This document shows, one piece after another, positions 1-64,000 of a stretch of DNA of 64,000 bases (position 1 is its first letter; every line of letters begins with the position of its first letter). Both the position numbers and the translations under genes were made by a program. A model generated the notes under the pieces. It made no database searches and was not told where the DNA came from. It saw nothing but the letters and a program-made list of their open reading frames with translations. Source of the stretch: Undibacterium hunanense (GTDB lineage Bacteria; Pseudomonadota; Gammaproteobacteria; Burkholderiales; Burkholderiaceae_D); contig NZ_JACOGF010000011.1 of NCBI RefSeq assembly GCF_014284335.1, forward strand, positions 124,001-188,000, read 5' to 3'.

Positions 1-217
1 CGAGCTTTGATGTAGATCTCAGTGGTGGTCACGCTCTCGTGGCCTAACAGGTGCTGGATGCGCTCAATCGGCGTTCCAGAGCGATACATATCGGTCGCCC
101 CCTTCCCCTTCAGATCGTACATGCCAAAATTGGTCAAGTCTTCCTTGCGTACATATCGCCCGAACATGGCGACCAGTCCGGAATACGTGTATTTTTTTCG
201 ACACGAGTATGTCCGAA
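1..217 (-). pseudogene. Tyrosine recombinase (phage-type integrase), C-terminal remnant, cut by window edge
   Basis: Read on the minus strand, this stretch encodes the carboxy-terminal catalytic part of a site-specific tyrosine recombinase. It contains DLKGKGATDM followed by IQHLLGHESVTTTEIY, which carries the conserved Gly-His of box II and the nucleophilic Tyr. The box-II His-x-x-Arg appears as Tyr-Asp-Leu-Lys, so two usual catalytic residues are substituted. The frame stays open only to about 278, where a TAG lies, and there is no ATG or GTG and no amino-terminal half. Recognisable similarity stops near 205-217, where IS21-type sequence begins. I read it as an integrase gene interrupted by an insertion sequence. 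Its 3' end lies beyond the left edge. Confidence 0.75.
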
Positions 218-735
218 TGTCGGCCAAACTGTCTTGGCGCTCATTATCCAGTTTCTCTTTTTGCTGGATAAATTGCGTCTAAAATTGACTCACGTTCAGC
301 ACACAATCCTACTTATCTTGATGAGTAGGGAGCAGGAGTGATTGACGTGGCATTACTAGGTATTATTCGACGCTGGCAAATTCGTGAAGGATCCCATTAT
401 GGGAGATCGCCAGACGACTGGGCATCTCTCGCAACACAGTTCGGCGTTATCTGCGGGCTGAAGTCACAGAGCCAGCCTATGCGGATCGACAAACAACAAG
501 CGCCATCGATAAATATGCATTACAGCTGTCAAGCTGGCTTAAAACCGAAGCTGGCAAAAATCGTAAGCAGCGACAAAGCTTAAAACAACTTCATCTGGAT
601 CTAAAAGAACTGGGATTTGAAGGGTCGTATGACCGGGTGGCCGCCTTCGCCAGGAAGTGGAAGGTGGATCAAACTGACAGGGTCAATTCAGCTAGCAAAC
701 GCACAGGTGCATCAAGCAAACCTACACCAATATAA
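218..735 (+). mobile_element. IS21-family insertion sequence fragment (left end plus 5' part of istA)
   Basis: The interval starts at the point where integrase similarity ends and contains the beginning of an IS21-type istA gene at 338. The proposed left terminus, TGTCGGCC at 218, is placed from the TG start and the roughly 120-base distance to istA usual in this family; no target duplication can be seen. The element is truncated: istA stops being recognisable after about 125 codons, and there is no istB or right end before the next gene. The exact ends are inference. Confidence 0.55.
338..735 (+). pseudogene. istA: IS21-family transposase IstA, 5' fragment with frameshift
   Basis: A GTG start at 338 opens with a sequence typical of IstA (VALLGIIRRWQIREG). 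About 22 codons in, the frame shifts. From 403 the homologous reading continues in another frame as EIARRLGISRNTVRRYLRA, the helix-turn-helix of IstA, and then through SLKQLHLDLKELGFEGSYD to a TAA at 733-735. Joining the halves requires restoring one base near 390-402. The last 20 or so codons no longer look like IstA, and the DDE catalytic domain is absent. It cannot make a functional transposase. Confidence 0.75.
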
Positions 736-822
736 ATTATGGTTCAGCAGTAGCGATGACAGGCAAAAAAGCACAATGCTATTTTTATGCAGAAATATGC
801 GGTTGCATTTCTCTTGGATTTC

Positions 823-1341
823 TTATTTGAAATTATTAGGGTTCTTTAGTATATTCGCTGCAAGTAGATCAACAGGAGGCTTCTTACTTGCTACAATAGT
901 TTCAAGATATTTTCTATTATCTGCAGTGAGTTTTTGTCCAAGAGCGAGTATCTTCTCCATTTTTGCGATATTTGTCTGATCGATATCAACTATCCGGTTT
1001 TCTACATTTTGTATTTCCCAGTCTCTGAATTGTAATATGTCAATCCGCTTCATCTTTGCTAGAGTTGCTTCTTGTTCTGCTTGAGGCATTTTTCCAATGA
1101 GTACAAAAGTGGTTTTTTGCCCATCCTTTAATATTATTTCTTGAGTTGATATTACTGCAGCAGTGGATTGAGTTGCATTTACTTTATCCACTGCTACTGC
1201 CGCACCACTGATAGACAATGCGAGCGCTGCCATTGCAAGCGCAGAGTGAACGCGTGATACTTGACCCGATTTAGAGCGGGTTTCTAGACTAGAACGGACT
1301 TGTTCTACTGCGAAGATGTTTTTGCGTGTGTTTGTAGCCAT
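823..1341 (-). CDS. Hypothetical exported protein
   Basis: About 172 residues from the ATG at 1341; in-frame starts also exist at 1347 and 1368, and none has a clear Shine-Dalgarno. The amino end is long and basic (about residues 1-32), followed by an Ala/Leu-rich hydrophobic stretch ending in GAAVAVDKV, which resembles a signal peptide with an extended n-region. The remainder is charged and probably helical, without cysteines or a motif I recognise. It stands alone between IS debris and an upstream gap of more than 400 bases. It could be a family-specific periplasmic protein; no function is assigned. Confidence 0.55.
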   Translation of the reverse strand: MATNTRKNIFAVEQVRSSLETRSKSGQVSRVHSALAMAALALSISGAAVAVDKVNATQSTAAVISTQEIILKDGQKTTFVLIGKMPQAEQEATLAKMKRIDILQFRDWEIQNVENRIVDIDQTNIAKMEKILALGQKLTADNRKYLETIVASKKPPVDLLAANILKNPNNFK

Positions 1342-1368
1342 ATTCATCAAAAAATAAGAACAATCCAA

Positions 1369-1799
1369 GCACAGATACTCTAACCAATGGTATATAGATC
1401 GTCAATTTAATTTATTGATGTCTTTCTGTTTCCCTGACTATATCGGCGTTCACTTTGTAGAAAAATCCAACCATATCAAAAATCTGGGTTTTTGCGATTG
1501 ATTACGGTTTACTGATTGCTTATTTCTCCACGCAATCGAATGCAAATTTAATTGCCAGCTTGATCAGCAAAGAGCAACGCTAAGTAATCCTGAATTTCAA
1601 TTATTTATCTGACTATGACGTCAAACCCGAGCTTTTTTTGTTTTATGGTAGTCTGATCTGCAAGAATTAATCAGCTATCTAGTGCAGTAGATGCCTGATG
1701 CGCGTCATCGGCAAACTAGGCCAGCCTATTTGAAGGCCGCGAAATTATCGTACCCCCTATGTTGGATGTATAAGAAGTATAAGTTACGAGTAGATCATC
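1369..1799. other. Intergenic region, nothing recognised
   Basis: This AT-rich stretch lies between the divergent starts of the exported protein and the methyltransferase. It must contain promoters for both, but I do not find a convincing -35/-10 pair. The T-run near 1632-1638 has no stem before it. No ORF, repeat or RNA structure stands out. Confidence 0.4.
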
Positions 1800-2672
1800 A
1801 TGAAAAAGACCGGTAGTAAAGTGGCAGAAGTACAAGATAAACAAGAGAAGCATGAAATACGTCCTGGTCAGTCTCTGGAGTTACTGAAAGAGCTGCATAT
1901 ATTGACGCGTGACGGCAAGATGAATCAGGATAGCCGCCGCAAGCTCAAGCAGGTATATCACCTGTATCAGTTTATTGAACCGCTGTTGCTGAAACTGCAG
2001 CAAGACCATGCAGACATCAGCCTGGTGGACCATGGTGCAGGCAAGTCTTATCTGGGGTTTATTTTGTATGACCTGTTTTTTAAATCAGCACAGGCGCAAA
2101 GCAAGGCCAGGATTTATGGCATAGAAACCAGAGATGAACTGGTGCAGCGTTCTACCGAACTGGCGCAAAGGCTGGATTTTCCTGGCATGTCTTTCCTGAA
2201 TCTGTCGGTTGCCGATTCGATTACATCGGATGCCCTGCCTGAAAAAATTGATATCGTTACTGCATTACATGCCTGTGATACGGCAACTGATGATGCCATA
2301 CAGTTTGCGCTGAAGAAGAAGGCACAGTTCATGGTGCTGGTGCCTTGCTGCCAGGCCGAAGTGGCATCCGAGTTGCGTAAAGCCAAGGGCGAGGCCGTGC
2401 GGAACAACCCGCTGTCGGAAATGTGGCGTCACCCTATTCACACGCGTGAATTTGGCAGCCAGATCACCAACGTGCTGCGTTGCCTGCAACTGGAAGCGCA
2501 CGGTTATCAGGTCAGGGTCACGGAACTGGTAGGATGGGAACATTCCATGAAAAACGAACTGATCGTGGCCGAATATAAAAACCTGCCGGCAAGGCGGCCG
2601 GCAGAGCGCCTTGCTGAGGTCCTGAAAACCACAGGCCTGGAAGCCATGGAAAGACGTTTCTTTGTGCATTAG
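1800..2672 (+). CDS. SAM-dependent methyltransferase (Methyltransf_32-like)
   Basis: A 290-residue class I methyltransferase. The SAM-binding glycine motif is VDHGAGKSYLGFILYD near residues 76-91, followed by an acidic strand end (YGIETRDEL, about 109-117) and a TALHACDTATDDAI segment typical of the Methyltransf_32/GSTCD-like family. A conserved LVPCCQAEV segment sits near residue 182. Members of this family are often annotated only as SAM-dependent methyltransferases, and the substrate is unknown (RNA and small molecules have both been suggested). It is a single gene with its own upstream region. The ATG at 1800 has only a weak ribosome site. Confidence 0.75.
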   Translation: MKKTGSKVAEVQDKQEKHEIRPGQSLELLKELHILTRDGKMNQDSRRKLKQVYHLYQFIEPLLLKLQQDHADISLVDHGAGKSYLGFILYDLFFKSAQAQSKARIYGIETRDELVQRSTELAQRLDFPGMSFLNLSVADSITSDALPEKIDIVTALHACDTATDDAIQFALKKKAQFMVLVPCCQAEVASELRKAKGEAVRNNPLSEMWRHPIHTREFGSQITNVLRCLQLEAHGYQVRVTELVGWEHSMKNELIVAEYKNLPARRPAERLAEVLKTTGLEAMERRFFVH

Positions 2673-2677
2673 TGGCT

Positions 2678-2708
2678 AGAGCTCATTCCTATTTATGAAA
2701 TGAGTTCT
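2678..2708. repeat. Solitary copy of the outer-arm sequence of the large structured repeat
   Basis: This 31-base imperfect palindrome (GAGCTCATT / AATGAGTTC around an AT-rich centre) contains CTATTTATGAAATGAGTTCT, which recurs exactly at both ends of the structured element at 46720-46988 (once in each orientation). It lies just downstream of the methyltransferase gene. No T-run follows, so it is not a canonical terminator. Confidence 0.75.
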
Positions 2709-2816
2709 GATTGTGGCATGTTACAAGCTGGTCACTGTCAGGTCATAAAAAATGATTAATATCATTTATGCTTAATTCAGTTCAATCATCATTATCATCA
2801 GTAAAGGATAGAAAAC

Positions 2817-4274
2817 ATGCTGGCCGCCGTTGACTTGGGTTCCAACAGTTTTCGCATGCACATTGCCCGACATGAGGGTGATGTCATTAAAGTTGTTAAA
2901 AGCGCACGCGACCCGATACGTCTTGCTGCGGGCCTGGATAAGAATGGCAATCTGACGCCAGAGGCGATGCAAAAAGCCATTTCCTGCCTGGCACGCTTTC
3001 GTGAAATTCTGGATACCTATCCAATCGAAGGCCTGCGCGTGGTTGCTACCAATACCATACGCATTGCAAAAAATGCCGCTCAATTAATGCCGCTGGCAGA
3101 AGCAGCGATAGGTTGCCCCATCGAAGTGATATCGGGCGAGGAAGAAGGCCGTCTGATTTATATGGGTGTGTCGAATGCCGTAGCGATTCCTGGTGAGCGC
3201 AGGCTGGTGCTGGATATTGGTGGCGGCTCTACCGAAGTGATACTGGGCCATGGCCATGAGATCATTAAAGTGGAATCCTTCAGCATCGGTACGGTCAGGC
3301 ATAGTTCAAGTTTTTTCCCGGATGGACGACTGACAGATGCAGCTTTTGAAGCGGCGATCCTGTCTGCCCGTTCCATGTTTGAAGATGCTGCCCCACCATA
3401 TCAGCCACAGCACTGGCGCAAGGCCTATGGATCATCCGGCACTATGCGGGCGATTTCAGATGCGATCAGCAAGGGTGGCCTGGGTGATGGCACACTGACG
3501 CTGAAAAACCTTAATCTGCTCAAGCAATATTGCGTGCAGACCGGGCAGATAGATAAGCTGGAGTTAAGCGGCATTAAGCCTGAACGGGTTGCCATGGTCG
3601 TGGGTGGCCTGGCGATACTGATAGGTTTGATGACGGAATTTAATATTGCTGTCTTGCTGCCGGTAGAAGCTGGTCTGCGTATGGGCGTGATGTGGGATTT
3701 GTACCTGCGTGCCACCAAGCGTGACCGTCGTGAACTGTCAGTGCAATCGATCGCCAAGTTATTCCACAGTGATGTGTCACGTGCCGACCGCGTGGCGGAT
3801 ATGGCGAAGTCGCTTTACCAGCAATTGAAGCCTTCTTCGGAAACCTATACCCGACTGTTGCAATGGAGCGCGATGCTGCATGAAGTCGGCATGGTGATAT
3901 CGCATACCGGCTATCACAAGCATGGCGCTTACATGATAGAAAATGCCGACATGGCAGGTTTTACCACGCGTGAACAAAGGGTGATGAGCAAACTGATCCT
4001 GAGCCAGAAAGGTAATCTGCGCAAGATCGGTGATGGCCTTGCAGATGTGGATTTTGCCAAGGCTGTGTTGGCGCTGCGTTTGTCGGTCATGCTCATGCAT
4101 TCACGTGCAGAAATCGATTTTGAAGATGTGCGTTTGAAAATGAAGGGCAGAGTTGAACTGGAAATGAAACGCGACTGGGTCAGTGTCCACCCAACAGTGG
4201 CTTACTGGTTGCAAAAGGAAATTGAAGCCTGGCGTGAGATAGGAATAGATTTTCTGGTCAGGGCGAATGTGTAA
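2817..4274 (+). CDS. ppx: Exopolyphosphatase (Ppx/GppA family)
   Basis: A 485-residue protein of the ASKHA phosphotransferase fold that removes phosphate processively from inorganic polyphosphate, or hydrolyses pppGpp. The phosphate-1 motif DLGSNSFRM is at residues 6-14, and the DIGGGSTEV phosphate-2 motif is near residue 132. The carboxy half resembles the helical HD-like domain of long Ppx proteins. Length fits Ppx (about 500) rather than a short single-domain GppA. AAAGGA lies 8 bases before the ATG. In related genomes ppx often sits near polyphosphate kinase; ppk is not adjacent here. Whether it acts as Ppx, GppA or both cannot be settled from sequence. Confidence 0.9.
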   Translation: MLAAVDLGSNSFRMHIARHEGDVIKVVKSARDPIRLAAGLDKNGNLTPEAMQKAISCLARFREILDTYPIEGLRVVATNTIRIAKNAAQLMPLAEAAIGCPIEVISGEEEGRLIYMGVSNAVAIPGERRLVLDIGGGSTEVILGHGHEIIKVESFSIGTVRHSSSFFPDGRLTDAAFEAAILSARSMFEDAAPPYQPQHWRKAYGSSGTMRAISDAISKGGLGDGTLTLKNLNLLKQYCVQTGQIDKLELSGIKPERVAMVVGGLAILIGLMTEFNIAVLLPVEAGLRMGVMWDLYLRATKRDRRELSVQSIAKLFHSDVSRADRVADMAKSLYQQLKPSSETYTRLLQWSAMLHEVGMVISHTGYHKHGAYMIENADMAGFTTREQRVMSKLILSQKGNLRKIGDGLADVDFAKAVLALRLSVMLMHSRAEIDFEDVRLKMKGRVELEMKRDWVSVHPTVAYWLQKEIEAWREIGIDFLVRANV

Positions 4275-4301
4275 TTTTTTTCGTCAGCCATATTGGTAAT
4301 T

Positions 4302-4330
4302 CCTTGCCCTGTGATTTTCTCCGGGCAAGG
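4302..4330 (+). terminator. Weak hairpin after ppx
   Basis: CCTTGCCC and GGGCAAGG form an 8-bp stem just after ppx and before a convergent gene. No clear U-tract follows on either strand, so termination would be weak or Rho-assisted. Confidence 0.3.
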
Positions 4331-4361
4331 ATGCAATTCTGTTACATGCCATCAAATCTTG

Positions 4362-4871
4362 TCAAATGCAGTCAGCCACCATCAATGACCTGAATACGCG
4401 TCCCAATAATTTGCCGGATTTATCATAGGCTTCAAATAATACTGTGCCACCAAACTTGTTTGGTTTTCCGCCCACCAGGTCATAAAAGTGGATTTTGCTG
4501 ACTGCTTTTAGCGGGAATGAAATGATGGTCCGGCTTCCCACATAGGGGTCGTGTTGCAGTTTGTAGATATGGATAAGTGAGATTTCCGCCTCATTGAGTT
4601 TGCCATGGGCTGCCGAATTCGGATCAGTATCAAAGTCAAGGTCGCTGGATATTGCATACACTTTCATCCTGATGTCTTGATTGCCTGCCTTGCCATCAAT
4701 TTTTCCTGCCAGTGCGCCATCGGTCAATTTGTCGATCTGTATTTCAAACCGATGTTTGCCATCACCAAAGTCAGGAAAAGTGGCGTGGCATTTTAAAACT
4801 TCTTCCGCACTCGCAAGATTGACCAGCAGGGCGCTTGTGATAGCAAAAATATACTTGAACGTATTCATCAT
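4362..4871 (-). CDS. Hypothetical exported protein
   Basis: A 169-residue protein beginning with two Met codons and a clear signal peptide (hydrophobic about residues 6-20, likely cleavage after LASA near 22). The mature part is predicted beta-rich and has two cysteines, one near the mature amino terminus and one at the extreme carboxy end (VADCI), so an intramolecular disulphide is plausible. I do not recognise the family. It is convergent with ppx and has the structured repeat at 4954-5233 upstream. Confidence 0.6.
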   Translation of the reverse strand: MMNTFKYIFAITSALLVNLASAEEVLKCHATFPDFGDGKHRFEIQIDKLTDGALAGKIDGKAGNQDIRMKVYAISSDLDFDTDPNSAAHGKLNEAEISLIHIYKLQHDPYVGSRTIISFPLKAVSKIHFYDLVGGKPNKFGGTVLFEAYDKSGKLLGRVFRSLMVADCI

Positions 4872-4953
4872 GCCTGCTCCATTGGAAAGCCCAGGTTGAG
4901 AATGACATAGCCTGTGTGCGAGGCCAAGTACTGTTTATAAAGTATTGAATATT

Positions 4954-5233
4954 AGGACGTGCTGACCTATCTTTTAGGCAAGCAAATGGGTTTGAAACCT
5001 TGTCTGACTAAGCGTGCGGAGCGCTGCTTGGCGATACAAGTGACCGACACACAACAACGCCAGGCGAGGTTTCAGACCCATTCCCTCCGGGTTCCCCTCA
5101 TAGCGCACGCTGGACTGCAGGGGTTGCAAGATTCTGCGTCTTGTCAGGGGCACCAGCCCTGACTGCGCCGCACGCCTTGCCAGCCTGCGCTATGAGGGGA
5201 ATGCTTTGTCTAAAAGACAGGTCAGTACGCCCT
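4954..5233. repeat. Large structured repeat, copy 1 (outer stem enclosing two inner stems)
   Basis: The ends are inverted repeats of about 31 bases: 4954-4984 and 5202-5233 both read as CTGACCT.TCTTTTAG.CAA in opposite orientations. Inside lie two adjacent stems. Stem one pairs 4985-5000 (AATGGGTTTGAAACCT) with 5067-5082, one mismatch. Stem two pairs 5094-5113 (CCCCTCATAGCGCACGCTGG) with 5180-5199, one mismatch, and has its own apical hairpin (TCAGGG/CCCTGA). A short TCCCTCCGGG linker separates the stems. The same architecture with different but again complementary arms occurs at 46720-46988. It is non-coding. Confidence 0.8.
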
Positions 5234-5248
5234 AGTCCCAAGGACAAT

Positions 5249-5287
5249 AAAAAAGCGATGCCAGATCAATCTGGCATCGCTTTTTGC
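5249..5287. terminator. Bidirectional Rho-independent terminator after the TonB receptor
   Basis: AAAAAGCGATGCCAGAT pairs with ATCTGGCATCGCTTTTT, a near-perfect 17-bp stem with A- and T-tracts on both sides. It lies 16 bases past the stop of the minus-strand receptor gene. Confidence 0.9.
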
Positions 5288-5302
5288 TTGGGGCAAGCTG
5301 TA

Positions 5303-7423
5303 TCAGAAATCGAATTGTGCTGACACTTTGTAAGTACGTGGTGCACCAGGGAACAAATAACCGCCCAGTGATTGGGTCACATCGCGCCAGTAAAACTTGT
5401 CCAGCGCATTGTCGATATTAAAGCGCAGGGTCGTTGCCGTATTACCGATTTGTGTCGCATAGCGTGCGCCCAGGTTGACGACATGGTAGCCAGGTACTGT
5501 CACACTATTGTCCGGGCTGAATGCCTTGCTGCTGGCATATTGCCAGCTTGCATTGACATTTAAACCCTTGACTTCAGTGACGGCATAATCGGCATAAACA
5601 GTAGATTTGAAGCGCGGCACATTCATGACACGTTTGTTGTCCAGGCTGCTGATGCCGGTGTTTTGCTGTTTTGCATCCAGCGCAGTCAGACTGGCTCCCA
5701 GATTCAGTTGCGACGTCAGCTTGCCTTGTGCAGACAGTTCCAGACCTGTATGCAGGGCTTCGCCATTGCTGACATAGGTATTGCTGCTATTGGTATATTC
5801 CAGCGGCTTCTTGATGCGGAAGATGGCTGCAGACAGGCTTAGATCACGCTGTACATCTGCCTTCACCCCAAATTCAACTTGTGTGGATTTGCCCGGGTTC
5901 AGCATTTTGTTTTCATTGCTGGTACCGAAAGGGGCGATACCGCCATGTTCCAGCCCTTGAGCAAAACTGCCGTAGACAGAAACCTGTTGCACGGGTTTGA
6001 ATACCAGCGCTGCCGTCGACAGAAACTTGTTCTGGTCATAGCCAGGATTATCAAACTGAGTGCGTGAAATATTCAGATGACGCAGACCCAGATGCAGTTT
6101 CAGATTGTCTTGCAGGCTGATGATGTCCTGTACAAAGGCAGACCATTCCTTGTCAGTACGACGCAGTAAAGCCGGGCCGGTTTTGTTGGTGGATGGCGCT
6201 ACGGCCACAGGGCGGAACAAATTGCTGCTGCCCGCATAGTCATACACATAATCACCAAAATAATCTTTACGCTGTGAATTGCTGAGGCCGACAGCCAGCT
6301 CATGCTGCATGCCGGCAAGGCTGAATTTACCATTCAATTGTGCTCGCGTACCCCACAGTGATTTGGATTCATTCACACTCTGGTAGTCATACACATCATA
6401 GTCACCATTGGCGCAATAGCCGGGGTAGAGATTTGCGGCGCCACAACCATACGGGAAGGCTGTGTAATCATCCCGTTTGAATTCATGTTTGTTGGCAGAC
6501 AGGCTGGCTTGCCAGTCCTTGTTGATCTGGTATTCAAAACGCAAGCCCAGATTGCTGTTGCGGGTATCTACAGGCCTGGCCCAGGGCTGTGCATTCAGCA
6601 TCAGGTCTGCCGGTACGCCACGGGGTAAATCCGTGCCATTGAATAATTGAAATCCGGGAACGGACAACTGCGATTTATGCTGATAGTCTGCATCGATCTG
6701 CAACAGTGCCTGTGATGTGATATGCCAATCAAACGCAGCAGACACAAACTGGCGTTCGCCATCTGCACCTTTGACATACGAACGCAAACGTTCGCCTGCC
6801 GCGTTGATACGGAAACCAAACTGGCGGTCGCTGGAATTATCGCTGATATCTGCCGCGCCATACAGCGTGCCGCGCTCACTGATTTCCAGGCTGACCGAGC
6901 GCAATGGCGCACTGGTCGGGCGTTTGGTTACATAGTTGATGATGCCGCCCGGCGTGGCAAAGCCCGCCTGGAAACCGGCAATGCCCTTGAGTATTTCTAT
7001 GCGTTCCTTGTTTTCCAGCGGGATGGCGGCATCACCTGGAATGGCAAAACCGTCCTTGCGATAGCTGGATGAATTATCCAGGGCAAAACCGCGTATCGAG
7101 AATTGTTCGGCATAGCCGATGGCGTTGTAGGCATCATTCACGCTGGCATCGAATTTCATTGCATCCGTGGTCTGGCGCACGCGCAAATCCTGCATCTGGC
7201 TGCTGGTCATCACATTCACCGAGAATGGGGTATCGACCAGGGCCGTTTCGATAAAGCCGGACGCCTTGCTGCGTTCTGCTTTGCCTTCGGAAGTCTTGTT
7301 GCCCGTGACTACGACTTCAGGCAGGGACTTTTCTGTCGTCTGAGCCTGTGCATGGGGCAATAATACAAATGCCTGGGCAATGGAAAATGCCAGCAGGGCA
7401 GGGCGAAATGGGGTATCAGACAT
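5303..7423 (-). CDS. TonB-dependent outer-membrane receptor, probably for thiamin or a precursor
   Basis: A 706-residue outer-membrane receptor. The signal peptide ends near HAQAQ (residue 28) and is followed by a TonB box-like LPEVVVTG. The plug domain (about residues 55-170) has FSIRGFALD and a conserved GGIINYVTKRPT end. A 22-strand barrel follows and ends in aromatic QFDF. The plug resembles siderophore receptors of the FpvA/FhuE type, so homology alone suggests iron uptake. However, a thiamin pyrophosphate riboswitch lies immediately upstream (7500-7588) with no other gene between. Thiamin-regulated receptors of this kind have been proposed as importers of thiamin or its pyrimidine moiety, and I favour that here. 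It is a single-gene unit closed by the terminator at 5249-5287. Confidence 0.88.
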   Translation of the reverse strand: MSDTPFRPALLAFSIAQAFVLLPHAQAQTTEKSLPEVVVTGNKTSEGKAERSKASGFIETALVDTPFSVNVMTSSQMQDLRVRQTTDAMKFDASVNDAYNAIGYAEQFSIRGFALDNSSSYRKDGFAIPGDAAIPLENKERIEILKGIAGFQAGFATPGGIINYVTKRPTSAPLRSVSLEISERGTLYGAADISDNSSDRQFGFRINAAGERLRSYVKGADGERQFVSAAFDWHITSQALLQIDADYQHKSQLSVPGFQLFNGTDLPRGVPADLMLNAQPWARPVDTRNSNLGLRFEYQINKDWQASLSANKHEFKRDDYTAFPYGCGAANLYPGYCANGDYDVYDYQSVNESKSLWGTRAQLNGKFSLAGMQHELAVGLSNSQRKDYFGDYVYDYAGSSNLFRPVAVAPSTNKTGPALLRRTDKEWSAFVQDIISLQDNLKLHLGLRHLNISRTQFDNPGYDQNKFLSTAALVFKPVQQVSVYGSFAQGLEHGGIAPFGTSNENKMLNPGKSTQVEFGVKADVQRDLSLSAAIFRIKKPLEYTNSSNTYVSNGEALHTGLELSAQGKLTSQLNLGASLTALDAKQQNTGISSLDNKRVMNVPRFKSTVYADYAVTEVKGLNVNASWQYASSKAFSPDNSVTVPGYHVVNLGARYATQIGNTATTLRFNIDNALDKFYWRDVTQSLGGYLFPGAPRTYKVSAQFDF

Positions 7424-7499
7424 GGTTTGCTCTTTATTTGCGCTTTAATGCGTTGTGGATGACAGCGCGGGAGCAAACAAAGAAACGGACGAACGGGAC

Positions 7500-7588
7500 T
7501 TTGCGCTTCCCTTCGCTGGCATTATCCAGATCAGGTAGAAGGGACTCTCTCACCCGGAAACATTTGCTTCCAGGACCCCTAGCGAAGC
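7500..7588 (-). promoter_or_regulatory. Thiamin pyrophosphate (TPP) riboswitch / THI element
   Basis: On the minus strand the interval begins with TAGGGGTCC, then GGGTGAGAGAGTCCCTT, then ACCTGATCTGGATAATGCC and AGCGAAGGGAAG. These are the conserved blocks of the THI box in their usual order (CTGAGA-type loop, CTGATCTGGATAATGCCAGCG-type core, closing stem). The start codon of the receptor is about 75 bases downstream. No obvious terminator with a U-tract lies between, so control may be by sequestering the ribosome site near 7430-7440. Binding of TPP is expected to reduce receptor synthesis. Confidence 0.93.
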
Positions 7589-7786
7589 CCGTACTTTACC
7601 ATGAAAGCGGCCACAAGATTTGTAACACAATTTGAATGTTGGTACGGCGTATGGCAAAACTTGGATATGATGTAAATGACATCATCACAGAATTGTTGAA
7701 ACAGTTGCATGTACAGTTAGCAAATAATACTTGCTCATGCAGGCCCGCATTCATATTTAACTCATATTTAGCCACGTCAGTCTTAT

Positions 7787-8311
7787 ATGCCTATGTCCAA
7801 TTTCCAGCGCCTGTTTTTAAGTTTTTGCCTGCTCAATGTGACGTCAGTTTTTGCGCAAGAAGGTGCATCAGCGCCGGAATACACACTGAAGCGCGAAGAT
7901 GAATCAACTGGTTCGCGTATCCGGCAAAATGCGGTAACTGGTATCAGGGTGCCGATCAATAAGCCTTATGCTGAATTGACTGACGAGCAAAAAGCCAGGG
8001 TCCGTTCATTGTATGAACACTTGGATGAAGCGGATGAGCCACCGTATCCTTTAAAAGGCACCAAAGAAATTCTCAGGGCAATTTCGAATGCGCAGGATGT
8101 GCTTCATCTGCAAGGGGATTTGTCGGTCTTCGTTGAAGTCAATGCGGACGGGACGCCGAATGCCGTTGGTGTGTTGAAGTCGCCGGATGAACGGATGACA
8201 AACCTGGTAGCGACCGCATTGATACATGAACGATATAAACCAGGTTTGTGCAAGGGAACACCATGCAAAATGCAATTTCCCTTGCGTATCAAATTAGGCA
8301 TGACACGTTGA
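7787..8311 (+). CDS. Hypothetical exported protein with TonB C-terminal-like domain
   Basis: A 174-residue protein with a signal peptide (hydrophobic about residues 7-19, cleavage near VFAQ). The carboxy part, roughly residues 100-170, reads GDLSVFVEVNADGTPNAVGV and ends in QFPLRIKLGM. This resembles the beta-alpha-beta TonB_C domain found in energy-transducer TonB and many small periplasmic proteins. There is no amino-terminal membrane anchor plus proline-rich spacer, so it is not a classical TonB. Two cysteines flank GTP near residue 160 (CKGTPC). The neighbour is the thiamin-regulated receptor, transcribed divergently; a functional link is speculative. Confidence 0.6.
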   Translation: MPMSNFQRLFLSFCLLNVTSVFAQEGASAPEYTLKREDESTGSRIRQNAVTGIRVPINKPYAELTDEQKARVRSLYEHLDEADEPPYPLKGTKEILRAISNAQDVLHLQGDLSVFVEVNADGTPNAVGVLKSPDERMTNLVATALIHERYKPGLCKGTPCKMQFPLRIKLGMTR

Positions 8312-8393
8312 TTACGCGCTTTTGCGTGAGCGCTGTGCAATCTCTTTAATTGCGAGCCTGGGCAGCTTAGGTAGATTAGGTAGATTAGGTCGC

Positions 8394-9290
8394 TCAGGTA
8401 GCTTGTTTGCCCGCATTTTCAACTGACCTGAAGTTGCGCCAAAGGCCCTCGCAAGAATACACAAGCAGCGCAGCCCAGATGGCAACAAAGCCGAGCATTC
8501 TGCTGGAGTCAAAAGGCTCGTGATACAGCCATACGCCAAGCAGCAACTGCACCAGTGGCGACATGTACTGCAACAGCCCGAGCGTGGTCATGGGTATGCG
8601 GCGTGCACCAGCAGCAAACAACAGCAGCGGGATGGCGGTGATGGGGCCGCTTAGCAGGATCAGCATTTTGATATCGATATCGCCGCTGATGAAGGCATTC
8701 TGGCCATGCATGCCCATCCAGATCAGGTAACCAAGGGCAAACGGGAAGAGCAAGGCAGTTTCCAGTGACAAGCCTTCCAGCGCACCCAGGGACGAGGTTT
8801 TACGTAACAGGCCATAGGTACCAAAAGAAGCAGCCAGGATCAGGCCTATCCACGGCAAATGTCCTGCCTGCCAGGTCAGCCAGGCTACGCCACAGGCTGC
8901 CAGTGCAACCGACAGCCATTGCACAGGGCGCAGGCGTTCACGCAGCCAGACAGAGCCGATCAGGATATTCACCAGCGGTGTAATAAAGTAGCCAAGGCTG
9001 GCATCAATGATATGGCCATGGTTGACGGCCCAGATATACACAAACCAGTTGGCAGACAGCAGTAGCGCGCTGATGGCAAAACCAGCTATCAACCTTGGCT
9101 GGCGCACCGCCTCGCTGATCCATGACCATTGCTTGCGCCAGGTCAGCACACCAAGCAAAAACAGCAATGACCATACCATGCGATTCAGCAGAATTTCCAG
9201 GGCAGGCACTTCATGCAGGGCTTTGAAATAGATGGGGAACAGGCCCCACAGCAAATAGGCGGAGCCTGCAAACAAGATACCTTTACGCAT
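8394..9290 (-). CDS. rarD: EamA/DMT family transporter RarD
   Basis: A 298-residue integral membrane protein of the drug/metabolite transporter superfamily, with ten predicted hydrophobic segments. The amino end (MRKGILFAGSAYLLWGLFPI) is characteristic of RarD, as is the LNRMVWSLLFL segment near residue 36. RarD is an inner-membrane permease of unknown substrate, originally linked to chloramphenicol sensitivity. The ATG at 9290 is preferred to an upstream in-frame TTG at 9299. The reading frame ends just after short GGTAGATTA repeats at 8368-8385. It is a single minus-strand gene upstream of which lies the cobalamin-binding protein gene. Confidence 0.88.
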   Translation of the reverse strand: MRKGILFAGSAYLLWGLFPIYFKALHEVPALEILLNRMVWSLLFLLGVLTWRKQWSWISEAVRQPRLIAGFAISALLLSANWFVYIWAVNHGHIIDASLGYFITPLVNILIGSVWLRERLRPVQWLSVALAACGVAWLTWQAGHLPWIGLILAASFGTYGLLRKTSSLGALEGLSLETALLFPFALGYLIWMGMHGQNAFISGDIDIKMLILLSGPITAIPLLLFAAGARRIPMTTLGLLQYMSPLVQLLLGVWLYHEPFDSSRMLGFVAIWAALLVYSCEGLWRNFRSVENAGKQAT

Positions 9291-9394
9291 CGCTGCCAAT
9301 CAAAATAGAAAGCCTGGGGGCCAGGCGAGACCGCTATTATCGCCTTAAAGCAAAATGCCTGCTTCTGATGCGATTTTGCGTAGTTCTATTCGTC

Positions 9395-10314
9395 TTATTT
9401 TGATCTGGCTGTTGCCAGGTGCTTGCACAGTGCTTCAGTGCCATCCAGTATGCGCGGACCTGCGCGATTGAGCCAGTCACCTTTTACAGCGTAGAAATTA
9501 TTCTTTTTGACGGCTGTCAGGATGGGAAACTGTCGCCAGTCGGCCAGCGCATCTGCATTCTCGCCTGTGGTCAGCATCATGTCGGGATTGGCTGCCAGCA
9601 CGGCTTCGATGGTGATGGTGGAACTGAGTTCTTTCAATTTGCCAAATACATTTCTGCCACCGCACAGGCGTATTGCATCGGACACCATGTGATCATCATT
9701 GAGTGTCATCAATGGCCTGCGTACCATCTGATAAAACACGCTGACTGGCGTGGCAGAGGCGGGCAGGGCATAAGTCTTGCGCAGATTGTCCAGGCGCTGG
9801 CGGAATTTCTGTGCCGCTGCCTGGCCTGTAGCATCGGTGCCTGTCAGGATGGCCAGCCGTTCTATCGACGTCGCCACCATTTCAAAATCATGCGGTTCGC
9901 TTTCAAAAACGGTGACGTTATTGCTGCGCAATTTGTTGGCCAGTATTTTGGCATTGCCGGTTCCCCAGATAATCACCAGATCGGGTTTCAGGGCCAGCAG
10001 GCGTTCCAGGTCCAGCGCGAAAATATTTCCTATTGAAGGCAGTTTTTTTGCGGCTTCCGGATAGTCACTGTAATCGGTAACGGCAACGATCTGTCTGGCC
10101 GCACCAGCTTCAAACAATAATTCGGTAATGTGCGGTGCCAGGCTGATGATGCGTTGTGCAGGTTTTGCCAATGTTACTTGGCGCTGCGCATCATCCAGTA
10201 CCGTGATAGCAGCCTGGACTGTGCCTGTCGCACAGACACCGGCAAGTGACAGCGAGAGCATGCCGGCACTGCACAAGCGTTTCAGTGCCGGTTTTGCGGC
10301 TTGCAGCACGCGCA

Positions 10315-10315
<1 letters not shown>
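9395..10315 (-). CDS. btuF: Cobalamin-binding periplasmic protein of ABC importer (BtuF-like)
   Basis: About 306 residues. A signal peptide with hydrophobic core GMLSLSLAGVCATGTVQA is followed by the fold of type III substrate-binding proteins: RIISLAPHITELLFEAGA near residue 55, DYSDYPEAAKKLPSIG, and LKPDLVIIWGTGNA. These motifs match vitamin B12-binding BtuF and related haem/siderophore binders. The start ATG overlaps the stop of panC as TGATG, indicating translational coupling. No btuC or btuD is adjacent, so the permease must be encoded elsewhere. The ligand is inferred from family only. Confidence 0.8.
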
Positions 10316-11163
<848 letters not shown>

Positions 11164-11231
11164 CTATAGTAATAAATTGGTTGTGGTCGGTGCCAATGGA
11201 TAACGTGTCAAGACGTATCGTGATTTGCCAA

Positions 11232-12089
11232 TCAGGCTGGCGAATACGCCAGGCGCACATAAATCGGTGCAAAGGCTTCGGCCTGGGTAATTTCTATCAG
11301 CGTTTCCTTGGCCAGTTCAAGCAGGGCGACAAAATTGACGACCAGCACAGGCGCACCCCGGCTGGGGTCGAACAGGTCAGAGAATTCTACAAATTTGGCG
11401 GACTGCAGTTTACGCAAAATGCCGGTCATGTGTTCGCGCACAGATAATTCTTCCCGGCTGATTTTATGATGTGCCACCAGCGTCGCCCGTTTCAGTACAT
11501 CGGCCCAGGCGGACTGCAAATCGGCAATCTCTACATGCGGCCAGTGCAGGATCGTATTTTGTTCGACGAAAACCTGTGCATGCAAAAAGTCGCGCCCCAA
11601 CTGTGGCACGGCATTCAGGTCATAGGCTGCCAGTTTCATTTGCTCATATTCAAGCAGGCGGCGTACCAGTTCGGCTCGTGGATCATCGGCTTCATCGCTA
11701 TCGGCGCTTTTATTCGATGGCAGCAGCATGCGTGATTTGATTTCAATCAGCATGGCGGCCATCAGCAGGTATTCTGCGGCCAGTTCCAGATTATGTTTGC
11801 GTATCTGATCCACATACTGCAGATATTGCAAGGTGACTTGCGCCATCGGAATATCGAGTATGTTGAAGTTTTGCTTGCGTATCAGATACAGCAGCAAATC
11901 CAGCGGGCCTTCAAATGCTTCCAGAAAAATTTCCAGTGCATCCGGCGGGATGTACAGATCGGTAGGAAGCTTGAACAGCGGTTCGCCATATAATTTGGCA
12001 AAGGCCAGCCCATCGACAACATCAGGTGTGCTGTCAACGGCACCAACCAGTGGCAACTCGGTTGGCGGCAACGCATTGGTGGCTGTCAC
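11232..12089 (-). CDS. scpA: Segregation and condensation protein A
   Basis: A 285-residue kleisin subunit of the Smc-ScpAB condensin, which bridges SMC heads during chromosome segregation. The family core begins near residue 50 with FEGPLDLLLYLIRKQNFNILDIPM, followed by AAEYLLMAAMLIEIKSRMLLP. The winged-helix carboxy end includes FVALLELAKE. It starts at GTG (12089). The first about 45 residues precede the conserved core and vary in the family. It lies between DUF3460 and panC on the same strand, with 77 bases to panC. scpB is not in the window. Confidence 0.92.
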   Translation of the reverse strand: MTATNALPPTELPLVGAVDSTPDVVDGLAFAKLYGEPLFKLPTDLYIPPDALEIFLEAFEGPLDLLLYLIRKQNFNILDIPMAQVTLQYLQYVDQIRKHNLELAAEYLLMAAMLIEIKSRMLLPSNKSADSDEADDPRAELVRRLLEYEQMKLAAYDLNAVPQLGRDFLHAQVFVEQNTILHWPHVEIADLQSAWADVLKRATLVAHHKISREELSVREHMTGILRKLQSAKFVEFSDLFDPSRGAPVLVVNFVALLELAKETLIEITQAEAFAPIYVRLAYSPA

Positions 12090-12143
12090 AGGCTTCTCTG
12101 TCTACAGGCTGATGTGGGCGATATCGGGTGGTATTGGGCGGTG

Positions 12144-12353
12144 TTAGCCCTTGTTTTGATAAACGTAAGCTTGCTGATTGATGCGTGATTCAAGCTGGCG
12201 CTTTTGGGTATCGAGGTCGACCGGTTTTTTATCCCACAACAGGGCACGACCATCACGCTGGCTTTGTTCCAGCGCAGGGTTGGCTTTTTTCAGGTCTTTG
12301 ATGAACTGAGTTGCTTCGGATTCGTATAACGGGAATTGCTTGGAAAATTTCAT
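12144..12353 (-). CDS. DUF3460 family protein
   Basis: A 69-residue soluble protein from the ATG at 12353. The core YESEATQFIKDLKKANP...GRALLWDKKP is the signature of DUF3460, a short family confined to betaproteobacteria. Function is unknown. It sits immediately upstream of scpA on the same strand, the usual arrangement. An in-frame start further upstream (12392) is possible but the extension is not family-like. Confidence 0.85.
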   Translation of the reverse strand: MKFSKQFPLYESEATQFIKDLKKANPALEQSQRDGRALLWDKKPVDLDTQKRQLESRINQQAYVYQNKG

Positions 12354-12472
12354 AATTTGAAATAAACACGAAAAGGTCGGATAAAGTCGCATTTTACTCC
12401 GGTTTTGGCCGGAAAACGGCTTTTGCCTATGGAGTAAGCGTTCAGAACAGGCTGCAGATCATACCGGGCAGC

Positions 12473-13066
12473 TTACAGGTCTTTGACATCCAGCCATTTT
12501 TTGATATGGACAGGGCGGTATTGGGCAAATTTTTGCAAAAGGTTGGCAGCATCATTGTCGATATACAACAAATCCAGGTGTGCTGCCCGCAGGAAGCCTT
12601 GCTCTACCGTGTGCAGCAAGAAATCATGCAGCTTCTGGTAGAAACCATTGATATTGTATAAACCAACCGGTTTTTCATGAAAACCCAGTTGTGACCAGGT
12701 CAGCACTTCAAACAGTTCTTCGAAGGTACCTATGCCGCCCGGCATGGCAATAAAGGCATCTGACAGCTCTGCCATCATGGCCTTGCGTTCATGCATATTG
12801 CTGACGATATGTAAGTCAGTCAGGCCGGTATGGCCGACTTCCTTGTCCATCAATGCCTTGGGGATGACGCCCGTGACCTGCCCACCCAGACGCAGCACCT
12901 CATCGGCAATGATGCCCATCAGGCCGACATTGCCACCGCCGTAGACCAGACGCAGTTGCTGGCTGACCAGTTGTGCCGCCAGTTGACGGGCGCCGGCGGC
13001 ATACTCCGTCGTGATGCCGGGCGAAGAGCCACAATAAACGCAGATTGCTTTCATACCTGATGTCAT
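12473..13066 (-). CDS. LOG family protein (TIGR00730), cytokinin riboside 5'-monophosphate phosphoribohydrolase-like
   Basis: A 197-residue Rossmann-fold protein. CVYCGSSPG at about residues 9-17, the LVYGGGNVGLMG loop and the catalytic PGGIGTFEELFEVLTW motif near 109-124 define the LOG (Lonely Guy) family, which cleaves nucleoside monophosphates to base and ribose phosphate. Bacterial members may act in nucleotide salvage rather than hormone synthesis. Its ATG overlaps the stop of the TetR gene as ATGA, so the two are translated together. Confidence 0.88.
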   Translation of the reverse strand: MTSGMKAICVYCGSSPGITTEYAAGARQLAAQLVSQQLRLVYGGGNVGLMGIIADEVLRLGGQVTGVIPKALMDKEVGHTGLTDLHIVSNMHERKAMMAELSDAFIAMPGGIGTFEELFEVLTWSQLGFHEKPVGLYNINGFYQKLHDFLLHTVEQGFLRAAHLDLLYIDNDAANLLQKFAQYRPVHIKKWLDVKDL

Positions 13067-13734
13067 GCGGGATTCATCTTGCGCAGGTAATCCTGCGACA
13101 ATTTTTCAAATACATTCTTGGTTTCGCCACGCAGGTAAGGGCTGATCAGTACGATCACCTGATAGCAGCCGCGCGCCAGCGAGTCAGACATGGTCTGCAA
13201 TTCGGTGTATTTACGCGGATTGCGTACATATTCATACGACAGCCAGTAAGTGGCTACCACCACCATATTGGTGGCCAGGGCGTCGATATCCATATCACTG
13301 GCCTCAAACTCGCCATCAGTGCGCAAGCCGTTGCACAACTCGGTGGCAACCTTGATCTTGTGTGTCAGGATTTGCTTGAAATTCAGTTCCAGCTTGCGGT
13401 TTCTGGACAGCAGGTCATTGAGGTCGCGATAAAAAAAACGATACCGCCATACCAATTCAAATGTCAGGTGCAGATAGGTCCAGATATCCTGGATATTCGC
13501 CTTGCGGCCTTCAGGGAAGGACAGCTTCTTGTTGATTTCCATTTCGAACTGGGTAAAGATGGAATTGACGATATCATCTTTGTTGCGGAAATGGTAATAC
13601 AGATTGCCGGGGGAAATATTCATTTCCTCCGCAATGACTGTCGTAGTGATGTTCGGCTCACCGAATTCATTGAAAAGGCGCAGGGATAATTCCAGTATGC
13701 GTTCCCTGGTGCGACGAGGAGCTTTGTGTTGCAT
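13063..13734 (-). CDS. TetR family transcriptional regulator
   Basis: A 223-residue protein with an amino-terminal TetR helix-turn-helix: RERILELSLRLFNEFGEPNITTTVIAEEMNISPGNLYYHFRNKDD is split here across residues 9-53 (helix 3 region NISPGNLYYHF). The ligand domain is rich in aromatic residues (WRYRFFYRDL) and belongs to a betaproteobacterial subgroup often seen with the LOG gene. It is probably co-transcribed with the LOG gene (ATGA overlap). Target genes are unknown; autoregulation is usual in this family but no operator is evident in 13735-13796. Confidence 0.85.
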   Translation of the reverse strand: MQHKAPRRTRERILELSLRLFNEFGEPNITTTVIAEEMNISPGNLYYHFRNKDDIVNSIFTQFEMEINKKLSFPEGRKANIQDIWTYLHLTFELVWRYRFFYRDLNDLLSRNRKLELNFKQILTHKIKVATELCNGLRTDGEFEASDMDIDALATNMVVVATYWLSYEYVRNPRKYTELQTMSDSLARGCYQVIVLISPYLRGETKNVFEKLSQDYLRKMNPA

Positions 13735-13796
13735 GTCATTCTTCTCGATAAATTATTTCATAAGAATAACATTGAAAAGCCAACATCAAAAGCAGA

Positions 13797-14315
13797 TCAG
13801 GCGTCAGAACTCGCTTTGAGTTCATTTTCGGAAGGAATGTGGATCAATCGCGTCTTGGCAAGTTTGTCGTGCAGAAACTGTCCGTGTTTGTCCAGCCGGG
13901 CTGTCATGGCCCAGCCGACGACGCCTGCAGCGATGACCAGAACCATGGGCCATTCTTTCAGGCCCAACTGATAATTCAGTGCCATGGCAGGCAAAAACCA
14001 CATCCATGACAGGCAATAACGCACGATGGCTTTTACCACGGGTAACTTGCCGCCATCCAGATCTACTGCCTTGATACGCCAGGTCTGCATTGCCAGGGTC
14101 TGGCCGCTGCGGCACCAGCAAAAGACGAAATAGGCACCAATGACCAGAAACAGCCAGCCCTGGCGCGCGTGACGTAATACCAGCGCATGCCGGCTTTGTG
14201 TCAGCACATCAAAAATCCAGTCAGAGACAAAAACAATGCCAAACAACAGCATTCCTTCATAGACCATGCAAATCAGGCGGCGACGTAATGGCGGGGCAGT
14301 AAGTTCAGAATTCAC
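13797..14315 (-). CDS. RDD family membrane protein
   Basis: A 172-residue protein with about four hydrophobic segments. PPLRRRLICMVYEGMLLFG at residues 7-25 corresponds to the RDD motif region, with part of the Arg-Asp pair altered, and SGQTLAMQTWRIKAVDLDGG is the second RDD hallmark. Function is unknown; some members act as ion exchangers. The start is GTG, four bases after the DUF3106 stop, so it is the last gene of the sigma-factor operon. Confidence 0.82.
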   Translation of the reverse strand: MNSELTAPPLRRRLICMVYEGMLLFGIVFVSDWIFDVLTQSRHALVLRHARQGWLFLVIGAYFVFCWCRSGQTLAMQTWRIKAVDLDGGKLPVVKAIVRYCLSWMWFLPAMALNYQLGLKEWPMVLVIAAGVVGWAMTARLDKHGQFLHDKLAKTRLIHIPSENELKASSDA

Positions 14316-14319
14316 AGAT

Positions 14320-15066
14320 TTATTTGGCAGGGCCCTGAGATGCAGCGGCGCTGGCAGGGGCAGCGTCTGTCACTGTCGCGGCAGATGCCGGGGCAGGTAC
14401 GGCAGGTGAAATGGCAGGTAACGAAGCGCTGGCAGGCTGTACTGCCAACGGCGCAGCTACCGGCGGCGTGGTTTTGACTGCGGCAGCCGTAGCGGTAGTC
14501 CCAGTTGCTGCGGTAGCAGGTTTTGGGCCTATTTTGATGGGTGCCAGAATTTTTGGATTTTTCACCGCATCAGCCGGAAGATTGGTGACGCTTTTCTTTT
14601 TCTCGTTTTCCGAGGCGAGGCGTTTTTTCTCTTCTTCACTCAGTTGCTGGTATTGCTGCCACTGGGCAGACTTGTGTTCCGGCTTGAGCTGGTTGGATTT
14701 TGCAAAATTTTCGCGTGCTGCCATGCGTTGCTCTGGCGTCAGTTTGACCCAGCCGCGCATGCGTTCTTGCAACCTGGCTTGCTCATCCGGCTTCATGGTC
14801 GCGTAGCGATTGGCGATTTCCAGCCATTTTTTCTTGCCCAGTTCGGACATTCTGTCCCATTCTGGACTGAGCGGTGCCAATGCCAGCTTTTGCGCAGGGC
14901 TGAGTTCTACCCATAAAGGTTTGGCATAACTGGAACTTGCCAGGCCATTGGCTGGCTTGGCATTGGTTTGTGGCGCAGGCGCAGCGCTACCACCGGCAAA
15001 AGCCGGTGATAATGAGAAAAGTACAACAGACAGGCACAACAAATCTCGTATCAGGTGCAACGTCAC
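14320..15066 (-). CDS. DUF3106 domain protein
   Basis: A 248-residue exported protein. It starts at GTG with a hydrophobic signal (LLCLSVVLFSLSPAFAGG). The central part (about residues 50-140) carries the DUF3106 repeats WVELSPAQKLALAPLSPEW and WVKLTPEQRMAARENF. The carboxy end is Ala/Pro-rich low-complexity sequence from about 175 to 248. DUF3106 is found next to ECF sigma factors in betaproteobacteria and may be a periplasmic partner; function is unproven. Two bases separate it from the DUF3619 gene. Confidence 0.83.
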   Translation of the reverse strand: MTLHLIRDLLCLSVVLFSLSPAFAGGSAAPAPQTNAKPANGLASSSYAKPLWVELSPAQKLALAPLSPEWDRMSELGKKKWLEIANRYATMKPDEQARLQERMRGWVKLTPEQRMAARENFAKSNQLKPEHKSAQWQQYQQLSEEEKKRLASENEKKKSVTNLPADAVKNPKILAPIKIGPKPATAATGTTATAAAVKTTPPVAAPLAVQPASASLPAISPAVPAPASAATVTDAAPASAAASQGPAK

Positions 15067-15068
15067 GC

Positions 15069-15485
15069 CTATTCCTCCGTTTTGTTCAGATAGGCAGTGA
15101 ATCCGGTATCAACATAAGCGGCTGGCGGCAATTCATCAACCAGGACGGCCGTGTCAATATCTGCCAGTTCATTGATGTTTTGCTGTTGTTCATATTCATA
15201 AATGCCTATCAGGCCAGCTACCAGCACCAACAGTGGCAGCGCGATACCCAGCTTGCCCATCCAGGAACCAGGTCCCTGGAAGGAAAAACCGGAATTACCG
15301 GCCAATACGCCCTTAAATGCCAATACGGCAACAGGTGCTTCCTGTTTCTTGCATGCCATGGCCATTTTGCGGGCCTGTGCTAACCTATCCAGAGTTGGCG
15401 CAGGGAGACTTTCGGCTGATTCATTCAGCGCCCGTCTTACCTTGTAAGCAAACTCAAGGTCTTTCGCTTCTTTTGAATAATTCAT
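15069..15485 (-). CDS. DUF3619 family single-pass membrane protein
   Basis: A 138-residue protein. A soluble amino part (about residues 1-75, with FAYKVRRALNESAESLPAPTLDRL) is followed by one transmembrane segment (IALPLLVLVAGLIGIYEY, about 81-98) and a short acidic tail. Gene position directly after an ECF sigma gene and the single-pass topology suggest an anti-sigma factor, but the family is uncharacterised. Its ATG overlaps the sigma-factor TGA (ATGA), implying stoichiometric production. Confidence 0.82.
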   Translation of the reverse strand: MNYSKEAKDLEFAYKVRRALNESAESLPAPTLDRLAQARKMAMACKKQEAPVAVLAFKGVLAGNSGFSFQGPGSWMGKLGIALPLLVLVAGLIGIYEYEQQQNINELADIDTAVLVDELPPAAYVDTGFTAYLNKTEE

Positions 15486-16054
15486 AGGTGTATTCCTTTA
15501 GCCTTTAGTGTGACGGCCAATGCGTGTGTTGCCCTGGAGCAGTGTGTTTTGACGCTGCCTTCTGAGCAACCCATTGCAGCGGCGGTCTCCGCTACATCCA
15601 TGTCTTCCCAATAACGCATGAGGAAGGCTTCCCGTTGACGCGCAGGAAGCTTTTTTATTTCTTCGTCAATTATATTAAGAACTTGCTCACGTTCTATCTT
15701 GTCTGCACTGGATTCTGATGCTTCCGTGCCATCTTCTGCCGCATAGCTTTCCAATAAGTCAAAATTGTCATCATCCTGGTTATTGGCCGGGGTGATGCTG
15801 GAAAACAGGCTGACCCAGGTATTGCGCACTTTTTCCCTGCGGAAAAAATCCAGTATGGTGTTCTGGAGTATGCGCTGAAACAGCATGGGCAATTCGGCGG
15901 CAGGCTTGTCACCGTATTTTTCCGCGAGTTTGATCATTGCTTCCTGAACAATGTCTAAAGCAGATTCCTCATTGCGGACGGTGTACACGGCATGCTTGAA
16001 AGCACGACGCTCTACACCTTCCAAAAAGCTGGATAATTCTTTGTCTGTGGCCAT
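15482..16054 (-). CDS. ECF-type RNA polymerase sigma factor
   Basis: A 190-residue sigma-70 family protein. Region 2 spans about residues 16-80, with AVYTVRNEESALDIVQEAMIKL and the -10-recognition helix NTILDFFRREKVRN. Region 4 spans about 130-185, with LPARQREAFLMRYWEDMDVAETAAAMGCSEGSVKTHCSRA broken up by its helix-turn-helix (AETAAAMGCSEGSVKTHCSR). It heads the operon sigma-DUF3619-DUF3106-RDD. The linker at about 88-125 is long and acidic. Regulated genes are not known; the downstream membrane proteins are candidate modulators. Confidence 0.9.
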   Translation of the reverse strand: MATDKELSSFLEGVERRAFKHAVYTVRNEESALDIVQEAMIKLAEKYGDKPAAELPMLFQRILQNTILDFFRREKVRNTWVSLFSSITPANNQDDDNFDLLESYAAEDGTEASESSADKIEREQVLNIIDEEIKKLPARQREAFLMRYWEDMDVAETAAAMGCSEGSVKTHCSRATHALAVTLKAKGIHL

Positions 16055-16596
16055 CGTTGGCAGTTACGTTGCAGGTAGTTGCATTTGTTAAGCAGGCGCC
16101 AGTTCCTGATCTGATTGGACTTTTTTAGGAAGATGCCAGCGCTCAAAATTGCGCACATGCTAGCAAAAATACGCGTTTATGTCCTGTATTTCGTTGAAAA
16201 TGGTTTTTCTGATAATCCTGTTTATCCTGTTAACTTGCTTTTTACGGTGAATTTCCCTTGACCAAAATGCTGCGACACAGTACCGTGTGAGTCCGCTCCA
16301 TAATCTCGGGGCAAAAAATGCTTGTCTGGAACAGCCCACAATGCTGACACCGACGAGTTCGCTTTAAGAAGCTGTTTGTTCTGACCCATGCCACAAGCGT
16401 GAGAAGTCTGTCGTTGTAAAGCCTTAATACTGATTGAACGAGTGCACTAAGCCTTGCCTGGTACCATATCCAACGGATGTGTAAAGGGGAATGTGACCGC
16501 ACGTAAAGGGATTTCAGCTTTCCGGTATTTACATGTCGATTTCGCCAGGAAAGAACATCCGATCAATCTCCTATGGACCTTGAAAGGACACAATTT
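16055..16596 (+). promoter_or_regulatory. Upstream region and probable long leader of ilvB
   Basis: More than 500 bases precede ilvB without a convincing large gene; the minus-strand frame at 16242-16502 has no family resemblance. A 42-codon frame at 16133-16261 starts just after AGGAAG and is fairly rich in Val, Leu and Ile (13 of 42), so an attenuation peptide is conceivable but weak. TTGACC at 16258-16263 could be a -35. Betaproteobacterial ilv operons are reported to have a conserved upstream RNA motif (ilvH motif); I cannot confirm its structure by eye. Confidence 0.35.
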
Positions 16597-18312
16597 ATGA
16601 GTTCAGAATTTACAGGCGCAGAGATACTTGTCAAGTGTCTGGCCGAAGAGGGTGTTGAGCACGTATTCGGATATCCGGGCGGTGCCGTACTCTATATCTA
16701 TGATGCGATTTTCAATCAGGACAAGTTTCAACATATCCTGGTGCGTCACGAGCAGGCTGCGGTACACGCTGCTGATGCTTATTCCCGTTCCTCCAATAAA
16801 GTCGGCGTGGCTCTGGTCACTTCCGGACCTGGTGTTACCAATGCGGTGACTGGTCTGGCAACTGCTTATATGGATTCGATTCCCATGGTGATCATTTCAG
16901 GTCAGGTTCCCAGTGCCGTTATCGGCCAGGATGCCTTCCAGGAATGCGACACTGTCGGTATTACCCGTCCCTGCGTAAAGCATAACTTTTTGGTGAAAGA
17001 CGTCAGAGACCTGGCAGAAACCGTCAAGAAGGCATTCTATATTGCGACGACAGGTCGTCCGGGCCCTGTGCTGGTGGATATCCCTAAAGATATCAGCATG
17101 CACAAAACTACCTACAGCTACCCTAAAGAAGTCGAAATGCGCTCTTACAAGCCAGTCGACAAAGGGCATGCAGGTCAAATTCGCAAGGCTGTGCAACTGC
17201 TGTTGCAGGCTGAACGTCCCATGATTTATACCGGTGGCGGCGTGATTCTCGCGCATGCGGCACCGGAACTGAATAAACTGGTTGATACACTCGGTTTTCC
17301 GTGCACCAATACCCTGATGGGTCTGGGCGCCTACCGTGCCAGCGATGAAAAATTCGTCGGCATGCCGGGCATGCATGGTACCTACGAAGCCAATATGGCC
17401 ATGCAGCACTGTGACGTGCTGATCGCCATTGGTGCGCGTTTTGACGACCGTGTGATCGGCAACCCGAAACATTTCGCTTCACATCCGCGCAAGATCATTC
17501 ATATTGATATTGATCCATCGTCGATTTCCAAGCGCGTCAAGGTTGATATTCCTATCGTGGGCAATGTCAAAGACGTGTTGCAGGAAATGCTGTCACAACT
17601 GAGTGCAGTGGAGACGCGTCCTGATCCCAAGGCGCTTGCCGCCTGGTGGAAGCAGGTCAATGAATGGCGTGGTCGCGATTGCCTGAAATACCCGACTTCT
17701 ACTGAAGTCATCAAACCGCAGTCAGTTGTTGAAAAAGTCTGGGAAGTGACCAAGGGCGATGCCTTTGTCACTTCTGACGTTGGTCAGCATCAGATGTGGG
17801 CTGCGCAATACTATCGCTTCGACAAGCCACGTCGCTGGATCAATTCCGGTGGCCTGGGTACCATGGGTGTCGGCTTGCCGTATGCCATGGGTGTGCAGAT
17901 GGCGAATCCGGATGCAACTGTTGCCTGTATCACTGGCGAAGCCTCGATACAGATGTGCATACAGGAACTGGCAACCTGCAAGCAATACCACCTGACACCA
18001 AAAATCATTTTGTTGAACAACCGCTTCCTTGGCATGGTCAGGCAGTGGCAGCAGATTGATTATGGTTCACGCTATTCTGAATCGTATATGGATTCCCTGC
18101 CTGACTTTACCAAGCTGGTGGAAGCCTATGGCCACGTCGGCATGAAGATAGAAAACCCGGCAGATGTCGATGGCGCAGTGCGTGAAGCTTTTGCCATGAA
18201 AGACAGACTGGTGTTCATGAATTTCATTACTGATCAAACCGAAAATGTCTGGCCTATGGTCAAGGCAGGCAAGGGCTTGACTGAAATGTTGCTGGGTTCG
18301 GAGGATCTGTGA
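16597..18312 (+). CDS. ilvB: Acetolactate synthase, large (catalytic) subunit
   Basis: 571 residues from the ATG at 16597, which has GAAAGGA at a good distance; an in-frame ATG at 16573 precedes this ribosome site and is less likely. This TPP-dependent enzyme condenses pyruvate to acetolactate or with 2-oxobutyrate for Val, Leu and Ile synthesis. The activating Glu lies in RHEQAAVHAADAY (about residue 49), and FAD-contact blocks follow. The TPP motif reads TGEASIQMCIQEL and ends in LLNN, with Glu replacing the usual Asp of GDG. The stop overlaps ilvH by one base (TGATG). Confidence 0.95.
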   Translation: MSSEFTGAEILVKCLAEEGVEHVFGYPGGAVLYIYDAIFNQDKFQHILVRHEQAAVHAADAYSRSSNKVGVALVTSGPGVTNAVTGLATAYMDSIPMVIISGQVPSAVIGQDAFQECDTVGITRPCVKHNFLVKDVRDLAETVKKAFYIATTGRPGPVLVDIPKDISMHKTTYSYPKEVEMRSYKPVDKGHAGQIRKAVQLLLQAERPMIYTGGGVILAHAAPELNKLVDTLGFPCTNTLMGLGAYRASDEKFVGMPGMHGTYEANMAMQHCDVLIAIGARFDDRVIGNPKHFASHPRKIIHIDIDPSSISKRVKVDIPIVGNVKDVLQEMLSQLSAVETRPDPKALAAWWKQVNEWRGRDCLKYPTSTEVIKPQSVVEKVWEVTKGDAFVTSDVGQHQMWAAQYYRFDKPRRWINSGGLGTMGVGLPYAMGVQMANPDATVACITGEASIQMCIQELATCKQYHLTPKIILLNNRFLGMVRQWQQIDYGSRYSESYMDSLPDFTKLVEAYGHVGMKIENPADVDGAVREAFAMKDRLVFMNFITDQTENVWPMVKAGKGLTEMLLGSEDL

Positions 18313-18803
18313 TGAGACATATTATTTCCATCCTTCTCGAAAATGAAGCCGGTGCCTTGTCACGTGTGGTCGGTCTGTTTTCTGCCCGTGGCTACAACAT
18401 TGAAACCCTGACCGTTGCGCCGACTGAAGATGCGACCCTGTCGCGTATGACGATCGTGACTTCCGGTTCCGATGACATCATCGAACAGATCACCAAGCAT
18501 TTGAACCGCCTGATTGAGGTAGTCAAGGTGGTCGACCTGACCGAGGGCGCGCACATAGAACGTGAACTGATGCTGATCAAGGTAAGAGCGGTCGGCAAGG
18601 AGCGCGAAGAAATGAAGCGCACCGCAGATATTTTCCGCGGCCGCATCATTGATGTCACCGAAAAGACCTACACCATAGAATTGACCGGTAACAAAGGTAA
18701 GCTGGACGCTTTCATTGATTCCATCGACCGCACGGCAATTCTGGAAACGGTACGTACCGGTGGTTCAGGCATAGGACGCGGCGAACGCATCCTCAAGGTT
18801 TAA
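18312..18803 (+). CDS. ilvH: Acetolactate synthase, small (regulatory) subunit
   Basis: 163 residues from the ATG at 18312. The amino-terminal ACT domain (MRHIISILLENEAGALSRVV, then GLFSARGYNIETLTVAPTED) binds valine for feedback inhibition and activates the catalytic subunit. The carboxy domain (about residues 85-160) matches the ALS_ss_C family. It overlaps ilvB as TGATG, as expected for a complex assembled in fixed ratio, and is followed 59 bases later by ilvC. Confidence 0.96.
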   Translation: MRHIISILLENEAGALSRVVGLFSARGYNIETLTVAPTEDATLSRMTIVTSGSDDIIEQITKHLNRLIEVVKVVDLTEGAHIERELMLIKVRAVGKEREEMKRTADIFRGRIIDVTEKTYTIELTGNKGKLDAFIDSIDRTAILETVRTGGSGIGRGERILKV

Positions 18804-18847
18804 AAAATAGTTTCAGGCATACGCCATTCTCTTACAAAAATATTTAA

Positions 18848-20087
<1,240 letters not shown>

Positions 20088-20093
<6 letters not shown>

Positions 20094-20114
20094 CGCCCGC
20101 AGGGGCGATTTTTA
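20088..20114 (+). terminator. Rho-independent terminator, second (duplicated) copy
   Basis: AAAAATCGCCC pairs with GGGCGATTTTT, a strong stem with T-tract. It occupies the same relative place in the duplicated unit as the terminator at 19942 but has a different stem sequence. Confidence 0.88.
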
Positions 20115-20315
20115 CTTTCCGGGCTTTATCTTTACTGAGTAGATCTGTGCATTTAATTTTTATTAAATGTAAATGACGATGTATATTGGAAGCCTGAATG
20201 TGAAGGATGCTTGTCCCTGAGTCTGTTTTCATTGCCAATGATCGGGGTTATACTTCGCACACTTTTCATCTCTTGCACAGGCAAGAAATATATTCCACAG
20301 ATCACGATAGCAAGA

Positions 20316-21179
20316 ATGGCACCTATACTAAAACGAAAGCCTAAAGGCAGTTTCAAGTTATTCCCCAAGGGTATGCGCAAGAATGCGGCTACGAGCGGGC
20401 ATGAGGGGGAAGATGTGCGTGTGCCGGCCAAACCCCGGCGCGGCATCTACCTGTTGCCAAATGCTTTTACAACAGCAGCCCTGTTTTGCGGTTTTTATGC
20501 CATTGTGATGGCGATGAATCAACGTTTTGACCAGTCTGCACTGGCGATTTTTGTGGCCATGGTGCTCGATAGCCTGGATGGCCGCGTAGCCCGCATGACC
20601 AATACCCAAAGTGAATTTGGTGCTCAGTACGATAGCTTGTCTGACATGATTTCTTTTGGAGCAGCGCCTGCACTGGTCGCCTATGAATGGTCGTTAAAGG
20701 GCATGGGCAAGCTGGGCTGGCTGGCGGCCTTTGTATATTGTGCCGGTGCTGCCTTGCGCCTGGCGCGTTTTAATACAAATATAGGAATTGTCGACAAGCG
20801 CTACTTTCAGGGTTTGCCCAGCCCGGCTGCTGCGGCACTGGTGGCGGGCTTTGTGTTGCTGATGGAAGACTTGCACTTCCCAGGGCGTGAACTGAGCTGG
20901 AGTACCTGGAGCATTACCTTGTTTGCCGGATTGACCATGGTGACCAATGTGCCTTTCTATAGCTTCAAGGATGTCAATTTGCGTCGTTCAGTACCGTTTA
21001 TTGCCCCATTTTTGATTGTATTGGCCTATGTTGCTGTGGTCAGTGATCCACCCAAGGTTTTGTTTGGTCTGTTCGTCCTGTATGGCTTGTCTGGTTATGT
21101 CGTGCTGCTGTGGCGCTGGCGTAAGGGCAGGCCTGTCAGTATCGTTCAGACCAGTGTCGAGCATCATGAAGAAAAATGA
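20316..21179 (+). CDS. pssA: CDP-diacylglycerol-serine O-phosphatidyltransferase
   Basis: 287 residues from the ATG at 20316; the frame is open upstream to 20211 but the extra sequence is not family-like. This membrane enzyme makes phosphatidylserine, precursor of phosphatidylethanolamine. The CDP-alcohol phosphatidyltransferase motif DG-x2-AR-x8-G-x3-D-x3-D is present as DSLDGRVARM then GAQYDSLSD near residues 90-115. Several hydrophobic helices follow. The amino end is basic. It lies between ilvBHC and leuA, the common betaproteobacterial order, although its own terminator separates it from leuA. Confidence 0.92.
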   Translation: MAPILKRKPKGSFKLFPKGMRKNAATSGHEGEDVRVPAKPRRGIYLLPNAFTTAALFCGFYAIVMAMNQRFDQSALAIFVAMVLDSLDGRVARMTNTQSEFGAQYDSLSDMISFGAAPALVAYEWSLKGMGKLGWLAAFVYCAGAALRLARFNTNIGIVDKRYFQGLPSPAAAALVAGFVLLMEDLHFPGRELSWSTWSITLFAGLTMVTNVPFYSFKDVNLRRSVPFIAPFLIVLAYVAVVSDPPKVLFGLFVLYGLSGYVVLLWRWRKGRPVSIVQTSVEHHEEK

Positions 21180-21226
21180 GCATGCGTAAAACAGTGTCAG
21201 CCTGATTAAATTTGGTGTTTTACAAG

Positions 21227-21264
21227 AAAAGTCGTAATACAGAAAATGTATTGCGGCTTTTTTG
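21227..21264 (+). terminator. Rho-independent terminator after pssA
   Basis: AAAGTCGTAATACA pairs with TGTATTGCGGCTTT (one mismatch and a G-T pair) around GAAAA, followed by a T-rich tract. Confidence 0.8.
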
Positions 21265-21306
21265 CTTTTCTGCCTGAGAAAAACAGGAATTTGCTGCTAT
21301 AAATTC

Positions 21307-21335
21307 TTGCACTTTTTCGCAATCGCGCTTATAGT
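21307..21335 (+). promoter_or_regulatory. Sigma-70 promoter for the leuA transcript
   Basis: TTGCAC (21307-21312), a 17-base spacer and TATAGT (21330-21335). The expected start point, about 21341-21343, coincides with the ATG of the small Leu-rich ORF, so the transcript would begin with that codon or one or two bases before it. Confidence 0.75.
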
Positions 21336-21342
21336 CTTTGGC

Positions 21343-21441
21343 ATGAACTTCGCATCCACATCAATAGCAAAAAACACTTTGGCAGGCCTGTCTGGTCTGC
21401 TATCGCTATTGCTGGCATCTCTACTAGCGTTCACGCGCTAA
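21343..21441 (+). CDS. Candidate leuA leader peptide, Leu-rich and apparently leaderless
   Basis: A 32-codon ORF between the promoter and leuA. Nine of 32 residues are Leu, concentrated in codons 13-28, and four of the nine use CTA, a codon rarely seen in the neighbouring genes. This composition suits a leader peptide that senses charged tRNA-Leu. There is no Shine-Dalgarno because the predicted transcript starts at the ATG. Downstream, TAGCG/CGCTA forms a small hairpin spanning the stop, but I see no classical U-tract terminator before leuA, so the mechanism (attenuation, Rho or translation coupling) is open. It may instead be a fortuitous hydrophobic ORF. Confidence 0.5.
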   Translation: MNFASTSIAKNTLAGLSGLLSLLLASLLAFTR

Positions 21442-21563
21442 ATCCCCCTACACCCACAATTCGAGTAGTCTCACCACCCATGTGCGTCTTGCAAGGGTAG
21501 GCTGAAGAATATTCACAATTTGCAGTTTTATCTCATATTTAAATCTATCTCAGGAGCAATATC

Positions 21564-23102
21564 ATGGCCGACAAACTCATCATATTCGACACAACCTTGC
21601 GTGATGGCGAACAATCCCCTGGTGCATCCATGACCAAGGATGAAAAAATCCGTATTGCCAAGCAGCTGGAAAGAATGAAGGTCGATGTGATTGAAGCCGG
21701 TTTTGCTGCGGCATCGCCTGGTGATTTCGAATCCATCAAGGCGATCGCTTCCATCATCAAGGATTCGACGATTTGTTCCTTGTCGCGTGCCAACGATCGT
21801 GATATTGCCCGTGCTGCCGAAGCCTTGCAGGCTGCAGAGCGCAAGCGTATTCATACTTTCATTGCAACATCCCCGCTGCATATGGAAAAGAAATTGCGCA
21901 TGACGCCTGACCAGGTGCTGGAGCAGGCAATACAGGCGGTGCGTTATGCCCGCAATTTTACGAACGATGTTGAATTCAGCCCGGAAGATGGCAGTCGCTC
22001 GGATATGGATTTCCTGTGCCGCGTGCTGGAAGCAGTCATCAAGGAAGGTGCAACCACCATTAACTTTGCTGACACCGTGGGTTATGCCGTGCCTGAGTTG
22101 TACGGCAATATGTTGAAATCCCTGCGTGAACGCATTCCCAATTCCGACAAGGCGGTCTGGTCCGTACACTGCCATAACGACTTGGGTATGGCGGTGGCCA
22201 ATTCCCTGGCTGGTGTCATGATAGGTGGTGCACGTCAGATTGAATGTACCATCAACGGCCTGGGTGAACGTGCAGGTAATACTGCACTCGAAGAAATCGT
22301 CATGGCAGTGCGTACCCGTAAAGATTACTTCGACTTGCAACTGGGCATCGATATCAGTCAGATCGTGCCTGCCTCCAAGCTGGTGTCGCAAATCACCGGT
22401 TTTGCAGTGCAGCCGAATAAGGCCGTAGTCGGCGCGAATGCCTTCGCCCATGCATCCGGCATCCATCAGGACGGTATTTTGAAGGCCCGTGATACCTATG
22501 AAATCATGCGCGCTGAAGATGTAGGCTGGAGCGCGAATAAACTGGTTCTGGGCAAATTGTCTGGCCGTAATGCCTTCAAGCAGCGCCTGGAAGAATTGGG
22601 CATAGCATTGGAATCAGAAGTTGAAGTCAATGCAGCCTTTGCCCGTTTCAAGGAACTGGCTGACCGCAAGTCGGAAATATTCGATGAAGATATTCTGGCC
22701 CTGGTATCCGATGAAGAGCATGCACAGAATAACGATGCCTTCCATTATGTGTCTTTGTCTCAGCGTTCGGAAACGGGTGAATTGCCATTCGCCAAAGTAG
22801 TATTTACTTCGGACGGCAAGGAAGTAACTTGTGAAGGTAATGGTAATGGTCCGGTTGATGCCATTGTCAATGCGATTGATTCCAAAGTACAGAGCGGGGC
22901 AGAGTTGCTGCTGTTCTCGGTCAATGCCATTACCACTGGTACTCAGTCCCAGGGCGAAGTGACAATGCGCCTGTCGAAAGCGGGCCGCATAGTCAATGGT
23001 GTTGGCGCAGATCCGGATATTGTTGTTGCTTCAGCGAAAGCCTATCTGTCAGCCTTGAATAAATTGCAATCAAAAACCGAAAAACTTAATCCGCAAATTT
23101 AA
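21564..23102 (+). CDS. leuA: 2-Isopropylmalate synthase
   Basis: 512 residues. It catalyses the first committed step of leucine synthesis, acetyl-CoA plus 2-oxoisovalerate. The HMGL-like TIM barrel starts with [12 protein letters not shown] (about residue 9). The metal-binding HxH is in [15 protein letters not shown] near 200, and [17 protein letters not shown] follows. The carboxy-terminal LeuA dimer domain (about 390-505) is the leucine feedback site. AGGAGC lies 7 bases before the ATG. It is transcribed from the promoter at 21307 through the leader ORF and has no leuB/C/D neighbours here. Confidence 0.96.
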
Positions 23103-23110
23103 GCAGGGGT

Positions 23111-23139
23111 TTGATTCCGGCGTAAAACGGTGTTATAGT
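23111..23139 (+). promoter_or_regulatory. Sigma-70 promoter for rpsO
   Basis: TTGATT (23111-23116), 17-base spacer, TATAGT (23134-23139), about 105 bases before the rpsO start. The long leader could hold the S15 autoregulatory structure known in other bacteria. Confidence 0.7.
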
Positions 23140-23245
23140 CACGCGTTCCGTCATTCCGGCGGAATTGCTATTTCACGATAACGATGGTTTTGTAGTTGTA
23201 TTTTATAAATACGGCGACTCTTGTTATCGCATGTTAAGGAAAATT

Positions 23246-23515
23246 ATGTCTATCGAAAAAAATGCAAAAGCCGCTATCGTAGCGGACAATGCCCGTGGTC
23301 AAAATGACACAGGCTCTCCTGAAGTGCAAGTTGCGTTGCTGACTGCACGTATCAATGACCTGAATGGTCACTTCAAAGCACACTCTAAAGATCACCACTC
23401 CCGTCGTGGTTTGATCATGATGGTTAACCGTCGTAAGAGTCTGTTGTCTTACCTGAAAGGTAAAGACTTGAATCGCTATCGCTCACTGATCGAAAAACTC
23501 GGCTTGCGTAAGTAA
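23246..23515 (+). CDS. rpsO: 30S ribosomal protein S15
   Basis: 89 residues from the ATG at 23246 with AAGGA six bases upstream; the frame is open further upstream but S15 proteins begin with MSxEKNAKA-like sequence as here. It binds the central domain of 16S rRNA. The conserved [18 protein letters not shown] and [19 protein letters not shown] blocks are intact. The rpsO-pnp order is widely conserved. Confidence 0.98.
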
Positions 23516-23546
23516 TTCTTGCTGAGCTTAGCAAATCATTGGTAGT

Positions 23547-23584
23547 AAAAAGCCTGCGTCAGTCGTCTGTCGCAGGCTTTTTGT
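23547..23584 (+). terminator. Rho-independent terminator between rpsO and pnp
   Basis: AAAAAGCCTGCG pairs with CGCAGGCTTTTT around a 12-base loop, with T-tract. Read-through into pnp is likely partial. Confidence 0.88.
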
Positions 23585-23730
23585 CTATGTAGAGTTTTAG
23601 TTTCCCCCGGTTTTAGCCCGGTTTTTAACGAAAATGTTGAAAACAGGCAAAAAGCGATCCAGACGGATTGCTCGCGGTGAGGTGAACGACAGCGCCTGAA
23701 AATCTGTCGGCAAAATAGAAAGGACACATT

Positions 23731-25872
23731 GTGTTTAATAAAATTACCAAAACCTTCCAATACGGTCAGCACCAGGTCACACTGGAAACCGGTGAAATTG
23801 CCCGCCAGGCATCTGGCGCGGTCATGGTATCCATAGAAGATACCGTTGTACTGGCAACCGTTGTTGCAAAGAAGGATGCCAAGCCAGGTCAGGATTTCTT
23901 TCCTCTGACCGTGGATTACATGGAAAAAACTTACGCGGCCGGCCGTATTCCTGGCGGTTTCTTCAAGCGTGAAGGTCGTCCATCAGAAAAAGAAACACTG
24001 ACTTCCCGTTTGATTGATCGTCCTATCCGTCCTCTGTTCCCTGAAGGTTACCTGAACGAAGTCCAGGTCATCATTCACGTATTGTCCGTCAATCCGGAAA
24101 TCGACCCTGATATCGCTGCCATGATCGGTGCTTCTGCAGCGATTTCCGTTGCCGGCATCCCATTCAGTGGCCCGGTTGGCGCCGCACGTGTTGGTTATAT
24201 CGATGGTCAATATGTATTGAACCCAACCGCAACTCAACTGAAACAATCCAAGCTGGATCTGGTTGTTGCCGGTACTGAGCAAGCCGTGTTGATGGTGGAA
24301 TCTGAAGCGCAGCAATTGTCTGAAGAAGTCATGCTGGGCGCGGTGGTCTATGGCCACACGCAAATGAAAGCTGTGATCGATGCGATCCATGAACTGGTAC
24401 GTGACGGTGGCAAGCCTGAAGTGCAATGGGCGCCTGCTGCAAAAAATGAACCACTGATCGCTGCTGTCACGGCAGTGGCAGAGCCTTTATTGCGCGCTGC
24501 TTATCAAACCAAAGAAAAACAGGCGCGTACTGAGCAATTGAAGGCAGCAACGTCTTCAGTAGCTGCAGCCCTGGCTGAGCAGGCAACTGCCAAAGGTGAG
24601 GCTGCTCCTGATTCATCCGAAGTAGGCAATATCCTGTTTGATCTGGAAGCGAAAATCGTTCGTTCCCAAATCCTGGAAGGCGAGCCACGTATCGATGGTC
24701 GTGATACACGCACTGTGCGTCCTATCAGCATCCGTACTGGCGTTTTGCCACGTACGCATGGTACAGCCCTGTTCACGCGCGGTGAAACGCAGGCTTTGGT
24801 GATTGCTACGCTGGGTACTGCCCGTGACGAGCAAAAAATTGATGCGCTGATGGGTGAATACTCTGACCGCTTCATGTTGCATTACAACATGCCTCCATTC
24901 GCTACTGGCGAAACAGGCCGCGTTGGTACACCTAAGCGTCGTGAAATCGGTCATGGCCGTCTGGCTAAACGTGCTTTGCAGGCTGCCTTGCCTGATCCGG
25001 AAGATTTCAGCTACTCCGTACGTCTGGTATCTGAAATTACAGAATCCAATGGTTCGTCTTCCATGGCTTCCGTCTGCGGTGGCTGCCTGGCTTTGATGGA
25101 TGCTGGCGTGCCGATGAAAGCACACGTTGCCGGTATCGCCATGGGCCTGATCAAGGATGGTAACAAGTTTGCTGTTCTGACAGACATCCTGGGTGATGAA
25201 GATCACCTTGGCGACATGGACTTTAAAGTGGCCGGTACTGCAGAAGGCATTACTGCCCTGCAAATGGATATCAAAATCCAGGGTATCACCAAAGAAATCA
25301 TGCAAGTCGCTCTGGCGCAAGCCAAAGAAGGCCGTATCCATATTCTGGGTAAAATGCAGGAAGCCGTACCTGTCGGCAAATCCGAATTGTCTGACTTCGC
25401 GCCACGTCTGATCACGGTCAAGATCAATCCTGAAAAAATCCGTGATGTTATCGGTAAGGGTGGTGCAGTGATCCGTGCCTTGACAGAAGAAACTGGCACA
25501 CAAATCGATATCAGTGATGAAGGTGTAGTGACTATCGCTTCTGTTGATGCAGCCGCTGGCCAGGAAGCCAAACGTCGCATCGAAGAGCTGACTGCAGAAG
25601 TTGAAGTTGGCAAGGTCTACGAAGGTACAGTATTGAAATTGCTGGACTTCGGCGCGATTGTACAAATCATGCCAGGCAAAGATGGTTTGCTGCACATCAG
25701 CCAGATCGCCAATGAGCGCGTGAATGCAGTTGCTGACTACCTCAAAGAAGGCCAGCAAGTGCGTGTCAAAGTGCTGGAAACGGATGATCGTGGTCGCTTC
25801 AAGTTGTCCATGAAAGCGGCATTGTCTGAGTCTGAAGCGCAAGGTCAGCCACAGCAGCAACAACAGCAATAA
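23731..25872 (+). CDS. pnp: Polyribonucleotide nucleotidyltransferase (PNPase)
   Basis: 713 residues from a GTG start with AAAGGA upstream. This trimeric 3'-5' phosphorolytic exoribonuclease has two RNase PH domains (about residues 10-145 and 320-455) with a helical linker, then a KH domain ([18 protein letters not shown], about 565) and an S1 domain ([20 protein letters not shown], about 628). The tail ends in [14 protein letters not shown] repeats continue past the TAA, so the stop may have arisen within a Gln codon run. The 215-base gap after rpsO includes sequence around 23655-23700 that could fold as the RNase III/PNPase autoregulatory leader known in enterics; this is inference. Confidence 0.97.
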
Positions 25873-25953
25873 CAGCAGCAACGTAGTGAGGCAGATGGCA
25901 GGGTAGATAACAAGTCAGTCATTTGCCTTGCGCTGTCGTGCTGAAAAATGAAG

Positions 25954-25986
25954 AAACGCCTGTGCTTTGCACGGGCGTTTTTTTAT
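25954..25986 (+). terminator. Rho-independent terminator after pnp
   Basis: AACGCCTGTGC pairs with GCACGGGCGTT (one mismatch), followed by seven T. Confidence 0.88.
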
Positions 25987-26032
25987 TCGCTTACAATTCA
26001 GGCCCAAGAGTTCACTTTATGGATGAGTCCAC

Positions 26033-27031
26033 ATGAAAACTGAAATGCGCGCCATAGAAATCACCCAGTACGGCAAGCCGGAAGTGTTGCAGATTGCCAC
26101 CCGGCCTGTACCTGTGCCTGGCAAAGGCGAATTGCTGATACGGGTCAGTGCTGCTGGCGTGAACCGGCCTGATGTCTTGCAGCGACTGGGGTTTTATCCT
26201 GTGCCTGCGGGTGCGTCTGATTTGCCTGGGCTGGAAGTGGCGGGGGAGGTGGTTGCCGGTGATCTTGAGGGTAGTGCATTTCAGATTGGTGACCAGATTT
26301 GTGCCCTGGTGCAGGGCGGTGGTTATGCCGAATATTGCGTGGCACCAGCAGGCCAGTGTCTGAAAGTGCCGCAGGGCCTGTCTTTGCTGGAGGCCGCATC
26401 CTTGCCGGAAACATATTTCACGGTCTGGAGTAATGTATTTCAGCGCGCCCATTTATCTCCGGGTGAAACTTTTCTGGTGCAGGGCGGTACCTCGGGTATT
26501 GGTGTGGCAGCGATTCAAATTGCAAAGGCGCTGGGCCATCGCGTGTTTGCCACTGCGGGCTCGGATGATAAATGTCGTGCGACAGAAAAACTGGGAGCTG
26601 AGCGTGGTATCAACTACAAGACTGAGCAATTTGTCGACGTCGTCAAGGAATTGACTGCGGGCAAAGGCGTTGATGTCATTCTTGACATGGTGGCGGGTAG
26701 TTATGTGCCCAAAGAGATTAATTGCCTTGCGGATGATGGTCGTCTGGCCATCATTGCCTTGCTGGGAGGTACTTCTGCTGAACTTGATCTGGCCCAGGTA
26801 TTGCGTCGTCGCCTGACTGTCACGGGATCCACCCTGCGCCCGCGCCCGGAGGCATTCAAAAAGGCGATTGCGACTGAATTGCAGGAACGCGTCTGGCCAC
26901 TGCTGACTGCCAGGACCATCGTGCCTGTGATCCATCATGTCTTTCCTCTGGCGCAGGCCGCGCAGGCGCATGCCATGATGGAAGAGGGCGCGCATATAGG
27001 GAAAATCATGCTGTCCATGGATGCTGGCTAG
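26033..27031 (+). CDS. NAD(P)H-quinone oxidoreductase, PIG3/zinc-independent MDR type
   Basis: A 332-residue medium-chain dehydrogenase/reductase. The GroES-like domain opens with MRAIEITQYGKPEVL and contains AAGVNRPDVLQRLG. The Rossmann domain has VQGGTSGIGVAAIQIAKALG near residue 148. The structural-zinc cysteines and catalytic-zinc residues of alcohol dehydrogenases are absent, as in quinone oxidoreductases of the TIGR02824 (PIG3) group. It probably reduces small quinones using NADPH. The second Met (26045) is an alternative start. It is followed by a promoter for tpiA. Confidence 0.88.
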   Translation: MKTEMRAIEITQYGKPEVLQIATRPVPVPGKGELLIRVSAAGVNRPDVLQRLGFYPVPAGASDLPGLEVAGEVVAGDLEGSAFQIGDQICALVQGGGYAEYCVAPAGQCLKVPQGLSLLEAASLPETYFTVWSNVFQRAHLSPGETFLVQGGTSGIGVAAIQIAKALGHRVFATAGSDDKCRATEKLGAERGINYKTEQFVDVVKELTAGKGVDVILDMVAGSYVPKEINCLADDGRLAIIALLGGTSAELDLAQVLRRRLTVTGSTLRPRPEAFKKAIATELQERVWPLLTARTIVPVIHHVFPLAQAAQAHAMMEEGAHIGKIMLSMDAG

Positions 27032-27149
27032 GCAGGCGAATTGTGTTGTTGTGATCAAAAAGATAGCGTTTTTGCGCAAAAAATGATCAGTGAACCCCAA
27101 AATACGGCCGCATTTGTAGTCATAAAGTCATAAACCTGAGTGGGCTGGT

Positions 27150-27178
27150 TTGACCCTGATAGCGCTGAGGGCTACAAT
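27150..27178 (+). promoter_or_regulatory. Sigma-70 promoter for tpiA
   Basis: TTGACC (27150-27155), 17-base spacer, TACAAT (27173-27178), with expected start about 20 bases before the tpiA ATG. One of the best matches to consensus in the window. Confidence 0.78.
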
Positions 27179-27205
27179 AGACGGTTATTTATATTTTGGC
27201 TTACT

Positions 27206-27949
27206 ATGCGACGCACCTTAATAGCCGGTAACTGGAAAATGAATGGTGATTTTTCTGCCAACCGTTCATTGTTGTCTGAAATAAAGGCTGGCCTGCCTGC
27301 ATCATTGAATTGTGATGTTCTGGTCTGTCCACCGGCGCCGTATCTGGCGCAATGTGCTGAACTGTTGGCGGGTACTGCTGTCATGTGGGGTGCACAAGAC
27401 GTATCCGTGCATGCGCAAGGCGCCTATACCGGCGAGATATCGGCAGCCATGCTGGCGGATTGCGGTAGCAAGTATGTGATAGTCGGGCATTCCGAGCGCC
27501 GTGCCTATCATGCCGAAAGCGATGAGCTGGTGGCACAAAAGGCATTGCACTTGCAGAAATCTGGTCTGTTGCCTATTGTTTGTGTTGGTGAAACGCTGGA
27601 GCAGCGTGAAAGCGGCCAAACCAATCAGGTGGTGGCTGCGCAGTTGAATGCAGTTCTGGATGTGCTGGGTGACATGGCGGCAATGGTCGTCGCTTATGAG
27701 CCGGTATGGGCAATTGGTACTGGCAAGACGGCAACGCCACAAATGGCGCAGGATGTGCATCAATTCCTGCGTCAGCAAATGGCGGCCAGAAATGCCGCAG
27801 TCGCAGACAAGGTGCAAATTTTGTATGGTGGCAGCATGAAACCGGAAAATGCCGCAGAATTGCTGGCAATGCCCGATATTGATGGTGGCCTGATCGGTGG
27901 TGCAGCATTGAAGTCGCAGGATTTCCTGTCGATTATTGCCGCAGCCTGA
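27206..27949 (+). CDS. tpiA: Triosephosphate isomerase
   Basis: 247 residues from the ATG at 27206; the upstream in-frame extension lies within the promoter. It interconverts dihydroxyacetone phosphate and glyceraldehyde 3-phosphate. The catalytic Lys is in GNWKMNG (about residue 11), the His in [12 protein letters not shown] (about 97) and the Glu in [15 protein letters not shown] (about 168). Phosphate-loop sequence [12 protein letters not shown] is intact. tpiA-secG-tRNA-Leu-nuo is a conserved proteobacterial order. The palindromic repeat A starts directly at its stop codon. Confidence 0.97.
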
Positions 27950-28111
27950 GAGCCTGTTTGCGATCTGTAGCGAGCGTGCGTCAGCGGGGTAAGGGTAACC
28001 AAGCGCAGCACAAAAAGCGGAATGTACTTTAGTACATGAGCATTTTGAGCAGCACATGAGCCCCACGCAGACTCCGATTGCGCTCGCGCAGTAAGATCGC
28101 AAGCTGGTTCT
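27949..28111. repeat. Palindromic repeat A, copy 1
   Basis: A 163-base near-palindrome filling most of the tpiA-secG gap. Ends pair as GCGATCTGTAGCGAGCG with CGCTCGCGCAGTAAGATCGC. The centre is the small hairpin TGTACTTTAGTACA followed by TGAGCAT. About 90 percent of it matches, inverted, the copy at 46400-46560. It contains no ORF. Confidence 0.85.
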
Positions 28112-28163
28112 GAGGTGTTTGGATTAATTTGTTTGAATGCTTAATTTTTTTTGGATGTCTTGA

Positions 28164-28550
28164 ATGCAAACTTTATTTACGTTGGTTGTGGTTGTTCAGG
28201 TGTTGTCAGCTTTGGCAATTATTGCCCTGGTTTTGTTGCAGCACGGTAAAGGTGCTGATATGGGCGCCTCTTTTGGCTCTGGTGCGTCGGGCAGCCTGTT
28301 TGGTGCAACTGGTTCTTCCAACTTCCTGTCCAAGGCGACAGGTGTGGCGGCTGCGATCTTTTTTGCAGCGACTTTGGGCCTGGCAGTTTCCAGTGGAAGC
28401 CGCAAGCCTGCCATTGGTGTTATGGAAGGTGTAACAGTGACCAAGCCAGCTGCGCCGGCAACATCTGCGGGTGCGGCTTCTGGTCCGGTTATTACTGCAG
28501 TACCTGCTTCTTCAACATCTGCAGGTCAGGCAAACCAGATTCCAAAATAA
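28164..28550 (+). CDS. secG: Preprotein translocase subunit SecG
   Basis: 128 residues. Two transmembrane helices (about residues 2-22 and 55-75) flank the conserved [24 protein letters not shown] loop, split here at [13 protein letters not shown], the SecG signature. The carboxy tail is a low-complexity Ala/Ser/Pro stretch, longer than in E. coli but usual in betaproteobacteria. SecG helps SecYEG-SecA protein export. It precedes tRNA-Leu and the nuo operon. Confidence 0.93.
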
Positions 28551-28595
28551 TTTGATTTTACCCAGTAAAAAACATTGAATTGCTGCAATTGTGCG

Positions 28596-28624
28596 TTGAA
28601 CAATGAGGCTATACATAGTAGAAT
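28596..28624 (+). promoter_or_regulatory. Promoter of tRNA-Leu (and possibly nuo)
   Basis: TTGAAC (28596-28601), 17-base spacer, TAGAAT (28619-28624), ending 11 bases before the tRNA. Confidence 0.72.
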
Positions 28625-28635
28625 GCTGGGCTTAG

Positions 28636-28720
28636 GCCGACGTGGTGAAATTGGTAGACACGCTATCTTGAGGGGGTAGTGGCGAAAGCTGTACGAGTTC
28701 GAGTCTCGTCGTCGGCACCA
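28636..28720 (+). tRNA. tRNA-Leu (anticodon GAG)
   Basis: 85 bases with a 7-bp acceptor stem (GCCGACG/CGTCGGC), D-loop, anticodon stem CTATC/GGTAG with loop TTGAGGG (anticodon GAG), a long variable arm (type II), T-arm ending GTTCGAGTC, and encoded CCA. It reads CUC and CUU Leu codons. Confidence 0.97.
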
Positions 28721-28835
28721 ATAAAAATAGAGTCAGTTTTCTTTGCTGACTCGGTCGAGGAAGCAGTTGTTTCTTGCTTGTCAGTATCAATAAATGACTT
28801 GCTTCAATCTGGCATTCAATTACAGGTAGCCTAAC

Positions 28836-29195
28836 GTGAACCTCGAAAATTATTTCCCAGTTCTTCTCTTTATTCTGGTTGGTATCGCTGTAGGTGTGGT
28901 GCCGCAAGTGTTGGGGCGTATTCTCGCTCCATATAAACCGGATTCTCAAAAAAATTCTGCTTACGAATGCGGTTTTGAAGCATTCGAAGATGCGCGCATG
29001 AAGTTTGATGTGCGTTACTACCTGGTGGCAATTTTGTTCATTTTGTTTGATCTGGAAACGGCATTCTTCTTCCCCTGGGGCGTAGCGATGCGTGACCTGG
29101 GCTGGACGGGGTTTCTGATCATGCTCGGTTTCGTACTGGAATTCGGTGTGGGTTTTTGGTACATCTGGAAAAAAGGCGCTCTGGATTGGGAGTGA
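28836..29195 (+). CDS. nuoA: NADH-quinone oxidoreductase subunit A
   Basis: 119 residues from a GTG start. First gene of the 14-gene complex I operon. Three transmembrane helices (about 5-30, 62-85, 90-112) with the conserved [22 protein letters not shown] loop split by helix boundaries, a hallmark of this membrane-arm subunit near the quinone site. A hairpin (GAGTCAG/CTGACTC, 28730-28752) sits between tRNA-Leu and nuoA. Confidence 0.97.
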
Positions 29196-29201
29196 TGAAT
29201 T

Positions 29202-29678
29202 ATGGCAATTGAAGGTGTATTGAGTGAAGGCTTTGTCACCACTACGGCAGACAAGCTGATCAACTGGACGCGTACCGGTTCCATGTGGCCCATGACCTTT
29301 GGTCTGGCCTGCTGTGCCGTTGAAATGATGCACGCTGGTGCCTCGCGTTACGATCTGGATCGTTTTGGTGTGGTGTTCCGCCCGTCGCCGCGTCAGTCTG
29401 ACGTGATGATTGTTGCCGGTACGCTGTGCAACAAGATGGCACCTGCCTTGCGCAAGGTGTATGACCAGATGGCCGAGCCGCGCTGGGTTATTTCCATGGG
29501 TTCCTGTGCTAACGGCGGTGGTTACTATCACTATTCGTATTCCGTGGTGCGTGGTTGTGATCGTATTGTTCCGGTTGATGTCTATGTGCCAGGTTGCCCG
29601 CCAACGGCAGAGGCCCTGATGTACGGCATCATACAGTTGCAAAACAAGATCAAGCGTACCAACACCATTGCGCGTTAA
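29202..29678 (+). CDS. nuoB: NADH-quinone oxidoreductase subunit B
   Basis: 158 residues. Peripheral-arm subunit that holds the terminal [4Fe-4S] cluster N2. Cluster ligands are visible as the tandem Cys of [11 protein letters not shown], the Cys of [10 protein letters not shown] and that of [11 protein letters not shown]. Six bases separate it from nuoA. Confidence 0.98.
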
Positions 29679-29707
29679 TTGCGTCGTCGCCGGGGCAACA
29701 TTAAATT

Positions 29708-30304
29708 ATGACTACCAAACTGGAAAACCTTGAGACGGCAGTAAAAACGGTCTTGGGTGAGCGCATTCTGGAATTGAAAAATGCGCTGGGTGAAATCACT
29801 ATCGTGGTTTCTGCATCTGAGTATCTGGACGCCATGCTTGCCTTGCGCGATCATCCTGATACCCACTTTGAAGAATTGCTGGATCTGTGTGGCGTCGATT
29901 ATTCCGCCTATGGTGATGGCGTGTGGGAAGGTGCGCGTTATGCCGCCGTTTCGCATTTGCTGTCCATCAAAAACAACTGGCGTTTGCGCGTGCGTGTCTT
30001 CGCGCCGGATGATGAAATGCCGGTCGTGCCTTCCCTGATTGATGTCTGGAACGCCGCCAACTGGTATGAGCGTGAAGCGTTCGATCTGTTTGGTATCTTG
30101 TTTGATGGTCACAATGACTTGCGTCGCATTCTGACTGACTATGGTTTTATCGGACATCCTTTCCGTAAAGACTTTCCAGTTTCCGGCTATGTTGAAATGC
30201 GCTATGACGCAGATCAAAAGCGCGTCGTTTACCAGCCTGTCACGATAGAACCACGCGAAAATGTGCCGCGTATCATTCGTGAAGAACATTACGGGATGAA
30301 ATAA
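29708..30304 (+). CDS. nuoC: NADH-quinone oxidoreductase subunit C
   Basis: 198 residues, the 30-kDa subunit of the peripheral arm. The signature [17 protein letters not shown] then [19 protein letters not shown] is present near residues 118-155. It is separate from NuoD (they are fused in enterics). Its stop overlaps the nuoD start by one base (TAATG). Confidence 0.97.
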
Positions 30305-31557
30305 TGGCTGAGATTAAGAATTACACACTGAACTTCGGTCCTCAGCATCCTGCTGCGCACGGTGTTTTGCGCCTGGTGCTTGAACTCGATGGTGAAGTTA
30401 TCCAGCGTGCCGATCCGCATATCGGCCTGTTGCATCGTGCGACTGAAAAGCTGGCGGAGCAAAAAACTTTCCTGCAATCCGTGCCTTACATGGATCGCCT
30501 GGACTATGTATCCATGATGGCCAATGAGCATGCGTATGTCATGGCGATTGAAAAGATGCTGGGTCTGGAAGTGCCTTTGCGCGCACAGTATATCCGCGTC
30601 ATGTTTGATGAAATCACGCGTTTGCTGAACCACTTGCTGTGGATAGGTGCGCATGCGCTGGACGTTGGTGCGATGGCCGTGTTCCTGTACGCATTCCGTG
30701 AACGTGAAGACCTGATGGATTGCTATGAAGCGGTCTCGGGCGCGCGTTTGCATGCTGCCTACTATCGCCCGGGTGGTGTATATCGTGATTTGCCGGATCA
30801 AATGCCGCAATTCACTGTATCGGCCTTGAAGAATGAAAAAGCGATGAAGTTGCTGAATGAAAACCGTCAGGGTTCCCTGCTGGATTTCATTGAAGACTTC
30901 ACCAACCGTTTCCCAAAATATGTCGACGAATACGAAACACTGCTGACGGATAACCGTATCTGGAAGCAGCGTCTGGTCGGTATTGGTGTGGTGTCGCCTG
31001 AGCGCGCCATGGCCATGGGCTTTACTGGTCCTATGCTGCGTGGTTCCGGCATCGAATGGGATTTGCGCAAGAAGCAGCCGTATGAAGTCTATGACTTGCT
31101 GGACTTTGATATTCCGGTTGGTGTGAATGGCGACAGTTATGATCGTTACCTGGTCCGCGTGGAAGAAATGCGCCAGTCCAACCGCATTATCAAGCAATGC
31201 GTGGAATGGTTGCGAAATAACCAGGGTCCGGTGATTACCGATAACCACAAGGTAGCGCCTCCACATCGCGTGAACATGAAGTCAAATATGGAAGAACTCA
31301 TCCATCACTTCAAACTGTTCACCGAAGGTTTCCATGTTCCTGCCGGCGAAGCGTATGCCGCGGTTGAACATCCAAAAGGCGAGTTTGGTATTTACTTGAT
31401 GTCCGATGGTGCTAACAAGCCTTATCGTCTGAAAATCCGTGCGCCAGGTTTCGCGCATTTGCAGGGTTTGGATGAAATGGCAAAAGGTCACATGATTGCT
31501 GATGCGGTAACGATCATCGGTACTCAGGATATTGTGTTTGGTGAGATTGACAGATAA
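30304..31557 (+). CDS. nuoD: NADH-quinone oxidoreductase subunit D
   Basis: 417 residues, the 49-kDa subunit that forms the quinone cavity with Nuo[22 protein letters not shown] (quinone-site His) opens the protein, in blocks [11 protein letters not shown] and [24 protein letters not shown] and the end FGEIDR are family-typical. The initiating ATG shares a base with the nuoC stop. Confidence 0.98.
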
Positions 31558-31594
31558 AGCGGCGCCCTGAGGGCGTCGAATCGAGGCATTAGCT

Positions 31595-32083
31595 ATGGTG
31601 TTATCAGAGCAGGCATTTAAAAAAATTGATCGTGAACTGGCAAAGTTCCCGGCTGACCAGCGCCAGTCCGCTGTGATGGCCGCATTGGCTATTGCCCAGG
31701 ATGAAACTGGCTGGGTATCTCCGGAAGTCATGCAGACCCTGGCTGATTACATCGGCATGCCGGCGGTAGCCGTGCAGGAAGTCGCGACTTTCTACAACAT
31801 GTACAACACCAAGCCGGTGGGCAAGTTCAAGATTTCGGTCTGCACCAATCTGCCTTGCGCCTTGTCTGGTGGTGAACGTGCTGCACATCATCTGAAGCAA
31901 AGACTCGGCATCGATTACAAGGAAACCACGGCAGACGGCCAATTCACGCTGGTTGAAGGTGAATGCATGGGCGCCTGTGGCGATGCACCTGTGATGATCG
32001 TCAATAACAAGCGCATGTGCAGTTTCATGTCGAATGAAAAAATTGATGGTCTGGTCAATGAACTGAAAGAGGCGGGTAAATAA
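31595..32083 (+). CDS. nuoE: NADH-quinone oxidoreductase subunit E
   Basis: 162 residues with a thioredoxin-like [2Fe-2S] (N1a) domain. Ligands are the two Cys in [10 protein letters not shown] and two in [11 protein letters not shown]. Amino-terminal helical part includes [20 protein letters not shown], split by the helix. Stop overlaps nuoF by one base (TAATG). The 37-base gap after nuoD contains a GGCGCCCT/AGGGCGTC hairpin. Confidence 0.97.
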
Positions 32084-33378
32084 TGACGAGTCTGCACAAT
32101 CGCCATATTAAGCCTTTGATACTGGCTGGCCTGGATGGCAAAAACTGGCATCTGGAAGATTACGTAGCACGTGGTGGCTATGAATCTCTGAAGCGTATCC
32201 TGAATGAAAAAATACCGCCTGAGCAAGTGATTGCCGAGTTGAAGGCATCTTCTTTGCGTGGCCGTGGTGGCGCGGGTTTTCCTACCGGTTTGAAGTGGAG
32301 CTTCATGCCGCGTCAGTTCCCTGGCCAAAAATACCTGGTATGTAATACAGATGAGGGCGAGCCTGGTACATTCAAGGACCGTGACATCATTCGTTATAAC
32401 CCGCATGCGCTGATCGAAGGTATGGCCATAGGCGCTTACGCCATGGGCATCACGGTAGGTTACAACTACATCCACGGCGAAATTTTTGCTGACTACGACC
32501 GTTTTGAAGAAGCGCTGGAAGAAGCACGTGCCGCCAATATGCTGGGTGACAAGATTGCCGGTTCTGAATTCAACTTTCAGTTGCATGCTTTCCACGGCTA
32601 TGGCGCGTATATCTGCGGCGAAGAAACAGCCTTGCTGGAATCGCTGGAAGGCAAGAAAGGGCAGCCACGCTTCAAGCCGCCTTTCCCTGCCAGCTTCGGT
32701 CTGTATGGCAAGCCAACCACGATCAATAACACGGAAACTTTTGCAGCCGTACCATTTGTATTTGCCATGGGCGGCGAAAAATACGCCGCGCTGGGTAAGC
32801 CAAACAATGGCGGCACCAAGATTTTCTCGATGTCCGGTGACGTAGCCAAACCAGGCAATTATGAGGTGCCGCTGGGTACGCCATTTGCAACCCTGCTGGA
32901 ACTGGCTGGCGGCATGCGTGACGGCAAAAAGATCAAGGCGGTTATCCCCGGTGGTTCATCCATGCCTGTATTGACTGGCGATGTGATGATGGCTACTGAC
33001 ATGGATTATGACTCCATCGCCAAGGCGGGTTCCATGCTGGGTTCCGGTGCGGTTATCGTCATGGATGAAACACGCTGCATGGTGAAATCATTGTTGCGTC
33101 TGTCTTACTTCTATTTTGAAGAATCCTGTGGTCAGTGCACACCTTGCCGCGAAGGTACGGGCTGGTTGTATCGCATGGTGCATCGTATTGAGCATGGTCA
33201 CGGTCGTGCAGACGATCTGGATATGCTGAACTCCATCGCTGACAATATTCAGGGCAAGACAATTTGCGCCCTCGGTGATGCAGCGGCGATGCCGGTACGC
33301 GCCATGATCAAGAATTTCCGCGAAGAATTTGAATATCACATCGAGCATAAGCATTGCTTGGTGCCCACTTACATGTAA
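32083..33378 (+). CDS. nuoF: NADH-quinone oxidoreductase subunit F (NADH- and FMN-binding)
   Basis: 431 residues. The FMN/NADH site is formed by [17 protein letters not shown] (about residue 62) and [15 protein letters not shown] (about 87). The N3 [4Fe-4S] ligands are in [15 protein letters not shown] (about 348) with a later Cys in TICALGDAA. It is the NADH-oxidising entry of complex I, working with NuoE and NuoG. Confidence 0.98.
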
Positions 33379-33410
33379 GCCAGCTTCGGTTAGCACACTT
33401 AGAGTAGACC

Positions 33411-35717
33411 ATGGTTGAAATCGAAATAGACGGCAAAAAAGTCGAAGTCCAAGAGGGCAGTATGGTGATGGACGCTGCCAATAAGCTTGGCACCTACATC
33501 CCGCACTTTTGCTATCACAAAAAATTATCTATTGCGGCCAACTGCCGCATGTGTCTGGTCGAGGTTGAAAAAGCACCGAAGCCTTTGCCTGCCTGCGCCA
33601 CACCAGTGACCGCCGGCATGATCGTGCGTTCTTCCAGCGACAAGGCAGTAAAAGCACAAAAAGCGGTGATGGAATTTTTGCTCATCAATCACCCGCTGGA
33701 TTGCCCTATCTGTGATCAGGGTGGTGAATGCCAGTTGCAGGATTTGGCTGTCGGTTACGGCGGCACGGCATCCCGTTACGAAGAAGAAAAACGCGTGGTG
33801 TTCCACAAGGATGTCGGTCCACTGGTATCCATGGAAGAAATGAGCCGTTGCATACACTGCACACGCTGCGTACGTTTCGGCCAGGAAATCGCTGGCGTCA
33901 TGGAACTGGGCATGCTCAATCGTGGCGAACATTCCGAAATCACGTCCTTCGTCGGTAAAACGGTAGATTCCGAATTGTCTGGCAATATGATTGACCTGTG
34001 TCCGGTTGGCGCATTGACATCCAAACCTTTCCGTTATTCTGCCCGTACCTGGGAATTGTCTCGCCGTAAATCGGTGAGCGCCCACGATGGCCTGGGTTCC
34101 AACCTGATTGTTCAGGTCAAGAACAACAAGGTCATGCGCGTAGTACCGCTGGAAAACGAAGAAATCAATGAATGCTGGATTTCTGACAAGGACCGTTTCT
34201 CTTACGAAGCACTGAACAGCACAGAACGCCTGACCAAGCCGATGATCAAGCAGGGTGGGCTATGGCAAGAAACTGACTGGCAGACAGCACTGGAATATGT
34301 TGCGCACGGCTTGCGTAACGTCAAGCATGAACATGGTGCTGACGCCATCGCCGGTGTTGCTGCACCAAGTGCCACACTGGAAGAACTGACCCTGTTGCAA
34401 CGCGTTATCCGTGGCCTGGGTTCTGACAATATTGATTTCCGTCTGCGTCAGTCTGACTTCACTTTGAATTCTGCCGTCAAACCTTGGCTGGGTACCAGCA
34501 TCGCCAGGTTTGCACAGTTGAAAAATGTATTCGTGATTGGTTCTTTCCTGCGTAAAGACCATCCTTTGCTGGCAGCACGCCTGCGTCAATCGGTAAAAAT
34601 GGGCGCCAAGCTCAGCATCCTGCATGCGACGGATGATGAATTGCTCATCAAGCTGGCCAACAATGCAGTCGTTGCACCTTCACAATGGACTTCTTTCCTG
34701 GCTGAAGTTGCGGTAGCTGTGGCAGCAAAGAAAGAAATCGCCAAACCAGCTGGTCTGGAAGCGGTGCAGGCATCTGCAAAAGCAGAAGCGATTGCGGCGA
34801 GTCTGATGGCAGGCAATGCAGGCGTATTCCTGGGTAATACAGCGTCTTACCATCCAGAAGCGTCGCAATTGCACGCGCTGGCACAATGGATAGCAGAAAA
34901 TGCTGGCAGTGAATTTGGTTACCTGACAGAAGCAGCCAACACCGTTGGTGGTTATCTGGCAAACGCTATTCCGGCAAACAATGCCAAGCCAGTATTTACT
35001 GAAGCTAAAAAAGCCTACATCGTATTGCATGCCGAGCCTTTGCTTGACAGTGCACATCCGGTACAAGCCAAGGTAGCGCTGGATCAGGCTGAAATGGTCG
35101 TCGTCATGTCACCATTCATGCATGGCGCTGAATATGCAGACGTATTGCTGCCAGTTTCTCCATTCACCGAAACTGCCGGTACCTTCGTCAGTTGCGAAGG
35201 TCGTGCACAAAGTTTCCATGGTGTGGTCAAGCCACTGGGCGATACTCGTCCGGCATGGAAAGTCTTGCGTGTGCTGGGCAATTTGCTGGGTCTGGAAAAC
35301 TTTGATTTTGAAACTGCAGAAGCAGTGCGTGCGACAGTGTTCACAGAAACAGACCTGAGCTTGCAACTGAATAATCTGGCCAAAATCGCCCCTGCAGTTT
35401 CTTCCAGCACCAGTGTTGGTCTGGAACGGATTGCTGATGTTGGTATCTATAGTACTGATGCCATCGTGCGTCGTGCAGAATCCCTGCAACTGACTGCCGA
35501 TGCGCGTGCGCCGCAAGCCTGGATCAGTCAGGCCGAAGCTGGCAAACAGGGTATTGCCGAAGGCGATATGGTCAGACTGAGCAAAACGGGTTCTACCCTG
35601 ATCCCTGTTGGAATAGATAAATCCCTGCCTGATAATGTAGTCAGGATTGCTGCTGGTCATACCCTGACAAGCAATCTGGACGGCATGTTCGGTGCTATCA
35701 AACTGGAGCGTGCATAA
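33411..35717 (+). CDS. nuoG: NADH-quinone oxidoreductase subunit G
   Basis: 768 residues. The amino-terminal ferredoxin domain carries N1b ([18 protein letters not shown]), then N5 ([18 protein letters not shown]) and N4 ([16 protein letters not shown] with a Cys at DLCPVGAL). The following molybdopterin-type domain has no metal site. The extra Cys motif for cluster N7, found in E. coli NuoG near residue 230, is absent; the protein is therefore of the shorter, mitochondrion-like type. The stop overlaps nuoH (TAATG). Confidence 0.96.
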
Positions 35718-36781
35718 TGAATTTGCTGCTCTCTATCCATGAACTGGGTCAGCACTATCTTGGCGCATTGTGGATGCCCTTGTGGACACTGGTCAAGATC
35801 GTCTGTATCACCTTGCCGGTGATGGGTTGCGTAGCTTACCTGACCTTGTGGGAACGCAAGATGATAGGTTGGATGCATATTCGTCTTGGCCCGAATCGCG
35901 TTGGCCCGGCAGGTTTGCTGCAGCCTATTGCTGATGCGCTGAAACTGCTGCTGAAAGAAATCGTCATCCCGGCCAAGGCGAATAAAGTCTTGTTCGTACT
36001 GGCACCTATCATGACCATCATGCCAGCGCTGGCAGCCTGGTCGGTGATTCCTTTCGGCCCAGAAACAGTATTGGCGAATGTGAATGCCGGTCTGTTGCTG
36101 ATCATGGCTATCACCTCGATGGAAGTCTACGGCATCATCATCGCCGGTTGGGCATCCAACTCCAAGTATGCTTTCCTGGGTGCCATGCGTGCATCGGCAC
36201 AGATGGTGTCGTATGAAATCGCCATGGGCTTTGTACTGGTTATCGTACTGATGGTGTCTGGCAGTTTGAATATGACTGATATTGTCAATGCCCAGACCAA
36301 GGGTTTTGCAGCCAGCCACGGTTTCAACCTGTTCTCCTGGAACTGGCTGCCACTGCTGCCCATGTTTGTGGTGTATGTGATTTCCGGTATTGCTGAAACC
36401 AACCGTCATCCGTTTGACGTGGTCGAAGGCGAATCCGAGATCGTTGCCGGCCACATGGTTGAATATTCGGGCATGTCGTTCGCGATGTTCTTCCTGGCTG
36501 AATACGCCAACATGATTTTGATTTCTGCGATGGCATCCCTGATGTTCCTCGGCGGTTGGTCTGCACCATTCAGTTTCCTGGATTTCATCCCGGGCTGGAT
36601 CTGGCTCGGCATCAAGACATTCTTTGTGGTTTCGCTGTTCATCTGGGCACGTGCTTCTTTCCCGCGTTATCGCTATGACCAGATCATGCGTCTGGGCTGG
36701 AAAGTATTTATCCCGTTGACCCTGGTGTATCTGGTGATCGTCGCAGCATGGATACAAACTCCATGGAATATTTGGAAGTAA
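35717..36781 (+). CDS. nuoH: NADH-quinone oxidoreductase subunit H
   Basis: 354 residues with eight transmembrane helices; membrane-arm subunit that completes the quinone tunnel. Hallmarks are [21 protein letters not shown] (in pieces [11 protein letters not shown] and [10 protein letters not shown]) near residue 56, and the acidic loop [19 protein letters not shown] near 230. Confidence 0.97.
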
Positions 36782-36793
36782 GAGGCTAAAAAA

Positions 36794-37282
36794 ATGGAAG
36801 CAATCAAGGATTTTTTTGGCAGCCTGATGCTGCGCGAGCTGATCAAGGGCCTGGCCCTGACCGGCCGCTATATGTTTGCCCGCAAGATCACGGTGCAATT
36901 TCCGGAAGAAAAGACACCGCAGTCTCCACGTTTCCGTGGTCTGCATGCCTTGCGCCGTTACCCGAATGGGGAAGAGCGCTGCATCGCCTGTAAATTGTGT
37001 GAAGCAGTGTGCCCGGCCATGGCGATCACGATCGAATCTGATCAACGTGCTGACGGTACGCGTCGTACTACCCGTTATGACATCGATCTGACCAAGTGTA
37101 TCTTCTGCGGTTTTTGCGAAGAATCCTGTCCGGTCGATTCGATTGTGGAAACCCATGTACTGGAATACCACGGCGAAAAACGCGGCGATCTGTATTTCAC
37201 CAAAGAGATGCTGCTGGCCGTAGGTGATCGTTACGAGACACAAATTGCAGCAGCGCGTAGCGCTGATGCCGCATACCGCTAA
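36794..37282 (+). CDS. nuoI: NADH-quinone oxidoreductase subunit I
   Basis: 162 residues with two [4Fe-4S] ferredoxin motifs, [12 protein letters not shown] (about residues 60-71) and [12 protein letters not shown] (about 99-110), clusters N6a and N6b of the peripheral arm. An amino-terminal amphipathic helix anchors it to the membrane arm. Confidence 0.98.
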
Positions 37283-37298
37283 CTGGACCTGGTTCGAT

Positions 37299-37946
37299 AT
37301 GGAATTTACTACCGTTTTATTTTATGTTTTCTCAGCGATCATGATAATCGCTGCGATTCAGGTCATTTCTGCGCGCAATCCTGTGCATGCTGCCTTGTTT
37401 CTGGTTCTGACCTTCTTCAATGCAGCTGGTATCTGGATGTTGTTGAAGGCCGAGTTCCTGGCGATTGTACTGGTGCTGGTGTATGTCGGTGCGGTCATGG
37501 TGCTGTTCCTGTTTGTCGTGATGATGCTCGACATCAATCTGGACAAGCTCAGGGAAGGGTTCTGGAGTCACTTTCCGCTGGCAGCCGCTGTTGGCGGCAT
37601 CATCGTGCTGGAAATGGCTGCCGTTTTGTGGCGCGGTTTTTTGCGTCCGGACAATCATGTACCGGCAGTGTCCGACAAAATCGGCAATACCAAATACCTG
37701 GGTATAGAAATCTTCACGCATTACCAGTTTGCCTTTGAAGTAGCGGCAGCGATCTTGTTGCTGGCTATTGTGGCAGCTGTTGCCCTGACTTTGCGTCGCC
37801 GCAAAGACAGCAAATACTTTGATCCGGCAGCTGCGGTAAAAGTGAAGGCCAAGGACCGTATCCGTATCGTCAGCATGAAGGCCGAATCGGATCGTGCAGA
37901 CAGCAACGCAGCCGCTGCGGCAGCGACCGTAAAGCAGGAGGTTTAA
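37299..37946 (+). CDS. nuoJ: NADH-quinone oxidoreductase subunit J
   Basis: 215 residues from the ATG at 37299 (MEFTTVLFYVFSA); the frame is open upstream into nuoI but that start is unlikely. Five transmembrane helices; the conserved VYVGAVMVLFLFVVMMLDI helix with its pi-bulge is at about residues 60-78. The tail beyond residue 170 is charged and Ala-rich. Confidence 0.95.
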   Translation: MEFTTVLFYVFSAIMIIAAIQVISARNPVHAALFLVLTFFNAAGIWMLLKAEFLAIVLVLVYVGAVMVLFLFVVMMLDINLDKLREGFWSHFPLAAAVGGIIVLEMAAVLWRGFLRPDNHVPAVSDKIGNTKYLGIEIFTHYQFAFEVAAAILLLAIVAAVALTLRRRKDSKYFDPAAAVKVKAKDRIRIVSMKAESDRADSNAAAAAATVKQEV

Positions 37947-38261
37947 ATGGCTTTGACTTTGAGTTTGACGCATTACCTGATATTGGGCGCAATCCTGTTT
38001 GCGATTTCCATCGTCGGTATTTTCCTCAATCGTAAAAACATCATTGTGTTATTGATGGCGATCGAGTTGATGTTGTTGGCAGTGAATATTAATTTCATCG
38101 CTTTTTCTCATTATTTGGGTGATGCCGCTGGTCAGGTATTCGTCTTCTTCATATTGACCGTGGCCGCCGCTGAATCTGCGATTGGTCTGGCAATACTGGT
38201 TGTGTTGTTCCGTAATCTGGACACGATCAATGTCGAAGACCTGGATGCATTAAAAGGTTAA
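37947..38261 (+). CDS. nuoK: NADH-quinone oxidoreductase subunit K
   Basis: 104 residues, three transmembrane helices. The two proton-channel glutamates are in [11 protein letters not shown] (about residue 36-46) and [11 protein letters not shown] (about 72). The ATG abuts the nuoJ TAA directly. Confidence 0.97.
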
Positions 38262-38348
38262 CAAGGATAATGCTGCGGGCTGTTGCATAGCGACAGTCCG
38301 GCATACGCTGGCGATTTAAGAAAAGTAATAAGCTAACAAAGGGTCATC

Positions 38349-40451
38349 ATGGCGGGGCAACTTAACCCACAATTATTATTGGCAGTACCTCTGGCGCCTC
38401 TGGCAGGGTCTGCTATCGCAGGTTTGCTAGGAACGAAGTTTTTTGGCAATGTGGTCGGACGAAAAGTGTCGCATACCGCGACCATACTGGGCGTGCTGAT
38501 TGCCTTCGTCATTTCTTGCATGACTTTGTCTGCCGTGATGGATGGCGCTACCTATAACGCCACCCTGTATCAATGGATGAATGTTGGTGGCCTGAAGCTG
38601 GAAGTCGGCTTTATGGTTGACAGCCTGACGGCCATGATGATGTGCGTCGTGACCTTTGTGTCGCTGATGGTGCATATCTATACCATCGGTTATATGGCTG
38701 AAGACGAAGGTTACAACCGTTTCTTCTCATACATCTCGCTGTTCACGTTTTCGATGTTGATGCTGGTCATGAGCAACAACTTCCTGCAATTGTTCTTTGG
38801 CTGGGAAGCTGTGGGTCTGGTGTCTTATCTGCTGATCGGTTTCTGGTACACCAAGCCAACCGCGATTTATGCCAACATGAAAGCCTTCCTGGTTAACCGC
38901 GTGGGTGACTTTGGTTTCATCCTCGGTATCGGTTTGCTGGTGGCAAATGCCGGTTCCATGAACTACGTGGAAGTGTTCGCCAAAAAAGAACAACTGGCTG
39001 CCATGCTGCTGCCACATACCGATTGGATGTTGATCACTGTTGCCTGTATCTGCCTGTTTATCGGTGCCATGGGTAAATCTGCACAATTCCCGCTGCATGT
39101 GTGGCTGCCTGATTCGATGGAAGGTCCTACACCGATTTCTGCACTGATCCATGCGGCAACCATGGTGACGGCCGGTATCTTCATGGTGTCGCGCATGTCA
39201 CCGCTGTTCGAACTGTCTGATACCGCCTTGTCGTTCATCATGGTGATTGGCTCGATTACGGCCTTGTTCATGGGTTTCCTGGGGATTATCCAGAACGACA
39301 TCAAGCGCGTGGTGGCGTATTCAACGCTGTCGCAGCTCGGTTACATGACCGTAGCGCTGGGTGCATCTGCGTATTCAGTAGCGGTATTCCATTTGATGAC
39401 GCACGCCTTCTTTAAAGCATTGCTGTTCCTGGCGGCAGGTTCCGTGATTATCGGTATGCATCATGACCAGGACATCCGCAATATGGGTGGTCTGCGTAAA
39501 TACATGCCAATTACCTGGATTACTTCCTTGCTGGGTTCGCTGGCATTGATTGGTACGCCGTTCTTCTCCGGCTTTTATTCCAAAGACAGCATTATTGAAG
39601 CCGTGCAGGCGAGTCATTTGCCAGGCGCAGGCTTTGCCCAGTTTGCCGTGCTGGCAGGTGTGTTTGTCACTGCCTTCTATTCTTTCCGTATGTATTTCCT
39701 GGTCTTTCACGGCAAGGAAAACTTTGGCCATGCCCATGATGATCATCATGCTCACGACGCACATGCAAAAGATGCACATGCGAAGGATGCTCATGGCCAT
39801 GATGCACACGCAGATGATGCACATGATGACCACGATGCGCATCACCATGGACTGGCACCAGGACAAAAACCGCATGAATCACCACTGGTAGTGTGGTTGC
39901 CGCTGGTTTTGCTGGCAATACCTTCGGTGATCATTGGCTTCTTCTCTATCGAGCCCATGTTGTTTGGCAAATTCTTTGACAATGTTATTTTCGTCAATGA
40001 AGCCCACCATGCGATGGAAGAACTCAGGCATGAGTTCCATTCTCCATTCGCCATGGCCCTGCATGCCTTGATGACGCCACCGTTCTGGCTGGCACTGGCT
40101 GGTGTCGTGACTTCCTATGTGTTTTACATGGTCAAGCCTGCGATTCCTGCTGCAATCAAGGAAAAGGCAAGTGCCATTTATACGCTGTTGGACAACAAGT
40201 ACTACATGGATCGTTTCAACGAGATCGTATTTGCTGGCGGCGCACGCTTGCTGGGTGGCGGTTTGTGGAATATCGGTGACAAGGGCCTGATTGATGGCCT
40301 GGTGGTGAACGGCAGCGCGAAACTGGTTGGCTGGTTCTCCAAAGTGATACGCCAGTTGCAAAGTGGTTATATCTATCACTACGCGTTTGTAATGATACTC
40401 GGCGTAATGGCATTCCTGGCTTACACAGTGCTGTTCCCCTTCGCTAAATAA
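38349..40451 (+). CDS. nuoL: NADH-quinone oxidoreductase subunit L with His-rich insert
   Basis: 700 residues, the distal antiporter-like subunit with about 14 core helices and the long lateral helix at the carboxy end. Core motifs include FFGWEAVGLVSYLLIGFWY (about 150; pieces FFGWEAVG and LVSYLLIG), LPDSMEGPTPISALIHAATMVTAG split at PTPISALIHAATM (about 258-275), and the key Lys/His of later helices. Residues about 460-501 form a loop of 42 residues with 15 His and many Asp and Ala, including a tandem AKDAHAKDAH. The insert is probably a soluble loop between helices and could bind metal. Confidence 0.96.
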   Translation: MAGQLNPQLLLAVPLAPLAGSAIAGLLGTKFFGNVVGRKVSHTATILGVLIAFVISCMTLSAVMDGATYNATLYQWMNVGGLKLEVGFMVDSLTAMMMCVVTFVSLMVHIYTIGYMAEDEGYNRFFSYISLFTFSMLMLVMSNNFLQLFFGWEAVGLVSYLLIGFWYTKPTAIYANMKAFLVNRVGDFGFILGIGLLVANAGSMNYVEVFAKKEQLAAMLLPHTDWMLITVACICLFIGAMGKSAQFPLHVWLPDSMEGPTPISALIHAATMVTAGIFMVSRMSPLFELSDTALSFIMVIGSITALFMGFLGIIQNDIKRVVAYSTLSQLGYMTVALGASAYSVAVFHLMTHAFFKALLFLAAGSVIIGMHHDQDIRNMGGLRKYMPITWITSLLGSLALIGTPFFSGFYSKDSIIEAVQASHLPGAGFAQFAVLAGVFVTAFYSFRMYFLVFHGKENFGHAHDDHHAHDAHAKDAHAKDAHGHDAHADDAHDDHDAHHHGLAPGQKPHESPLVVWLPLVLLAIPSVIIGFFSIEPMLFGKFFDNVIFVNEAHHAMEELRHEFHSPFAMALHALMTPPFWLALAGVVTSYVFYMVKPAIPAAIKEKASAIYTLLDNKYYMDRFNEIVFAGGARLLGGGLWNIGDKGLIDGLVVNGSAKLVGWFSKVIRQLQSGYIYHYAFVMILGVMAFLAYTVLFPFAK

Positions 40452-40477
40452 GTGACCACGGCTATAAAAATATAATC

Positions 40478-41971
40478 ATGATGCAGTCAACTTCTACTCT
40501 ACTCAGCCTCGCGATCTGGTGTCCGATTGCGTTCGGCATTTTCGTCCTCGCATTTGGTCGCGACAATAATCCAGGCCTGGTGCGCGGTGTTTCCCTGATC
40601 GGTTCCCTGGTCAGTTTTCTGGTCACGATTCCACTGATCAAGAATTTTGACAATGCTGCTCACGGCATGCAGTTTGTCGAAAAGTTTTCATGGATAGAAC
40701 GCTTCAACATTTTTTACTCTCTGGGTATAGATGGTATTTCTTTGTGGCTCATACCTTTGACGGCATTTATCACTGTCATCGTGGTCATCGCTGCATGGGA
40801 AGTGGTTGAGAAGCAGGTCGCCCAATACATGGGCGCTTTCCTGATATTGTCCGGTTTGATGATAGGTGTGTTCTGCGCGACCGATGGCATGCTGTTCTAT
40901 GTGTTCTTCGAAGCGACGCTGATCCCGATGTACATTATCGTCGGTGTCTGGGGTGGCCCGAATCGCGTGTATGCCGCCTTCAAGTTCTTCCTATACACCT
41001 TGCTGGGTTCCTTGCTGACCCTGGTTGCCATTATTTACCTGTACCTGAAAGCCGGTCATTCTTTCGACATCCTGGTATGGCATAAACTGCCGTTGCCTTT
41101 GACGACACAGATCATGATTTTCTGCGCCTTCCTGATGGCATTTGCTGTCAAGGTGCCAATGTGGCCAGTGCATACGTGGTTGCCAGATGCCCACGTCGAA
41201 GCACCTACCGGTGGTTCCGTGGTACTGGCAGCGATCATGTTGAAACTGGGTGCTTACGGTTTCCTGCGTTTTTCTTTGCCTATCGCGCCGGATGCCAGTC
41301 ATTACATGGCCGGTTTCATGATTACCCTGTCGCTGATCGCCGTTATTTATATCGGTCTGGTGGCTTTGGTGCAAAAGGATATGAAAAAGCTGGTGGCGTA
41401 TTCTTCGATTGCACACATGGGCTTTGTGACGCTCGGGTTCTTCATGTTCAATGACATGTCGGTGCAGGGCGCTATCGTACAGATGATTTCCCACGGCTTT
41501 ATCTCCGGCGCGATGTTCCTGTGTATCGGCGTACTGTATGACCGCGTACATTCCCGCGAAATCGCCGACTACGGTGGCGTCGTCAACAAAATGCCCAAGT
41601 TTGCTGCCTTGTTCGTATTGTTTTCCATGGCTAACTGCGGCTTGCCGGCAACATCCGGTTTCGTTGGCGAATTCATGGTAATTCTGGGTGCAGTCCAGTT
41701 CAATTTCTGGATAGGCATGCTGGCAGCAACGGCACTTATTTTTGGCGCAGCCTATTCGCTGTGGATGGTAAAACGTGTAATTTTCGGCAATATCACGAAT
41801 GAACATGTGGCACACCTGACCGATATCAACAAGCGTGAATTTTTCATGCTGGGTGTGCTGGCCATTGCAGTGCTGGTAATGGGCCTGTACCCGGCGCCAT
41901 TTACAGATGCAATGCAGGTCTCGGTAACTGATCTGTTGAAACATGTGGCAGTGTCAAAAGTGATGCCTTGA
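40478..41971 (+). CDS. nuoM: NADH-quinone oxidoreductase subunit M
   Basis: 497 residues, antiporter-like proton-pumping subunit with about 14 helices. The essential Glu lies in FFEATLIPMYIIVGVWGG (about 143). LPDAHVEAPTGGSVVLAAIMLKLG is present in pieces (VEAPTGGSVVLAAI, about 240) as is KKLVAYSSIAHMG (about 305). Confidence 0.97.
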   Translation: MMQSTSTLLSLAIWCPIAFGIFVLAFGRDNNPGLVRGVSLIGSLVSFLVTIPLIKNFDNAAHGMQFVEKFSWIERFNIFYSLGIDGISLWLIPLTAFITVIVVIAAWEVVEKQVAQYMGAFLILSGLMIGVFCATDGMLFYVFFEATLIPMYIIVGVWGGPNRVYAAFKFFLYTLLGSLLTLVAIIYLYLKAGHSFDILVWHKLPLPLTTQIMIFCAFLMAFAVKVPMWPVHTWLPDAHVEAPTGGSVVLAAIMLKLGAYGFLRFSLPIAPDASHYMAGFMITLSLIAVIYIGLVALVQKDMKKLVAYSSIAHMGFVTLGFFMFNDMSVQGAIVQMISHGFISGAMFLCIGVLYDRVHSREIADYGGVVNKMPKFAALFVLFSMANCGLPATSGFVGEFMVILGAVQFNFWIGMLAATALIFGAAYSLWMVKRVIFGNITNEHVAHLTDINKREFFMLGVLAIAVLVMGLYPAPFTDAMQVSVTDLLKHVAVSKVMP

Positions 41972-42030
41972 TAGAGGATATGGATGCGCGAGCCACGTAC
42001 TGAGAGCAGCTCTCACGTGGCGGCAGATCA

Positions 42031-43527
42031 ATGCTTGTAAAAATGAATAATATGAACCTGATACCACTTTATCCTGAAATCTTTTTGCTATTGGCGATTT
42101 GCGTCATATTGCTGATAGATATGTTTCTGGCAGATAACAAGCGCAACGTCACTTATGTGCTGAGCCTGCTGAGTCTGGCCATCTGTGGCGCCTTGACTGC
42201 GGCCAATTCTGATACGGTGATGTCGGTGTACGTCAGCAACAACATGTTTGTTTCTGACCCCATGTCCAATTTGCTGAAACTGTTCTCTTACCTGGCAGTG
42301 GGCGTCACCCTGATTTATTCACGTCAGTACGTGAGTGACCGTGGCATGACCAATACCCATCTGGGTGGTGAGTATTATGTATTGGCACTGTTTGCCCTGC
42401 TGGGTCAGATGGTGATGATTTCCGGTAACAACTTCCTCGTTATTTACCTGGGTCTGGAGTTGATGTCCCTGTCGTTGTATGCGCTGGTTGCCTTGCGTCG
42501 TGACCACACGGTATCGACTGAAGCGGCGATGAAGTATTTCATCCTGGGCGCGCTGGCATCCGGTTTCATGCTGTATGGTATTTCCATGCTGTACGGTGCG
42601 ACCGGTTCTTTGCAATTGAGCGAAGTGGTCAAGGTAGCGGCGACGGCAACGGCCAATAAGACAATCCTGGTGTTTGGTATCGTGTTCCTGGTCGCTGGTC
42701 TGGCGTTCAAACTCGGTGTGGTTCCTTTCCATATGTGGGTACCTGACGTGTATCAGGGCTCGCCGACAGCTGTCACCCTGTTGCTGGGTGGTGCGCCTAA
42801 ACTGGCGGCGTTTGCGATTACCTTCCGGTTGCTGGTAGAAGGCTTGTTCCCGCTGGCGGTAGACTGGCAGCAGATGCTGGTGGTACTGGCGGTGTTATCG
42901 ATGGCCGTAGGTAACCTGACTGCGATCGCACAGACCAATCTGAAACGTATGCTTGCATACTCTACCATTTCACAAATGGGCTTCATGCTGCTGGGCCTGT
43001 TGTCTGGTGTTGCCAATGGCAATGCTGATCTGGCGGTTGATGCCTACAGTGCATCCATGTTCTACAGCATTACCTATGTGCTGACGACACTGGGTACCTT
43101 CGGCGTCATCATGCTGCTGGCACGTACCGGTTTTGAAGCAGAAAATCTGGAAGATCTGAAAGGCCTGAACAAGCGTAACCCGTGGTTTGCGCTGGTCATG
43201 CTGTTGCTGATGTTCTCGCTGGCGGGTATTCCACCTATGATGGGTTTCTATGCCAAGCTGTCCGTGTTGCAGGCAGTATTGTCTACAGGTCAGTTATGGC
43301 TGGCACTGGTTGCCGTACTGTTCTCGCTAATCGGTACGTTCTACTACCTGCGCGTCGTCAAACTCATGTACTTTGATGATCCGCTGGATAACAGTCCTAT
43401 CGTTGTCAGCACTGACATGCGCATCATACTGAGCATCAATGGCCTGGCTGTATTGGTCATGGGCCTGTTGCCTGGCTCCCTGATGCTGGCGTGTGCAAAC
43501 GCCATTTCGAATACGCTTAAGTATTAA
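42031..43527 (+). CDS. nuoN: NADH-quinone oxidoreductase subunit N
   Basis: 498 residues from the first ATG; in-frame Met codons at 42043 and 42052 are alternative starts and [13 protein letters not shown] is nearer the usual family start. Third antiporter-like subunit. [19 protein letters not shown] (about 135; [14 protein letters not shown]) carries the conserved Glu and [20 protein letters not shown] (about 238) is the channel loop. Last gene of complex I. Confidence 0.96.
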
Positions 43528-43529
43528 CA

Positions 43530-43841
43530 GTGGGTAATTCTGCATCAGTCTGGCTGGTGATCGTATTGGCAGTTCTGGCTGCCAATACGCCATTTGTGAA
43601 TGAACGCTGTTTTGCAGTGATCAGCCTTAAATGGTTTGCTGTTGCCAAGCCTTTATGGGCACGTCTGCTGGAATTGATTGTCCTGTATTTTTGTCTCGGC
43701 TTTATTGCGCATGCGCTGGAGTCCGGTGCTGGTAATCCTTTCCCTCAGGGCTGGGAATTCTATGCTATTAACGGCTGTCTGTTTCTGGTGCTGGCTTTCC
43801 CTGGTTTTGTCTATCGTTACCTGAAGCGCAAACATGACTGA
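43530..43841 (+). CDS. DUF2818 family membrane protein
   Basis: 103 residues from a GTG two bases after the nuoN stop. Three hydrophobic segments, with KPLWARLLELIVLYFCLGF (in parts PLWARLLELI, VLYFCLGF) and NPFPQGWEFYAI diagnostic of DUF2818, a betaproteobacterial family always found next to nuoN. Position suggests an accessory or assembly role for complex I, unproven. Overlaps the NUDIX gene by 8 bases. Confidence 0.88.
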   Translation: MGNSASVWLVIVLAVLAANTPFVNERCFAVISLKWFAVAKPLWARLLELIVLYFCLGFIAHALESGAGNPFPQGWEFYAINGCLFLVLAFPGFVYRYLKRKHD

Positions 43842-44400
43842 AAAAGTCACCAGTAAACTGAATCTGCAAGAAACCCGGCTCAGCACTGAGCTGGCATATG
43901 CGGGCAGTTTTCTCAAGGTCGACAAAGATGTGGTATCCCTGCCTGATGGCCAGACTGCGACCAGAGAATACATACGCCATCCGGGTGCAGTAGTTATTAT
44001 TCCCTTGTTTGATGATGGCCGTATCTTGCTGGAAAAGCAGTTCCGCTATCCGCTGGATCGTATTTTCATCGAGTTCCCCGCCGGTAAGATTGATCCAGGT
44101 GAAGACCCGCTGATCTGTGCCCAGCGCGAGCTGCGTGAAGAGACCGGCTATACCGCGACAGACTGGTCCTTCGTCTGCACCATACACAATGCCATCGCGT
44201 ATTCTGACGAGCACCTGGACATCTACCTGGCCAAAGGTCTGACGGCAGGCAAGGCAGCACTGGATGAAGAAGAATTCCTGGAAGTCTTCACCGCCACCTT
44301 GCCAGAGATGCTGGACTGGATCAAATCCGGTCATATCACCGACGTAAAAACCATCATAGGTACATTCTGGCTGGAAAAAATCCTGGCCGGTAAATGGTGA
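43834..44400 (+). CDS. NUDIX hydrolase, ADP-ribose pyrophosphatase type
   Basis: 188 residues. The NUDIX box G-x5-E-x7-REUxEExGU is complete as GKIDPGEDPLICAQRELREETGY (residues about 91-113, given here by its ends GKIDPGED and RELREETGY). VSLPDGQTATREYIRHPGAVVII upstream fits the ADP-ribose pyrophosphatase subfamily. Likely hydrolyses ADP-ribose or similar nucleoside diphosphate derivatives, a by-product of NAD turnover. Translation is coupled to DUF2818 by overlap. Confidence 0.9.
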   Translation: MTEKVTSKLNLQETRLSTELAYAGSFLKVDKDVVSLPDGQTATREYIRHPGAVVIIPLFDDGRILLEKQFRYPLDRIFIEFPAGKIDPGEDPLICAQRELREETGYTATDWSFVCTIHNAIAYSDEHLDIYLAKGLTAGKAALDEEEFLEVFTATLPEMLDWIKSGHITDVKTIIGTFWLEKILAGKW

Positions 44401-44432
44401 TTGCAGATCAGAGTCACAAAAATATTGAAAAC

Positions 44433-44460
44433 AAAAAAGCCGCTGACCAGCGGCTTTCTT
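44433..44460 (+). terminator. Rho-independent terminator of the nuo operon
   Basis: AAAAAGCCGCTG pairs with CAGCGGCTTT, then TCTT. It ends the nuo-DUF2818-NUDIX transcript about 35 bases after the last stop. Confidence 0.82.
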
Positions 44461-44500
44461 CGTTATGGAGAAGGTGAAGTTTCAATTCACATTACGACAG

Positions 44501-44619
44501 GAGGTGCTGAGTAAGCGTAGCGAGCGGCCTTAATTTTAGTTAAGAAGCGCAATCGTACTTTAGTACGATGAGCATCGCAGGCTAAAAGTAAGGTCGCGCA
44601 GTAGCTTAATCAGCACCTC
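44501..44619. repeat. Palindromic repeat A, copy 3 (shorter variant)
   Basis: A 119-base palindrome between two convergent genes. Ends pair as GAGGTGCTGA with TCAGCACCTC, next blocks GCGTAGCGAGCGGCCTTA with TAAGGTCGCGCAGTAGC, and TTTTAG with CTAAAA. The centre CGTACTTTAGTACG followed by ATGAGCAT is the same core as in copies 1 and 2, while the outer arms have a different sequence that is still self-complementary. Confidence 0.82.
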
Positions 44620-44622
44620 ATG

Positions 44623-46287
44623 TTACATGTTTGGATAATTCGGTCCACCCCCACCTTCAGGCGTCACCCAGACGATATTCTGTGTCGGGTCCTTGATGTC
44701 GCAGGTCTTGCAATGTACGCAGTTTTGCGCATTGATTTGCAGGCGGTCTGCACCTGCTTCGGTTTTGACGAATTCATACACACCAGCCGGGCAATAGCGT
44801 GCTTCCGGGCCAGCGAATTTCGCCAGGTTGATGGATACCGGCACATCGGCATTTTTCAATGTCAGATGGATGGGCTGGTCTTCGGCATGGTTGGTATTCG
44901 AAATAAATACCGATGACAGCCGGTCAAATGTCAGTTTGCCATCCGGTTTGGGATAGGTGATAGGCTTGCATTCCGATGCCGGGCGCAGGCATTCATGATC
45001 GGCCTTGCTGTGATGCAGGGTCCAGGGTGCCTTGCCGCGCAATACCACCTGATCCAGCCACACCAGAGGCGAGCCATACGTACCGCGCTTGAGCAATGGT
45101 TTGACATTACGGGCAGTGTACAACTCTTCATGCAGCCAGGATTGTTCAAATGCAGTTGAATAGCTGCTCAGTTCATCATGCTGACGGTTGGCAGATACCG
45201 CTTCAAAGGCCGCTGTTGCAGCCAGCATGCCGGTTTTGATTGCAGCATGACTACCCTTGATACGACTCATGTTCAGGAAGCCGGCATCGCAGCCTATCAA
45301 TGCACCACCCGGGAACACCAGTTTAGGCAGGGATTGCAAGCCACCGGCAGTAATTGCCCGTGCACCATAAGAAACCCGTTTTCCACCTTCAAAGAAAGTG
45401 CGGATCGCTGGATGGGTTTTGAAGCGCTGGAATTCTTCGTAAGGGGAGAGGTAAGGGTTTTCGTATGCCAGGCCGACGACATAACCGACTGCCACCAGAT
45501 TGTCTTCCAGGTGATACAGGAAAGAACCGCTGTACTGATCCATCAAAGGCCAGCCTGTTGTATGTACGACCAGGCCCGGTTGATGTTGCTTGGGATCGAT
45601 TTCCCACAACTCCTTGATGCCTATGCCATAGGATTGCGGGTCTTTGCCCTTGCTCAAGTCATATTTTGCGATGACCTGTTTGCCCAGGTGACCACGTGCA
45701 CCTTCCGCAAACAGAGTGTATTTCGCGTGTAATTCCATGCCGAGCTGGAAAGAGGATGTTGGCTGACCGTGGCGGTCTACCCCCATATTGCCGGTGGCAA
45801 CACCTTTGACTGAGCCGTCGTCGTTATACAGGACTTCTGCGGCAGCAAAACCAGGGAAGACTTCCACACCCAGTGCCTCGGCCTGCTGACCCAGCCAGCG
45901 GGTCACATTGGCCAGCGAAACGATGTAGTTGCCATGATTTTCGAAACAGGCTGGCAGCATCCAGTTAGGGGTGCGGTAGGCTTTGGTCTCAGTCAGGACC
46001 AGGACGCGGTCTTCGGTGACTGCTGTATTCAAAGGGGCACCCATTTCCTTCCAGTTGGGAAAGAGTTCGGTCAGCGCCTTGGGATCCATGACGGCACCGG
46101 ACAGGATGTGTGCACCGGGTTCTCCGCCTTTTTCCAGCACGCAGACTGACACTTCTGTCCCTTTTTCTGCAGCCAGTTGCTTCAGCTTGATGGCCGCTGA
46201 CAAACCAGCCGGTCCACCACCGACGACGACGACATCATATTCCATTGCGTCGCGAGGGCCGTACTGTTCAAGTATGCTTTGTGTCAT
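44623..46287 (-). CDS. Electron transfer flavoprotein-ubiquinone oxidoreductase
   Basis: 554 residues from the ATG at 46287 (an upstream GTG at 46299 is possible). This inner-membrane-associated enzyme passes electrons from ETF (fatty acid and amino acid oxidation) to ubiquinone. The FAD motif VVVVGGGPAGLSAAIKLKQ begins near residue 20. The ubiquinone-binding middle part includes GVEVFPGFAAAEVLY. The carboxy-terminal [4Fe-4S] site has CPAGVYEF and NCVHCKTCDIKDP. Length equals the family norm. It is a single transcription unit bracketed by palindromic repeats on both sides. Confidence 0.95.
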   Translation of the reverse strand: MTQSILEQYGPRDAMEYDVVVVGGGPAGLSAAIKLKQLAAEKGTEVSVCVLEKGGEPGAHILSGAVMDPKALTELFPNWKEMGAPLNTAVTEDRVLVLTETKAYRTPNWMLPACFENHGNYIVSLANVTRWLGQQAEALGVEVFPGFAAAEVLYNDDGSVKGVATGNMGVDRHGQPTSSFQLGMELHAKYTLFAEGARGHLGKQVIAKYDLSKGKDPQSYGIGIKELWEIDPKQHQPGLVVHTTGWPLMDQYSGSFLYHLEDNLVAVGYVVGLAYENPYLSPYEEFQRFKTHPAIRTFFEGGKRVSYGARAITAGGLQSLPKLVFPGGALIGCDAGFLNMSRIKGSHAAIKTGMLAATAAFEAVSANRQHDELSSYSTAFEQSWLHEELYTARNVKPLLKRGTYGSPLVWLDQVVLRGKAPWTLHHSKADHECLRPASECKPITYPKPDGKLTFDRLSSVFISNTNHAEDQPIHLTLKNADVPVSINLAKFAGPEARYCPAGVYEFVKTEAGADRLQINAQNCVHCKTCDIKDPTQNIVWVTPEGGGGPNYPNM

Positions 46288-46399
46288 GGCTATTTTCACT
46301 TTCTGAATATTTTAGAACGAGCGTGCTTATTTGTTTTCAGCATGTTATCTGCTGTAGATGTATTGCGCAAGCGAGGGTGTACTCCAAAAATTGCTCTTA

Positions 46400-46560
46400 G
46401 AACCTGTTTGCGATCTTACTGCGCGAGCGCAATCGGAGTCTGCGCGGGGCTCATGTGCTGCTCAAAATGCTCATGTACTGGAGTACATTCCGCTTTTTGC
46501 GCTGCACTTGGTTACCCTGACCCCGCTGACGCTCGCTCGCTACAGATCGTAAACAGGTTC
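46400..46560. repeat. Palindromic repeat A, copy 2
   Basis: A 161-base element whose ends are inverted copies, GAACCTGTTTGCGATC and GATCGTAAACAGGTTC. It is the reverse complement of copy 1 (27949-28111) with about 90 percent identity; the central hairpin reads TGTACTGGAGTACA here. It lies between the ETF-QO start and repeat B copy 2. Confidence 0.87.
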
Positions 46561-46575
46561 TTATTGGCGCACAAG

Positions 46576-46728
46576 TTACACCGGATTATCGCAGAGCCAA
46601 CTTTGGGATGCATCAAGATCATGTGAAATGGCAGGAAAATTTCTGTAAAAATCTTCAACTAATTCAAATCCATACAACACAAGCATAATCTCTATGTCAT
46701 CATAGCGGCTAGATAGAGTAGAACTCAT
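46576..46728 (-). CDS. Small hypothetical ORF, possibly a gene remnant
   Basis: A 50-codon frame on the minus strand. Its product is acidic and aromatic (RYDDIEIMLVLYGFELVEDF) and reads like the end of a globular protein, unlike the repeats on either side. The start codon lies inside the arm of repeat B and no ribosome site is evident, so this may be the tail of a gene cut by the repeat. Family not recognised. Confidence 0.3.
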   Translation of the reverse strand: MSSTLSSRYDDIEIMLVLYGFELVEDFYRNFPAISHDLDASQSWLCDNPV

Positions 46729-46988
46729 TTCATAAATAGGGATGAGTGCGAGCAAGGCGATTCGGGATGCAGTGCAAGGCGCGTCGCGTAGCCAAGGCTG
46801 GTGCCTTGGCAAGCGGCGCAACGAAGCAATGCGCCCGAATCGCCAGCTCCCGGAGGGTTTGCCTCATAACGCGTGCTGGACTGCGTTGGACTCGTTGTCA
46901 ATAGACCCGCTATTGATTGCCTCGTCCGCCTTGCCAGCCCACGTTATGAGGCAAACGCATCTCACCCCTATTTATGAAATGAGTTCTA
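46720..46988. repeat. Large structured repeat, copy 2
   Basis: Outer arms 46720-46746 and 46961-46988 are inverted copies of AACTCATTTCATAAATAGGG. Inside, stem one pairs GGCGATTCGGG (46756-46766) with CCCGAATCGCC (46834-46844). A TCCCGGAGGG linker follows. Stem two pairs 46860-46879 (TGCCTCATAACGCGTGCTGG) with 46934-46953, with apical hairpin TCAATA/TATTGA. Stem two and linker clearly match copy 1 (4954-5233), and where the sequences differ both strands of the stem usually differ together. Non-coding; lies upstream of the short-chain dehydrogenase. Confidence 0.82.
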
Positions 46989-47021
46989 GTAAGCTTATTC
47001 CAATTATTAGTGGAGAATCAG

Positions 47022-47798
47022 ATGGGCATAGAAGTCAATTTCGAAGGCAAAATTGCGTTGGTGACAGGCGCTTCCAGTGGTCTTGGTGCACGGTTTGCCA
47101 AAATTCTGGCACAGGCTGGTGCGCAGGTCGTGCTGGCATCGCGCCGTATAGACAGGCTGAAAGAATTGCGTGCAGAAATCGAATCCGAAGGCGGTGCCGC
47201 CCATGTGGTGGCACTGGATGTGACCGACTATGGCAGTATCAAATCAGCGATTGCCCATGCCGAGACAGAGGCCGGTCCGATTGATATCCTGATCAATAAT
47301 TCGGGTGTGTCGACTACGCAACGTCTGGTCGATGTAACGCCGGATGACTATGCCTATGTCATGGACACCAATCAGCGTGGTGCCTTTTTCGTGGCACAGG
47401 AAGCCGCCAAGCGCATGATCGCCCGTCACAAGGGTGATCCTAAAAAACAGCACCGCATCATCAATATTGCCTCGGTCGCCGGGTTGCGGGTATTGCCACA
47501 GATAGGCATTTACTGCATGAGCAAGGCGGCGGTCGTGCACATGACCAAGGCCATGGCAGTAGAGTGGGGCAAGTATGGCATCAATGTGAATGCGATTTGT
47601 CCGGGTTATATTTCTACAGAAATCAATTCAGACTATTTTGCGACCGAAGCCGGCCAGAAACTGGTCGATATGCTGCCAAGAAAACGCGTAGGCACACCAG
47701 AGGATCTGGATGGCCTGCTGCTTTTGCTGGCGGCGGAAGAGTCACGCTTCCTGAATGGCGCCATCGTTACTGCCGATGATGGCATGAGCGTGCAATGA
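47022..47798 (+). CDS. Short-chain dehydrogenase/reductase
   Basis: 258 residues from the ATG at 47022, which has GTGGAG eight bases upstream. Classical SDR: cofactor motif TGASSGLGARFAKIL (about residues 17-31), NNSG (about 94), active-site Ser in NIASVAG and Tyr-Lys in YCMSKAA (about 160-166). Substrate not determinable; the neighbours (thioesterase, CoA-transferase, 3-hydroxybutyrate dehydrogenase) suggest a hydroxyacyl or acyl-CoA-related alcohol. Its stop overlaps the thioesterase start (ATGA), so they form a pair. Confidence 0.88.
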   Translation: MGIEVNFEGKIALVTGASSGLGARFAKILAQAGAQVVLASRRIDRLKELRAEIESEGGAAHVVALDVTDYGSIKSAIAHAETEAGPIDILINNSGVSTTQRLVDVTPDDYAYVMDTNQRGAFFVAQEAAKRMIARHKGDPKKQHRIINIASVAGLRVLPQIGIYCMSKAAVVHMTKAMAVEWGKYGINVNAICPGYISTEINSDYFATEAGQKLVDMLPRKRVGTPEDLDGLLLLLAAEESRFLNGAIVTADDGMSVQ

Positions 47799-48241
47799 TA
47801 GAGAACAAGGTAACGGAAAAGAAACTGGTCTATACCGTCACCATTCCCATACGCTGGGGAGATATGGATGCCATGGGCCACGTCAACAATACCGTGTACT
47901 TTCGCTACATGGAGCAGGCGCGGATTGAGTGGCTGAGCATGATGGGCTGTTTGCCTGATGAAGAAGGCAATGGCCCCGTCATCGTGAATGCCTATTGCAC
48001 TTTCAAGAAGCCGCTGAAATATCCTGACCAGGTTGAAGTCTGTACCTATATCGGTGCAGCAGGGCGCAGCAGTTTTGAAACCATACAGGAAATGCGCTCG
48101 GTCGGTGACGGCTACGCTCTGTATGCAGAAGGCGGTGCCAAGGTGGTCTGGGTAGCGGCAGAGACTGGCAAGTCCGTCAGCCTGCCAGAATCGATCAAGC
48201 AGAAACTGAGTGAAATCAAGGTGGCAAAACGCAAAAAATGA
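47795..48241 (+). CDS. Acyl-CoA thioesterase, 4HBT hotdog family
   Basis: 148 residues with a single hotdog fold. The catalytic Asp motif is in RWGDMDAMGHVNNTVYFRYMEQAR (about residues 19-42; core GDMDAMGHVNNTVYFRY). It resembles 4-hydroxybenzoyl-CoA/YbgC-type thioesterases. Translationally coupled to the SDR (ATGA). It would release free acids from CoA esters; substrate unknown. Confidence 0.88.
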   Translation: MIENKVTEKKLVYTVTIPIRWGDMDAMGHVNNTVYFRYMEQARIEWLSMMGCLPDEEGNGPVIVNAYCTFKKPLKYPDQVEVCTYIGAAGRSSFETIQEMRSVGDGYALYAEGGAKVVWVAAETGKSVSLPESIKQKLSEIKVAKRKK

Positions 48242-48285
48242 GATGGGCAGCGTTATTGTGCGCAGCCTGTTTCAGGTGTGCCGGT

Positions 48286-48846
48286 TCAGCGCATGATGCC
48301 CAGCAGCTTGTGTACCAGCTCACTGGATGTTGCTGAATTGAACTTGCGCATCAGTTTTGCCCTGTGCATTTCTACTGTACGTGGGCTGAGGTCGATCTGG
48401 CGTGCAATCAGCTTGCTGGTTTTGCCTTCTACCAGCAATGCTGCAATTTCACGTTCACGTGGGGTCAGTTCGGCAGTTACCGGGCGTTTGGCGCTAAGAT
48501 CTTCAAAAGTCCAGATGCCGGCGGCGTGTGGGTTGTCCTTATTCAATCCCCGTCCTGATACATGGCACCAGAACAGTTCCTGATTGGCGCGTTTCATGAT
48601 GCGTTCATCCGAGTAATAGCCTCTGGCATTCATGATGGGGGTAATACGGGCACCGGTACGCTCAAATTCGTCAGGACTGGGGTACAGTACCAGAAAAGAC
48701 TGGCCCAGCAATTCGTCGTTCTGATAGCCAAACATTTTCGCCAGATCATTGTTGCAGGCCTGAATGATGCGATTCTGCGATACGCACATACCGACAGGCG
48801 CATGTTGAAATATGGATTCAAAATCTATGGGCTGTACGACATTCAT
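48286..48846 (-). CDS. PAS domain-containing LuxR family transcriptional regulator
   Basis: About 186 residues from the ATG at 48846 (the frame is open to an upstream ATG at 48918). An amino-terminal PAS domain (about residues 6-115, FQHAPVGMCVSQNRIIQACN and MFGYQNDELLGQSF) is followed by a LuxR/GerE helix-turn-helix (LTPREREIAALLVEGKTSKL then IDLSPRTVEMHRAKLMRKF). There is no receiver domain. It is divergent from the CoA-transferase operon 170 bases away, so it may control that operon in response to a small ligand sensed by PAS; inference from position. Confidence 0.85.
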   Translation of the reverse strand: MNVVQPIDFESIFQHAPVGMCVSQNRIIQACNNDLAKMFGYQNDELLGQSFLVLYPSPDEFERTGARITPIMNARGYYSDERIMKRANQELFWCHVSGRGLNKDNPHAAGIWTFEDLSAKRPVTAELTPREREIAALLVEGKTSKLIARQIDLSPRTVEMHRAKLMRKFNSATSSELVHKLLGIMR

Positions 48847-49016
48847 TTCAACGATCCACTGACAGGGTTGTAGTAAAGGCGTATTTTTACGGTATTGCGC
48901 AGTATAACGCAGCATCATATCCTGTAAGGCTAATGATTGGTATTGCTCTTTATGGCGTTTTTCGGACAGCCATTTTGTAAAAGAAAAACTGACTTAATAC
49001 TTGGAGAGAGGACATT

Positions 49017-49718
49017 ATGGACAAAGTTTATCCTGACGCTGCCAGCGCGCTGGCAGGTGTGATCAAGGATGGTCAGACCATCGCCGTAGGCGGTTTCGGC
49101 CTGTGTGGCATACCCGAGGCACTGATCGCTGCCTTGCGTGATTCTGGCGTCAAGGAACTGACCGCCATTTCGAATAATGCCGGTGTGGATGGCTTTGGTC
49201 TGGGGCAGTTGTTGACGACACGCCAGATCAAGAAAATGATTTCATCCTATGTGGGTGAAAACAAGGAATTTGAACGCCAGTACCTGGCTGGTGAGCTGGA
49301 ACTGGAATTTACCCCGCAAGGCACGCTGGCAGAAAAGCTGCGCGCCGGTGGTGCAGGCATCCCGGCTTTCTTCACCAAAACCGGTGTCGGCACCATTGTC
49401 GCCGATGGCAAGGAAATCCGTGAATTTGATGGCCAAAAATACGTGATGGAACGTGCGCTAGTATCCGATGTCTCTCTGGTCAAGGCCTGGAAGGCTGACA
49501 AGGCGGGTAATCTGGTGTATCGCAAGACTGCGCGCAATTTCAATCCGAATGTAGCGATGGCAGGCAAGATCACTGTGGCAGAGGTCGAAGTGCTGGTCGA
49601 AATCGGTGAACTGGATCCGGATGAAGTCCATACACCGGGTATTTTCGTACAGCGCATAGTCGTCAATGCCAATCCGGAAAAACGTATAGAACAGCGTACC
49701 GTACGCCCTTCGAAATAA
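49017..49718 (+). CDS. scoA: 3-Oxoacid (succinyl-CoA:acetoacetate) CoA-transferase, subunit A
   Basis: 233 residues. CoA-transferase family I alpha subunit: the CoA-binding [13 protein letters not shown] (about residues 24-36) and the [17 protein letters not shown] loop near 117 are typical of SCOT-A. GGAGAGAGGA precedes the ATG. With subunit B it activates acetoacetate with succinyl-CoA, which fits 3-hydroxybutyrate dehydrogenase encoded nearby. Confidence 0.94.
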
Positions 49719-49737
49719 ACACAGCAGGAGACAAGAC

Positions 49738-50379
49738 ATGGCATGGAATCGTGATGAAATGGCTGCACGTGCAGCACAGGAATTGCAAGACGGTTTTTAC
49801 GTCAATCTGGGCATAGGCTTGCCGACTCTGGTCGCCAACCATGTACCAGAGGGCATGGAAGTCTGGTTGCAGTCCGAAAACGGCTTGCTGGGCATAGGCC
49901 CTTTCCCGACTGAAGAAGAAGTCGACCCCGACATGATCAATGCTGGCAAGCAGACAGTAACGACCTTGCCGGGTTCATCGATATTCAGCTCGGCTGATTC
50001 TTTCGCCATGATACGCGGCGGCAAGATCAATCTGGCCATCCTGGGGGCGATGCAGGTCAGTGAGCATGGCGACCTGGCCAACTGGATGATCCCGGGCAAA
50101 ATGGTCAAGGGCATGGGTGGTGCGATGGATCTGGTGGCTGGTGTGGGCCGCGTCGTGGTCTTGATGGAGCATGTTGCCAAGGGTGACGCTCACAAGATTT
50201 TGAAAGCCTGCAATCTGCCTTTGACCGGTGTCGCCGTAGTCAACCGCATTATCACCGACCTGGGTGTGATTGATGTAACGCCTGCCGGTTTGAAACTGGT
50301 AGAACTGGCGACGGGTGTCAGCAAAGAAGAAATCATTGCTAAAACCGAAGCCGCACTGGATGTCAGTGCCATAGCCTGA
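49738..50379 (+). CDS. scoB: 3-Oxoacid CoA-transferase, subunit B
   Basis: 213 residues. The catalytic Glu is in [13 protein letters not shown] (about residue 47), the hallmark of the beta subunit, followed by the family block [20 protein letters not shown] and the [14 protein letters not shown] loop. AGGAGA precedes the ATG, 19 bases after scoA. Ends in a strong terminator. Confidence 0.95.
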
Positions 50380-50422
50380 ACCTGTGCCGGTGTCTGGTTG
50401 TAAAGGGCTACATTCCTGAAAC

Positions 50423-50457
50423 AAAAAGCCGATGTCAGACAACACATCGGCTTTTTG
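50423..50457. terminator. Bidirectional Rho-independent terminator after scoB
   Basis: AAAAAGCCGATGT pairs with ACATCGGCTTTTT; A- and T-tracts on both sides serve scoB and the convergent DUF3617 gene. Confidence 0.9.
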
Positions 50458-50497
50458 TTTGTGCACAGCGTTTGTGTGCAGCAACGGCTGTGAGCGT

Positions 50498-51022
50498 TTA
50501 TTTTTTCTGCGGCATGACAGGCGGTTTGACATCGCCACAATCACTGCCTACCCACTTGCCCGTAGTTTCCATATGCTGCGAAACCGGTTGGCCGTGGGAG
50601 ACTCCCTTGAAATCATAAACGGAAGTCAGACTGTCCGGTGTAAAGCTGCCTTTCACATTACCGGTGCCCTTCATTTCCGGCATGTCGCAGACGATTTCTG
50701 ATGAATAACTATTGCCTGAACGAGAAAAATTCTTGTTCTGGCATTGCTGTTCACGACCACCTGAAGGTGGTTTGTCCTGGTCCACCATTTCTTTGGTAAA
50801 GCAGACTTTGTGTACCATGGCACCATTTTGCATGTCAGGCATTTTTATACCCATCTGCTTCATTTTTTCCAGCTGTTCAGGCGGAATTTTAGGCATGGCT
50901 TTCATGGCATCTGATTTCATCGTCATTTCCCACAGGCCGGGTTTCATTTTGTCTGCAGCGAGGCAGCTACCGGTAGTGATGAGAAGGGCAGAAATGCCTG
51001 CCAGGCGTACAAAAACGTGCAT
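50498..51022 (-). CDS. DUF3617 domain exported protein
   Basis: 174 residues from the ATG at 51022, chosen because it begins a signal peptide (FVRLAGISALLITTGSCLAAD) and follows GGGAGC; longer in-frame starts are not family-like. The mature protein opens with KPGLWEMTMKSDAM, diagnostic of DUF3617, and has four to five cysteines (KVCFT, QQCQN, IVCDM, SDCGD) suggesting disulphides. Function unknown; the family is periplasmic and common in proteobacteria. Confidence 0.85.
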   Translation of the reverse strand: MHVFVRLAGISALLITTGSCLAADKMKPGLWEMTMKSDAMKAMPKIPPEQLEKMKQMGIKMPDMQNGAMVHKVCFTKEMVDQDKPPSGGREQQCQNKNFSRSGNSYSSEIVCDMPEMKGTGNVKGSFTPDSLTSVYDFKGVSHGQPVSQHMETTGKWVGSDCGDVKPPVMPQKK

Positions 51023-51146
51023 GAGGAGCTCCCGTTTTAAAAGTGTTATCGCACTATACATCTGAAAAAAGGGTGGAGAAAGCAAAAAAATACAGGCTGT
51101 CGCTTCTTTGCCCCTCCGCACACTGACCAGCTATCTGGCCGTGGAA

Positions 51147-51941
51147 TTATTGTGCAACCCAGCCGCCGTCCATATTCCAGGCAACGCCGCGTATCTGCTG
51201 GCCAGCTTCACTGCAGAAGAACACGGCCAGTGCCCCCAGTTGTTCTGGCGTGACAAATTCGCCGGAAGGTTGTTTTTCTGCAAGCAGGCGTTTTTTTGCC
51301 GTGTCATTGTCCACACCTTCTTTGGCTGCACGGTCATCCACCTGCTTTTGTACCAGGGGTGTCAATACCCAGCCAGGGCAGATGGCATTGCAGGTAATGC
51401 CGGTTTGTGCAGTTTCCAGTGCTGTTGTTTTGGTAAAGCCGATCAGGCCATGCTTGGCTGCCACGTACGCCGATTTTTGCGCTGATGCCACCAGCCCATG
51501 TACCGATGCCAGATTGATGATGCGACCCCAGTTTTTTTGCTTCATGTAAGGCAGCGCCAGGCGTGTGGTGTGAAAACTGGATGTCAGGTTGATGGCGATA
51601 ATGGCATCCCATTTTTCTACCGGGAAGTCTTCAATATTGGCTACATACTGGATGCCGGCATTATTGACCAGGATGTCCACACCACCGAATTTGCTGGCGG
51701 CAAACTGCATCATGGCTTCTATCTCACCAGCCTTGCTCATGTCGGCATTGTGATAGGCTGTCTGCACACCAAACTCGCTTTCGACCGCGGTTTGCAGGAC
51801 CTGGATTTCATTGATGTCGCCAAAACCGTTGAAAACAATATTTGCCCCTTCCGCTGCCAGTGAACGGGCTATGCCCAATCCTATGCCGGAAGTGGAACCG
51901 GTGACCAGAGCGGTTTTGGCTTTAAGTGACAATGCGTGCAT
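51147..51941 (-). CDS. bdhA: 3-Hydroxybutyrate dehydrogenase
   Basis: 264 residues. SDR enzyme oxidising D-3-hydroxybutyrate to acetoacetate with NAD. Motifs: TGSTSGIGLGIARSLA (about 15), NNAGIQYV (about 91), catalytic Ser in NLASVHGLVAS and YVAAKHG (about 157). The NGFGDINEI stretch and WNMDGGWVAQ end match type-I bdhA. AGGAG precedes the ATG. Together with scoAB it supplies acetoacetyl-CoA from PHB-derived hydroxybutyrate. Confidence 0.93.
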   Translation of the reverse strand: MHALSLKAKTALVTGSTSGIGLGIARSLAAEGANIVFNGFGDINEIQVLQTAVESEFGVQTAYHNADMSKAGEIEAMMQFAASKFGGVDILVNNAGIQYVANIEDFPVEKWDAIIAINLTSSFHTTRLALPYMKQKNWGRIINLASVHGLVASAQKSAYVAAKHGLIGFTKTTALETAQTGITCNAICPGWVLTPLVQKQVDDRAAKEGVDNDTAKKRLLAEKQPSGEFVTPEQLGALAVFFCSEAGQQIRGVAWNMDGGWVAQ

Positions 51942-52044
51942 GCGGACTCCTGAAGATTGAATAGGTGAAAGCGGATTAAAAATGGACAGGGCAATTGCAA
52001 AAAATCATCTTTGCTTATGATATATGACGTTGTAGTTGCGTTGC

Positions 52045-52070
52045 TATGGTGTTGTTATGGTGTTGTTATG
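52045..52070. repeat. Short tandem repeat TATGGTGTTGT
   Basis: Two complete units of TATGGTGTTGT followed by a partial unit, in the divergent promoter region between bdhA and the hydrolase. Possibly operator-like or replication slippage. Confidence 0.6.
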
Positions 52071-52217
52071 GCGCTGGTATGTGGTTGTTCTTGCTTGCTG
52101 CAAGCCGGATTTTGTTAAAAAAACATGGCTGAGCACAGTTAACAATGATTTTAAGCGTAACGAACGGTAAAATGAGCAGCATCTTCGATGTAAAAATACA
52201 GTTCACAGGGATAAATC

Positions 52218-53087
52218 ATGCAGGCAAGACGCAAATCAGTGCAATGTATCTCGCCTACCGGCTTGCACACCATGTCCTACAAAGAGTGGGGCGATCCGCA
52301 GAATTCCAGAGTATTAGTTTGCGTGCATGGCGTGACCCGTGTCGCCGATGACTTTGATTCCCTGGCAGCCGAGCTGTGCCAGCATTATCGGGTAGTGTGT
52401 CCGGACGTGGTCGGGCGTGGGTATTCCGGTCGCCTGCGCAACCCCATGCATTACCAGATTCCGCAATACGTCAGTGATATGGTGACCCTGCTGGCAAGAC
52501 TGGATGCGGAAACGGTGCACTGGTTTGGTACTTCCATGGGCGGCCTGATAGGCATGAGCCTGGCAAGTTTGCCGGATAATCCGGTCAGCAAACTGGTCCT
52601 GAACGACGTGGGGCCGGTGTTGAATCCTGAGGCACTTGCCAGGATAGGCGATTATATCGGGCAGGATGTGCGCTTTGCGACATTTGACGAAGCGCAAGCC
52701 TATATCAAGGCCATATCCATTTCGTTTGGCCCGCATACGCCAGAACAGTGGGAAAAACTGGCACGGGATGTGTTGCGTCAAAATGAACAGGGCCAATGGG
52801 TGCGACACTATGACCTTGGCCTGGCCCAGCCGATCAAGGCCAGCACGCCGGAAATGGCTGCTGTTGCCCAGACTATGCTGTGGGCAGCGTATGATGCAAT
52901 ACAATGTCCGACTTTGTTGGTGCGTGGTAGCGAATCCGATCTGTTGACAGCCGCGTCCGCGGCTGAAATGACACAGCGCGGCCCAAGGGCAAAGCTGGTG
53001 GAATTTCCAGGCGTAGGGCATGCACCGACGTTTGTGCAGCCGGATCAGATTGCCGTTGCAGTTGATTTTTTGTTGAACCAGGTTTGA
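52218..53087 (+). CDS. Alpha/beta hydrolase
   Basis: 289 residues of the alpha/beta-hydrolase fold. Oxyanion region CVHGVTRVADDF (about 35), nucleophile elbow GTSMGGLIG with Ser (about 108) and terminal His in GVGHAPTF (about 273). Asp is expected near SESDLLTA. Substrate cannot be told. The stop overlaps the start region of the RidA gene, so they are probably one operon with relA. Confidence 0.87.
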   Translation: MQARRKSVQCISPTGLHTMSYKEWGDPQNSRVLVCVHGVTRVADDFDSLAAELCQHYRVVCPDVVGRGYSGRLRNPMHYQIPQYVSDMVTLLARLDAETVHWFGTSMGGLIGMSLASLPDNPVSKLVLNDVGPVLNPEALARIGDYIGQDVRFATFDEAQAYIKAISISFGPHTPEQWEKLARDVLRQNEQGQWVRHYDLGLAQPIKASTPEMAAVAQTMLWAAYDAIQCPTLLVRGSESDLLTAASAAEMTQRGPRAKLVEFPGVGHAPTFVQPDQIAVAVDFLLNQV

Positions 53088-53095
53088 GTATAAAA

Positions 53096-53446
53096 ATGAG
53101 TATCCAGAGATTTCATGTAGGTCCGCGTTTGTCAGAAACGGCCATATTCAACCGTGTCGTCTATCTTGCCGGCCAGGTGCCGGACGACGCAACGCAGGGA
53201 ATAGAAGGCCAGACAGAACAGGTGCTGGCCCACGTAGACCGTTTGCTGGCTGAAGCCGGCAGCGACAAGACACGTATTTTGAGTTGCCAGATATTTTTGT
53301 CCGACATTACATTGATTACTGCCATGAATCAGGTGTGGGATGCATGGGTAGCCGCAGGTAATTCACCGCCACGTGCGACGGTGGAAGCCCGACTGGCAAA
53401 GCCTGAATGGCTGATTGAGATCGTCGTTACTGCAGCACAGAAATAA
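53096..53446 (+). CDS. RidA/YjgF family protein
   Basis: 116 residues from the ATG at 53096. The chorismate-mutase-like trimeric fold of RidA, which hydrolyses reactive enamines and imines. The conserved Arg lies in PPRATVEARLAKP (about 93), and QVPDDATQGIEGQTEQVLAH is typical. This subgroup (YoaB-like) often lacks proven deaminase activity. Five bases before relA. Confidence 0.88.
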   Translation: MSIQRFHVGPRLSETAIFNRVVYLAGQVPDDATQGIEGQTEQVLAHVDRLLAEAGSDKTRILSCQIFLSDITLITAMNQVWDAWVAAGNSPPRATVEARLAKPEWLIEIVVTAAQK

Positions 53447-53451
53447 TTCAT

Positions 53452-55689
53452 ATGGTATCAATTTCGACCACAGCTTCCGAAGCAGCATTGCTCGAAGGCT
53501 TGTCAGATACAGACGCAGAGCGGGTCATCGCTGCGCTGGAATATGTCACGCCCCTGTACGCAAATAAATGCGTGGTGACTGAGCAAAATGCCTTGCAATT
53601 TATCAGTGGCGTGGTAGCTACGCTGGCGATGCTGCGTACCGACGTTGATACCCGCATTGCCGCCATCCTGTTTGAATTGCCGGAACTGAATCCGATTGCG
53701 GCCGAGCAGATAGAAATCCGCTTCGGCAAGGAAATTGCCGATCTGGTCACGGGCATCCGTCGCCTGATGAAATTGCGTGAAGCTGCCCTGACACAGCGTG
53801 ATGTAGGGCGTGGCAAGGACGCCGCAGAAAAAGCCGCCACCCAGATGGAAACCCTGCGCAAGATGGTGCTGGCCATGGCCACTGACATGCGCGTAGTCCT
53901 GGTACGTCTGGCATCGCGCGTGACCACCCTGCGTTATTTTGCCGAATGCAAACGCGAAGATGGCGCTGCCCAGCAATACGCCAGCGAAACCATGGATTTG
54001 TATGCGCCGCTGGCGAATCGTCTCGGTGTCTGGCAATTGAAATGGGAACTGGAAGACCTGTCTTTCCGTTTTCTTGAGCCGCAGCAGTACAAACGTATTG
54101 CCAAAATGCTGGAAGAAAAGCGACTGGAGCGCGAAAGCTTTGTCGTCAATGCCATCGCCAGGCTGAACAAGGAGTTGCAGGCAACTGGCGTCAAGGCCGA
54201 AGTCACGGGACGCCCCAAGCATATTTACAGCATCTGGAAAAAGATGAAAGGCAAGTCCGTTGATTTTGACGAACTGTATGATGTCCGTGCTTTTCGTGTG
54301 ATCGTCGATGACATCAAGGATTGTTATACCGTTCTGGGTATCGTCCACAATGCCTGGACACCGATACCCAAAGAATTTGACGATTATATTTCGCGCCCCA
54401 AACCGAATGGCTACAAGTCCTTGCACACAGTCGTGGTAGTGGAAGATGGCCGGCCGCTGGAAGTGCAGATACGTACCCGCGAAATGCATCAGTTTGCCGA
54501 ATACGGCGTAGCTGCCCACTGGCGCTATAAGGAATCGGGCGGCTCGAATTTTTCTGCGCAGGAATATGATGAAAAAATTGCCTGGCTCCGGCAATTGCTG
54601 GCCTGGAAAACCGATGTCGCCGATGTCGTCGTCGAGCAGGAAGAGTTGCAGCGCGAATGGGTGGAAAAACTCAAGGCTGCCAGCCTGGATGACAGAATCT
54701 ATGTACTGACGCCGCAAGCCAGGGTCATCGAATTGCCATCCAATTCAACCCCGGTGGACTTTGCCTATCACCTGCATACGGATGTTGGACATCGCTGCCG
54801 TGGTGCGCGCGTCGACAATGTCATGGTGCCGCTGAATACACCTTTGAAAAATGGCCAGACGGTAGAAATCATTACCCTGAAAGTTGGCTCGCCACAGACC
54901 GGTCCTTCGCGTGACTGGCTAACGTCCGAGTATTCTGCCAGCACGCGTACCCGCACCAAAATCCGTGCCTGGTTCAATACCATCGATCAGGAAGAAACCC
55001 TGTCTTCAGGCCGTGCGCTGGTTGAAAAAACCTTGCAGCGTGAAGGCAAGACTGCCGTCAATCTTGAAGAACTCGCACGCAAGCTGGGGTTTGCTGAAGT
55101 CAACGAACTGTTCCTGTCAGTCGGCAAGGATGAATTCAGTCTGCGCCAGATCGAGACTGTATTGCGTGAAAATGTCGCCGAGCATGAACCGGACGAAGTC
55201 AGTTTCACCAACAAGAGCCGTGCATCCAGCGTCACGCAGGGGGCCAAATCCGGTGTGTTGGTGGTTGGCACTGAAGGCTTGATGACGCAACTGGCGCGTT
55301 GCTGCAAGCCGGCGCCACCGGACGATATTGTTGGCTTTGTGACGCGCGGTAAAGGCATTTCCATTCATCGTCTGAGTTGCAAGAATTTCGCAGAAATGCG
55401 CAACAAGGCGCCCGAGCGGGTGATCCAGACCACCTGGGGTGAGCACGGCAAAGACACGGTATATCCCGTTGACATTTTCGTGCTGGCACAAGATCGCCAG
55501 GGTTTGTTGCGTGACATTTCTGAAGTATTTTCCCGTGAAAAAATCAATGTGATCGGCGTTAATACCCAAAGCGCCAAGTCACAGGCCAGGATGTCATTCA
55601 CGGTTGAAATTGGTGGCACCACGCAGTTGCAAAAAGCGCTGACGGTGTTGCATGAAGTCAGTGGTGTGCTGGAAGTGCGAAGGAATTAA
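53452..55689 (+). CDS. relA: GTP pyrophosphokinase RelA (monofunctional (p)ppGpp synthetase)
   Basis: 745 residues, full RelA length. The amino-terminal hydrolase domain is degenerate: the HDxxED site expected near residues 70-79 reads AAILFELPEL, so metal-binding His and Asp are lost. The synthetase domain (about 230-360) is intact, with the EFDDYI motif near 307 characteristic of Mg-dependent monofunctional RelA (RFKD in bifunctional SpoT/Rel) and PKPNGYKSLHT. TGS (about 425-485), a Cys-containing segment (RCCKPAPPDDIVGFVTRGKG) and an ACT domain (about 670-745) complete it. It makes ppGpp when ribosomes meet uncharged tRNA. A separate SpoT is expected elsewhere. Confidence 0.95.
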   Translation: MVSISTTASEAALLEGLSDTDAERVIAALEYVTPLYANKCVVTEQNALQFISGVVATLAMLRTDVDTRIAAILFELPELNPIAAEQIEIRFGKEIADLVTGIRRLMKLREAALTQRDVGRGKDAAEKAATQMETLRKMVLAMATDMRVVLVRLASRVTTLRYFAECKREDGAAQQYASETMDLYAPLANRLGVWQLKWELEDLSFRFLEPQQYKRIAKMLEEKRLERESFVVNAIARLNKELQATGVKAEVTGRPKHIYSIWKKMKGKSVDFDELYDVRAFRVIVDDIKDCYTVLGIVHNAWTPIPKEFDDYISRPKPNGYKSLHTVVVVEDGRPLEVQIRTREMHQFAEYGVAAHWRYKESGGSNFSAQEYDEKIAWLRQLLAWKTDVADVVVEQEELQREWVEKLKAASLDDRIYVLTPQARVIELPSNSTPVDFAYHLHTDVGHRCRGARVDNVMVPLNTPLKNGQTVEIITLKVGSPQTGPSRDWLTSEYSASTRTRTKIRAWFNTIDQEETLSSGRALVEKTLQREGKTAVNLEELARKLGFAEVNELFLSVGKDEFSLRQIETVLRENVAEHEPDEVSFTNKSRASSVTQGAKSGVLVVGTEGLMTQLARCCKPAPPDDIVGFVTRGKGISIHRLSCKNFAEMRNKAPERVIQTTWGEHGKDTVYPVDIFVLAQDRQGLLRDISEVFSREKINVIGVNTQSAKSQARMSFTVEIGGTTQLQKALTVLHEVSGVLEVRRN

Positions 55690-55738
55690 AGCATATGCTG
55701 GATGCTTCATTTACTGAAGTATCCAGCCTTGGTATCTG

Positions 55739-56671
55739 TTAATCCTGAAATTCTTCAGAGTCGGCCACTTCCGCCTGCAAGGTGATATGGTCAATTTTAT
55801 GTTTGCTCAGCAGCATCGCCTTGACGCTTTCCAGTATGCGTGGCCAGGCGCTCAGGTCTTCGATTTCCAGGTGGCCTATCAGGGCTGGGAAGCCGGGCGA
55901 CATTTCCCATACGTGCAGGTCATGCACGGACAGCACACCATTGATTTCTTCCAGGTCGGCACCAATTTGCACATAATCAATATTGTGTGGCACGCCTTCC
56001 ATCAGGAAGTGGTAAGACTCGCTCAATACCGACAGGGTAGATTTCAGGATCAGCAGCGAAACAAAAATCGACAGCAACGGATCAATCTGCATCCAGCCAG
56101 TCAGGTAGATTACCGCGCCGGACACGATGGCCGCTACCGACCCCAGCAAATCCCCCATGACATGCACCATGGCGGCCTTGGTGTTGACGCTTTCCTTGTC
56201 ATGTGACAATACCCAGGCAACGACGATATTGATCGCCAGGCCTATGCCTGCCACCATCATGACAGTGCCACCCTGTACTGTTTCTGGTGTCGAAAAGCGT
56301 TGTATCGCTTCTTTTGCGATCCAGATAATCACACCCAGCATGACCAGGCCATTAACAAAGGCCGCCAGCGCCTCAGCACGGCCAAAGCCAAAGGAATTTT
56401 TTGCCGTGGGCGGGCGTTTTGCAATGATCTGTGCCAGCAGTGCCAGGCCCAATGCCGCGGCATCTGTCACCATATGGCCGGCGTCGGATATCAGGGCCAG
56501 TGAATTCGATAGAAATCCAAAAGCCACTTCCACGCCGGCAAAGCTCAGGGTCAGGCCAAGTGCCCAGGCCAGGATCTTTTGGCTACGGTTTTCAAAATAA
56601 TGCCGGTGTTCGGCATCGCCACGGCGGTGATCGTGCAAATGCTCGCTTTTGGAATGGGCGTGATAGGGCAT
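55739..56671 (-). CDS. Cation diffusion facilitator (Zn/Co/Cd efflux) transporter
   Basis: 310 residues from the ATG at 56671; the frame is open further upstream into sequence with no family similarity. Six transmembrane helices. The two metal-site pairs HxxxD/DxxxD appear as ALISDAGHMVTDAAAL (helix II) and HVMGDLLGSVAAI (helix V). The amino end is His-rich (MPYHAHSKSEHLHDHRRGDAEHRHYF, summarised as nine His in 26 residues), typical of zinc exporters such as CzcD/ZitB. The cytoplasmic carboxy domain includes VHDLHVWEMSPG. Proton-coupled export is expected. Metal specificity is inferred. Confidence 0.92.
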   Translation of the reverse strand: MPYHAHSKSEHLHDHRRGDAEHRHYFENRSQKILAWALGLTLSFAGVEVAFGFLSNSLALISDAGHMVTDAAALGLALLAQIIAKRPPTAKNSFGFGRAEALAAFVNGLVMLGVIIWIAKEAIQRFSTPETVQGGTVMMVAGIGLAINIVVAWVLSHDKESVNTKAAMVHVMGDLLGSVAAIVSGAVIYLTGWMQIDPLLSIFVSLLILKSTLSVLSESYHFLMEGVPHNIDYVQIGADLEEINGVLSVHDLHVWEMSPGFPALIGHLEIEDLSAWPRILESVKAMLLSKHKIDHITLQAEVADSEEFQD

Positions 56672-56844
56672 ATCGATGATGGCTTGCTGGATGGATACAG
56701 GAATATTGAATATGCCATAGTGTAGCCGAATGCGGGTATTTGGGTGCCCTGGAAATAAGCCTGGCGGCCTGGCTTGTATAGCTTGTTGCAGACCCAATTT
56801 CCGGCCTGCTTTTCAAGTGCGGCAAATTTTTTAGGGCAGGGGAC

Positions 56845-56874
56845 TAGCAATTTCCCGAAAGTCTCTGCTATACT
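56845..56874 (+). promoter_or_regulatory. Promoter of tRNA-Val
   Basis: TATACT at 56869-56874 lies 12 bases before the tRNA; TAGCAA at 56845-56850 with an 18-base spacer is a poor -35. Strong tRNA promoters often have weak -35 elements. Confidence 0.5.
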
Positions 56875-56885
56875 CTCGTTTCTTT

Positions 56886-56962
56886 AGGCGCGTAGCTCAG
56901 CTGGTTAGAGCACTACCTTGACATGGTAGGGGTCGTTGGTTCGAGTCCAATCGTGCCTACCA
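56886..56962 (+). tRNA. tRNA-Val (anticodon GAC)
   Basis: 77 bases. Acceptor stem AGGCGCG/CGTGCCT (one G-T pair), D-arm with AGCTCAGCTGGTTAGAGC, anticodon stem ACTACC/GGTAG-type with loop TTGACAT (anticodon GAC), T-arm GTTCGAGTCC and encoded CCA. It reads GUC and GUU codons. Confidence 0.96.
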
Positions 56963-57018
56963 AAGATTTTAAAATTATTAAAACATTATAGTTAAGAGCG
57001 AGAAAGGCATCCCTGGTT

Positions 57019-57063
57019 ATGACACCGCGAACTACCACGAAACTGGTTTGGGAGCGACTCTAG
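57019..57063 (+). CDS. Candidate thrS leader peptide, Thr-rich
   Basis: A 14-codon ORF, MTPRTTTKLVWERL, with four Thr of which three are consecutive (ACT ACC ACG), ending in TAG at 57061. AGAAAGG lies 11 bases upstream. It is followed by a strong terminator (57094-57123) and then thrS. The arrangement resembles amino-acid attenuators. A clear antiterminator pairing was not found, so regulation is a hypothesis; the terminator could simply end the tRNA-Val transcript. Confidence 0.4.
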   Translation: MTPRTTTKLVWERL

Positions 57064-57093
57064 TCGAGGATACTTTTCGTTTGAAACAAACTG

Positions 57094-57123
57094 AAAAAGC
57101 ACGGCTAGCCGTGCTTTTTTTTC
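57094..57123 (+). terminator. Rho-independent terminator between tRNA-Val and thrS
   Basis: AAAAAGCACGGCT pairs with AGCCGTGCTTTTT, a perfect palindromic stem with eight T after it. Ends the tRNA-Val transcript or acts as attenuator for thrS. Confidence 0.88.
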
Positions 57124-57198
57124 GTCTGCGTTTTTTAGACTCATCCTTTATCTCAATAATCTCAATTATTTTTGTATTTTTCCGCTTTGGAGAGTGAC

Positions 57199-59106
57199 AT
57201 GGTTTCAGTAAAACTTCCTGATGGTTCGCAACGACAATTCGATGCGCCGGTAACGGTGGCACAAGTTGCTGCCAGCATCGGTGCTGGCCTGGCAAAAGCT
57301 GCTCTGGCTGGGCGCGTCAATGGCAAGCTGGTCGATACCTCGCATCTGATTGATGCTGATGCGGATCTGGCCATCGTCACCGACAAGGATGCGGATGGTC
57401 TGGAGGTGATACGTCACTCTACTGCTCACTTGCTGGCCTATGCCGTCAAGGAATTGTATCCAGATGCGCAAGTCACTATCGGTCCTGTCATTGAAAACGG
57501 TTTTTACTATGACTTTTCTTACAAGCGCCCATTTACACCAGATGATCTGGTGGCGATAGAAAAGAAAATGGCTGAACTGGCGAAAAAAGACGAGCCAGTC
57601 ACACGCAAAGTGCTGCCGCGCGATGAGGCGGTTGCCTACTTCAAGTCCATAGGCGAAGCCTATAAGGCCGAGATCATCGAATCTATTCCCGCTGATCAGG
57701 ATGTGTCGCTATATACAGAAGGCAATTTCACTGACTTGTGCCGTGGTCCGCACGTGCCATCGACTGGCAAGCTGAAAGTATTCAAGCTCATGAAGCTGGC
57801 TGGTGCCTACTGGCGCGGCGACTCCAAAAACGAGATGCTGCAACGTGTCTACGGTACTGCTTTTGCCAAGAAGGAAGATCAGGAAGCCTATCTGCACATG
57901 CTGGAAGAGGCTGAAAAACGTGATCACCGCAAGCTGGGTAAGGCGCTGGATTTGTTCCACTTCCAGGATGAGGCGCCTGGTCTGGTGTTCTGGCATGCCA
58001 AGGGCTGGACTATCTGGCAACAGGTGGAGCAATACATGCGCAAGGTGTATCAGGACTGTGGTTATCAAGAGGTTAAAGGTCCGCAAATTCTGGATAAAAG
58101 CCTGTGGGGTAAGACTGGTCACTGGGATAACTATAAAGACAATATGTTTGTCACTGAATCCGAGAACCGTGAATATGCCTTGAAGCCGATGAACTGCCCC
58201 GGCCACGTGCAGATTTTCAATTCTGGCATGAAAAGCTATCGCGATCTGCCTTTGCGCTTTGGTGAATTTGGTCAATGTCACCGCAATGAGCCGTCTGGTG
58301 CCTTGCATGGCATCATGCGTGTGCGTGGCTTTACCCAGGATGATGGTCATATCTTCTGTACTGAAGAGCAAATCCAGGATGAGGTCATGGCTTTTCATCC
58401 GCAAGCGATGAAAGTGTATGAAGACTTTGGCTTTGAAAAAATCTTCATCAAGCTGGCCTTGCGCCCTGAGAACCGCATCGGCAGCGATGAAATCTGGGAT
58501 AAGGCAGAAGCTACCCTGCGTACTGCGCTGAGTTCTTGCGGCGTTGAGTGGGAAGAATTGCCGGGTGAGGGTGCTTTTTACGGTCCTAAGATTGAATATC
58601 ACCTGAAAGACAGCCTTGGTCGCCCATGGCAGGTTGGCACCATGCAGGTCGATTTCTTCATGCCGGGTCGCCTGGGTGCGGAATATGTTGCAGATGACAA
58701 CAGTCGTAAAGTGCCTATCATGTTGCATCGTGCGATTGTGGGCTCGATGGAGCGTTTCATCGGTATCTTGATAGAAAATCATGCTGCTGCCTTGCCATTG
58801 TGGCTGGCGCCGGTGCAGGTTTCCGTCCTGAATATCTCGGAATCGCAGGCTGAATATTCACAATCTGTTGCAGAAATCCTGAAGAAACAAGGGTTTAGAG
58901 TGAATACAGATTTGCGTAATGAGAAGATTACCTATAAAATACGCGAGCATTCCATTCAAAAACTGCCATATATCCTCGTGATAGGCGATAAAGAGAGGGA
59001 TGCCAATACAGTGGCTGTGCGTACGCGTGGCAATCTGGATCTGGGGGTAATGCCTCTGGACGCCTTTATAGCTCGTTTGAAAAACGAAGTTGAAACCAAG
59101 GTTTAA
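57199..59106 (+). CDS. thrS: Threonyl-tRNA synthetase
   Basis: 635 residues from the ATG at 57199 with GGAGAG six bases upstream (the open frame from 57172 is not needed). Class II enzyme: TGS domain (residues 1-62), editing domain tRNA_SAD ([20 protein letters not shown], from about 73), catalytic core with zinc-binding Cys in [12 protein letters not shown] (about 334), motif 2 [23 protein letters not shown] in parts ([13 protein letters not shown]), and anticodon domain from about 535. Joins Thr to tRNA-Thr and edits Ser. First of thrS-infC-rpmI-rplT-pheST. Possible Thr-leader control. Confidence 0.97.
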
Positions 59107-59119
59107 CAGATTAGCAGCG

Positions 59120-59137
59120 ACCCTGTTTTAACAGGGT
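59120..59137 (+). other. Small hairpin in the thrS-infC gap
   Basis: ACCCTGT pairs with ACAGGGT around TTTA, 37 bases before the infC start. No U-run; may be an RNA-processing or translational structure. Confidence 0.45.
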
Positions 59138-59174
59138 TGCATAGCTTTTATTATTATTTTTGAAGGAAACTGCA

Positions 59175-59696
59175 ATAGCTACTGACAAGTCACATCGCAT
59201 CAACGGTGAAATTACAGCGCCTGAAGTGCGCTTATCCGGCGTTGAGAATGAGCCTCTGGGCATCGTGAAACTGAGTGAAGCCTTCCGTTTGGCTGAAGAA
59301 GCCAACGTGGATTTGGTGGAAATAGCGCCGACGGCGCAGCCACCGGTTTGCCGTTTGATGGATTACGGCAAATTCAAATACCAGGAGCAGAAAAAAGCTC
59401 ACGAAGCCAAGCTCAAGCAGAAAGTGATACTGGTCAAGGAAGTCAAATTCCGTCCGGGTACAGATGATGGCGATTACAATATCAAATTGCGTAATCTGAT
59501 CAAGTTCCTGGATGATGGCGACAAGACCAAAATTACCCTGCGTTTCCGTGGTCGCGAAATGGCGCATCAGGAAATCGGCATGCGTATGCTGGAGCGTTTG
59601 AAGCTTGATCTGGAACAGTATGGCCAGGTTGAACAGTTTCCGAAGATGGAAGGTCGCCAGATGATCATGATCCTGGCACCGAAGAAGAAAAAATAA
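59175..59696 (+). CDS. infC: Translation initiation factor IF-3 with apparent AUA start
   Basis: 173 residues if translation starts at ATA 59175. AAGGAAA at 59163-59169 leaves 7 bases before ATA, ideal spacing. The nearest conventional start, TTG 59160, lies before this ribosome site, and no ATG or GTG occurs before the conserved [19 protein letters not shown]3 genes are known for rare start codons (AUU in E. coli), the basis of IF3 autoregulation, since IF3 rejects non-standard starts. The N domain includes [22 protein letters not shown] (in parts) and the C domain [15 protein letters not shown] and [12 protein letters not shown]. Ends with ILAPKKKK. Confidence 0.93.
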
Positions 59697-59761
59697 GTTT
59701 CAGCTTATTTGAAACGCAAAAGCAGGTTTTGTGAAGCACGCATTAGCGGGCATTACGATAG

Positions 59762-59780
59762 ACCCAGCCAAAAGCTGGGT
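59762..59780 (+). promoter_or_regulatory. Hairpin in the rpmI leader, possible L20 autoregulatory site
   Basis: ACCCAGC pairs with GCTGGGT around CAAAA in the 179-base infC-rpmI gap. In E. coli L20 represses rpmI-rplT by binding this leader; whether this hairpin is part of such a site is inference. Confidence 0.4.
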
Positions 59781-59875
59781 CACAATAAGTGAGAAGTAGG
59801 CATCCAAGAGTAGCGATCGTTGCTGCCACCTACCATCATATAAAAGTGGAGCTGTCTTAATAGACAGATAGTACT

Positions 59876-60073
59876 ATGCCAAAAATGAAGACGAAAAGCA
59901 GCGCCAAGAAGCGCTTCCGCGTCCGTCCAGGTGGTACCGTTAAACGCGGTCAAGCTTTCAAACGTCACATTCTGACCAAGAAAACTACCAAAAACAAACG
60001 TCAATTGCGCGGTTCTGTAGGTGTTCATGACACCAACATGGTATCCGTAATGCGCATGATGCCAACAGCTTAA
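59876..60073 (+). CDS. rpmI: 50S ribosomal protein L35
   Basis: 65 residues, basic. [20 protein letters not shown] opens as usual and [16 protein letters not shown] follows. Part of infC-rpmI-rplT. Confidence 0.98.
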
Positions 60074-60101
60074 CCTCATACTCATTATTTAAGGAGTTAT
60101 T

Positions 60102-60461
60102 ATGCCTAGAGTAAAACGTGGGGTTACAGCTCGTGCCCGTCATAAGAAAGTTCTCAACCTTGCCAAAGGTTACCGTGGTCGTCGCAGTAAAGTATTCCGT
60201 ATTGCCAAGCAAGCAGTTATGCGCGCTGGTCAATATGCATACCGCGATCGCCGCAACAAGAAACGTGTATTCCGCGCTTTGTGGATCACACGTATCAATG
60301 CAGCGGCTCGCCAGCATGGCCTGACTTACAGTGTGTTTATGAACGGCCTGAAAAAAGCCGCAATTGAACTCGACCGTAAAGTACTGGCTGACATGGCTGT
60401 GACTGACAAACCAGCATTTGCTGCGATTGTTAATCAAGTCAAGGTTAACCTGGCTGCTTAA
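60102..60461 (+). CDS. rplT: 50S ribosomal protein L20
   Basis: 119 residues. [20 protein letters not shown] opens the protein; [19 protein letters not shown] and [20 protein letters not shown] are conserved. Early 50S assembly protein and repressor of its own operon. AAGGAG lies 8 bases before the ATG. Confidence 0.98.
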
Positions 60462-60511
60462 TAGCAGACGGTAGTCGTAGCGACTGATAGCATTCAGTCG
60501 CAAATATCAAG

Positions 60512-60547
60512 CGGGGCAGAGGTTGAATCCTATGCCCCGTTTTGTTT
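60512..60547 (+). terminator. Rho-independent terminator between rplT and pheS
   Basis: CGGGGCA pairs with TGCCCCG with a further GG/CC pair in the loop region, followed by TTTTGTTTT. It lies 42 bases before pheS and probably reduces read-through; it could also be an attenuator. Confidence 0.8.
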
Positions 60548-60588
60548 TCAGATCATTATTTCAGCTTCATGGTAAGCGGGAACAAGGC

Positions 60589-61605
60589 ATGAACCCTTTA
60601 GATCAAATCGTCAGCCAGGCACGTGCTGATTTTCTGGCAGCCAGTGATGCTGCCGCTTTAGAGAACGCAAAAGCGCTTTACCTTGGTAAGAGTGGACAGA
60701 TTACCGAACAGATGAAAAGTCTGGGCAAATTACCACCAGAGGAAAAGAAGGTTCAGGGCGCAGTCATCAATGCAGCCAAAGTCCAGATTGAAACCGCCTT
60801 GACCGAGCGCCGTGATGCGCTGGCCAATGCACAAATGCAGACACGTCTGAATGCAGAAGCGATCGACGTCAGCTTGCCTGGTCGTGGCCGCAGCGTGGGT
60901 GGCATACACCCCGTCATGCGCACCTGGCAGCGCGTTGAAGAAATCTTCCGTTCCATCGGTTTTGACGTGGCAGACGGCCCCGAAATCGAAACAGACTGGA
61001 CCAATTTTACGGCCTTGAACAGTCCGGAAAACCATCCGGCACGCTCCATGCAGGACACCTTTTATGTCGATGGCAAAGATAGCCAGGGCAAACAATTATT
61101 GTTGCGCACCCATACCAGCCCGATGCAGGTACGTTATGCGCGCATGAACAAACCGCCGATCAAGGTTATTGCACCGGGTCGCACTTATCGCGTTGACAGC
61201 GATGCCACGCATTCCCCGATGTTCCATCAGGTTGAAGGCTTGTGGATCGCCGAAGACATCAGCTTTGCTGACCTCAAGGGCGTGTATCTGAATTTTGTCA
61301 AAGCCTTCTTTGAGACTGACGATTTGCAGGTGCGTTTCCGCCCATCGTATTTCCCGTTCACGGAACCTTCTGCCGAAATCGATATCGCCTTTGGCAGTGG
61401 TCCTTTGAAAGGCCGCTGGCTGGAAGTGTCCGGCTCTGGCCAGGTACATCCTAGCGTAGTGCGTAACATGGGTCTGGACCCGGAAAAATACATAGGCTTT
61501 GCCTTTGGTTCCGGTCTTGAGCGCCTGACCATGCTGCGTTATGGCGTCAACGATTTGCGCCTGTTCTACGAAGGCGATTTGCGCTTCCTGAAGCAATTCA
61601 ACTAA
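60589..61605 (+). CDS. pheS: Phenylalanyl-tRNA synthetase, alpha subunit
   Basis: 338 residues from the ATG at 60589 (the open frame back to 60523 overlaps the terminator). Class II catalytic subunit of the (alpha-beta)2 enzyme. The amino-terminal coiled coil is about residues 1-85. Motif 2 contains [15 protein letters not shown] and [19 protein letters not shown]; motif 3 is [20 protein letters not shown], with [16 protein letters not shown] for Phe recognition. AAGG is close to the ATG. It precedes pheT by 74 bases. Confidence 0.97.
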
Positions 61606-61679
61606 AAGAATTCCACAGCGCATCCCTGAATTTTTGCGTGGCGCATCGCGCCCTGTATCCAACATTAGACGGCTGAATT

Positions 61680-64000
61680 ATGCAATTTTCTGAAAACTGG
61701 CTACGTACCATGGTTGATCCGAAGATGACTTCGGATGAGTTGTCCCATCTGCTCACCATGTCGGGATTGGAAGTCGAAGAGGTGGAGCCGGTTGCTCCGC
61801 CATTTAACAATGTCGTGGTCGCGGAAATCCGCGAAATCGCCAAACATCCCGATGCCGACAAACTCAATGTCTGTCAGGTGGATGTAGGCACAGGCAGTCT
61901 CTTGAATATCGTCTGTGGCGCGCCGAATGTACGCGTAGGCATGAAAGTGCCATGCGCCATGGTCGGTGCCATTCTGCCACCTGGCGCAGACGGCAAACCA
62001 TTTGAAATCAAGATAGGCAAGCTGCGCGGTGTCGAATCCTACGGCATGCTGTGCTCAGCCCGTGAATTGAAATTGTCGGAAGATCACGGTGGCCTGATGG
62101 ACTTGCCATCTGACGCACCAGTGGGTCAGAATTTCCGTGATTACTATCAACTCAATGACCTGAAATTCACCATCAAGCTGACACCGAACAAGGCCGACTG
62201 CCTGTCCGTACTTGGCGTGGCGCGTGAAGTCTCGGCCCTGACTGGCACGCCCATGCAATTGCCGGAAGCGGTCGTGCTGCCGGTGACTTTGCAAGAAACT
62301 TTGCCTGTTAAAGTCAGTGCACCTGATCTGTGCGGTCGTTTTGCCGGTCGTGTTATCCGTGGCGTGAATGCCCGTGCCGCGACGCCAGAATGGATGAAAC
62401 AAAGACTGGAACGTAGTGGTCAGCGTCCGATTTCTGCGCTGGTGGATATCTCCAACTATGTCATGCTGGAACTCGGCCGTCCATCGCATGTGTTTGATCT
62501 GGACAAAATCCACGGCAGCCTGGATGTGCGCTGGGGTAAGGCCGGTGAATCGCTGAAACTGCTGAACGGTAATACGGTAGAGGTGGATGACTGGGTTGGT
62601 GTGATTTCTGACGAAAAAGAAATTGAATCCCTGGCCGGTATCATGGGCGGTGATTCCACTGCAGTGAGCCTGGACACGCAAAATATTTATCTGGAAGCCG
62701 CTTTCTGGTGGCCACAGGCGATACAGGGCCGCGCCCGTCGCTTCAATTTCTCTACCGATGCAGCACATCGTTTTGAGCGTGGCGTCGACTTTGCGTCCAT
62801 CGTCGAACACATTGAGCGTATCAGTGCCCTGATCGTTGAAATCTGTGGTGGTGCCAGCCAAGTCAAACTGGGCCCTGTCGATGACCAGATCATCAATCTG
62901 CCACAACGCCCACCAGTCAAGTTGCGTACTGCACGTGCCGTCAAGGTAATTGGTGTTGCGCTGGATGATGCAAAGATTGCTGATATTTTCACCCGTCTGG
63001 GTTTGCAATTCACCCAGCAACCAGGTGAATTCCTGGTGACGCCGCCATCCTATCGCTTCGATATTGAAATCGAAGAAGATCTGATCGAAGAAGTGGCGCG
63101 CGTGTATGGCTTTGAAAACATTCCTGCATTGCCGCCGGTGGCTGCCAATGCGATGCTGATCGCGCCAGAAAACCAGCGTTCGCTGTTTGCTGTGCGTCGT
63201 CTGGTTGCTGACCAGGATTATCAGGAAGTCGTCAATTACAGCTTTGTCGAAGAAGCCTGGGAGCTGGACTTTTCCGGCAATTCCCAGCCTGTTCGCCTGT
63301 TGAATCCGATTGCCAGCCAGATGAGTGTCATGCGTACCAGCATGATAGGCAGTCTGGTGGCGAATACGCGCTATAACCTGAACCGCAAGCTCAATCGCGT
63401 CCGTATTTTTGAAATCGGTGCCATTTATGTGCAGGATGCCAATGTGCAGGATGGCCCGCTGGAAGTCGCCGGTTATCAGCAGCCAAAACGCCTGGCCGCA
63501 CTGGCTTATGGCCCGGTTGCCGAAGAGCAGTGGGGTCAGGAAAACCGCAATGTGGATTTCTTTGATGTCAAAGCCGATCTGGAGGCATTATTTGCACCAA
63601 AAACGCTGCGCTTCATCAAGCAGGAGCATGTTGCCCTGCATCCTGGCCGTAGCGCCGCAATAGAATGTGATGGCAAGCACATCGGTTATATTGGTGAATT
63701 GCATCCACGTCTGCAACAGAAATATGAATTGCCTTTGGCACCCGTATTGTTTGAAGTGGATGTCGTTGCATTGCAAAATGTGAATGTGCCGATGTACCAG
63801 GAAATCTCCAAATTCCAGGCGGTGACCCGTGATCTGGCACTTGTTGTCAAACAGGCAATAATGGTGCAAAATTTGCTAGACGTATTCCAGGCTGAAATTC
63901 GTCAGAATGAAGCATGCAAAATAGTGCAAGCCGTTGTTTTGTTTGATGAATATCGCGGCAAGGGTTTGGAAACTGATGAGAAAAGTCTTGCTTTCCGCTT
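61680..64000 (+). CDS. pheT: Phenylalanyl-tRNA synthetase, beta subunit (partial, continues past right edge)
   Basis: 773 complete codons are visible; the 3' end lies outside the window. [14 protein letters not shown] is the usual start. Order of domains: EMAP/tRNA-binding-like (about 40-150; [19 protein letters not shown]), B3/B4 editing domain (about 215-385, [16 protein letters not shown]), B5 (about 405-470), inactive class II core (about 490-680) and the beginning of the carboxy-terminal anticodon-binding FDX domain (about 710 on, [14 protein letters not shown]). The editing site removes mischarged Tyr-tRNA-Phe. ihfA is expected next. Confidence 0.96.

Follow-up and report, generated by a model that had tools for sequence, protein, structure and literature searches.

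The two structured elements present in the window, the 64,000-nucleotide stretch of the Undibacterium hunanense genome that was analysed, are non-autonomous mobile elements (MITEs). They are short and non-coding, have terminal inverted repeats that match the ends of insertion sequences (ISs), show TA duplication and empty sites, and occur as dispersed copies. We consider it probable that these MITEs are moved by IS5-family transposases and that they carry as interior a hairpin not derived from those insertion sequences, of which the stems would be recopied by template switching and the core kept by selection. The initial annotation of this DNA had described a stand-alone structured element; given that the outer arms match IS5-family mobile-element ends and that TA flanks and empty sites are found, this description is replaced by that of a MITE, and the earlier interpretation was right in part.

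Both copies fold into a single outer helix, which surrounds a pair of stems plus a small CCC-nnn-GGG hairpin, with MFE z-scores of -11.3 (copy 1) and -14.9 (copy 2) and none of 200 shuffles equally good. The structured fold described earlier is therefore present in both copies; of the three linked stems the fold stands, while the bounds are now those of Table 1 and a mini-hairpin separating the stems is added. Chance palindromes were ruled out as an explanation by the fold z-scores and the copy number. The arms of stem 2 are 95% complementary in copy 1 (5092-5113 and 5180-5201) and 91% complementary in copy 2 (46857-46879 and 46934-46956). The outer inverted arms of copy 2 span 46719-46746 and 46961-46988, and in an ungapped comparison of the two terminal arms 23 of 30 positions agree in copy 1 and 25 of 28 in copy 2. 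The paired differences between the copies that the initial annotation listed (CC/GG versus TG/CA, G-C versus A-T, and TCAGGG/CCCTGA versus TCAATA/TATTGA) are indeed found in the sequence. A covariance model, R1, was built on stem 2 of 33 elements (alignment A2); the hairpins for A2 left out L077, L001, L006 and L007, after which seven of the 40 listed were dropped. Stem 1 of copy 2 is the stem-2 hairpin reversed (R1, 35.2 bits, E 1.1e-5; model R2, 32.6 bits, E 9.4e-8), and stem 1 of copy 1 gave no match with R1 (to E 10) or R2 (to E 1). The stem-2 core of copy 1 is interrupted, reading CTGC-AGGGGTTGCAAGATTCTG-CG as compared with CTGC-GTTG-CG in L002 and L003. Elsewhere in the window a TPP riboswitch (7491-7590, 62.4 bits) lies upstream of the frame 5303-7423, which by reading is TonB-dependent-receptor-like.

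Table 1. Positions of the two mobile elements and of their parts in the window.
Feature	Position	Strand	Basis
MITE copy 1 (family B), 278 bp	4955..5232	+	genome copies; absent at orthologous site in L314-L316
Left TA of copy 1	4953..4954	.	sequence, comparison with relatives
Right TA of copy 1	5233..5234	.	sequence, comparison with relatives
Left terminal repeat of copy 1, IS5-type end	4955..4984	+	23/30 match to right arm
Right terminal repeat of copy 1	5203..5232	-	likeness to IS end; arm match
Stem 1 of copy 1, degenerate inverted hairpin	4985..5082	-	fold and likeness to L003; missed by the models
Mini-hairpin CCCTCCGGG separating the stems, copy 1	5083..5091	+	sequence, fold
Stem 2 of copy 1, motif hairpin	5092..5201	+	core strands 5112-5118 and 5173-5181; insertion in core; R1, R2
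MITE copy 2 (family A), 266 bp	46721..46986	+	at least 25 near-full-length genome copies including copy 2; absent in L308-L311
Left TA of copy 2	46719..46720	.	sequence, comparison with relatives
Right TA of copy 2	46987..46988	.	sequence, comparison with relatives
Left terminal repeat of copy 2	46721..46748	+	first bases equal the end of the 857-bp IS5-family element
Right terminal repeat of copy 2	46959..46986	-	inverted arms; likeness to IS end
Stem 1 of copy 2, motif hairpin inverted	46756..46844	-	models R1, R2
Mini-hairpin CCCGGAGGG, copy 2	46849..46857	+	sequence, fold
Stem 2 of copy 2, motif hairpin	46857..46956	+	core strands 46878-46888 and 46927-46935; R1, R2

A BLAST search of the U. 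hunanense genome (6.28 Mb) revealed, with the window copies included, at least four full copies and one partial copy of the copy-1 kind (family B) and at least 25 near-full-length copies of the copy-2 kind (family A), next to at least one interrupted family-A copy and several lone family-A arms. The outer arms, which had been reported to share no sequence between the copies, are unlike between copy 1 and copy 2 but conserved within family A and within family B; they differ between the copies because the ends come from two different IS5-family insertion sequences. Comparison of orthologous loci, proposed earlier as a check, showed that both elements are absent from relatives. At the copy-2 site four relatives (L308-L311) keep the flanks and one TA and have no element, the empty site of L308 being GATAGAGTAGTAAGC and the window counterpart GATAGAG-TA-[element]-TA-GTAAGC; two more distant relatives were too diverged for this comparison. 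At the copy-1 site L314-L316 are without the element, and the TA itself is not retained there (CA in L316). A TA is found at both ends in 19 of the 20 copies retrieved from genus g27.

Searching with the family-A end pattern yielded three end pairs spaced 857 bp in two g27 genomes (L299-L301). The overlapping frames of these ISs match DUF4096 (PF13340) and DDE_Tnp_1 (PF01609), and both frames score barely above the cut-off of the NCBIfam model transpos_IS5_3. The first 20-22 bp are common to the 857-bp IS and the family-A MITE, after which the sequences diverge. The candidate partner of family B is an 851-bp element in genome G187 with a PF01609 match, TA flanks and the ends GGGC(C/G)TGTTGACATAT. 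Its right end equals the ends of L002 and L003 (family B) over 16 of 16 bp; in window copy 1, by contrast, the terminal arms are diverged from this IS end. Among 34 IS loci the hairpin was not found except for one match at E 0.94, and L299-L301, L122, L116 and L112 gave no match to it; judged from these comparisons, the MITE interior is not a deletion product of the partner ISs. The ends, the duplication and the partners strongly support mobilisation in trans, in which IS5-family transposases of the two-frame DUF4096 plus DDE type would recognise the terminal repeats, move the MITEs and duplicate the TA. Neither PF01609 nor PF13358 is matched in the U. hunanense genome (108 contigs), which means that the current mover is either absent or located within a contig gap. 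IS630-type transposases were also considered as movers and rejected, as they occur in two of nine genomes and no paired matching ends were seen by eye.

Several variants and neighbouring repeats were encountered. A lone family-A terminal arm (L307) is located at 2679-2710 of the window, upstream of a frame at 2817 that reads as Ppx/GppA-like; the end pattern matched it at contig positions 126692-126708. Genomes G026 and G059 harbor elements of 165, 185, 123 and 52 bp (L302-L304, L306) with intact ends, in which one hairpin is deleted or truncated or both are gone. By eye, several family-A copies (L034, L039-L046) have longer alternative segments at the hairpin strands that resemble AAGGTGTGnACAnTT, and the insert that interrupts the core in window copy 1 looks like these segments. 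A palindromic repeat at 46400-46560 adjoins copy 2 and has, by eye, ends GAACCTGTTT... with TTA on each side. This repeat is missing from the aligned upstream region of L308 and matched neither hairpin model R1 nor R2. In Lampropedia (L198) the core hairpin lies within the end AGAACCTGTTTACGATC, which is near-identical to the end of the same window repeat.

The interior of the MITEs is one hairpin, usually present in these elements as a double, inverted pair flanking the CCC-nnn-GGG mini-hairpin, and its core strands are GGACTGCGTTG and CGCCTTGCC. Many more copies than the two described at first were found in related genomes with covariance models. The exact core pattern occurs in 20 of 294 genomes of the bacterial family; R1 matches 140 of 288 family genomes (E 0.001; up to 14 candidates scored per genome) and R2 finds the hairpin in 108 of 398 phylum genomes (E 1e-4; up to 11 scored per genome), the E-values of both models being rough. 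In 16 genomes chosen for holding a copy, R2 counted 2 to 101 hairpins per genome. In GTDB contigs the pattern GGACTGCGTTG-N20-50-CGCCTTGCC was found in at least 117 stretches, in records named for at least eight bacterial phyla, many of the records being metagenome bins. The matches listed include Acidobacteria, Pseudomonadota (Gammaproteobacteria, Burkholderiales, Hyphomicrobiales), Clostridia, Actinobacteria (Nocardioides, Propionibacteriaceae), Planctomycetota, Verrucomicrobia with Akkermansia, Candidatus Latescibacterota and Sulfurovum. The GTDB representatives mostly have complementary arms of lineage-specific sequence; the arms of the Latescibacterota hairpin L161 are not complementary, and its genome has two R2 matches. 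Among the matches listed, 93 of 118 hairpins have an outer repeat pair, 35 being of the double build (255-290 bp elements, core 110-145 bases from the left repeat) and 32 of the single build (145-175 bp elements, core centred). The terminal repeats vary by lineage, and many start like TAGnGCnTGT, by reading resembling IS5-family ends. Within a survey that went through the core, the hairpin module is thus present in several phyla inside different ends. That it is a single module, defined by its core, which spread over these phyla by acquiring the IS5-type ends of each lineage and is read as a folded single strand by a common factor, is a tentative proposal that we hold to be less likely than not; if true, the module would represent a widespread class of elements that parasitise transposition or replication.

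Other settings of the hairpin were also surveyed. In two g27 genomes (L074, L075; also L259) a solo hairpin is flanked by two transporter-like frames, and no terminal repeats were found in the stretch examined at L074 and L075. The double element L093 measures 339 bp and has an additional structured stretch within stem 1. Clustering of translated frames near L147-L263 gave repeat translations and ordinary genes and no gene linked to the hairpin, a weak test as a mover need not be nearby. Carriage by phages was rejected, since 15 stretches of viral contigs have arm scores of 3-6, like cross pairs, and look like chance matches. Neither window copy matched plasmid records. Three elements taken from other genomes were compared as well: two had no plasmid match, and the third hit four Pseudoalteromonas records that carry no annotated features. 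In the open-licence literature no paper was recognised as describing the hairpin, also with a query for the core sequence, and a description may be published.

The stems covary strongly. In the 33 family hairpins of A2, 16 of 27 pairs show changes on both sides. The covariation score of 45 diverged hairpins (alignment A4) was 0.520, as compared with 0.144 for shuffled and 0.107-0.193 for slid alignments, and that of 74 hairpins from other places (A5) was 0.791 versus 0.159 for shuffled ones; both scores lean towards structure, because A4 was pre-filtered for complementary arms (those with an arm score under 8 left out; of the 49 representatives, L166, L180, L208 and L225 were then dropped in making the alignment) and A5 was selected and aligned by R2, with possible overlap of genomes with A4. 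Two of the five measures were not above shuffles, in A4 and A5 alike; the pairs changed on both sides numbered 20 versus 19.8 in shuffles (A4) and 22 versus 20.8 (A5), and the further pair types 70 versus 76.7 (A4) and 76 versus 93.5 (A5). A test that used neither a model nor an arm filter gave a score of 11.55 for own arms versus 4.69 for arms of different elements. The own-arm score exceeded the 99th percentile of cross pairs in 37 of 51 diverged representatives and failed to do so in 14, and a crude test of the apical stem was passed by eight of the 51. Near-identical rows were removed before several counts, including this arm test. Among 25 family-A copies of the U. hunanense genome, the distinct changes counted, with L046 dropped, were 11 double ones of Watson-Crick type and 63 single-sided ones; L253, L077 and viral matches were dropped from other row sets, including the one filtered for A4. 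The complementarity noticed earlier between two copies is thus maintained in many more, with covariation above controls.

These elements are an example from nature of strong covariation that does not necessarily imply a functional RNA, because template switching from arm to arm yields covariation too. The excerpted text of PMC8794818 describes hairpins maintained by template switching, with multi-base compensatory changes and arms remade as mutual copies, and gives as a prediction compensated changes without wobble intermediates. On the motif strand G.T pairs amount to 0.5-1.5% of stem pairs, as compared with 6% in ten tRNAs at the same loci, a small yardstick. Copying that rebuilds palindromes, one of the options raised in the initial annotation, is seen in single cases. 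In genome G381, L323 and L335 share the 5' arm and the outer stem, and the inner 3' strand of L335 is the exact complement of its own 5' strand, with the inner loop gone and the core left. In L005 a 21-bp perfect palindrome replaces stem 2 and the core, whereas L004 retains the imperfect stem. Since L335 kept its core though the inner loop was lost, it is no proof of erasure of the core by copying. We propose that one arm would be recopied from the other by template switching at DNA replication, which would give fast-changing, complementary stems.

Because arm copying tends towards perfect palindromes, the core strands and the internal loops (ACT/CTTG and a TTG bulge) are probably retained by selection. 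In A5 the mean share of the top base is 0.98 in core columns and 0.44-0.45 in stem columns, a conservation that is partly by construction as the core served as search pattern, directly or via models built on it; this ascertainment weakens the argument for selection on the core. The elements could also be a mutational by-product, with palindromes arising by template switching and a functionless core that is conserved through shared ancestry and recent spread alone. The cases given above do show arm copying, mobility by itself would be enough for spread, and the core-based search under-samples coreless variants; we nevertheless regard this as improbable, considering the contrast between core and stems in A5, the occurrence in records of several phyla and the presence of the same interior within different IS-type ends.

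The conserved mismatches and internal loops of the hairpin are asymmetric between the strands, and such strand-specific mismatches mean that the folded single strand has polarity. Wobble-type mismatches favour the motif strand in A4 (52 versus 10; sequences 30 versus 0) and, less strongly and with columns 9-11 excluded, in A5 (37 versus 13; sequences 22 versus 5), and few wobbles of either type occur in the distal stem (7 versus 3). The family-A copies have 20 G.T versus 17 A.C distinct single-sided changes before sorting for orientation; sorted by stem orientation these become 18 versus 10, with the terminal arms set apart at 5 and 4 (our own count). The asymmetry is mostly located in the inner helix and around the conserved CC/AA mismatch, which is strand-specific too. 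The polarity is easier to reconcile with an RNA or a single-stranded DNA site than with a symmetric cruciform. A cruciform of symmetric DNA that a structure-specific protein binds would agree with the long inverted arms, the strict Watson-Crick pairing and the near-symmetry of the double element, but its internal loops and mismatches should then not differ between strands as they do, which makes it very improbable.

A structured RNA would be transcribed from promoters neighbouring the element, with selection acting on the RNA strand GGCAAGGCG...CAACGCAGUCC, and the inverted pair would ensure one RNA copy in either orientation of insertion. The strand preference of the wobble-type mismatches in A4, in A5 and in the sorted family-A copies is of the kind expected for such an RNA, as are the strand-specific conserved mismatches, and the excerpted text of a review describes MITE transcripts that form stem-loops (PMC10969869). 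Against this explanation, G-U pairs are scarce on the motif strand and in the distal stem, much of the bias comes from the CC/AA mismatch, and orientation with respect to flanking genes is mixed: in raw counts the upstream gene lies on the same or the opposite strand for 30 and 21 single and for 14 and 7 double hairpins. Moreover, Rfam scans at the gathering threshold (including 19 loci) and at permissive settings matched no described RNA family, the permissive scan of the elements giving only hits to R1162 antisense (16.4 bits, E 2.3) and to MIR839 (13.7 bits, E 3), both well short of the cut-off. Twenty single and four double hairpins lie within a frame of more than 150 codons, as called by a crude gene caller with real and spurious frames unsorted. 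We consider a structured RNA unlikely and do not claim the strand bias as RNA selection, which could explain it too. The cause that we prefer for retention of the core is a putative factor that would recognise the hairpin in the form of one folded strand of DNA.

MITEs are often regarded as decayed insertion sequences whose interiors carry no meaning. In the present elements it is the interior that is common, while the IS ends differ, and about a quarter of the sampled phylum genomes (108 of 398) carry it, which makes it testable what aids the spread of non-autonomous elements. Similar to IS5-mobilised MITEs, the elements are short and non-coding, with IS5-family terminal inverted repeats, TA flanks, many copies and empty sites; unlike these, the interior is a hairpin conserved across lineages inside different IS ends and is not an IS deletion product. 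REP sequences and BIMEs are dispersed imperfect hairpins, also occurring as inverted pairs with a linker, that are moved by RAYT (Y1) transposases. The elements described here share the dispersal, the imperfect hairpins, their inverted pairing and the linker, but have IS5-type ends and TA flanks, and no linked gene was found among the neighbours of L147-L263. The attC sites of integrons are hairpins with a free stem sequence, kept unpaired bases and the boxes GTTRRRY/RYYYAAC. The free stem and the kept unpaired bases are shared with the present hairpin, whereas its aligned core strands, inspected by eye, lack complementary boxes of this type. The hairpins maintained by template switching, as far as the excerpted text of PMC8794818 presents them, are alike in their compensatory multi-base changes and in having arms copied from each other, and differ in that the hairpin described here belongs to a mobile DNA family that retains its internal loops.
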